Assembly (NCBI GenBank): GCA_029938175.1 | Contig: JAPYON010000014.1 | Coordinates: forward strand, 1-34,709 | Length of the DNA: 34,709 nucleotides | Source: Paracoccaceae bacterium | GTDB lineage: Bacteria > Pseudomonadota > Alphaproteobacteria > Rhodobacterales > Rhodobacteraceae | Direction of reading: 5' to 3' | In this document: positions 1 through 34,709 of the stretch, one piece after another | Position numbering within the stretch: the stretch's first letter is position 1 | Layout of the letters: each line of letters starts with the position of its first letter | The notes under the pieces: model-generated | The model's input: the letters and a program-made list of their open reading frames with translations, nothing else | The model's database searches: none | What the model was told of the DNA's origin: nothing | Program-made: the position numbers and the translations under genes

Positions 1-214
1 GTTAAGACAATGGGTTAGAATGTATTTGAACTAGTTATCTGGGTCAGCCCCAAAACTAATTTGATCGCAGACAGCCTAAATCCGTTTGGAAAGGCATGGG
101 AGTCTTTCATCTTCCCAAAATTTTACCAAACTACACCCGAAAAATGGACATACGCACTGTGCAGGTGTTGTGTACGGGTTGCGTACCGGCGATTTTCGCG
201 ATTTCTGCCAAAAA
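1..214. other. left-edge stretch without a recognisable gene
   Basis: I see nothing here that I can name. Short reading frames exist on the plus strand, but their translations are unlike any family I know and they have no convincing ribosome-binding site. The stretch lies downstream of tag on the minus strand and shows no clear terminator hairpin. Confidence 0.4.
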
Positions 215-787
215 TTAACGCGCCAGTGCACTTACTTCTTCGTGGCGCGGACATGCCATCATATGATCGTTAACCATTCCCACAGCCTGCATGAACGCAT
301 AAACGATTGTTGGTCCGCAAAACTTGAAGCCCTCCTTTTTTAGATCCTTCGAGAGCCGGGTAGAAAGTTCCGTCTGCGCAGGAACATCACGCATCGAAGT
401 AAACCGATTCTTCAACGGCTCCCCTCCGACATACCCCCAAAGATAATTCGAAAACCCCTCGCGTTCTTCAATTCGCAACCACGCCTGAGCATTGCCAATC
501 GTCGCAACGATCTTGCCCCGATGTCGGATGATTCCGGCATTTCCAAGCAAACGTTCAACATCATTTTCGGTATACTTTGCGATGATCTCCGGATCGAATT
601 CGTCAAACGCCTCACGGAAATTATCCCGCTTTTTCAATATGGTAATCCAGCTCAACCCGGCCTGAAATCCGTCTAGCATCAACTTTTCGAACAAAGCACG
701 GCCGTCATATTCAGGCACACCCCATTCCGTGTCGTGATAGGCCAGATAAATCGGCTCAGTGCCGCTCCAAGTGCATCCTTCGCCCAT
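215..787 (-). CDS. tag: DNA-3-methyladenine glycosylase I
   Basis: Cytoplasmic base-excision repair enzyme that removes 3-methyladenine from alkylated DNA. The 190-aa product matches the whole length of E. coli Tag (187 aa), with the shared segments YHDTEWGVPEYD, QAGLSWITILKKR, AGIIRHRGKI and the C-terminal VNDHMMACPRH. The Tag zinc ligands are all visible: Cys5, His18, His175 and Cys179. The position of the E. coli base-recognition Glu38 carries Asp39 here (LDGFQAGLSW), a conservative acid-for-acid change. The gene is monocistronic on the minus strand; its upstream neighbour is an unrelated EAL pseudogene. Identification is secure; activity is inferred from the intact motifs. Confidence 0.96.
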   Translation of the reverse strand: MGEGCTWSGTEPIYLAYHDTEWGVPEYDGRALFEKLMLDGFQAGLSWITILKKRDNFREAFDEFDPEIIAKYTENDVERLLGNAGIIRHRGKIVATIGNAQAWLRIEEREGFSNYLWGYVGGEPLKNRFTSMRDVPAQTELSTRLSKDLKKEGFKFCGPTIVYAFMQAVGMVNDHMMACPRHEEVSALAR

Positions 788-906
788 ATTGCATCCAATT
801 TATATTAACTTTTCCGAACATTATAAGAACATAGCACGAATATTTACGAACCTTTAACTTTTTAGGTTTAATTTGATCGTGAAAACAGATTATTTCGGAG
901 ATCACG

Positions 907-1709
907 ATGTGCGGCCGCAGCAAATATATTACCCGAAGCGCAGACATTCCTGCAGTCCAGTCCAGCACGCTTTGCAAACACGAGACCTCTCGCGTTACCG
1001 CAGCGTTAAAAGACGGTCTTGTCTAGGTTTACTATCAGCCGGTTGTGCGCCCGCAGCAACATTTTGTCGCCTTTCACGAAGGTTTAGCCCGTATCGTAAC
1101 GCCAGATGGCAGCATTGTGGCTGCCGGGCAGCTCATGCCTTTCATAGAAAACACACCTCTTGGAACACGGCTAGACCGGCGTATATTGCAGATGGAAATT
1201 CAACAATTAACCATCGGCCCAAACATCCGTCTATCCATCAATATGAGCGTCTATTCGATGAACGATCCAGCTTGGTTATCGGTCCTTGAGGGCACCGATA
1301 CGGATATTTGCGAGCGCCTGATCATTGAAATAACCGAGGGTGCCGCCATGTCGGATATCGATTTAACGACCGCATTCATGAACAGAATTCGCCGTAAATA
1401 TTGCAGCGTCGCACCCGACGACTTCAGAGCAGGTGCAACTTCGTTTAGGTATTTCAAAGGTTCCCGGTTTGACTTGGTGAAAATCTACGGCCTATTCATC
1501 CGCAATCTCTGCTACGACCAAGACAATCAGATGTAGTACTGGCATTGATAGATATCAGCAAGCATTTTAAAATTATCACAGTTGCCGAATTCATCGAAAC
1601 GGATGGTGAAGCAGAGGCCGCGGAAAATCTAGGGATCGATTGCTTGCAAGAATATTTGGTTGGCAAGCCTGCTTCTTTGCCAGGTCTCCAGATCGAATGG
1701 TCGAGATGA
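907..1709 (+). pseudogene. decayed EAL-domain (cyclic-di-GMP phosphodiesterase family) gene
   Basis: Joining two frames gives a recognisable single EAL domain. It reads through TYR-rich YYQPVV (about 1030), FHEGLARI (EAL-like motif, Glu at 1078-1080), LSINMS, IIEITE, DDF.AG, FRYFK, then VAEFIET and GIDCLQ near the end. Lesions: an in-frame TAG at 1024-1026 near the start, and a one-base frameshift around 1528-1533, after which the frame continues to the TGA at 1707-1709. Two signature residues are also lost: DDFGAG has become DDFRAG and KIDGxFI has become KIYGLFI, each explained by one base change. This set of lesions argues for real decay rather than a sequencing error. The intact family hydrolyses c-di-GMP or acts as a c-di-GMP receptor. 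Position 907 is the best remaining start. Confidence 0.85.
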
Positions 1710-1731
1710 ACAGAAGAATCGCAGGATGAAT

Positions 1732-2331
1732 TCAGGATTTATCTACCAGCTTGCTAAGCTGTTCCTGCATCTGCGCAAGCTGCGCTTTCAAATCTCCCAA
1801 CTCGACATCTGACGTATCCTGTTTCACCGGTTCTGCTTTGGGCGCAGAATCCGCACCAGCATCACTTCCACTTGTCGGTGTGAACATGCGCATGGCATTG
1901 TCGAACCATTCCATGTTTTGTTTGGCCAACGTTTCAAATCCCACCACAGCGGGATTACCCGAGATCGCGCCCTGCATTTTCTCACGAATTGCGCCTTGGT
2001 TTTTTGTAAACGCTTCCATCGAAGCATCCAGATACCCGGGCACGAACCCTTGAAAAGAATCACCATAAAGACTGATAACCTGACGTAGAAACTTCGTGGG
2101 CAGCATATTGTGCCCTTTGCTCTCTTCCTCAAAAATTATCTGGGTCAAAACAGAACGCGTGATGTCTTCGCCGGACTTAGCGTCGGTCACCACGAAATCC
2201 GATCCATCGCGCACCATGCCTGCCAGATGGCTCAAAGTCACATAACTGGATTTTTCGGTATTGTATAAACGGCGGTTAGCATATTTTTTAATGATAATCG
2301 GCGCAGCATCGGTATCGTGTTTATCGGCCAT
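1732..2331 (-). CDS. phaR: polyhydroxyalkanoate synthesis repressor PhaR
   Basis: DNA- and PHB-binding repressor of granule-protein and PHA genes. The 199-aa product starts with the PhaR DNA-binding domain (about residues 11-70; IIIKKYANRRLYNT and the SSYVTLSHLA segment). The PHB-accumulation regulatory region follows (about 75-150; LPTKFLRQVISLYG, FVPGYLDASMEAF). A short acidic linker and a C-terminal amphipathic helix (about 178-197) complete it. The start at 2331 is chosen over an upstream in-frame ATG because GAGGGG lies 6-7 nt before it and the family begins just before IIKKY. It is divergent from the phaC-phaA-phaB genes, which it probably controls together with itself. The TGC-rich sequence between 2395 and 2415 could be an autoregulatory site (inference). 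Confidence 0.94.
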   Translation of the reverse strand: MADKHDTDAAPIIIKKYANRRLYNTEKSSYVTLSHLAGMVRDGSDFVVTDAKSGEDITRSVLTQIIFEEESKGHNMLPTKFLRQVISLYGDSFQGFVPGYLDASMEAFTKNQGAIREKMQGAISGNPAVVGFETLAKQNMEWFDNAMRMFTPTSGSDAGADSAPKAEPVKQDTSDVELGDLKAQLAQMQEQLSKLVDKS

Positions 2332-2474
2332 TACGGACCCCTCTAGATAGAGGCCCTGCGGCCCCTTGTTCACGCTAATCTAATACAGTATTTCGCAACT
2401 GCAACGAAAATATTGCATGCGCGAAATGAACACGCCATGCTAGAGTGCCTGAATTCGCGAATATGAGGCTTGTA

Positions 2475-2618
2475 ATGGCGCAAAAATCCGACTTACCCCA
2501 CGACGATACGCCGCCCAGCAAGTCCCCAGAAGATCTGTATTTGGATTTATGGGAAGAGAACATCCGTCTATTTTCTGCCAAAGGACTGCCGAAAGCGACC
2601 GGACGCGACGATGCCTAA
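2475..2618 (+). CDS. 47-aa hypothetical protein coupled to the PHA synthase
   Basis: ATG at 2475, stop TAA at 2616-2618, overlapping the downstream ATG at 2611 by 8 nt. The product is acidic and proline-rich at its N-terminus (PHDDTPPSKSPED). A predicted amphipathic helix follows (DLYLDLWEENIRLFSAKG) and the C-terminus is charged. I do not recognise a family. The overlap suggests translational coupling to the PhaC-like gene, and the helix with Trp/Leu/Phe on one face resembles what a granule- or synthase-binding peptide might have. It could instead be a leader peptide. There is no strong ribosome-binding site directly upstream, so expression is uncertain. It is the only open frame filling the gap before phaC. 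Confidence 0.55.
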   Translation: MAQKSDLPHDDTPPSKSPEDLYLDLWEENIRLFSAKGLPKATGRDDA

Positions 2619-3840
2619 AATCCAAGAACACCGTCAGGGACAGCCATCTCCGTTAATCTTCCACCTTGGCGCTGCAGCGTTTGGATACCAGGCCGCGGTC
2701 ACCTCGGCATCTAAGAAAAATCCAGCATTTTTTGAATTGCACCCGGAACTTTTGGATCAGGCTGCCGGAATCGGAGACCTGAATCCACTGCTGTTGCATC
2801 GAGCCGCGTTGAACCGGATTCAGGCTACTTTGTCCGGGCTGCACAAATGGCAGACACACCCTTATCGCCGGGATATGGCCGACCCGCCTGAACTTTGGTC
2901 ATCGGGTTCTTCGCGACTGCTGGATTTCGGCATCTGTCCCGAGGCTGTGAACCCCAACGGGCGACCAATATTGATCGTTCCTTCACTGATTAATCGTGCG
3001 TATATCTTGGACCTGAAACAAAACTGTTCTCTGCTACGATTTCTCGCAACAAATGGGTTAAGGCCGCTGTTACTCGACTGGGGCGTGCCAACAGATGTGG
3101 AGAGGTCGTTCGACCTAAATTCCTATGTTACACAGCGCTTACAGCCTGCCTTTCACATTGCGAGAGCATTGTCGGAGCAACAGATTGGCGTGCTGGGGTA
3201 TTGCATGGGCGGTACGCTCGCAGCAGGGTTTTTATCGCTAAAAAATGGCGAAGTCGGCGCGTTTGCCACGTTGGGTTCCCCATGGGATTTCTCAGCGAGC
3301 AGTGGCGTCACCGCCGTTATGCGGGCATTGGCCACGAAGTCTAAGGCCGCTGATTTAATCGACGAGTTAGGGCAGGTTTTCGGAATGGTCCCCGCCGATT
3401 ATTTCCAGCAACTGTTTGCATTAATCGATCCGCTACAAGTTGCGGTCAAGTTTCGAAAGTTGGACGAAATGGCAACGGATGCCTCCTCGATTGAACATTT
3501 CATTGCAATCGAGGACTGGCTGGCGGACGGAGTCCCAATGGCGACCCAAAGCGCCAAAAACCTGTTGATCGATTGGAATTTGAACAATGCAACCGCACGC
3601 GGTGTTTGGCGATTAATGAATCAACAGATCAATTTATCAGGTCTACGCATGCCTTCACTTCATGTTTGTGGTCTGCGCGACAGCATTTCCCAAATTAATG
3701 CTTCGATAGCGATGGCCAACGAAATTCCCAACTCTATGACCTTAACGCCCGACACGGGACATGTGGGAATGATTGTCGGTTCTAAAGCACGGGAAACTGT
3801 TTGGGAGCCGGTGGCAAAACACTTTATTCGCAACTTGTAG
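2611..3840 (+). CDS. phaC: class III-like polyhydroxyalkanoate synthase (PhaC family, short form)
   Basis: Polymerises (R)-3-hydroxyacyl-CoA into PHB on granules. The alpha/beta-hydrolase core carries the synthase lipase-like box GYCMGG with nucleophile Cys198 (codon 3202-3204) in place of Ser. The other probable triad members are Asp357 (GLRDSIS) and His384 (TGHVG). Segments such as [26 protein letters not shown] and [11 protein letters not shown] resemble class III PhaC proteins (about 355 aa) more than class I proteins (about 560-600 aa). At 409 aa it has an N-terminal extension of roughly 60-100 residues. Class III enzymes need a PhaE partner, and none is visible except possibly the 47-aa ORF overlapping its start. 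phaA and phaB downstream supply the monomer, which supports the role. A different hydrolase activity cannot be excluded. Confidence 0.82.
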
Positions 3841-3892
3841 AAAATTTAGTTAACGGAATATTACAATTTTTTAACTATTTTCGTAATTTAAT

Positions 3893-3908
3893 TGCGCTGC
3901 ACTGCACA
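3893..3908. promoter_or_regulatory. TGC-rich box upstream of phaA, candidate PhaR operator
   Basis: The stretch TGCGCTGCACTGCACA holds three TGC repeats in the 119-nt gap between phaC and phaA. PhaR proteins of alphaproteobacteria such as Paracoccus are known to bind TGC-rich sequences in front of phasin and phaR genes. An AT-rich stretch (3841-3890) precedes it and could carry a promoter, so phaA-phaB may be transcribed separately from phaC. Binding here is inference. Confidence 0.5.
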
Positions 3909-3959
3909 ATAAGCCATAGTGCGAATCAGATAAATCGATACAACAAAGGAAATCATTTT

Positions 3960-5135
3960 ATGACCAACATCGTTATTGCATCGGCCGCAAGAACCGCGGT
4001 CGGCAGCTTTCTGGGATCTTTCGCTAACACACCTGCGCATGATCTTGGCGCCGCAGCCATCACGGCAGTTCTAGAACGCGCAGGTGTAAGTCCGAGCGAT
4101 GTTTCCGAGACCATTCTTGGGCAAGTTTTGACCGCCGGCCAGGGGCAAAACCCTGCACGACAGGCGCATATCAATGCGGGATTACCAATCGAAAGCCCGG
4201 CTTGGAGCATTAATCAGGTTTGTGGGTCGGGATTGCGAGCGGTCGCATTGGGTGCCCAACATATAATGTTGGGGGATGCCGAAATAGTAGTTGCCGGTGG
4301 GCAGGAAAGCATGTCGCTATCTCCACATGTTGCCAACCTGCGTTCTGGCCAAAAGATGGGCGACATGAAGTTCATCGACTCTATGGTCAAGGATGGCTTG
4401 TGGGACGCCTTCAACGGGTATCACATGGGCACGACAGCTGAAAATGTCGCCGCAAAATGGGAGATCGACCGCGAAACGCAAGACGCGTTCGCCGTCGCTT
4501 CGCAAAACAAAGCAGAGGCGGCTCAGAAGGCTGGAAAATTCGTCGATGAAATCGTCCCTTTCACCGTAAAAACTCGCCGAGGTGAAAGCATTGTAGACAG
4601 CGACGAATACATCCGGCACGGCGCAACGATGGAAGCGATGCAAAAGTTGCGCCCAGCATTCGCAAAAGATGGCTCCGTTACAGCAGCGAATGCCTCGGGG
4701 TTGAACGATGGCGCTGCGATGACTTTGCTAATGTCCGCAGAAAAAGCCGCAAACCGTGGGATAAAACCGATGGCACGGATTGCATCCTATGCGACTGTCG
4801 GGCTCGACCCCTCTATAATGGGCGTCGGCCCAATTTATGCCAGCCGCAAAGCGTTGGAAAAAGCTGGCTGGAAAGCAGGCGATCTTGATTTGGTCGAGGC
4901 GAACGAAGCATTCGCGGCGCAAGCTTGTGCGGTAAACAAAGACATGGGCTGGGATCCAGCGATAGTTAACGTCAACGGTGGTGCGATTGCGATTGGCCAT
5001 CCCATCGGCGCTTCGGGCGCACGAATTTTGAACACTTTGTTGTTCGAAATGCAGCGCCGCGACGCAAAAAAGGGCTTAGCTACGCTGTGTATCGGCGGCG
5101 GCATGGGCGTAGCAATGTGCATCGAGCGCGAATAA
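3960..5135 (+). CDS. phaA: acetyl-CoA acetyltransferase (beta-ketothiolase)
   Basis: Condenses two acetyl-CoA to acetoacetyl-CoA, the first step of PHB synthesis. The 391-aa length is typical of biosynthetic thiolases. The full catalytic set is present: nucleophile Cys88 ([11 protein letters not shown]), His347 ([10 protein letters not shown]) and Cys377 (CIGGGMG), plus the NEAFAAQA segment. The start at 3960 ([17 protein letters not shown]) is preferred over an upstream in-frame ATG inside phaC because AAAGGAA precedes it and the family starts here. A 119-nt gap separates it from phaC; phaB follows 19 nt downstream. It could also serve acetoacetate or ethylmalonyl-CoA metabolism, but the neighbours point to PHB. 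Confidence 0.96.
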
Positions 5136-5154
5136 CCAACTTAAGGAAAGATAA

Positions 5155-5880
5155 ATGGGACGGATTGCATTAGTTACCGGAGGCACTCGTGGCATTGGCG
5201 CCGCGATCTCCATTGCTCTAAATGAGGCTGGATATACAGTTGCCACAACCTATGCCAGAAACGACGAAGTCGCGACGAAATTCACCGCAAAAACTGGGAT
5301 TCCAACATATAAATGGTCGGTCGCGGATTATGAAGAATGCGCTGAGGGTGTTGCCAAAGTCGAGGCCGATCTGGGTCCGATCGACGTGCTGGTCAATAAT
5401 GCTGGCATCACGCGCGATGGTATGTTCCACAAAGTGACGCCCCAACAGTGGAAAGAGGTTATCGACACTAACCTCAACGGTATTTTCAACATGACCCATC
5501 CAATATGGAGCGGCATGCGTGATCGTAGGTTTGGACGCATCATTAACATCAGTTCGATAAACGGCCAAAAAGGCCAGATGGGACAAGTTAATTACTCGGC
5601 TGCGAAAGCTGGTGATCTTGGCTTCACTAAGGCGTTGGCACAGGAGGGGGCACTCAAAGGTATTACGGTTAATGCAATTTGCCCTGGATATATTGGCACC
5701 GAAATGGTGCTGGCGATCCCTGAAAAAGTTCTTAACGAAAAGATCATTCCGCAAATCCCTGTTGGTCGCCTTGGAAAACCGGAAGAAATCGCACGATGCG
5801 TGCTGTTTCTTGCCTCGGACGATGCCGAGTTTATCACAGGATCGACGCTGACTGCGAATGGCGGACAGTTCGTAGTCTAG
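5155..5880 (+). CDS. phaB: acetoacetyl-CoA reductase
   Basis: NADPH-dependent short-chain dehydrogenase that makes (R)-3-hydroxybutyryl-CoA for the PHA synthase. The 241-aa product has the Rossmann motif TGGTRGIG (8-15), NNAG (81-84) and the catalytic Ser134, Tyr147 and Lys151 in ISSINGQKGQMGQ and NYSAAK. The ISS-NGQKGQ-GQ-NYS block is a hallmark of PhaB rather than FabG. AAGGAAAG lies 5 nt before the ATG. It is the last gene of the phaA-phaB unit and a hairpin terminator follows. Confidence 0.96.
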   Translation: MGRIALVTGGTRGIGAAISIALNEAGYTVATTYARNDEVATKFTAKTGIPTYKWSVADYEECAEGVAKVEADLGPIDVLVNNAGITRDGMFHKVTPQQWKEVIDTNLNGIFNMTHPIWSGMRDRRFGRIINISSINGQKGQMGQVNYSAAKAGDLGFTKALAQEGALKGITVNAICPGYIGTEMVLAIPEKVLNEKIIPQIPVGRLGKPEEIARCVLFLASDDAEFITGSTLTANGGQFVV

Positions 5881-5905
5881 GCCAAACCGTGATTTAAACA
5901 TTCAG

Positions 5906-5940
5906 AATGCGCGGCAACGAAGGCCGTCGCGCATTTATTT
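5906..5940 (+). terminator. probable rho-independent terminator after phaB
   Basis: An 8-bp perfect stem AATGCGCG/CGCGCATT (5906-5913 and 5928-5935), with a 14-nt loop that can pair further, is followed by TATTTTG. The T-run is interrupted, so termination may be moderate. Confidence 0.55.
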
Positions 5941-6012
5941 TGCAATGTGGATTTAAAATGCCCGACAAACATGATTTAGAGTGTTCATATATGGTAATTA
6001 TAGGGCGCTTCT

Positions 6013-6756
6013 ATGAAAATCGGCATTCTAGAAACTGGCGAAATCAGCGACGACTTAGTGGGCAAACATGGCGATTATCCATCCATGTACATGAGTCTTC
6101 TGCATGCGATTGACCCCAGCGTAAATTTTTTCGGCGTCAAGGTTTTGGAAGGAAAGCTACCGGAATCGCCCGATGAAGCAGACGGCTGGATTATCACAGG
6201 ATCGAAGTACGGTGTCTATGAAGATTTGCCGTGGATTAAACCGTTGAAAAATTTTATACGAACGTCGGTAAAACACAAAATTCCGGTGGCTGGCATTTGC
6301 TTTGGCCACCAAATATTGGCCGCAGCTCTGGGGGGAACTGTCGAAAAGTCCCATAAAGGCTGGGGGCTGGGGGTGCATGATTATGACATAGAGGCCAGAC
6401 CTTCGTGGATGAAGGGTTCGGGCAAACGATTTTCAGGCCACGCGGTGCATCAGGATCAAGTAATCAAATTGCCGGAAAGTGCGACAGTTATCGCGACGTC
6501 GGGATTTTGCCCTTTTGCTGCATTGGTCTACGGTGATCCCGAGAATCCCGATGCGCTGAGCGTCCAATCGCATCCAGAGTTCTCGGCCGGTTTCCTTGAC
6601 GATTTGATCGAAATTCGTGTTCCCGAAGTTTTCTCGGAAGGTGATGCCAGAAAGGCTCGTGCGACGCTGGGGCTGCCTGTCGATAACAACGATTGGGCGC
6701 TTTGGATACACAGCTTCCTCGAACTTGCGGCGCGCGCACGAAATAATGATCCGTAA
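6013..6756 (+). CDS. type 1 glutamine amidotransferase family protein
   Basis: Stand-alone class I glutamine amidotransferase domain (GMP-synthase GATase type), 247 aa. The triad is complete: Cys96 in GICFGHQ, His187 and Glu189 in QSHPEF. An oxyanion-type turn, ITGSKYGVYED, sits at about 61-71. The C-terminal region (200-247) is helical and less typical. Proteins of this type hydrolyse glutamine or gamma-glutamyl compounds; the acceptor substrate cannot be read from the sequence. AGGGCG precedes the start. Its last 11 nt overlap the start of the interrupted DMT transporter gene, so the two were probably an operon, perhaps linking a gamma-glutamyl compound to export (inference). Confidence 0.85.
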   Translation: MKIGILETGEISDDLVGKHGDYPSMYMSLLHAIDPSVNFFGVKVLEGKLPESPDEADGWIITGSKYGVYEDLPWIKPLKNFIRTSVKHKIPVAGICFGHQILAAALGGTVEKSHKGWGLGVHDYDIEARPSWMKGSGKRFSGHAVHQDQVIKLPESATVIATSGFCPFAALVYGDPENPDALSVQSHPEFSAGFLDDLIEIRVPEVFSEGDARKARATLGLPVDNNDWALWIHSFLELAARARNNDP

Positions 6757-7606
6757 CCGTGCCACCTTAATTGGCTTCGGCGCCGTTATTTTGTGGGCAT
6801 TCCTTGCAACACTAACAGTCGGCGCAAGTGAAGTCCCCGCTTTCCAGCTTAGTGCTATGTGCTTTGCAATAGGCGGGACGATCGGCCTGTTATGGATCGC
6901 GTTTGGCGGCAAGGGATTCGCAACTTTACGCGGGATAAAGTTGTCCGTATGGGTTTTGGGCATCGTTGGAATCTTCGGGTATCACTTCTTTTATTTCACC
7001 GCCCTGAAATTGGCTCCGCCAGCCGAAGCCGGATTAATCGCCTATCTTTGGCCCTTACTGATTGTGTTGCTCTCCGGCTTTTTGCCCGGAGAACGTTTGA
7101 GGGCGTTACATATAATTGGCGCTCTCGTAGCATTTTCCGGCGCTGCCTTGATAGTTGGCGGATCGCCAGCTTCGTTTTCTGGTGACAACCTGTGAAGATA
7201 TGCGGCGGCACTAGTCTGCGCCCTTACCTGGTCTGGGCATTCCGTTCTATCCCGCTTGTCTGGGGAAACACCGACAGAAAGCGTTGCAATATTTTGTCTG
7301 GCTGCCGCTGGGTTATCGCTGCTGGCCCATTTGGGACTGGAGCAAACCGCTTGGCCCTCAGGCATAATCGGATGGGGGTCCGTCATAGGGCTTGAGCTGG
7401 GCCCTGTAGGCTTGGCATTTTATATTTGGGACGTTGGCGTAAAAAGGGGGGACATTCAAATTCTAGGTGTCGCTTCCTACGCTGCCCCGATGCTATCAAC
7501 GGTGATCTTGATAATCGCAGGATATGCAACCGCCAGCTGGATACTGCTTCTGGCGGCAATGTTGATCACGTCAGGCGCGGCAATCGCCGCTATGGCAAAC
7601 CGCTAA
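6746..7606 (+). pseudogene. DMT/EamA exporter (YddG-like) interrupted by an in-frame TGA
   Basis: A 286-codon frame encodes a ten-helix drug/metabolite-transporter protein, inner membrane, but codon 150 is TGA (7193-7195). Both halves are otherwise fully open in the same frame. The first half is an EamA repeat with segments such as GYHFFYFTAL and AEAGLIAYLWPLL. The second continues RYAAALVCALTWSGHSVLSRL and ends GAAIAAMANR. The stop sits where relatives commonly have a Trp or other residue before RYA, and TGG to TGA is one base. The segment YIWDVGVKRGDIQILG resembles YddG-type aromatic amino-acid exporters. Either a young nonsense mutation, a sequencing error, or two separately made halves; a GTG or ATG restart in the second half is not obvious. 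The start at 6746 overlaps the amidotransferase stop. Confidence 0.8.
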
Positions 7607-7773
7607 ACTCGCGCGGCTACCCGCTCGATTTCTTCCTTAAGTCGCAACTTTTCCTTCTTTAGATCAGAGACGGCTAAATCGTCGGATCCAGGTCTCCGTT
7701 GCTCAACTTCAATCTTGCCAGAAAGGGACTCATGTTTCTTACGCAGCTCGGACAGATGGGAAGTCAGGCTCAT
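7603..7773 (-). CDS. DUF465 (YdcH-like) small coiled-coil protein
   Basis: A 56-aa, highly charged, mostly helical protein starting MSLTSHLSELRKKHESL. The pattern of a short helix, an acidic turn (RRPGSDD) and a second Lys/Glu-rich helix matches the DUF465/YdcH family, whose function is unknown. The start at 7773 is chosen because AAGGAGAG lies just upstream; an earlier in-frame ATG has none. It converges on the interrupted DMT gene and the two stop regions overlap by 4 nt. Confidence 0.8.
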   Translation of the reverse strand: MSLTSHLSELRKKHESLSGKIEVEQRRPGSDDLAVSDLKKEKLRLKEEIERVAARV

Positions 7774-7871
7774 ATTTCTCTCCTTTTTTGATTTGAGGTA
7801 ATGATTGCATCTCACCATAAAAGATATGTGTTGTCACCAAATCTTCAAGGAAAAGTTTGGTAAAAATTTCC

Positions 7872-8674
7872 TTAAAACAGTGAAAACGGCGTTGCGAAAG
7901 CCCGCTGTTTCCTGGCAGATACCATCAAAACGATGCCACCACCTATGATTTCTTCCAAACTAATAAGGGTTGTCTGTGTGGGAATCTCGTTGAACCAGAC
8001 GATCCCTACAGGGATCGCAAAAACTATGTTGAAATAGGAAAACGGCGCCAATATCGACGCATCTGTTCAGGTATACGCTACTATTGTCAAGAAATGACAA
8101 ATTGCAGATACCACGCCTAACGCGAATATATATGCCAGATTTATCACCGATAAAGACGGAAAACCGACCCAAAAGGCCATCGGGCATGCATCAACCCACC
8201 TAGAAAGCATTGCAACACCAGCGTCGAGAAGAAGCCCGCCCAGCAACGCCGTGAGGCTGCCTTCGGGCCGCAATATGCCATAAGCACCAGCGAAACTGAG
8301 CAATGCGCCAATTAAGCGAAACCTGTCCATTTTTCTTTGTAAAGCAGAACCAAAATCAACGATGCCACCATAGGCACAATCAGGAAATCGCCTACCGTCC
8401 GTGCTAACGGAACAGTGGACAGCGCGTAAATCAACAACGTCATAGCCCCTACCATCAAACCGGTTCGAAATACTTGGCCAAGCCGATCGTGGCGCGGAAT
8501 TTCGATTGGCCTGTTGAAGATCGCAGAAAACAGTAATGCAGCCAAACCAGCAGAGAAGTATCACGCAAAACAAATGAAAAATGTGCTTTGGTCTTCAACC
8601 AAATATTTGGATAATCCATCAGTCAAAGGCGTTAATTCCATCGCCGCTATAAGTAATCCAACACCAACCTTCAT
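7872..8674 (-). pseudogene. decayed DMT/EamA transporter gene
   Basis: Minus-strand remnant of a second ten-helix DMT transporter of about 265 codons. From ATG at 8674, the frame reads MKVGVGLLIAAMELTPLTDG, hits TGA at 8561-8563, continues through DFLIVPMVASLILVLLYKEKW to TAA at 8312-8314, then resumes in another frame as RLIGALLSFAGAYGILRPEG. A further TGA lies at 8067-8069, inside AYT-(stop)-TDASILAPFSY, and the reading continues to TAA at 7872. So there are two nonsense codons and at least one frameshift near 8315-8335. It differs in sequence from the 6746-7606 transporter, so the two are not a recent duplication. No function should remain. Confidence 0.82.
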
Positions 8675-8728
8675 CGCGCCTCGCCGGAAAGTTCAGGCAA
8701 AGCAATGAAGTGTTAATATTTGGTTAAA

Positions 8729-9490
8729 TTACAGTTCCAGTGCCCCGCCATTGCGCAGTATTTTACGGACATCCTCACGAAAAGAGTCTTCATCCTTCGA
8801 ATGCGCTGCACCTTCGTGCAGTACCAGCGGCGCAAGCAGTCCTAACGCCCCCCCAGCCCCCTTACGCGCACAAACAATAACGCGGCCTGCTGCGCGACCT
8901 TCGCGCGATGTAAGCGGTAGAATACGAATATCTCCGGCTTTTCCCGTCAGCGACGCCAAAATATCCGCCAATCGTTCAGCCCGATGAATTATTGTAAAAT
9001 ATCCCTTCGGCTTAAGGCGGCGCAGACCAATTTCAATCCAATCCTCCAACTGTGCCTCGCCAATCCTGTGCGCCATGTCTCGGCCACCATCGGCCAAAGC
9101 CGAACTGGCAGCTGCATTGTAGAAGGGTGGGTTGGTAAATACGTGGTCGAAAGATGCGGTTCTAATTGGGGACGGCATATCCAGCAAGTCCCCGTCATGC
9201 ACATTAAATCCTAGTTCATTATCGACTGCGTTCAAACGGGCTAAATCGGCATAGTCGGCTTGAATTTCTAATCCATGCGCATCCAAACCGACGACCCTTT
9301 GACATAAGCACGCAAGTGCAGTTCCTGCACCACACCCCAGCTCCAGAACGGTTTGGCCTGATTTCGCGGGCACTACGGCGGCCAGAAACACGGGATCGGT
9401 AGCTGCACGGTATCCGACTCTAGGTTGCCAGATTTTTATCAGCCCACCTAAAAAATCGTCCTGCGTCAACTGGTCCTTGGCAAAGCTCAT
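8729..9490 (-). CDS. tRNA1(Val) adenine-N6 methyltransferase-like protein (COG4123)
   Basis: Rossmann-fold SAM-dependent methyltransferase, 253 aa. The SAM loop LELGCGAGT (49-57) and the N6-adenine catalytic signature NPPFY (120-124) are clear. DPVFLAAVVP at 32-41 and the C-terminal half are typical of the TrmN6/YfiC group, which methylates A37 of tRNA1(Val). Other acceptor bases are possible. The start ATG overlaps the upstream DUF2007 stop by 4 nt, so the two are probably translated together. The upstream part of the product (SFAKDQLTQDDFLGG) matches the usual N-terminus, supporting this start. Confidence 0.85.
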   Translation of the reverse strand: MSFAKDQLTQDDFLGGLIKIWQPRVGYRAATDPVFLAAVVPAKSGQTVLELGCGAGTALACLCQRVVGLDAHGLEIQADYADLARLNAVDNELGFNVHDGDLLDMPSPIRTASFDHVFTNPPFYNAAASSALADGGRDMAHRIGEAQLEDWIEIGLRRLKPKGYFTIIHRAERLADILASLTGKAGDIRILPLTSREGRAAGRVIVCARKGAGGALGLLAPLVLHEGAAHSKDEDSFREDVRKILRNGGALEL

Positions 9491-9708
9491 TTAATTTCCA
9501 AAAGCGTAATGTCGTTGTCAGTAAGGATCGCGCGGGCGCGAAAGTTGTGTATGTCTGCCACCATAAGGCGGCGCGGAAATAATCCGATGCCGCCTTCAAG
9601 CATACTCATGTTTACGTCCAGCACAAAGGCCTCTATATCTTCCCCCCGAAGCAAAGAAGTGGCGAATGCGATGATCGTCGGGTCGGATGTTCTCAAAATC
9701 TCTTTCAT
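9487..9708 (-). CDS. DUF2007 domain protein
   Basis: A 73-aa protein (MKEILRTSDPTIIAFATSLL at the N-terminus, then the LPRRL-like FPRRLMVAD segment) that fits the small DUF2007 'putative signal-transducing protein' family, related to PII-like ferredoxin folds. Its role is unknown. It begins near the divergent promoter shared with the polyprenyl synthase gene and is coupled (4-nt overlap) to the methyltransferase. Confidence 0.8.
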   Translation of the reverse strand: MKEILRTSDPTIIAFATSLLRGEDIEAFVLDVNMSMLEGGIGLFPRRLMVADIHNFRARAILTDNDITLLEIK

Positions 9709-9768
9709 GCCCTCAAACTAAGGGCAGAAAGCTGGCGCGTCGAGGCCGTAAACATAAGGAAGATCACG

Positions 9769-10761
9769 ATGTCTGGAACCACCGGACCATTTGAACGGTT
9801 GCAAGACGTACTGGCAGACGACATGGACGCTGTGAACACCCTTATCCAGGCGCGCATGGCCAGCGAACATGCCCCACGGATACCCGAAGTGACCGCGCAT
9901 CTGGTCGAGGCCGGAGGCAAACGTCTACGACCGTTGCTGACCTTAGCGGCCGCGCAGATGTGTAAATATTCAGGTGAAGATCACGTGAAGCTGGCCGCCA
10001 CGGTGGAATTTATCCACACAGCGACGCTGTTGCATGACGATGTGGTTGACGAAAGCGGACAGCGGCGTGGCCGACAGACCGCAAACCTTTTGTGGGACAA
10101 CAAATCCTCGATTCTGGTCGGGGACTACCTGTTTGCGCGGTCTTTCCAATTAATGGTCGAAATCGGTCGATTGAAAGTCTTGGATATTCTGGCCAACGCC
10201 TCAGCCATGATTGCCGAGGGTGAGATTCTGCAACTTACAGCCGCACAAAATATCGCCACTACCGAAGAAGTATACCTTCAGGTCGTTCGCGGGAAAACCG
10301 CAGTCTTGTTCGCAGCCGCCTGCGAGGTTGGTGGCGAAGTGGCAGATGCGCCGCAAGAACAAATTGACGCGTTGCATGCCTATGGTGATGCGCTGGGAAT
10401 TAGCTTCCAAATCGTTGATGACCTGCTGGATTACGGTGGCGCAAGCGCGTCTTTGGGCAAGAACACAGGTGATGATTTCCGCGAACGCAAACTGACGATG
10501 CCGATCATTCTTGCCATCGCCAAAGCCGAAACCATGGAGCGGGCTTTTTGGGTGCGGACCATCGAAAAGGGCAAACAGGAAGATGGCGATCTGGATCACG
10601 CGATGAAACTAATGGCGAAATACGGAACACTTGAAAAAACGCGGTTGAAGGCGTTGAACTGGGCAAATACGGCCAAGACCGCGCTGGATCCAATGCCGGA
10701 CAGCGAACTCAAATCTCTGCTGAAAGGCATGGCAGATTTCGTTGTGTCTAGGGTCGTTTAG
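9769..10761 (+). CDS. ispB: long-chain polyprenyl diphosphate synthase (quinone side chain)
   Basis: Trans-isoprenyl diphosphate synthase adding isopentenyl diphosphate units to make the C40/C50 tail of ubiquinone; in this bacterial group the product is usually decaprenyl (DdsA). The 330-aa product carries both aspartate-rich motifs: DDVVD (Asp90, 91, 94) and DDLLD (Asp217, 218, 221). GGKRLRP (49-55) and the KNTGDDFRERKLTMP block are also present. The residues before the first motif are small (Ala85, Thr86), as in long-chain synthases. AAGGAAGA lies 8 nt before the ATG. Its stop overlaps the convergent ispE stop by 4 nt. Exact chain length cannot be read from sequence. Confidence 0.92.
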   Translation: MSGTTGPFERLQDVLADDMDAVNTLIQARMASEHAPRIPEVTAHLVEAGGKRLRPLLTLAAAQMCKYSGEDHVKLAATVEFIHTATLLHDDVVDESGQRRGRQTANLLWDNKSSILVGDYLFARSFQLMVEIGRLKVLDILANASAMIAEGEILQLTAAQNIATTEEVYLQVVRGKTAVLFAAACEVGGEVADAPQEQIDALHAYGDALGISFQIVDDLLDYGGASASLGKNTGDDFRERKLTMPIILAIAKAETMERAFWVRTIEKGKQEDGDLDHAMKLMAKYGTLEKTRLKALNWANTAKTALDPMPDSELKSLLKGMADFVVSRVV

Positions 10762-11585
10762 ACATCGGCAGCAACTACCCACCAGTCTGGTTGATTGTGT
10801 TGTATTTGCGAGGCGGCTGCAGAGGCTTCACGTTTGGTAGCAAACAGTCCAAAACAAGTTCCGCCTGAGCCGCTCATCCGTGTGAGGGCGCAGTTTTTGG
10901 TTGCCGATATTTTAGCCATAACATCAGCGATTGCAGGTGAGATATTAACGGCCACTTCTTGCATGTCATTACGTTGGGCTCGCAGAAAGTCGAAAAGACC
11001 TTGCTGCGTTTTAAAGCTGGCTGGAATGTTAAGGATCGATCTATTGTCATGCACTTCCATCGCCTTGAATACAGCACCCGTCTCCACACCGTGCCCAGCA
11101 TTAACAAGAACGACCCAAAATTCCGGCAATGGCGGTATTGAAACAAGTTCCTGACCGATCCCTGACATCCGCTTTGGCGTTTGATCCATGCAAACAGGGA
11201 CATCGGCCCCCAGTTGAATCAACTGCGACATGGGCGGAAATTTTGTCCGCCGTAAGCGGGACAGCAGCCGAATACAGGCTGCTGCGTCCGCTGATCCTCC
11301 GCCAATACCGGACGCCAAAGGAAGATTTTTTTGCAGTCTAAGCGCGGCCCCATTGTTAGTCAGCAGCCTCGCCGCCTGCATAACCAAATTGTTAGCACCA
11401 GCATCCAGCCCCGCCCCAAACGGCCCGTCGATTTTCAGTGTCAAATCATCAGCAGACTTCACCTCAAGCACGTCGCCAACGTTTGGAAATACCACTATAG
11501 AATCGAGTAGGTGCATCCCGTCATCGCGTCGCCCTGTTATGTGTAAACACAGGTTAACCTTCGCGCGGGCCAACTCTTCAAGCAT
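10758..11585 (-). CDS. ispE: 4-diphosphocytidyl-2-C-methyl-D-erythritol kinase
   Basis: GHMP kinase that phosphorylates CDP-methylerythritol in the MEP route to isoprenoid precursors. The 275-aa product has Lys9 in ARAKVNLCLH, the glycine-rich ATP loop LASGIGGGSADAA (90-102) and the catalytic Asp128 in GADVP. The TGATG junction at 11583-11587 shows the start overlapping the TPR-gene stop by one base, so ispE is probably translated by coupling. It faces the polyprenyl synthase gene that uses its pathway product. Confidence 0.94.
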   Translation of the reverse strand: MLEELARAKVNLCLHITGRRDDGMHLLDSIVVFPNVGDVLEVKSADDLTLKIDGPFGAGLDAGANNLVMQAARLLTNNGAALRLQKNLPLASGIGGGSADAAACIRLLSRLRRTKFPPMSQLIQLGADVPVCMDQTPKRMSGIGQELVSIPPLPEFWVVLVNAGHGVETGAVFKAMEVHDNRSILNIPASFKTQQGLFDFLRAQRNDMQEVAVNISPAIADVMAKISATKNCALTRMSGSGGTCFGLFATKREASAAASQIQHNQPDWWVVAADV

Positions 11586-13267
11586 CAGTTTCCCGCTTCC
11601 TCTTCTAGCACTGCATCCAGTCCGATCTCCAGCTTTCGCTTAATGCGCTCTAGATCAACATCTTCGGGGCCGAACGAAATAGAGCGCCGCCATTGAAATT
11701 CGGCTTCCAGTTTTCGGCCAACCATCCAAAGAACATCTCCTAGATGGTCATTCACAATCGGGGCAACGGGCAGCAGTTCTACAGCGCGTTCCATTGGTCC
11801 CACTGCCTCTTGAAACTTACCTATCCGATAGAGAACCCATCCGAGCGAATCAGTGATGTAACCGTTCGAAGGCATCAATTCCGCCGCCGTTTCTATCATT
11901 TCCTGTGCTTCATTAAAATTGATACCCATCTCGATGTAGGAATACCCAATATAGTTCAGAACGAAAGGCTGATCAGGCGACAGCTCCAAAGCTTGACGGA
12001 AATCCGCTTCGGCGGCTGGCCAGTTCCTAAGACGTTCATATCCTATCCCGCGCGTGTAAAACAAAACCCAATGCCGTTCGTCCAGCGTTCCAACATTTTC
12101 TATGGCTTGCGAATAGGCGGCGACCGATGCGGTAAAGTTTTCGACTCCGCGGTAAATATCACCTAACGCATTCAGCACTAGAACATCGCCGGGAAACCGG
12201 TCTGCCAGATTAACCAGGATGGCGGTTGCGCTATCTGTTTCGCCCGCGGAACGCGCTGCTTCGGCACGCCCAATTTCGGCATCTTTAAACGACGGAGATG
12301 CTGGTGAAACCACACCATATGCATCCCCAGCCAGCTGATATTGGCCTTCTATTTCCAGCAATTCCGCCACCATTAACGCCGCGTCAGCAGAATCTGGTCG
12401 TAAATACTGTGCCAATCGAGCATAGAACAAAGCAGTTCGGTCCGACTCTTCACGGCTCAGCGCGTCGGCCATTGTCGTCAAGGCCTCGGACATTCCATAA
12501 ATCGGGCCTGCTAGCGTTGAATACTGAGGAAATTTTCCTGCCGCTATTTCTGCGCGCAACGCCAGCATTTGTTCATCCACAAAACCGCGCGCGATTGCGC
12601 CGTCCAAAACCTGCAGCGCATCTGCCCCACGATCCAGTTCAGACAGGATGCCAACGTGAATGACAATACTTTTGCGATTTACATGCAGCGGCCCGAATTC
12701 ATCCCCGTCCAGAATATCGGCTGCACCGCTTAAATCACCCAGATGCGCAAGCGCCAAACTTTTATGGTAAAGCCCGTAAATCTCCAAACCTTCAATCTTT
12801 GCCATCCGATCAAAACCCTGCAGACCCGCTTCGGACTGCCCAGCGCCAATCTTCAACCAGGCATCCATCAACCCCCAAACTAACGGTGAAAGCGCGCTCT
12901 CGTGGTCTACAATCAGTTCTGCTCCGGACTCGAAATCACCTTTGCGCGCCATATCTATCAGCGAAACGAGGTCAACAAAAACATCAGCTTGATCGTTTGC
13001 CCGCATCACTTTTGTGATGCTTGCAGCGGTTTTAAATTCACCGGCTGTAATAAACGATATCATTGCGCTTCGTTTCAATCTCACATTTGTTGGGTCAGCC
13101 GCTATAGCCCGCACATAATACCGCGCGGCAACGTCAAACCTTCCATGTTCAAACGCACGACTGGCAGCCAGATATGGTCCGGCCAATCCCTGAGAAAACA
13201 CTGGTGCCGCAGTCGCGCCCAGCAAAGTAATACAAAGAATTATGTTCTTGAAAAACCGATTATCCAT
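11585..13267 (-). CDS. exported tetratricopeptide-repeat protein
   Basis: A 560-aa protein with a signal peptide at residues 1-26 (positive N-terminus, hydrophobic FKNIILCITLLGATAAP, then VFSQ). A long array of TPR-like helical repeats follows, clearest near the C-terminus: YIGYSYIEMG, DSLGWVLYRIGKFQEAVG and DHLGDVLWMVGRKLEAEF. Such proteins act as periplasmic or outer-membrane scaffolds; no specific partner can be named. The start at 13267 is chosen because it opens directly on the signal peptide and GGAGA lies upstream; an earlier in-frame Met adds an unlikely leader. Coupled upstream of ispE, an arrangement I recognise as common in this bacterial group. Confidence 0.85.
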   Translation of the reverse strand: MDNRFFKNIILCITLLGATAAPVFSQGLAGPYLAASRAFEHGRFDVAARYYVRAIAADPTNVRLKRSAMISFITAGEFKTAASITKVMRANDQADVFVDLVSLIDMARKGDFESGAELIVDHESALSPLVWGLMDAWLKIGAGQSEAGLQGFDRMAKIEGLEIYGLYHKSLALAHLGDLSGAADILDGDEFGPLHVNRKSIVIHVGILSELDRGADALQVLDGAIARGFVDEQMLALRAEIAAGKFPQYSTLAGPIYGMSEALTTMADALSREESDRTALFYARLAQYLRPDSADAALMVAELLEIEGQYQLAGDAYGVVSPASPSFKDAEIGRAEAARSAGETDSATAILVNLADRFPGDVLVLNALGDIYRGVENFTASVAAYSQAIENVGTLDERHWVLFYTRGIGYERLRNWPAAEADFRQALELSPDQPFVLNYIGYSYIEMGINFNEAQEMIETAAELMPSNGYITDSLGWVLYRIGKFQEAVGPMERAVELLPVAPIVNDHLGDVLWMVGRKLEAEFQWRRSISFGPEDVDLERIKRKLEIGLDAVLEEEAGN

Positions 13268-13346
13268 AGTTTGGATGTCTCCGAAAATTTCGTCCGTTTG
13301 TTCAAGGGTATGCGCGACGCCCGCAGGATTCAATTGCAACTGTGAA

Positions 13347-13373
13347 TAGGCCGAGGGAACACCCTTCGGCCTA
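13347..13373 (-). terminator. hairpin after the ETF-QO gene, probable terminator
   Basis: Inverted repeat of about 11 bp (TAGGCCGAGGG / CCCTTCGGCCTA with one bulged base) and a 4-nt loop, lying between the ETF-QO stop and the TPR gene. On the minus strand it is followed by TTCAC only, so the T-run is weak. Confidence 0.5.
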
Positions 13374-13378
13374 GAGCA

Positions 13379-15034
13379 TCACATATTCGGGTAATTCGGT
13401 CCCTCGCCACCTTGGGGCGTTGTCCAAGTAATGTTCTGGCTGGGATCTTTGATGTCGCAGGTCTTACAATGCACGCAGTTCTGCGCGTTGATCTGGAAGC
13501 GCGGGTTTGAACCGTCTTCATCCCGCAAGATTTCATATACGCCAGCAGGGCAGTACCGCTGCGCTGGTTCGGAAAATTCCGGCAAGTTAACGTCGATCGG
13601 CAGGTTCGGGTCGGACAAAACCAGATGGCAGGGCTGTTCCTCGGCGTGGTTAGTCGCCGAGAAACTGACGTTGGTCAGTCGATCAAAGCTGAGTTTGCCG
13701 TCAGGTTTCGGGTATTCTAAAACCTTATGATTTGCTGCTTTTTCGGTCGCCTGCGCATCCGTCTTACCGTGCTTCAACGTGCCAAGCGGGTTCCAGCCAG
13801 TCAGGTTTGCCACCCACATGTCGAAACCACCAAGCACCAACGAAGCAAACAGGCCAAATTTGGACCACAACGGCTTCACGTTCCGAACGCGTTTCAGGTC
13901 TTTGGCAATTGGGCCTGACTTGACGTCTGCATCATAGGCCGTCAATTCGTCACCCGATCGCCCTGCTTTGATCGCCTCAACCGCGGCTTCGGCAGCCGCT
14001 TTGCCCGAAAGCATTGCGTTATGGTTACCTTTGATACGTGGCACATTCATGAAACCCGCCGAACAGCCCAGCAATGCGCCACCGGGGAATACCAGTTTCG
14101 GGATCGACTGCCAGCCGCCCTCGGTAATCGCGCGCGCACCGTATGCTACGCGTTTACCGCCCTCCAACATGCTCGCAATCGCCGGATGATGCTTGAAACG
14201 CTGAAATTCCATATATGGAAACAGATGCGGGTTCTTATAGTTCAGGTGAACAACAAACCCTACATAAACTTGATTGTTTTCAAGGTGATATACGAATGAA
14301 CCACCGCCCGCATTTTCGCCCAATGGCCAACCCATCGTGTGGGTGACTTGGCCTTCTTTATGGTTCTCTGGCTTGATTTCCCAAATTTCCTTCATGCCCA
14401 GACCATATTTCTGTACATCTGAATCGGCTTGCAGATCATATTTCGAAATAACCTGTTTGGACAGGCTGCCACGCACGCCCTCGGACAAAAATACATATTT
14501 ACCGTAAAGCTCCATTCCCGGTTCATAACCGGGACCCTCGGAGCCGTCAGGGTTTTTGCCAAACTCGCCAGCAACAACGCCCTTAACTTCCCCACCGTCA
14601 CCAAAGACCAGCTCGGAACAGGCCATGCCGGGAAAAATTTCCACGCCCATATCTTCGGCCTGTTCGGCCATCCAACGGCAAACATTAGCCATCGAAACGA
14701 TATAGTTGCCGTGATTGTTCATCAGAGGTGGCATAGGAAAATTCGGAATACGGATCGAGCCATTCGAACCCAGCATCAGGAATCTATCCTCAGTTACCTT
14801 GGTTTTTATAGGCGCGCCGCGCTCTTTCCAGTCCGGCATTAACGCCTCCAGCCCGATCGGATCCAGAACTGCACCGGAAAGGATATGCGCACCAACCTCG
14901 GATCCCTTCTCGAGCACCACCACGTTCAGGTCAGCATCAAGCTGTTTCAACCGGATCGCCGCCGAAAGGCCAGCTGGCCCGGCGCCCACAATGACAACAT
15001 CGTAATCCATAGACTCGCGTTCAATTTCTGACAT
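13379..15034 (-). CDS. electron-transfer flavoprotein:ubiquinone oxidoreductase
   Basis: Membrane-associated FAD / 4Fe-4S enzyme that passes electrons from reduced ETF (fatty-acid, amino-acid and dimethylglycine oxidation) to ubiquinone. The 551-aa product has an N-terminal FAD loop (VIVGAGPAGLSAA) and the LEKGSEVGAHILSGAV segment. At the C-terminus the cluster ligands are Cys495 (CPAGVYE) and Cys520, Cys523, Cys526 in CVHCKTC. A quinone-binding membrane segment is likely near KFGLFASLVLGGFDMWV. The start at 15034 has GGAAGGA about 8 nt upstream and is preferred to an ATG 12 codons earlier. No etfAB genes are in the window. Confidence 0.96.
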   Translation of the reverse strand: MSEIERESMDYDVVIVGAGPAGLSAAIRLKQLDADLNVVVLEKGSEVGAHILSGAVLDPIGLEALMPDWKERGAPIKTKVTEDRFLMLGSNGSIRIPNFPMPPLMNNHGNYIVSMANVCRWMAEQAEDMGVEIFPGMACSELVFGDGGEVKGVVAGEFGKNPDGSEGPGYEPGMELYGKYVFLSEGVRGSLSKQVISKYDLQADSDVQKYGLGMKEIWEIKPENHKEGQVTHTMGWPLGENAGGGSFVYHLENNQVYVGFVVHLNYKNPHLFPYMEFQRFKHHPAIASMLEGGKRVAYGARAITEGGWQSIPKLVFPGGALLGCSAGFMNVPRIKGNHNAMLSGKAAAEAAVEAIKAGRSGDELTAYDADVKSGPIAKDLKRVRNVKPLWSKFGLFASLVLGGFDMWVANLTGWNPLGTLKHGKTDAQATEKAANHKVLEYPKPDGKLSFDRLTNVSFSATNHAEEQPCHLVLSDPNLPIDVNLPEFSEPAQRYCPAGVYEILRDEDGSNPRFQINAQNCVHCKTCDIKDPSQNITWTTPQGGEGPNYPNM

Positions 15035-15224
15035 GTCTCGATCCTTCCCCACATAGCGCGTATTACGCAATAACTCTGACGTGTTCCTTAGCGCGTTCCA
15101 GCTTCACAGGTCAATCAGCACACCACAATAACGGCACGTAAGAGGCCGATATTACTTGAAGTAAAAGACTTAGAAACCTATGTTCAGCCTATATTACGAA
15201 TAATCACTCGGACCGGAGATAATT

Positions 15225-15701
15225 ATGGAAAAGATCCCTTTGACCACCAAAGGTTTCAAAAAGCTGGATGAGGAACTAAAAGTTCTGAAATCCGAGCGTC
15301 GCCCTGCAGTTATCCGTGCCATCGCCGAGGCTCGCGAACATGGTGACCTGTCCGAAAATGCCGAGTATCACGCCGCTCGTGAGGAACAAAGCCATATCGA
15401 GGGGCGTGTTAAGGAACTGGAAGCTATTATCAGCCTTGCGGATGTCATTGACGTGACCAAGATGTCGGGAACCATAAAATTCGGCGCGACCGTCGCATTG
15501 GTTGATGAAGACACTGACGAAGAAAAAACATACCAGATCGTCGGCGAACCCGAAGCTGATATCGAGTCGAGTTTACTAAACCTGAAATCACCCCTCGCCC
15601 GCGCCCTTATCGGCAAAGAGGAAGGTGACAGCGTCGAGGTGCGGACCCCTGGTGGCGGAAAGTCCTACGAGATTTTGTCAATTAAGTATATCAAGGGTTA
15701 A
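15225..15701 (+). CDS. greA: transcription elongation factor GreA
   Basis: Rescues backtracked RNA polymerase by inserting its coiled coil into the secondary channel and promoting transcript cleavage. The 158-aa length is standard. The N-terminal hairpin carries the acidic tip [10 protein letters not shown] with Asp41 and Glu44, and the C-terminal FKBP-like domain ends with [18 protein letters not shown] and [14 protein letters not shown] ribosome-binding site precedes the ATG. The 190-nt region upstream probably carries the promoter. A membrane coiled-coil protein gene follows 22 nt downstream, likely in the same transcript. Confidence 0.97.
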
Positions 15702-15723
15702 TCACCACAGATAAGGATCAACC

Positions 15724-16722
15724 TTGCTCGGCCCATTAGAAAATGTCACCCCGCGTTCGGCACTGGAAGGGCGCGAGATTATTATCGCCACGGTTTTGTC
15801 CGTGGTGTGGCTGGTCCTGCTTACTGCCTACGGAGCAGGATACTTCGGTTTTCTGGGGGATCTGGCGGAATCGCGTGATGCAACCTTTCTGGAAACCATC
15901 TTCTTCCTGATTGTTCTGATCCTACCCATATCGTTTGTATGGCTCGGTTCAGCATTGATCCGCCGCAGTTTACAAATTCAGGACGAGGCGAGGCGCCTGG
16001 AGGGCGAGCTTCACCAATTACGCTCGGGCGGCCCCTCGGACGGTGCCAGCAGTGTTTCACAAACTCGGATCACGGACAGCCGCATCGAGACGTTGCAGCA
16101 ACGCGTCACCAAACTTTCCAATCAGGTAAAGCAGATGGAAACCGCTATAACTTCGATGCGACAAATGCTGGCGGCGATTAATACGCAAGCGCCTGCTTCG
16201 AAGCTGAAAGATTCATCGGTTAACGAGGCTGTCAAGCCCGAGAAAACCCAAACGCTGGACTGGTTCGACATATTGCGCGCACTCGATTTTCCGCGTGACG
16301 AAAAGGATGCCAAAGGATTTAGGGTGCTCCGTTTAGCCAAACGGGACGAGGTCACAGGCCGCTTACTGCGTGCCGCCGAGGATATTTTGAACCTTTTGGC
16401 GCACGAGGGCATATATATGGATGACCTTCGCCCCAATATTTCCAGCGCCTACGATTTGCGTATGTTTGCGGATGGCACACGTGGCAATGATGTTGCCGCC
16501 GTCGGAGGCATCGACGCCCCCGAAGCTATGGAGCGGATTAAAGCACGTGAGAAACACGATCAAATATTTCGTGACACGTCGCTATACTTCCTTAGAAATT
16601 TCGATGTTACGCTGAAGGCTTTCGCCGAAAGCGCCAATGACGCCCAAATCCAGGCGCTGGCGGACACTCGGACAGGACGCGCATTTATGCTGCTTGGGCG
16701 TGCCGCTGGAATGTTCGAATAA
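15724..16722 (+). CDS. two-TM coiled-coil protein of unknown function
   Basis: I do not recognise the family. The 332-aa product has two predicted membrane helices (about 19-43 and 57-79), then a charged coiled-coil region (about 80-100 and 118-152; IETLQQRVTKLSNQVKQ). A Lys/Ser-rich linker and a helical C-terminal domain follow (about 178-332; DWFDILRALDFPRD, VLRLAKRDEVTGRLLRAAEDIL). The start is TTG: AAGGA lies 6 nt before it, and no ATG occurs in frame until after the coiled coil begins. The topology suggests a membrane-anchored cytoplasmic protein. It lies 22 nt after greA and ends one base short of the convergent moeA stop. It may be a conserved passenger of the greA transcript (inference). 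Confidence 0.75.
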   Translation: MLGPLENVTPRSALEGREIIIATVLSVVWLVLLTAYGAGYFGFLGDLAESRDATFLETIFFLIVLILPISFVWLGSALIRRSLQIQDEARRLEGELHQLRSGGPSDGASSVSQTRITDSRIETLQQRVTKLSNQVKQMETAITSMRQMLAAINTQAPASKLKDSSVNEAVKPEKTQTLDWFDILRALDFPRDEKDAKGFRVLRLAKRDEVTGRLLRAAEDILNLLAHEGIYMDDLRPNISSAYDLRMFADGTRGNDVAAVGGIDAPEAMERIKAREKHDQIFRDTSLYFLRNFDVTLKAFAESANDAQIQALADTRTGRAFMLLGRAAGMFE

Positions 16723-16723
16723 C

Positions 16724-17983
16724 CTACAGGCCGAATTCGGAAAACGGATAGTATTTCACCAAATCCCCTGCCGCTATTACGCAACCTTCAGCCCCTAATT
16801 CAACCAACCCTTCTGCCCAGCTTAGCCCTGATATCCGACCACTGCCTTCGCTGTGGAAAACCTCGGCGTGGCCATCAGCAATCATCCGCGCCCGCAAGTA
16901 TTCTCTACGTCCCGCTTTCTTGGTTTTGCTGAACGCCGCGGGTAATCGCATCGCACGCGGTTCTGCCCAACCCGCGCCGCTAAGCTCCAACAAAGTTGGT
17001 CTTGCGAAAATCAAAGCCGTAACGAACGCTGCAACGGGATTGCCGGGCAAGCCGAAAACCGGAATACCTTGCCACATCGCCAACACCAACGGACGGCCGG
17101 GTTTAATCGCAATGCGCCACAGGTTCAAAGTGCCATCAGCCTGTAATGCCGCCGAGATGTGATCCTCGTCCCCAGCCGACGCGCCACCCGATGTCAAGAT
17201 TACATCAGCCTCTCGAGCCCCGCGCGTTAACATCTGCTTAACCATATCCGCATCATCACGCACATGACCCAGATCGATAGGTTCCATCCCCCAACGGCGT
17301 ATCAGGTGCAGCAACATCGGACGATTGGCGTCGTAAATTTGATGCGGGGCGATATCCTCGCCAACTTGGCGCAACTCGTCCCCTGTAGACAAAACCGCCA
17401 CCCGCAAACGTTTGTGAACCCGCACAGTGTCAACGCCGACAGAGGCCAGAAGCCCCAAGTCTTGGGCTTGCAATATCCGCCCAGCATGAAGCACCATAGA
17501 ATCTGCGGCAAGGTCTTCACCTTTTGGACGCACATTCGCACCCTGACGTAAACCTTTTTCAAATTTTAATACGTCGCCGTCGACGACCACGTCCTCCTCT
17601 AGCACAATCGTATCAATCCCCTCAGGCACCATTGCCCCGGTCAATATACGCAGGGCCATTCCCGCCGAAACCGTCCCGTCAAACGGCCCACCAGCGGCCG
17701 ATCGCCCCTTTTCCAAAGGGAGCGCATAATCGTCGCCACCCAACGATGCGAAGGCAAAACCATATCCATCAACCGCTGAATTGGAATAAGGAGGACTATC
17801 GCGGTCAGCCATAACATCTGCAGCTAAAACACGGCCGCCCGCCGAAACAGTTGCTATAACCTCGGTACTAGTAACTACCGACACCCTTTCCCGAAGACTG
17901 GCCAAAGCTTCGTCAACCGGTGTCCAGTGGACTCCTGCTGGCAGGGCAAAACAGTCGTTGGAAAGTTTGGGCGGATTACTCAA
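16724..17983 (-). CDS. moeA: molybdopterin molybdenumtransferase MoeA
   Basis: Inserts molybdate into adenylylated molybdopterin, forming the molybdenum cofactor. The 419-aa product shows the MoeA pattern: SAVDGYGFA near the N-terminus, ILTGAMVPEGIDTIVLEEDV, RPKGEDL, LSTGDEL, ILTSGGASAGDEDH, and AIKPGRPLVLAMWQGIPVFGLPGNP. The start codon is TTG at 17981-17983. It has an ideal AAGGAGG six bases upstream inside mobB and no better Met nearby; the ORF overlaps the mobB stop by 8 nt. It is the last gene of the fdhD-mobA-mobB-moeA operon. Confidence 0.94.
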   Translation of the reverse strand: MSNPPKLSNDCFALPAGVHWTPVDEALASLRERVSVVTSTEVIATVSAGGRVLAADVMADRDSPPYSNSAVDGYGFAFASLGGDDYALPLEKGRSAAGGPFDGTVSAGMALRILTGAMVPEGIDTIVLEEDVVVDGDVLKFEKGLRQGANVRPKGEDLAADSMVLHAGRILQAQDLGLLASVGVDTVRVHKRLRVAVLSTGDELRQVGEDIAPHQIYDANRPMLLHLIRRWGMEPIDLGHVRDDADMVKQMLTRGAREADVILTSGGASAGDEDHISAALQADGTLNLWRIAIKPGRPLVLAMWQGIPVFGLPGNPVAAFVTALIFARPTLLELSGAGWAEPRAMRLPAAFSKTKKAGRREYLRARMIADGHAEVFHSEGSGRISGLSWAEGLVELGAEGCVIAAGDLVKYYPFSEFGL

Positions 17984-18473
17984 AGCCTACCTCCTTCAGG
18001 ATGTAGCTAGCAATATTGTCGATATCGTCCAGATCAAACTGCGGCACACCAAGCCCGTCAATTACGTGATCCGAGGCCACCGCGGTAATCGAAGCGTCCT
18101 CGACGGCCAGCAACCCCTGGTTGGTTTCCGCACGATGCGCCTCGACTTTAGCATGATCATCACGCTTATATCCTTCGATCAGCACCAGATCGACGGCGGA
18201 CAACTTTGCCAACAGCTCTGACAATGATGGCTCCTCGGCATCACGAGTTTCATGCATCAACGCCCAACGATTACGACTGGCCAACAGCACTTCATGCGCT
18301 CCTGCAGCGCGGTGACGATAGCTGTCCTTGCCCTCGTGATCCACATCGAACGTATGATGAGCGTGTTTGATGGTCGACACAGAGAACCCGCGCGCCGTGA
18401 TTTCAGTCACAAGCCGCTCGACCAAGGTAGTCTTGCCCGAGTTCTTCCACCCTACGATTCCGTAAACCCTCAA
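17976..18473 (-). CDS. mobB: molybdopterin-guanine dinucleotide biosynthesis adaptor MobB
   Basis: GTP-binding P-loop protein that assists MobA in attaching GMP to molybdenum cofactor. The 165-aa product opens MRVYGIVGWKNSGKTTL, with the Walker A at residues 8-16. It continues with IKHAHH.FDVD, GKDSYRHRAAGA and the switch-like VLIEGYKRDDHAKVEAHR, all typical. The start overlaps the mobA stop by 4 nt and the stop overlaps the moeA start by 8 nt, so translation is likely coupled. Confidence 0.94.
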   Translation of the reverse strand: MRVYGIVGWKNSGKTTLVERLVTEITARGFSVSTIKHAHHTFDVDHEGKDSYRHRAAGAHEVLLASRNRWALMHETRDAEEPSLSELLAKLSAVDLVLIEGYKRDDHAKVEAHRAETNQGLLAVEDASITAVASDHVIDGLGVPQFDLDDIDNIASYILKEVGFE

Positions 18474-19090
18474 CCGTCAAACTCCTGCAGCATATTACGT
18501 GCCACGGCCATATCTTCGGGCGTGTTCACATTGAAAAAAGGATCCCCACCATCAAAATTGAATGCCGCCTGGGCACAACCATGCGGTTCGGTCCATTGAA
18601 CGACTTTACGAACGCCGGCGTTCAACGCCGCACGCAAATCCTTGCGTAAGTCCACCGACCAAAGGCCAAACGTCGGATGTCGCACAAATTTTCGCTCGGG
18701 ATCCGGTGTTACAGCCATCACCAAAGCCGAGTTTGCCGGTTCTCTAGCCATTTGCAAGACGGCCAACAAGTGTTTGGGAAGAAACGGAGTATCGGCAGCC
18801 ACGGTCACAATGTAATCGGCACCTTGTTCATATGCCCAGTCCATTCCCGCCAGCACACCCGCCAATGGCCCCGCAAACCCCTCGATGGAATCAGCCACAA
18901 CTGGCAAGCCATAGCTGGAAAACCGTTCCGGATCGCCATTGGCGTTCAAAACCATCGCCTCAACCTGCGCGTCCAGCCGGTCAACCACCCGCGCTAGCAC
19001 CGTTCTGCCGCCGAGATCCAGCAACGACTTATCCCCTCCACCCATTCTAGACGACTGGCCACCCGCCAGAATCACGCCAACTACTTTCAT
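18470..19090 (-). CDS. mobA: molybdenum cofactor guanylyltransferase MobA
   Basis: Transfers GMP from GTP to Mo-molybdopterin to make the bis-MGD cofactor of formate dehydrogenase and related enzymes. The 206-aa nucleotidyltransferase has the signature LAGGQSSRMGGGDKS (8-22), the metal-site AADTPFLP near residue 97 and the family end FFNVNTPEDM. Both ends overlap its neighbours by 4 nt (fdhD upstream, mobB downstream). Confidence 0.94.
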   Translation of the reverse strand: MKVVGVILAGGQSSRMGGGDKSLLDLGGRTVLARVVDRLDAQVEAMVLNANGDPERFSSYGLPVVADSIEGFAGPLAGVLAGMDWAYEQGADYIVTVAADTPFLPKHLLAVLQMAREPANSALVMAVTPDPERKFVRHPTFGLWSVDLRKDLRAALNAGVRKVVQWTEPHGCAQAAFNFDGGDPFFNVNTPEDMAVARNMLQEFDG

Positions 19091-19944
19091 GGCTTGCCAC
19101 CTTTACGGACGGCCTTTGAGGGTTCGCCTCGTACGGCTGTCACATCGGCATCCCACTCCAAGCGATCCTCACCACTTAAACAAATGAACCGCTTGCCACG
19201 CATCCGCCCGATCAACGTTAAGCCGACCTGCCGTGCGATCTCGGCACCCCAAGCCGTAAACCCAGATCGAGAGGCCAGTGTCGGTATCCCCATCATTGCC
19301 GTTTTAATCACCATCTCTGACGTCAGGCGCCCCGTCGTATACATGATCTTATCGCCAGCGGTTCCGCCTTCCAGCATCATCCAGCCCGCGATTTTATCAA
19401 CTGCGTTATGCCGCCCAACGTCTTCCATATAAACCAGTGGAATATCCTCACGACACAGCACCGACCCATGAATGGCCCCCGCCTCCAGATATAGGCTTGG
19501 CATCGTGTTTATCTGATGTGTCAGCGAATACAGCCAACTGGTTTTCACCGGAGTCGCAGGCAGCCGAACATCCTCCAACCCCTCCATCATATCGCCAAAG
19601 ACAGTACCGACCGCACAGCCCGAAGTTCGTGTCTTTTTCTTGAGCTTTTCTTCATAATCCGTTTTGCGTTCGGTCCTGACCACCACAGTCTCGACCTCTT
19701 CGTCAAAATCCACGCTGGTAATTATGTCATCCGGCAACAGCATCCGTTGATTTCGTAGATAGCCGACCGCCAAATACTCGGGATAATCGCCGATTGTCAT
19801 CGCCGTCACGATTTCCTGTGCATTCAGATAAATTGTTAGCGGGCGCTCTTCGACCACGCGGATTTCCTGAACTTTGCCAGTGTGATCAATACCGCGAACC
19901 GCTCGTGTCAGTCTCTGATTGGATAGATCAGGTTGTATTAACAT
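19087..19944 (-). CDS. fdhD: formate dehydrogenase accessory sulfurtransferase FdhD
   Basis: Transfers sulfur to the Mo-bis-MGD cofactor before its insertion into formate dehydrogenase. The 285-aa product has the FdhD segments VVEERPLTIYLNAQEIVTAM, PEYLAVGYLRNQ, YMEDVGRHNAVDKIAGWM, YTTGRLTSEMVIKTA and SRSGFTAWG. The sulfur-carrying Cys is Cys110 (TSGCAVGT); where E. coli has a CxxC pair, the second position is Gly. The start at 19944 is chosen by family length; its ribosome-binding site is weak, and an upstream in-frame Met would add a 46-residue non-family leader. First gene of the cofactor operon. No formate dehydrogenase subunits lie in the window. Confidence 0.93.
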   Translation of the reverse strand: MLIQPDLSNQRLTRAVRGIDHTGKVQEIRVVEERPLTIYLNAQEIVTAMTIGDYPEYLAVGYLRNQRMLLPDDIITSVDFDEEVETVVVRTERKTDYEEKLKKKTRTSGCAVGTVFGDMMEGLEDVRLPATPVKTSWLYSLTHQINTMPSLYLEAGAIHGSVLCREDIPLVYMEDVGRHNAVDKIAGWMMLEGGTAGDKIMYTTGRLTSEMVIKTAMMGIPTLASRSGFTAWGAEIARQVGLTLIGRMRGKRFICLSGEDRLEWDADVTAVRGEPSKAVRKGGKP

Positions 19945-20030
19945 TTTTTCGTCACACCGCAAAACTCCTGATTGATCATAGGGAATAGCTAGGCTATATG
20001 CTGAGCCGAATTTGCAACATAGTGGCGGAC

Positions 20031-20732
20031 ATGTCCAGAACTCGCAGCGTATTTTGGCAAGGCCTTCGTGCCGGAGCACCATTCATTTTAGTCATCTCCC
20101 CCTTCGGCATGCTTTTCGGCGTGGTCGCGATCGAAGCCGGATTTGATCTGATCCAGACCATGGCTATGACTGCGCTGGTCATCGCAGGTGCAGCACAATT
20201 TGCTTCGGTGCAGATGTTGGTAGACGGCACGCCCGTGTTCGTCGCTATCCTGACCGGAGTCGCCGTGAACTTGCGCATGGTCATGTATTCCGCTTCGTTA
20301 ACCCCACATCTGGGAAACGCACTCCCGTGGCAAAAAGTATTGATCTCCTATTTCATGGTAGACCAGTCATACGGCGTTGCATTTGCGAAATATGAACGCG
20401 AACCCGACATGATGCTTAACGAAAAAATTGCGTATTTCTTTGGATGCATCTCCATAATTGCACCGTTCTGGTATGGATTCACATTGGTTGGCGGGCTTGT
20501 TGGTTCGGCAATTCCGCCAGAATATGCGCTGGATTTCGCTATTCCGATTACGTTCATAGCGCTCGTTGGCCCGAGCCTTCGCAGCCTCCCTCATTTGTCC
20601 GCCGCCAGCGTCTCTGTAATTGTGGCGCTGGCGCTTTCATGGATGCCATATAACCTATGGTTAATGGTCGCAGCAGTTCTTGCCATGATCACAGGCGCAC
20701 AAGTTGAAAAAATGCTGGGGGCCAGAAAATGA
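20031..20732 (+). CDS. azlC: AzlC-family branched-chain amino-acid exporter, large subunit
   Basis: Inner-membrane protein that with AzlD exports branched-chain amino acids or their analogues. The 233-aa product has several hydrophobic helices and the AzlC pattern: QGLRAGAPF, FGMLFGVVA, ALVIAGAAQFASVQM, NLRMVMYSAS and YFMVDQSYGVAF. I take 20031 as the start because MSRTRSVFWQGLRAGAPF matches the usual family beginning; an ATG at 19998 in the same frame is possible. AzlD follows with a 4-nt ATGA overlap. Divergent from fdhD, with a short shared promoter gap. Confidence 0.9.
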   Translation: MSRTRSVFWQGLRAGAPFILVISPFGMLFGVVAIEAGFDLIQTMAMTALVIAGAAQFASVQMLVDGTPVFVAILTGVAVNLRMVMYSASLTPHLGNALPWQKVLISYFMVDQSYGVAFAKYEREPDMMLNEKIAYFFGCISIIAPFWYGFTLVGGLVGSAIPPEYALDFAIPITFIALVGPSLRSLPHLSAASVSVIVALALSWMPYNLWLMVAAVLAMITGAQVEKMLGARK

Positions 20733-21052
20733 GCGGCCTTGATATTTGGTTAACAATTATTTTTCTGGGCCTCGGTACATTCCTGCTTCGGTATTCATTC
20801 ATCGGCCTCGTGGGTGAGCGGAAGTTTCCAGAGTGGATGATGCGGCATTTACGTTACGTTCCAGTCGCCGTTATGCCCGGATTAATCGCGCCACTAATCG
20901 TTTGGCCACAAGCCACTGGTGGCGAGACCGATCATGCCCGCCTAATATCCGCCGCCGTTGCCCTGCTGATCGGAAGCATTTTTAAAAGCGTCGTTGGCGC
21001 CGTAATAGGTGGCATGATAACACTTTACCTTATGCTCTATCTACTAGGCTAA
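20729..21052 (+). CDS. azlD: AzlD-family branched-chain amino-acid exporter, small subunit
   Basis: A 107-aa membrane protein with about four hydrophobic helices (LTIIFLGLGTFLLRYSFIGLV; YVPVAVMPGLIAPLIVWP; LISAAVALLIGSIFKSVVGAV; GMITLYLMLYLLG), the usual AzlD partner of AzlC. The ATG overlaps the azlC stop (ATGA). Its stop lies 2 nt from the convergent Lrp gene, so there is no room for a terminator between them. Confidence 0.9.
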   Translation: MSGLDIWLTIIFLGLGTFLLRYSFIGLVGERKFPEWMMRHLRYVPVAVMPGLIAPLIVWPQATGGETDHARLISAAVALLIGSIFKSVVGAVIGGMITLYLMLYLLG

Positions 21053-21054
21053 AT

Positions 21055-21516
21055 TTACAACGGCAACGCAGTGGTTTTGAAGACTGTCCGCAAAGCAAAA
21101 CTGGATTGCATTTGCGCCACACCGGGCAGGCGCGCAAGGTATTGTCGATGGATACGGGCGAAATCATCCGTATCCCGCGCCACGATCTTCAACAAATAAT
21201 CCGCAGATCCCGCCATCAAGTGACACTCCAACACATCCGGCACTAGCGCCACTTGGCGCTCAAACGTATCAAGCAATTCATCCGCCTGACCGGACAAAGT
21301 GATTTCGACGAATATCGTCGAGGGCTTGTTCACCGCACGCGGATTCAACAACGCCACGTAATCACGAATGACCCCGTCCTTTTCCAGCCGCTGTATCCGG
21401 CGATGACAGGCTGACGGGGAAAGATTCACCTTCTCGGCCAGATCTGCGTTAGACATCCGACCCTTGAGTTGCAGTGATTCGAGAATCTTAATATCGAGCG
21501 TATCTATTCGATTCAT
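21055..21516 (-). CDS. Lrp/AsnC family transcriptional regulator (likely AldR-type)
   Basis: A 153-aa feast/famine regulator. Residues 1-60 form the winged helix-turn-helix (LDIKILESLQLKGRMSNADLAEKVNLSPSACHRR in two helices). Residues 65-150 form the RAM effector domain (IFVEITLSGQ, VLECHLMAGSADYLLKIVARD). It is divergent from alanine dehydrogenase with a 142-nt gap, the usual place for an Lrp-type activator that senses alanine and controls ald. The neighbouring AzlCD exporter is also a plausible target. The ligand cannot be read from the sequence. Confidence 0.92.
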   Translation of the reverse strand: MNRIDTLDIKILESLQLKGRMSNADLAEKVNLSPSACHRRIQRLEKDGVIRDYVALLNPRAVNKPSTIFVEITLSGQADELLDTFERQVALVPDVLECHLMAGSADYLLKIVARDTDDFARIHRQYLARLPGVAQMQSSFALRTVFKTTALPL

Positions 21517-21604
21517 TGCAATAATCCACTATTATTTTTCTATATACGCTTGTTTATTCTAAAATATACCATATGACTAGTGCTTCTTTGCAAAGCAATT
21601 GCAA
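21516..21604. promoter_or_regulatory. divergent lrp-ald regulatory region with TTGCAA repeats
   Basis: The AT-rich gap between the Lrp-family gene and ald holds three copies of the palindromic hexamer TTGCAA, at 21516-21521, 21588-21593 and 21599-21604. The last two are 11 bases apart start to start, one helical turn. Such phased repeats suit binding by an Lrp-type octamer or dimer array. Function is inferred. Confidence 0.4.
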
Positions 21605-21658
21605 GAGATTTCCTGCAAATGTCGATTCAGTTCAATCATTCAACAAATAGAGGTCATC

Positions 21659-22777
21659 ATGCTTATCGGTTGCCCAGCAGAAATCAAAAATCAAGAATAT
21701 CGTGTCGGCATCACTCCTGCCGCCGCTCAGGAAGCCGTTGCAAACGGCCATGATGTTATCATTCAACAGGGTGCCGGCGCAGGCGCCGGCTTTCCGGACG
21801 AGGAATACCTATCCATTGGCGCACGTGTCGTTGACACAGCTGAAGAAATTTTCTTTACGGCCAAAATGGTCGTAAAGGTCAAAGAACCTCAGCCGGTCGA
21901 GCGCAAGCAGCTTCGCGAAAACCAGATCCTGTTCACATATCTGCACCTAGCACCAGACGCGCCACAAACCGCAGACCTTCTGGAAAGCGGCATAACTGCC
22001 ATCGCCTACGAAACTGTAACCGACCGTATGGGCGGCCTACCCCTTCTGGCCCCGATGTCCGAAGTGGCTGGCCGGTTGGCCCCCCAAGTGGGAAGCTGGA
22101 CATTGCAAAAAGCCAACGGTGGACGTGGTGTTTTGATGGGTGGCGTACCAGGCATATCCCCTGCCAAAGTCGCTGTCATCGGCGGCGGTGTGGTTGGAAC
22201 ACATGCTGCAAAAATTGCGGCAGGCATGGGTGCAGATGTCACCGTTCTAGACATGTCACTTCCGCGCATGCGCTACTTAGACGATGTATATGGCGGTGTT
22301 TTCAAAACCCGTTACGCTTCCAAAGGCAATACTGCTGAGCTGGTAGCGGAGTCGGATATGGTCATCGGCGCTGTCTTGATCCCAGGTGCTTCCGCCCCGA
22401 AACTGGTCTCGCGCGCGATGCTTTCAACAATGAAACCGGGCGCGGCCATCGTTGATGTGGCCATTGACCAAGGTGGTTGTTTTGAGACATCTCATGCAAC
22501 CACGCATGACGACCCGATCTACGAAGTTGACGGCATCATGCACTATTGCGTCGCCAATATGCCGGGCGCCGTTGCGCGTACATCTACCATAGCGCTTGGC
22601 AATGCGACCATGCCGTTCATGATCGCTCTAGCTAACAAAGGCTGGAAAGATTCTTGCGCCGACGACGCTCACCTGATGAGGGGTCTCAACACGCACGCCG
22701 GAAAACTAACATATGCAGCTGTTGGTGAGGCACTTGGTCTGGATTACATCTCGACCGACGCAGCACTAAAATTATAA
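21659..22777 (+). CDS. ald: alanine dehydrogenase
   Basis: NAD-dependent oxidative deamination of L-alanine to pyruvate and ammonia (reversible). The 372-aa product has the AlaDH substrate residues Arg15 (YRVGITP), Lys75 (VKVKEP) and His96 (TYLHLAPD). The NAD loop is GGGVVG (175-180) with Asp198 at the end of the second strand; DVAIDQGGCFETS follows. AGAGGT precedes the ATG; an in-frame ATG 20 codons upstream has no family match. Divergent Lrp-type regulator upstream and a strong terminator downstream mark it as a single-gene unit. Confidence 0.97.
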   Translation: MLIGCPAEIKNQEYRVGITPAAAQEAVANGHDVIIQQGAGAGAGFPDEEYLSIGARVVDTAEEIFFTAKMVVKVKEPQPVERKQLRENQILFTYLHLAPDAPQTADLLESGITAIAYETVTDRMGGLPLLAPMSEVAGRLAPQVGSWTLQKANGGRGVLMGGVPGISPAKVAVIGGGVVGTHAAKIAAGMGADVTVLDMSLPRMRYLDDVYGGVFKTRYASKGNTAELVAESDMVIGAVLIPGASAPKLVSRAMLSTMKPGAAIVDVAIDQGGCFETSHATTHDDPIYEVDGIMHYCVANMPGAVARTSTIALGNATMPFMIALANKGWKDSCADDAHLMRGLNTHAGKLTYAAVGEALGLDYISTDAALKL

Positions 22778-22783
22778 GAATAC

Positions 22784-22814
22784 GGCCCGCCAAAGAAATT
22801 CGGCGGGCCTTTTC
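22784..22814 (+). terminator. rho-independent terminator after ald
   Basis: Perfect 8-bp GC stem GGCCCGCC/GGCGGGCC with a 10-nt loop, followed immediately by TTTTC, 6 nt after the ald stop. Confidence 0.92.
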
Positions 22815-23257
22815 ATAGCTCTGACAATTGTCCGGACCTCAAGATCCAAGCCATAGCTGCACACTGCGAGCGCGGACGCGCGCGACAGGAATTTCAGTTC
22901 TATCAATAAGCACCAGCGTCTTGGCTCCATACTTACCATCAATGCTTTCGCAAAAAATCGCGGCAGGCCAATCCAATAGAATATTTTAGTGGCAAATTGG
23001 AAATAGATAAACAGGTTGGGGATTCTTGGAAAAGTAATATTGGCGAACTAGTTATTGCAACGTATAGACCGATTAACGTCATAATACAGAAAGACCAGAA
23101 AACAACGGTAAATCGCTAAGTCATATCAGAGCGATAACCACGCGTATCTAGTATCCAAGTTCTTATTGCTAGAAACGATCATTTTCATCGTCTTCTGGGA
23201 CATCCTAGAACACGAACCTCCGATGAGCCGTTTTTCTACCTGAAAAATTCGTAGACA
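22815..23257. other. 443-bp gap without a convincing gene; possible gene remnant on minus strand
   Basis: No family is recognisable. Two short minus-strand frames overlap end to start. One runs from ATG at 23082 to TGA at 22939 (47 codons, with a hydrophobic IMTLIGLYVAIT segment). The other is open from 22985 to the TGA at 22839 and contains KTLVLIDRTEIPVARVRA. Neither has a ribosome-binding site. They could be a frameshifted relic of one membrane protein, or chance. I see no tRNA or obvious structured RNA. Confidence 0.3.
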
Positions 23258-23707
23258 CTAGTTAGGCAACTTGCCCGAAAGAATATACACAAGCATCTGC
23301 ACAACCTGTGTAGGGTGCTCGACCACGGCCAGCGCCGCCGCATCCACCTCTTTCAACGGGTGTTGATGCTCCGGACCGTGCAATACGATCAATGATTTAC
23401 CGAGCGCCGAAGCCATGCCCGCTTCAAACGCCGCATTCCACTGCTTATACTTGTCCCCGAAACGTACGACGACGATATCAGCGTCCTCGATCCCCTTACG
23501 TGTGCGGATCGCGTTCAACTGTGCACCCTTTCGGTCATGCCAGAACTTGTCCTCCTCGGAACCCATAATCGCCACGCCACAGTCGTCCGACGCGTCGTGA
23601 TCCGTAACAGGTGCCGAGAACGTAACGTCGAGGCTTTCCGCCCCTGTCATAATTTCCTCTCGCCAGTTGGTGTGGATTTCACCCGACAGGTAAACTTTAA
23701 GTGTCAT
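23258..23707 (-). CDS. YtoQ family protein
   Basis: A 149-aa protein matching the YtoQ family, with a nucleoside 2-deoxyribosyltransferase-like fold (MTLKVYLSGEIHTNWREEI, MGSEEDKFWHDRKGAQLNAIRTR, DADIVVVRFGDKYKQWNAAFEAG). Its function is unknown; the fold suggests a nucleotide-sugar or nucleoside-type ligand (inference). The start lies 3 nt after the pheT stop, with its AGAGGA ribosome-binding site inside pheT, so it is cotranslated as the last gene of the pheST operon. Confidence 0.85.
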   Translation of the reverse strand: MTLKVYLSGEIHTNWREEIMTGAESLDVTFSAPVTDHDASDDCGVAIMGSEEDKFWHDRKGAQLNAIRTRKGIEDADIVVVRFGDKYKQWNAAFEAGMASALGKSLIVLHGPEHQHPLKEVDAAALAVVEHPTQVVQMLVYILSGKLPN

Positions 23708-23710
23708 AAC

Positions 23711-26116
23711 TTATCCTCTCAAAACTCCGCCAGTGGCTTTTGAAACCTTGGCAATCACTTGCTCGGAGATAGCGTCGATCTCTTTGTCAGTCAGGGTACC
23801 GGCGGTTGGTTGAATGCGAACCGAAATGGCTATTGATTTTTTACCGTCATCCATGTGGAACACGTCAAACAGATTTACCACATCGATCAGTTTCTTATGT
23901 GCCCCGTTTGCGGCCTTCAGCAAGGCTTCTACCTCGACATCGGAATTAACAACAAAGGCAAAATCTCGCTCGACCGCTTGGAAATCCGAGAGCACAAGCG
24001 CAGGTCGCGTCTTGGTCTTGGCTTTCGGGAACGGCGCATTCTCTAGAAATAACGTGAATGCCACAGCCGGGCCTTTGACGTCCATCTCGGCCAGCACCTT
24101 CGGATGCATCTCACCAAAAACCGCCAGCGGGTTCTTCGGCCCCAAGCTTAACACTGCAGAGCGTCCCGGATGGAACCAATCAGGTGCATTGCGCATCACC
24201 ATCAAGCGATCCACAGGCGCACCTAGGGCAGCCAGCGCAGCCTCAGCATCGGCCTTGGCGTCGTGCAAATCAACGGAGCGCGCTGTCCCGTAAGCATTGC
24301 GCGGCGCGGTCGTGCCGACACGGAGGCCACATGCCAAAGCTTTCTGATCCTCGGGTTCACCACCTTCAAACCCTTGTCCGATCTCAAACAACGCCAAATC
24401 CGCAAAGCCGCGCGCCTGATTTTTCGCCGCTGCTTGCAGCAGGCTTGGCAATAACGTCGGGCGCATGTGGCTCATTTCCGAGGAAATCGGATTGCCGAGC
24501 ATCACCCCGTCAGAGCCGCCACCAAACAGTTCCGCCGACGCCTTATCAATAAAACTGTAGGTCACACATTCATTATAGCCCAGCGTCGCAATCGTGCGGC
24601 GAACCATGCCTTGGCGCTTCTGCATTGGCGTCAGCACTGCTCTCATCACACCAGTTGAAGGGCGTGGCATTGGCACACCAACCAACTTGGTTAACGATGC
24701 AACCCGTGCGATTTCCTCAATCAGGTCGGCCTCACCTTGCACGTCGGGCCGCCAGCTTGGTACGGCGACTTGCAAATCATCGCCAACCACAAACCCGAGA
24801 TCTGTCAGTATGCGCATCTGTTCATCTTGCGCGATATCCATACCCACCAGCGAGATCACCCGCGCAGGGTCCAGCGTGTAAGACCGGCTCGTATCAGGTG
24901 TTTTACCAGCAACCACAACATTCGAGGCTTCGCCGCCACAGATATCAAGGATCATCTGCGTTGCCAGTTCCAAACCTTCGCCCGTAAACGCCGGATCAAC
25001 ACCACGTTCAAATCTATATCGCGCATCGGAGTTAATTTTCAGTTTACGACCCGCCATCGCAATCGTGATCGGGTCCCAATAGGCGCTCTCGACAAACACA
25101 TCGACGGTATCCTCGGTACAACCCGACGCCACGCCGCCCATAATACCCGCGATGCTTTCAACGCCGTTGTCATCACTGATCACCATCATTCCGGCATCCA
25201 GCGTGTAGTCTTTGTCGTCCAGCGCCGTCAGACTTTCGCCGCCTTTGACGAAATGCACGCGCAGGTCACCGTTCACCTTGGCCACATCGAAAACGTGCAG
25301 CGGGCGGTTGCGGTCGTAGGTCATGAAGTTGGTGATATCGACCAGCGCCGAGATCGGACGCAATCCAATCGCGCGGATTTGATCTTGCAGCCACTTCGGG
25401 CTCGGGCCGTTTTGCACGCCTTTGATCGTGCGGCCATAAAATACCGGACAACCCTTTTCCAGAACGCCGGCGTCGATGCTGACGTTGACCGGGGACTCAA
25501 ACGCACCTTCAACGGTTTCGATAGGCGCAGGTTTCAACGTTCCCAGACCCCGGGCGGCCAGATCACGGGCAATGCCACGAATGCCCAGCGCATCAGGGCG
25601 GTTGGGGGTGATCGCTATGTCGATCACAGGGTCATTACGGTTCGTGTAATCAATGAACCGCGCGCCCAGCGGAGCGTCTGAAGGCAAATCGATAATACCG
25701 TCATGCTCGTCGGAAACCATCAGCTCGCGTTCGGAACACAGCATGCCGTGGCTCTCGACGTCGCGAATAACGCCGGCCTTCAGGGTCATGTCGATGCCGG
25801 GCACATACGAGCCAACGGGGGCAAAAACGCCAACCAAGCCGGTCCGCGCGTTCGGGGCACCACAAACCACCTGAACCTCGACAATTTTACCATCGGGGCC
25901 GTCGGGATAGGTTTCCACGCGGCACAGACGCAAGCGGTCGGCGTTGGGGTGCTGGACAGCCTCAATCACGCGGCAAAGGCGAAACACGCCGAGCGTGTCG
26001 GCAGGATCCTCGACCCCCTCAACTTCCAGACCGAGGTCGGTCAGGGCATAAGTAATCTCGTCGAGCGTAGCCTCGGTATCGAGGTGGGTTTTAAGCCAGG
26101 AGAGTGTGAATTTCAT
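23711..26116 (-). CDS. pheT: phenylalanyl-tRNA synthetase beta subunit
   Basis: The 801-aa beta subunit of the heterotetrameric synthetase. Domains in order: N-terminal core (MKFTLSWLKTHL), an EMAP/OB tRNA-binding domain (about 39-148; CRVIEAVQHPNADRLRLCRV, VVCGAPN), the B3/4 editing domain (about 205-380) and B5 (about 400-470; YTLDPARVISLVGMD). The catalytic-like fold follows, then the C-terminal FDX-ACB anticodon domain (about 706-800; VERDFAFVVNSDVEVEALLKA). Length is normal for the family. AGGAAC precedes the start. Unusually, a small gene lies between it and pheS. Confidence 0.97.
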   Translation of the reverse strand: MKFTLSWLKTHLDTEATLDEITYALTDLGLEVEGVEDPADTLGVFRLCRVIEAVQHPNADRLRLCRVETYPDGPDGKIVEVQVVCGAPNARTGLVGVFAPVGSYVPGIDMTLKAGVIRDVESHGMLCSERELMVSDEHDGIIDLPSDAPLGARFIDYTNRNDPVIDIAITPNRPDALGIRGIARDLAARGLGTLKPAPIETVEGAFESPVNVSIDAGVLEKGCPVFYGRTIKGVQNGPSPKWLQDQIRAIGLRPISALVDITNFMTYDRNRPLHVFDVAKVNGDLRVHFVKGGESLTALDDKDYTLDAGMMVISDDNGVESIAGIMGGVASGCTEDTVDVFVESAYWDPITIAMAGRKLKINSDARYRFERGVDPAFTGEGLELATQMILDICGGEASNVVVAGKTPDTSRSYTLDPARVISLVGMDIAQDEQMRILTDLGFVVGDDLQVAVPSWRPDVQGEADLIEEIARVASLTKLVGVPMPRPSTGVMRAVLTPMQKRQGMVRRTIATLGYNECVTYSFIDKASAELFGGGSDGVMLGNPISSEMSHMRPTLLPSLLQAAAKNQARGFADLALFEIGQGFEGGEPEDQKALACGLRVGTTAPRNAYGTARSVDLHDAKADAEAALAALGAPVDRLMVMRNAPDWFHPGRSAVLSLGPKNPLAVFGEMHPKVLAEMDVKGPAVAFTLFLENAPFPKAKTKTRPALVLSDFQAVERDFAFVVNSDVEVEALLKAANGAHKKLIDVVNLFDVFHMDDGKKSIAISVRIQPTAGTLTDKEIDAISEQVIAKVSKATGGVLRG

Positions 26117-26136
26117 TTTAAGTTCCTAACTAATCG

Positions 26137-26478
26137 TTATAGCTTTGAAATCATGTCAAATACTATACTTACAACATGTCCAAACGAGTCATAGGGAAAC
26201 TGTTCACAGCTCTCTGCAACTATCTTTCTGTAGGCAATTTCCCCTGAAGAAATGTAGCTCATGAGCTGCAAATTATTGGTTGCAATGGCGCCCCCTGTAA
26301 AATACCCCTCCATGAACTCGAGATACGGTGAAAGCTTGGCCACTTGTCCAGAATCTATCGCAGTTAGATAATCCGAGCATAATTTGAACGATGCGACACT
26401 TTTAGCCTGTGTTTGAGATGCCCCAAGGGCAACTGCGGCAACCGACAACATACTTGACGTTTTTTTTGCCTCAATCAC
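26137..26478 (-). CDS. small exported protein inserted between pheS and pheT (HdeA/Rap1a-like pattern)
   Basis: A 113-aa protein. It begins with a GTG that overlaps the pheS stop (GTGA), and its stop lies 20 nt before pheT. The N-terminus looks like a signal peptide: Lys-Lys, then [12 protein letters not shown], then TQAKS. The mature part has one early Cys (CSDYLTAI), a [12 protein letters not shown] segment and one late Cys ([10 protein letters not shown]). The order Cys-helix-YLxxxxGY-Cys-P is reminiscent of HdeA/HdeB acid chaperones and Rap1a/Tai-type small periplasmic proteins with one disulfide. This is a pattern match, not a firm assignment. Its base composition is visibly AT-richer than its neighbours (about 42% GC over 26161-26220 by hand count). 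An internal ATG at codon 10 is an alternative start but would lose the charged N-region. Confidence 0.7.
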
Positions 26479-27557
26479 CGCGAAATACCCCCATGCATAT
26501 TAGGCATGTCCAAGCTCGCGAACCCGTAGTGGCGCAGCCAGCGCAGGTCGCTGTCAAAGAATGCGCGCAAATCGGGGATGCCGTATTTCAGCATCGCCAG
26601 ACGGTCGATGCCCATACCGAAGGCAAAGCCTTGATACTCGGACGGGTCAACGCCTGCGGCCGTGAGAACTTTCGGATGCACCATGCCGGAGCCGAGGATC
26701 TCCATCCAGTCGTCGCCCTCGCCGATTTTCAGCTGGCCGCCTGCCCATGAACATTTAATATCCACCTCGGCGCTTGGTTCCGTGAACGGGAAGTGGGAGG
26801 CGCGGAATTTCAATTCCACATTGTCCACCTCGAAAAACGCACGGCAGAATTCTTCCAGCGTCCACTTAAGGTTCGCCATGGAAATATCCTTATCGATCGC
26901 CAAACCCTCAACCTGATGGAACATCGGGGTGTGCGTCTGATCGTAATCCGAACGATAAACTCGACCCGGCGCGATGATGCGCGTGGGCACGCCGTGTTTC
27001 TCCATATGGCGGATTTGCACGGGGCTGGTGTGGGTGCGCAGCACGTGGGGCGGACGGTTGTCGCCCTTATCGCGATACATGTAAAACGTGTCGAATTCCT
27101 GCCGCGCGGGGTGCTCGGGCGGGATATTCAGGGCGTCGAAGTTGTAAAAATCGTTCTCGATCTGCGGACCCTCGGCGACGGAATAGCCAAGGTCTGCGAA
27201 AATCGCGATGATCTCTTCGGTGACTTGGCTGATCGGATGGATCGTACCAGCCTGCGAGGGTCGCGCGGGTTGCGTCACGTCCAGCCACTCGCTGCGAAGA
27301 CGTTCTTCAAGCGCGGAATCAGCCAGCGAGGCCTTACGCGCCATAATCGCCGAATTGATCTCGTTCTTCAGCGCGTTCAGCTTAGGTCCAGTGACTTGCC
27401 GTTCCTCGGGCGTCATTTTGCCAAGCTCGCGCATTTTCAGGCTAACCTCGCCCTTTTTGCCCACGGCAGCCAAACGCACCGTTTCAATCGCGCTTTCGTC
27501 GACCGCATCGGCGATCTCGCCCAGATACTTGGTCTTGAGTTTCTGAATTCCGTCCAT
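26475..27557 (-). CDS. pheS: phenylalanyl-tRNA synthetase alpha subunit
   Basis: Catalytic subunit charging tRNA-Phe, 360 aa. It has an N-terminal coiled coil (about 1-85), then class II motifs: the [11 protein letters not shown] entry, motif 2 [17 protein letters not shown] and motif 3 [20 protein letters not shown]. The ISPVQ-type [11 protein letters not shown] phenylalanine/ATP segment is present. GAGGGTG precedes the ATG. A terminator of the rpmI-rplT unit lies upstream, so pheS probably has its own promoter. Its stop overlaps the small exported gene by 4 nt. Confidence 0.97.
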
Positions 27558-27625
27558 GTCACCCTCGTTATTCTCGTTTGGATTTGGTTACGGCGCGGGG
27601 GGCAAAAATGCAAGCTTCCCACATG

Positions 27626-27656
27626 CAAAAAGCCCCGATGTTTCCACCGAGGCTTT
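27626..27656 (-). terminator. rho-independent terminator after rplT
   Basis: On the minus strand an 11-bp stem (AAGCCTCGGTG / CATCGGGGCTT, with G-T pairs) closes a GAAA tetraloop and runs into TTTG. It sits 22 nt after the rplT stop. Confidence 0.85.
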
Positions 27657-27678
27657 CCGTTTAACCTGTGAACCGACT

Positions 27679-28035
27679 TTACAGTGCGGCTTTGGCCTGT
27701 GCTACGATCGCACCAAACGCTTCCGGTTCGTGAACAGCCAAGTCAGCGAGAACCTTACGGTCAACCTCGATGCCAGCCAAATTCAGACCGTTGATAAATC
27801 GCGAGTATGTGAACGCAGGGTCGATCGCACGAACGCCAGCGTTGATACGCTGGATCCACAAAGCGCGGAAGTTACGCTTACGCGCCATACGGTCGCGTGT
27901 AGCGTATTGCATTGCTTTGTCAACGGACTGCGTAGCAGTACGGAAATTGCGGTGACGTGCGCCGTAGTGGCCTTTAGCGGCTTTAACTACTTTGCGGTGA
28001 CGGGCGTGGGTCGTAGGACCAGATGTAACTCTCAT
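27679..28035 (-). CDS. rplT: 50S ribosomal protein L20
   Basis: A 118-aa, highly basic 23S rRNA-binding protein. Recognisable L20 blocks: [70 protein letters not shown]. It follows rpmI by 12 nt and ends before a terminator. In the standard order infC would precede rpmI; here it does not. Confidence 0.97.
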
Positions 28036-28047
28036 AGTACCAGACTC

Positions 28048-28248
28048 CTATCGCGCGTACGGCATGTATTTTTTGACGATGCCTTCGTCTGCCTTGCAAA
28101 GCACTGTTGTGCCGCGAGCATTACGAAGGAATTTGTTCGAACGCTTGATCATGCCGTGGCGTTTGCCTGCCTGACCAGCTTTGATACGACCAGAAGCCGT
28201 AACTTTGAAGCGCTTCTTGGCGCCTGACTTAGTCTTCATCTTGGGCAT
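28048..28248 (-). CDS. rpmI: 50S ribosomal protein L35
   Basis: A 66-aa basic ribosomal protein ([48 protein letters not shown]). The start at 28248 has an ideal AAGGAG upstream; the longer in-frame extension lacks family similarity. L20 commonly represses this operon by binding its leader mRNA; I cannot confirm such a structure in the roughly 130 nt upstream. Confidence 0.97.
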
Positions 28249-28413
28249 TTCCATCTCCTTATTTAAGGCGTGGTAGTAAGTGCGACTCGGCATACCCTCA
28301 AGCCGGACGCACCAGTGAAGGTGGCGTTGTAGGGATTCGGCATGCTTAACGCAAGCGAAAACATCTGTATAATTGATCATTCAACTAGAAAAATATCGAT
28401 ACCAACTTGATAA

Positions 28414-28450
28414 ACACCCCGGGGATATCTCTCGGAACGATCCCCGGTGT
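28414..28450 (-). terminator. possible terminator hairpin upstream of rpmI
   Basis: An inverted repeat ACACC(CC)GGGGAT / ATCCCCGGTGT with a 13-nt loop and a 2-nt bulge lies between the 30-aa ORF and rpmI. On the minus strand TTTATC follows, so it could end the transcript of the small upstream ORF. The stem is strong but the T-run is short. Confidence 0.35.
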
Positions 28451-28514
28451 CGAGCACTTGTCGGCGAAGAAAAACAGCCACGCACCTAGTAAAAAAATGC
28501 AGCGCTCTTTTGCA

Positions 28515-28607
28515 TCAGTATATCGTGTGCGCCGGCTGAAAAAGTAATAATACGGCGAAAAGCAACATGCTGGCTCCGCCGAGTAAAAACATCTCGTACT
28601 TTGACAT
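28515..28607 (-). CDS. probable 30-aa single-TM membrane peptide
   Basis: Too short for routine gene finding. ATG at 28607 follows AAAGGTGG with a normal spacing and reads MSKYEMFLLGG, then a hydrophobic helix (ASMLLFAVLLLF), then QPAHTIY and stop. One membrane helix with a short charged N-terminus is typical of bacterial membrane micropeptides. It lies about 65 nt downstream of pyk on the same strand and could share its transcript. No family recognised. The next 100 nt (28385-28510) also hold a hydrophobic frame (LLGAWLFFFADKC) but without a start codon. Confidence 0.5.
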   Translation of the reverse strand: MSKYEMFLLGGASMLLFAVLLLFQPAHTIY

Positions 28608-28671
28608 TTCAAGCCACCTTTAAAAGGCAGAGGCCAGTTTATCACCTAGGATTGCCGACGTATATCAACTA

Positions 28672-30087
28672 TCAATCAACCGCAGCGACGCGCAGAATAT
28701 TGGTGCTGCCCGGCACGTTAAACGGTATGCCTGCTGTGACGATAATTTGCTCGCCCCCAGCCCCGAATTCATCGTCTTTTGCAATCTTGGTCGCTGCTGC
28801 AACCGCTTCTTTAAAGCGCCCGACTTCTTCGACAACTACGCAATGCAAACCCCATGTTAACACCAATTGACGTGCGGTTTTTACCAATGGAGTCAATGCT
28901 ATAATAGGGACTCGTGGTTTCTCACGAGCTGCGAGAATAGCTGTCGTACCTGAATGAGTGAAGCAACAGATAGCCTTAACGTCTGCCGTTTCGGCAACCT
29001 GCCTTGCCGCGACCGTAATTGCATCTGCAACCCGACCGGCGGACTCGGTGCGCGAAGATTCGATAACCTGACGATAAATGACGTCCCGCTCGACACTTTC
29101 GGAAACATTATTCATCGTAGTGACTGCTTCAATCGGATAATCACCCGCAGCTGATTCTGCCGAAAGCATCACCGCGTCAGCACCCTCATAGATAGCTTGC
29201 GCGACATCCGAGACCTCGGCGCGTGTCGGAACAGGCGATGTAATCATGCTTTCCATCATCTGTGTCGCGACAATCACAGGCTTACCAACCGCACGACAGC
29301 CGCGCACCAAACGCTTCTGAATTGGCGGCAGTTCGTGCACCGGTAATTCGACACCCAAGTCGCCACGAGCAACCATAATTCCGTCAGAGGCGGCCAGAAT
29401 CTTTTCGAATGCATCAACAGCCGCTGGTTTCTCGATTTTAGAAATGATGGCCGCACGCCCCTTAACCAATTCCCGCGCTTTCTCAACGTCTTCGGCACGC
29501 TGCACAAAAGAAAGCGCCAGCCAATCAACACCCAACTCACAAACAAATTCCAGGTCTTTCAAATCTTTTTCCGACAAAGCATCCAGTGGCAAAACCACGT
29601 CAGGGACATTCACGCCCTTACGGTTGGAAATCTCGCCGCCAACAACGACCGTTGTGTTAGCAAAGTCTTCCCCACATTCGATGACCTCCAGCTTAATACG
29701 ACCGTCGTTAACCAAAAGCGTCGAACCGACCTTGAGCGCCGCGAAAATCTCTGGGTGCGGTAAAGTCACACGCATAGAGTCGCCCTCGGTCGCATCAAGA
29801 TCGAAACGGAATATAGCTCCTTCTTCCAGCATCTCGCGACTATTCGTAAATGCACCGCACCGTAACTTCGGCCCCTGCAGATCGGCAAGGATAGCGATCG
29901 GACGTCCCATTTCTTCTTCAATACTGCGGATCATAGCGTGACGCTCGCGGATGTCCGGATGCGCGCCATGACTCATGTTCAAACGAAACACATCAGCGCC
30001 CGCAACAAACAGTTTCTTAATCATTTCACGAGTATCCGACGCTGGCCCGAGAGTTGCCACGATCTTTACATTTCTTTGTCTGCGCAT
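28672..30087 (-). CDS. pyk: pyruvate kinase
   Basis: Makes pyruvate and ATP from phosphoenolpyruvate and ADP in the last step of glycolysis. The 471-aa product has KIVATLGPAS and FRLNMSHG in the N-domain, and LADLQGPKLRCG. The catalytic segment ISKIEKP has Lys217 and Glu219; MVARGDLGVELP follows with Asp243 as metal ligand. ATQMMESMI and the C-terminal allosteric domain (AICCFTHSGTTA) complete the enzyme. No fusion or truncation. It is preceded by an about 170-nt divergent gap facing the amidohydrolase-family gene. Confidence 0.97.
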   Translation of the reverse strand: MRRQRNVKIVATLGPASDTREMIKKLFVAGADVFRLNMSHGAHPDIRERHAMIRSIEEEMGRPIAILADLQGPKLRCGAFTNSREMLEEGAIFRFDLDATEGDSMRVTLPHPEIFAALKVGSTLLVNDGRIKLEVIECGEDFANTTVVVGGEISNRKGVNVPDVVLPLDALSEKDLKDLEFVCELGVDWLALSFVQRAEDVEKARELVKGRAAIISKIEKPAAVDAFEKILAASDGIMVARGDLGVELPVHELPPIQKRLVRGCRAVGKPVIVATQMMESMITSPVPTRAEVSDVAQAIYEGADAVMLSAESAAGDYPIEAVTTMNNVSESVERDVIYRQVIESSRTESAGRVADAITVAARQVAETADVKAICCFTHSGTTAILAAREKPRVPIIALTPLVKTARQLVLTWGLHCVVVEEVGRFKEAVAAATKIAKDDEFGAGGEQIIVTAGIPFNVPGSTNILRVAAVD

Positions 30088-30256
30088 CTTATTCTTCTTT
30101 CATTCATCAAATTCGATCTGGCCTGTGGGTGTATATAGGAATAATTGCCGAATGTCCGTAATAAACGGAGAAATATCCTACCTTTATGACCGCAACATCT
30201 GGTTCATGCTTGCGACAACGTTTAACTACACTGTGTAAATGAAAGGAATGTGACAA

Positions 30257-31027
30257 ATGCTCAAACACCCCGCTTTTGAAGTCCTCAACCCGAATGGCAA
30301 GTCGCCAGTGCTGTTGCTATGTGACCATGCATCGAACGCCATACCGGATTGCGTGAATGGCGGCACCTTGGGCTTACCTGCGCAAGACATGCAGCGCCAC
30401 ATCGCCTATGACATCGGCGCGCGCGGCGTCACCGAGCATTTAACAGAATTACTAGACGCGCACGCCGTTGTGTCCCGTTTCTCGCGTTTGGTCGTCGATC
30501 CAAACCGCGGCGAAGACGACCCGACGGTGTTGATGAAAATCTACGATGGCTCGATTATTCCGGGAAACCGCAACGCCGACGACGTAGAAAAAGAGCGCCG
30601 CCTTTCGATGTTTTACCGTCCCTATCACGAAGCGCTGCACCGCCAGATTGACATGATGATCACTGATGGACGCACCCCTGCCCTGATCTCGGTCCATTCG
30701 TTCACCAAGCAACTAAAGAACCGAGAACCACGTCCGTGGCATTTGGGCGTTCTGTGGGCCGAGGACGGACGTCTAGCGAAACCATTCATGGAATACCTCA
30801 CCAAGGACGACGATGTTTGTGTTGGAGATAACGAGCCTTATTCGGGCGAGCTGGCAGGCGACACTCTGTATTTCCATGGTACAAGCCGTGGTCTACCACA
30901 TATTCTGATCGAGGTTCGCAACGACCTGATCGAAACGCCGGAGGGCCAATTCGAGTGGGCCGACAGGATTGCACCCGCCCTCTGGATAGCACTCGAAAGC
31001 CTTGAGAAGGAAAACGATAATGAATGA
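30257..31027 (+). CDS. N-formylglutamate amidohydrolase family protein
   Basis: A 256-aa protein of the N-formylglutamate deformylase/amidohydrolase family (zinc-dependent). Typical segments are LLLCDHASNAIP (Asp23, His24), AYDIGARGVTEHL, SRLVVDPNR, IPGN and ALISVHSFTK, with IEVRNDLI near the end. The classical enzyme works in histidine breakdown, but no hut genes are nearby, so the substrate is uncertain. AAGGAA lies about 9 nt before the ATG. The stop overlaps the DUF1244 start by 8 nt. Confidence 0.88.
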   Translation: MLKHPAFEVLNPNGKSPVLLLCDHASNAIPDCVNGGTLGLPAQDMQRHIAYDIGARGVTEHLTELLDAHAVVSRFSRLVVDPNRGEDDPTVLMKIYDGSIIPGNRNADDVEKERRLSMFYRPYHEALHRQIDMMITDGRTPALISVHSFTKQLKNREPRPWHLGVLWAEDGRLAKPFMEYLTKDDDVCVGDNEPYSGELAGDTLYFHGTSRGLPHILIEVRNDLIETPEGQFEWADRIAPALWIALESLEKENDNE

Positions 31028-31334
31028 CAAGTCACGCACCGAAACCGAAGCCGCTGCATTCCGTGTGCTAGTCGCACATTTGCAGGATCGCACCGATGTG
31101 CAGAACATCGACATGATGAACCTGACTGGATTTTGCCGCAACTGCCTAAGCCGTTGGTATATGGAGGCCGCAAATGAGCGTGGCATTGAGATGACCAAAG
31201 ACGCCGCCCGTGAACACGTCCACGGGATGCCATACGACGAATGGAAAGAGATCAACCAGATCGAGGCGGACGACGAAAAGCAAACCGCCTTCAAGCTCGC
31301 TTTCGCCCGAACACACAGATACACACCAAAATGA
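31020..31334 (+). CDS. DUF1244 protein
   Basis: A 104-aa protein of the DUF1244 family, common in alphaproteobacteria and of unknown function. Conserved features: FRVLVAHLQ, NLTGFCRNCLSRWY (Cys39, Cys42) and HGMPYDEWK. The CxxC suggests metal or redox chemistry (inference). The start ATG lies inside the amidohydrolase-family gene end, and its stop overlaps the ZnuA-like start (ATGA). The three genes are probably one operon. Confidence 0.85.
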   Translation: MNDKSRTETEAAAFRVLVAHLQDRTDVQNIDMMNLTGFCRNCLSRWYMEAANERGIEMTKDAAREHVHGMPYDEWKEINQIEADDEKQTAFKLAFARTHRYTPK

Positions 31335-32212
31335 TGTTGTTTCGTACCCTACTTGCCATTTCACTTATGCTAGCTCCGCTGGCGCGGGCCGATACTTTGC
31401 AAGTGGTCACAAGCATCGCACCAGTTCAAGGGCTGGTGGCGGAGATCATGATAGGGGTCGGCACTCCCAAGTTGCTTCTGAGCCATCCAATTTCTCCGCA
31501 CGATTTTGCGATGCGTCCCTCGCAAGCCAAGGCGATCCGCGATGCTGATGTATTATTCTATGTAGGTGAAACCCTTGAGCCATGGTTGGTAAACACACTA
31601 CGCGCCCGCACCGAGGATACCATTGCCGTTCGACTCGGCGACATTCCAGATTTGAACCTTTTTGATGCACGTGAGCTGGACGAGTTTGATGCACATGACG
31701 AAAAACACACGGAGGAATATGATCCTCACTACTGGCTCGACCCAGAAAACGCGCTGAAATGGCTTGCGGCTATTGCCGAAAGACTCGAAACCGTCGATCA
31801 AACAAATACTGCGATCTATCGCACCAATCTGGAGCGAGCACAGAGAGAAGTCACCACCGCGTCAAATGTCACAACGGCGATGCTAAGTGTGATGACGGAC
31901 ACGAAGCTGATCATAACCCACGACTCGATTCAATACTTCGAACGCGCGTTCGGGCTAAGTGCCGTGGGCGCATTTGCAGCCAGTGACGGGCAAAGAGCAG
32001 GCGCACGCAGCCTGAACGCTCTGCTTAACCAGATAGGCCCAGACACATGCATCGTCGAGGACATTACCCACCCCAGCCGGATCACCGACAGCCTGCCCAA
32101 AGGCATTAGGCATGTAACAGTTGATCCAATGGGTTACGACCAACTAGGCGAAGGTTACTACCCCCGCCTGCTAAACACGCTCGCGCAAGCCCTTCTGGGA
32201 TGTCGCGACTAA
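31331..32212 (+). CDS. orphan zinc/manganese-type ABC substrate-binding protein (ZnuA-like)
   Basis: Periplasmic metal-binding lipoprotein-like or free receptor, 293 aa. Signal peptide at 1-20 (MMLFRTLLAISLMLAPLARA). Cluster A-I family pattern with likely metal ligands His57 (SPHDF), His133 (DPHYWLDP) and His197 (THDSI.YFE), and a fourth acid near Glu243/Asp244. A short acidic loop with two His (118-126) stands where ZnuA has a His-rich loop. Cys240 and Cys290 could form a disulfide. No permease or ATPase gene is adjacent. The start at 31331 overlaps the DUF1244 stop; ATG at 31334 is equally possible. Confidence 0.88.
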   Translation: MMLFRTLLAISLMLAPLARADTLQVVTSIAPVQGLVAEIMIGVGTPKLLLSHPISPHDFAMRPSQAKAIRDADVLFYVGETLEPWLVNTLRARTEDTIAVRLGDIPDLNLFDARELDEFDAHDEKHTEEYDPHYWLDPENALKWLAAIAERLETVDQTNTAIYRTNLERAQREVTTASNVTTAMLSVMTDTKLIITHDSIQYFERAFGLSAVGAFAASDGQRAGARSLNALLNQIGPDTCIVEDITHPSRITDSLPKGIRHVTVDPMGYDQLGEGYYPRLLNTLAQALLGCRD

Positions 32213-32251
32213 CCCCTTCCCATTCCTCGAATTTCAAGGCAATCTGCGCGC

Positions 32252-32725
32252 ATGTCCAACGACCCGATTGATAGAACCGGCCTGCGCCACGAATTCTGGA
32301 AACGCTTCCCGCTAACCGAATTGCCCCTGCATGAGTGGGAAGCCTTATGCGACGGCTGCGGCCGCTGTTGCATGCTGAAACTCGAAGATGAAGACACAGG
32401 CCGGATCGCTTATACCAACATTGCGTGCCGCCTGTTCGACGATGCAACCTGCAACTGCGGCAACTATGCGCTTCGCAAACAACTGGTTAAGACCTGTGTG
32501 ATCGTGCGTCCCGACAACCTTGACGAAATTCTGCACTGGATGCCAGCAACTTGCGCCTACAAATTGATCGACGAAGGCAGGCCTCTGTTCGATTGGCATC
32601 CTTTGATTTCTGGCACCCGCGACAGCGTCGACGAAGCCCAAATTTCCATGCGCAACCGAACGATCCCAGAATTCGAGGTCGAAGAAGATGACCTGCTAGA
32701 TCACACCATAGAAGGAATAACTTAA
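32252..32725 (+). CDS. YcgN-like Cys-rich protein (UPF0260/YkgJ type)
   Basis: A 157-aa protein with the CxxCxxCC motif CDGCGRCC (Cys33, 36, 39, 40) and further Cys at 59, 67, 69, 82 and 101. These could bind zinc or an Fe-S cluster. This is the YcgN/UPF0260 pattern, including LPLHEWEALC, DWHPLISG and ISMRNRTIPE. Function unknown. A TAATG junction couples it to the threonine aldolase gene. AAGGCA sits upstream of the start. Confidence 0.88.
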   Translation: MSNDPIDRTGLRHEFWKRFPLTELPLHEWEALCDGCGRCCMLKLEDEDTGRIAYTNIACRLFDDATCNCGNYALRKQLVKTCVIVRPDNLDEILHWMPATCAYKLIDEGRPLFDWHPLISGTRDSVDEAQISMRNRTIPEFEVEEDDLLDHTIEGIT

Positions 32726-33777
32726 TGTGGTTCACGTCTGATAATGCTGGCCCTGCCGCACCCGAAATCATGGGCGCAATGACGCAGGCCAACACGATCT
32801 ACAGCCAATCTTATGGCAGCGATCAGATCATGGATCGCGTGCGCGACAAAATTCGTGATATATTCGAAGCGCCCGACGCCGCTGTCTATCTAGTTTCTAC
32901 AGGAACTGCCGCAAATTCCTTGGCGCTGGCATCGATGGTCCAGCCGTGGCAGACGATATATTGTCACCGCCACGCGCACATATCCGAAGACGAGTGTGGT
33001 GCGCCCGAGTTCTATACCAATGGGGCCAAACTGGTACTTCTAGACGGCAAAGATGCAAAGATCGAGCCGTCCTCACTGTCACAGGCCATCGCAAATACCG
33101 GACTAGTCGGCGTTCACAACGTGCAAAAGGGCGCACTGTCGATCAGCAATGTTACTGAATTGGGTGCGGTATATTCTGTCGCAGAGATCGAAGCGCTATG
33201 TGCAATTGCCAATGCCAATGACCTTCCGGTCCACTTGGATGGCGCGCGTTTTGCCAACGCACTTGTTCACCTTGGCTGTACTCCGGCAGATATGACATGG
33301 AAAGCTGGCTTCGAGACGGTCAGTTTTGGTGGCACAAAAAACGGCTGCATAGGCGTCGAGGCAGTCATCCTGTTCAATCCCGACCGCGCATGGGAATTCG
33401 AGCTTCGTCGCAAACGGGGCGGTCACCTGATGTCCAAACACCGGTACCTGTCCGCGCAAATGGACGCGTATTTAACGGATGACCTGTGGTTGAACATGGC
33501 CGCCAAGTCCAATTCTATGGCCAAAAAGCTGTCCGATGGCATCGCAAATACGCACGGTGGCATCCTACTGCATCCTACAGATTCTAATATGGTGTTCGCT
33601 GGCTGGAAACGCTCAGGGCATCGTGCGGCACAAAATTCGGGTGCCCACTACTACCTCTGGCCAACGGAAGAACCACTAGAAGGTGACAATGACGAAACCT
33701 TGACGGCTCGTCTGGTTTGCAATTGGGCTACCACTAACGAAGACGTTAATAAACTCTTAAGTCTCATCGCCAAATAG
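32725..33777 (+). CDS. low-specificity threonine aldolase family protein
   Basis: PLP enzyme cleaving L-threonine/allo-threonine to glycine and acetaldehyde, 350 aa. Motifs: YGSDQI near the N-terminus, STGTAANSLAL, HAHISEDECGAPEF, HLDGARFANAL (Asp172) and SFGGTKNGCIG with the PLP Lys205. The C-terminal domain looks complete. The ATG overlaps the upstream stop by one base (TAATG). Its last 21 nt overlap the convergent hydrolase gene. Exact substrate stereochemistry is not readable. Confidence 0.93.
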   Translation: MWFTSDNAGPAAPEIMGAMTQANTIYSQSYGSDQIMDRVRDKIRDIFEAPDAAVYLVSTGTAANSLALASMVQPWQTIYCHRHAHISEDECGAPEFYTNGAKLVLLDGKDAKIEPSSLSQAIANTGLVGVHNVQKGALSISNVTELGAVYSVAEIEALCAIANANDLPVHLDGARFANALVHLGCTPADMTWKAGFETVSFGGTKNGCIGVEAVILFNPDRAWEFELRRKRGGHLMSKHRYLSAQMDAYLTDDLWLNMAAKSNSMAKKLSDGIANTHGGILLHPTDSNMVFAGWKRSGHRAAQNSGAHYYLWPTEEPLEGDNDETLTARLVCNWATTNEDVNKLLSLIAK

Positions 33778-34572
33778 AAACGCCCGCACCACGCGTGTTA
33801 CGTCTGGTGCGTGGCTAATCGGGCCCATATGCGCGGCTGTTTCAAAAACGTGCCGCTGAACTGTCGGTAAAGTCGCCACTATCAAATCGTTAAGCATTCT
33901 GATTGGTTCAGGCGACAACCCGCCCTCCATCAAAAGAAACGGTGCCTTAATATTCGCAACTTTCGACAAATCGACCGACCCTTGATGACCTTCCATCACC
34001 GAACGGGAGTTGTCCAGAATATGGGGAATTGTCTTCAAAATATAATCTTGCTGAGGCTTTGACATCGACTTAAATCCGCCCGGCCCACCCCATAGTTCCA
34101 GAAACAACACGGCGGCTGTGTGCATATCGCCAGCAACCAGATGCGTCAGAAACTGACTCGCATCCGCCCTTTCACGTGCATGCGCTTCAGGATTACCCTC
34201 TGCCAGAAGTGAAAAGTATACGGGTTCATACAACGACAGGCTCGCCACCAATCCGGGCCGCGCAACTGCAATGCGTATGGCAACGGTTGCCCCGAAACTG
34301 TGCCCGATTAAATGTACTGGACGATCCATCCGTTCCAACAGCGCAATCGTAGTTTCGCACGCTTGTGTCTGGCCATCGCTAGCTGGATCAAACTCGGTTT
34401 CCCCGTGCCCGGGAAGATCCACCGCCAACATTGACAAACGATCAGCCAGGCCAGTCATCACACCGCCCCAAGCACCGGAATGCGCCAACGAACAGTGCAG
34501 CAAGACCGCAGGCTCTCCGATTCCCGCATACCGAACGCCCATTCTACGCCCTGCAATAACCTCGACCGCCAT
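33757..34572 (-). CDS. alpha/beta-fold hydrolase
   Basis: Single-domain alpha/beta hydrolase, 271 aa. Nucleophile Ser92 in LIGHSFGAT and His248 in AAHMGPI are clear; the acid is probably in the FLLMEGGLSPEP segment. The early VDLPGHGETE and GxG-type motifs fit the epoxide hydrolase/ester hydrolase group. Substrate unknown. The start at 34572 has GGAGGG immediately upstream; an in-frame TTG four codons earlier lacks one. Convergent overlap with the threonine aldolase gene. Confidence 0.87.
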   Translation of the reverse strand: MAVEVIAGRRMGVRYAGIGEPAVLLHCSLAHSGAWGGVMTGLADRLSMLAVDLPGHGETEFDPASDGQTQACETTIALLERMDRPVHLIGHSFGATVAIRIAVARPGLVASLSLYEPVYFSLLAEGNPEAHARERADASQFLTHLVAGDMHTAAVLFLELWGGPGGFKSMSKPQQDYILKTIPHILDNSRSVMEGHQGSVDLSKVANIKAPFLLMEGGLSPEPIRMLNDLIVATLPTVQRHVFETAAHMGPISHAPDVTRVVRAFLFGDET

Positions 34573-34693
34573 GCGACCCTCCAAATAAAGACGCCTTGTC
34601 CTATCCTACAGCCTTTGCAAGTGCGAGCAGTTTTGCTACACCCCAAGCAAATACTAATCCGTGATTCCTACAGTCAATGAAAAGGCCTGCCAC

Positions 34694-34709
34694 ATGAGCT
34701 CTTCAAACC
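34694..34709 (+). CDS. possible start of a further gene, cut by the window edge
   Basis: ATG AGC TCT TCA AAC at the very end of the window, with AAAAGGCC about 8 nt upstream. Five codons only; no product can be named. It would be divergent from the hydrolase gene. Confidence 0.25.

Follow-up and report, generated by a model that had tools for sequence, protein, structure and literature searches.

What is a small gene of foreign appearance doing between pheS and pheT, two genes that are expected to stand side by side? The question is raised by a 34,709-nucleotide stretch of Paracoccaceae DNA (the window), in which a 113-aa open reading frame (ORF) with a GTG start, probably encoding a small exported protein, lies at 26137–26478 on the reverse strand with pheS and pheT as its immediate neighbours. 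The analysis described here makes it likely that this gene now occupies a hypervariable slot at the stop codon of pheS, in an interval that has been opened in Rhodobacteraceae.

The 113-aa gene and its junctions

The slot lies between two arms, both on the reverse strand like the ORF itself. The upstream arm is pheS (26475–27557; Pfam PF01409, E = 1.1e-99) and the downstream arm is pheT (23711–26116; PF03483, E = 2e-64). The GTG start of the ORF overlaps the pheS TGA stop (26475–26477) in a GTGA junction at 26475–26478 on the reverse strand, its G being the last base of the final arginine codon of pheS, CGG. At its other end, the ORF stops 20 bp before the pheT start codon (26114–26116), which leaves the AGGAA ribosome-binding-like site of pheT (26123–26127, reverse strand) outside it. 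The same GTGA junction with pheS is found in congeners G149, G154, and G152.

The composition of the ORF differs from that of both arms. Its GC content is 0.437, against 0.575 for pheS and 0.566 for pheT, and its third-position GC content is 0.43, against 0.72 and 0.63, respectively. The translation begins with an N-terminus that, by eye, is signal-peptide-like (MIEAKKTSS / [11 protein letters not shown] / SQTQA-K; residues 1 to 25, 26404–26478, reverse strand), with a likely cut after TQA-25. Two cysteines, Cys34 (26377–26379, reverse strand) and Cys91 (26206–26208, reverse strand), are possible disulfide partners. The ORF is thus confirmed as it had been observed in the initial annotation: it lies between pheS and pheT, it is joined to pheS by GTGA, it is poorer in GC than pheS, and it carries two cysteines behind a signal-peptide-like start.

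Another AT-rich stretch of the window, at 22780–23250 (down to 39% GC), holds no ORF of at least 80 aa. It lies between a 392-aa ORF ending at 22777 and a YtoQ-family gene at 23258–23707.

Relatives and fold of the 113-aa protein

Searches with the 113-aa protein returned no relative in the 12 other genomes of the genus (best E = 0.33). In the 148 other genomes of the family they gave nothing but a marginal match of 59 residues (E = 0.003), which falls within a 316-codon frame in G130 (locus L002) and was taken as chance. None of the 259 other same-strand ORFs from 157 occupied pheS–pheT intervals matched it (phmmer, E ≤ 10), nor did any entry in the genome, viral, plasmid, and phage collections. 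NCBIfam gave nothing, PHROGs gave one unnamed family at E = 0.34, and PADLOC gave no match at E ≤ 0.1. In a PDB sequence search, a viral surface protein was matched twice at chance level (best E = 0.022). Because the protein has no relatives, the 113-aa gene itself cannot be shown to move.

The nature of the frame and that of its product can be weighed together. It is very improbable that the frame is no gene at all and has stayed open by chance in an AT-rich spacer. Such a frame would have no convincing homologue in any search, as is the case here, and the codon positions of the ORF indeed lack the high GC1 and GC3 of the neighbouring genes; against this, a frame of at least 113 codons from the same start arose in just 10 of 20,000 shuffles of the interval, and the ORF spans the distance from the pheS stop to just short of the ribosome-binding-like site of pheT, much like the coupled genes of the nearest species. 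The initial annotation had likened the product to HdeA or Rap1a, which would make it a periplasmic helical protein with one disulfide, either a small acid chaperone or an effector-immunity protein. We judge this assignment unlikely. The protein shares with HdeA and Rap1a its small size, exported look, two cysteines, and helical model, and a GY pair adds to the resemblance. The single-sequence model is all-helical but of low confidence (pLDDT 54.7), and the Foldseek search with it ranked chains of HdeA from E. coli seventh and tenth, with E values of 3.1 and 3.9, which are without significance; unrelated helical proteins did equally well or better there too. In a structure comparison with the same low-confidence model, HdeA chains reached Z scores of 4.3 and 4.1, among unrelated helical proteins that scored equal or higher. 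By sequence, no method used gave a match. Neither HdeA (PF06411) nor Rap1a (PF18602) matches the protein in Pfam at E ≤ 10, and neither profile matches the window's own genome at E ≤ 0.01. The hhalign probabilities were 0.5% for the HdeA alignment and 0.4% for the Rap1a alignment, although these tests are weak, as the former holds seven sequences (two from E. coli and five that match the family weakly, not all of them above the Pfam cut-off) and the latter nine. Membership in either family gains no support from these tests, and what remains is an unreliable helical resemblance. We favour a small helical protein that is exported and has a single disulfide, the export being read by eye from the N-terminus. 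Its maximum mean hydropathy over a 19-residue stretch is 0.88, below the threshold of 1.6 applied to slot proteins below.

An interval opened in Rhodobacteraceae

The pheS–pheT gap was measured in 149 Rhodobacteraceae genomes, one per genus. Among the 142 in which pheS was found, 33 were set aside: 27 with the two genes on different contigs, 5 with the genes on opposite strands, and 1 without pheT. The 109 remaining same-contig, same-strand pairs, the window included, have a median gap of 726 bp; 7 have a gap of at most 60 bp and 90 have a gap of more than 200 bp. These pairs include two in which pheT lies far upstream and two in which it lies far downstream (13.7 and 389 kb). A survey of 115 genomes across the class, in which 9 of 108 were set aside, gave 99 measurable pairs outside the family. 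Here 89 of the 99 gaps are at most 60 bp, 28 of these being overlaps, and 5 exceed 200 bp. The difference between the family and the other alphaproteobacterial families is pronounced (Fisher p = 4e-38). With short gaps in 89/99 pairs outside the family and 7/109 within it, adjacency of pheS and pheT is the rule in the class and Rhodobacteraceae are the exception, so that the premise of near-universal adjacency fails in the very family to which the window belongs. For the same reason, a single unusual intrusion is the wrong picture of the locus: the interval is wider than 200 bp in most of the family, and sister species differ in what it holds.

In several family genomes (G009, G014, G053, G080, G101, G111, G121, G126, G138, and G182), pheS and pheT are distant or on opposite strands; even their linkage has therefore been lost there.

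Control junctions behave in different ways. The rpmI–rplT spacing is 12 to 21 bp in all 60 loci in which both genes were found (of the 80 loci L132–L211). For sucC–sucD, judged from the spacing of Ligase_CoA domains, 80 genomes (G000–G079) were searched; among the matches listed, 50 have both domains on one contig and 26 of these 50 are opened by more than 200 bp. This suggests that operons are interrupted more widely in the family. The rplT–pheS spacing ranges from 95 to 4717 bp across 63 loci of the same L132–L211 set. This upstream interval, so variable in the family, is short in the window (27558–27678).

Occupants in the nearest species

Among 13 genomes of the genus, pheS was found in 11 and the junction lies on one contig in 8, the window included. 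The cargo names used here are Pfam matches for ASCH and DUF2513, readings by eye for GNAT, cupin, and pilin, and hydropathy for "membrane". The eight junctions hold the 113-aa ORF (window, G000), a 209-aa membrane type (G149), a 91-aa membrane protein with a GNAT-like gene (G160), a 190-aa membrane protein (G154), a DUF2513 protein (G152), an ASCH protein with further ORFs (G156), an opposite-strand pilin-like ORF (G157), and nothing at all (G158), where pheS and pheT overlap as ATGA.

In a tree of the flanks, the window is sister to G149 (support 85/70) and forms with its four nearest species a clade (100/100) with path lengths of 0.07 to 0.2. These five genomes carry five unlinked first genes, each in a different cluster. 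The sisters G152 and G154, at a flank distance of 0.07, have wholly different occupants, and the sisters G157 and G158 differ in that one holds the opposite-strand ORF and the other is empty. Similarity between congeners ends at the pheS TGA and at the pheT ATG, and the six intervals compared share nothing beyond matches of 10 to 12 nt. Conserved flanks around unrelated content in related genomes are the pattern by which core-genome transfer hotspots are recognised, and this pattern is present here. G000, G149, G154, and G152 share the first 60 nt of pheT letter for letter, while other 60-nt bins of pheT in these pairs range from 0.55 to 0.98. An identical start of pheT would fit crossing-over there, but would equally fit constraint on the translation start.

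Genes that start on the pheS stop

The full set comprises 157 distinct occupied intervals of at least 100 bp, in which same-strand ORFs of at least 60 aa were clustered. The pheS TGA shares bases with a start codon in 67 of these intervals, and 51 of the 67 ORFs run for at least 60 aa, against 6.7 expected from shuffles. Such a start codon joins the base that ends the last pheS codon to the TG of the stop, so that in an arginine-ending pheS the synonymous codons CGG and CGA set GTG and ATG, respectively. GC content is below that of the flanks in 44 of the 51 stop-coupled ORFs, and 28 of the 51 contain a 19-residue stretch with a mean hydropathy of at least 1.6; the 113-aa protein is not among these. 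By BLAST at 1e-4, the 51 ORFs separate into 26 unlinked types, of which 11 have at least two members. At the downstream end, 34 same-strand ORFs have a stop that overlaps the pheT ATG, and 11 ORFs overlap both pheS and pheT. In 17 of the 157 intervals there is no same-strand ORF of 60 aa. Short opposite-strand ORFs resembling Flp/TadE pilins, as judged by eye, recur in the gaps (L010, L012, L020, and others).

These data bear on further points of the initial annotation. The picture of a gene that looks foreign, turns over fast, and sits where it can draw on the expression of an essential operon is supported by the composition of the 113-aa gene and by its having no relatives in the genus and family searches. 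The converse, a vertically inherited gene of normal composition, does not describe the 113-aa gene, although the open interval itself is general in the clade.

Cargo families bound to the site

Some cargo families are found mostly or only at the pheS–pheT site. DUF2513 has 14 matches in the 149 family genomes, 12 of them over the Pfam cut-off, and 9 of the 14 (7 of the 12) lie directly after pheS. Those over the cut-off in this position are in G001, G010, G011, G012, G067, G116, and G143, and those under it are in G021 and G111. A further copy, in G069, lies 1.3 kb upstream of pheT, where pheS is broken on the contig, and four lie elsewhere. DUF2513 also occurs in nine phage records, at less than 60% identity.

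The 209-aa type seen in the window's sister has six matches in the 149 genomes, all six just after pheS, with no copy elsewhere. As the profile (A3) was built from five slot occupants, four of the six matches are its own members, and the independent finds are G091 and G053. Since pheT is on the opposite strand in G053 and G111, the cargo goes with pheS and not with pheT. A membrane family of 200 to 240 aa with the motif SxGAHEVLLGxLKKVE (L108, L086, L088, L037, and L006) was seen in the 149 genomes only just after pheS, and it bears a weak resemblance to Pycsar membrane effectors.

The 209-aa type has no Pfam match below 0.1 and no match in viral contigs or phages, and the 190-aa type has none in plasmids. 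PADLOC returned weak matches alone for ten slot proteins: PycTM (9.9e-5), GajA (0.003), and a 1TM effector (0.0098). The PycTM matches are those of the 209-aa type, with the best E value taken over five members, three of which match one model at E ≤ 1. A Pfam scan of ten cargo proteins found no mobile-element family above cut-off.

Possible exchange, and stability, within the interval

One clear discordance, in a comparison at species level, may reflect exchange between lineages. In the 190-aa family, the Ruegeria protein at L203 is 57% identical to that of the distant L135 and 53% identical to that of G154, but 33% identical to that of its congener L201. The corresponding pheS proteins show the reverse, at 97% identity for L201 and L203 and 78% for L135 and L203.

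The interval is not equally changeable throughout its length. The first same-strand ORF belongs to one cluster in 0 of 21 pairs of the window's congeners, 1 of 45 Ruegeria pairs, and 7 of 78 Aliiroseovarius pairs, the last by way of the ASCH type. Yet every one of the 45 Ruegeria pairs has some ORF cluster of the interval in common, with an abhydrolase type in 10 of 10 species and a cupin-like type in 7, and the ASCH type is present in 29 of the 157 intervals, including 7 of 13 in Aliiroseovarius. Because first ORFs are rarely shared while downstream residents are steadier, the hypervariable part is the position next to the pheS stop and not the whole interval. In the Ruegeria loci L173–L206, the abhydrolase-type gene is kept in the interval and the gene that precedes it differs between species.

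Origin of the pattern

Stable downstream residents in some genera and the frequent opening of sucC–sucD indicate that the pheS–pheT interval is not wholly special, and nor is the habit of opening. Much of the slot pattern may be general operon loosening, because sucC–sucD is also opened (26/50 among the matches listed) and rplT–pheS is so variable (95 to 4717 bp in 63 loci). By this account, many core operons of the family gained intergenic genes, pheS–pheT is just one of them, and no special exchange mechanism is involved. We regard it as possible but somewhat unlikely as the full explanation, since random insertion does not give cargo tied to one site (9 of 14 for DUF2513 and 6 of 6 for the 209-aa type), pheS–pheT is open more often (90/109) than sucC–sucD among the matches listed, and rpmI–rplT is untouched in 60 of 60 loci. 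The slot is still set apart by cargo found mostly or only there. That last feature would also be produced by an ancient gene, and the presence of two to four same-strand ORFs in many intervals, together with downstream types that recur (the abhydrolase type throughout the ten Ruegeria species and ASCH in 29/157 intervals), lends itself to an ancestral interval of several genes from which each species retained another. Such differential loss is nonetheless quite improbable: the 26 unlinked types on the pheS stop are too many to have been present jointly, G152 and G154 differ completely at a flank distance of 0.07, and the similarity of the L203 and L135 alleles runs counter to the pheS identities.

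A proposed mechanism

We return to the favoured reading, a hypervariable slot at the pheS stop. Homologous recombination in the pheS and pheT arms, which are conserved, would swap whole alleles of cargo with no dedicated integrase, and most pieces appear small enough to be carried by a gene transfer agent (GTA) or taken up as DNA. The 113-aa gene may be transcribed with pheS and translated by stop-restart at the GTGA junction. Its product would be exported by Sec and mature to a helical protein of about 88 residues with one disulfide between Cys34 and Cys91. As to its role, our best guess, made from the company it keeps and held tentatively, is that it serves the envelope in an accessory way and under pressure to diversify, for instance by excluding phages or by giving immunity against the effector of a rival. 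A bolder proposal, which we consider rather unlikely in its entirety, is that the 3' end of pheS in Rhodobacteraceae serves as a locus at which alleles of single-gene effectors are exchanged, most of them membrane or envelope proteins of anti-phage defence (or immunity). The last arginine codon and the TGA would supply the start of each drop-in gene and thereby instant expression from an essential operon, and recombination in the arms would carry alleles from genus to genus, probably as fragments of a size that a GTA can pack.

Relation to known systems

The closest known system is the core defense hotspot cDHS1 of P. aeruginosa (PMC10250203). That locus carries variable foreign genes at one core position, with a GC content below that of the host and with conserved flanks; it spans 1 to 224 kb, is bounded by merR and a DUF4011 gene, and lies near ihfA and a proline tRNA, with pheS and pheT among its neighbours. 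Known defence systems and mobile elements are aboard, and its authors suggest that transfer may proceed by phage transduction and by recombination in the flanking regions (PMC10250203). The slot described here shares with it the variable foreign genes, lower GC content, conserved flanks, and proximity to pheS and pheT. It differs in lying inside the pheS–pheT pair, in its small occupants that begin on the pheS stop, and in its cargo: ten slot proteins are without a Pfam mobile-element match above cut-off, whereas cDHS1 carries mobile elements (PMC10250203). A possible vehicle for exchange is RcGTA of Rhodobacter capsulatus, a member of the same bacterial family, whose fragments of about 4.5 kb integrate by allelic replacement (PMC9690577). 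Fragments of this size are big enough for most slot intervals with their arms.

The slot proteins themselves offer a further point of comparison. The membrane effectors of Pycsar systems (PycTM in PADLOC) resemble the 209-aa slot family of sister genome G149 through the weak matches noted above, but the 113-aa gene has no such match. In open full text, outside which most subscription papers lie, no report of insertions between pheS and pheT in Rhodobacteraceae was found, nor was the term DUF2513.

Known gene-exchange hotspots are mostly situated between operons, at tRNAs or integrase sites. Here the putative exchange site lies inside the operon of a two-subunit enzyme, with the stop codon of an essential gene as the point of entry and with small-protein families that are partly bound to the site. 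If this is true, reading the slot across genomes would be a direct route to candidates for effector genes, and the influence of gene transfer agents on accessory content could be put to the test.
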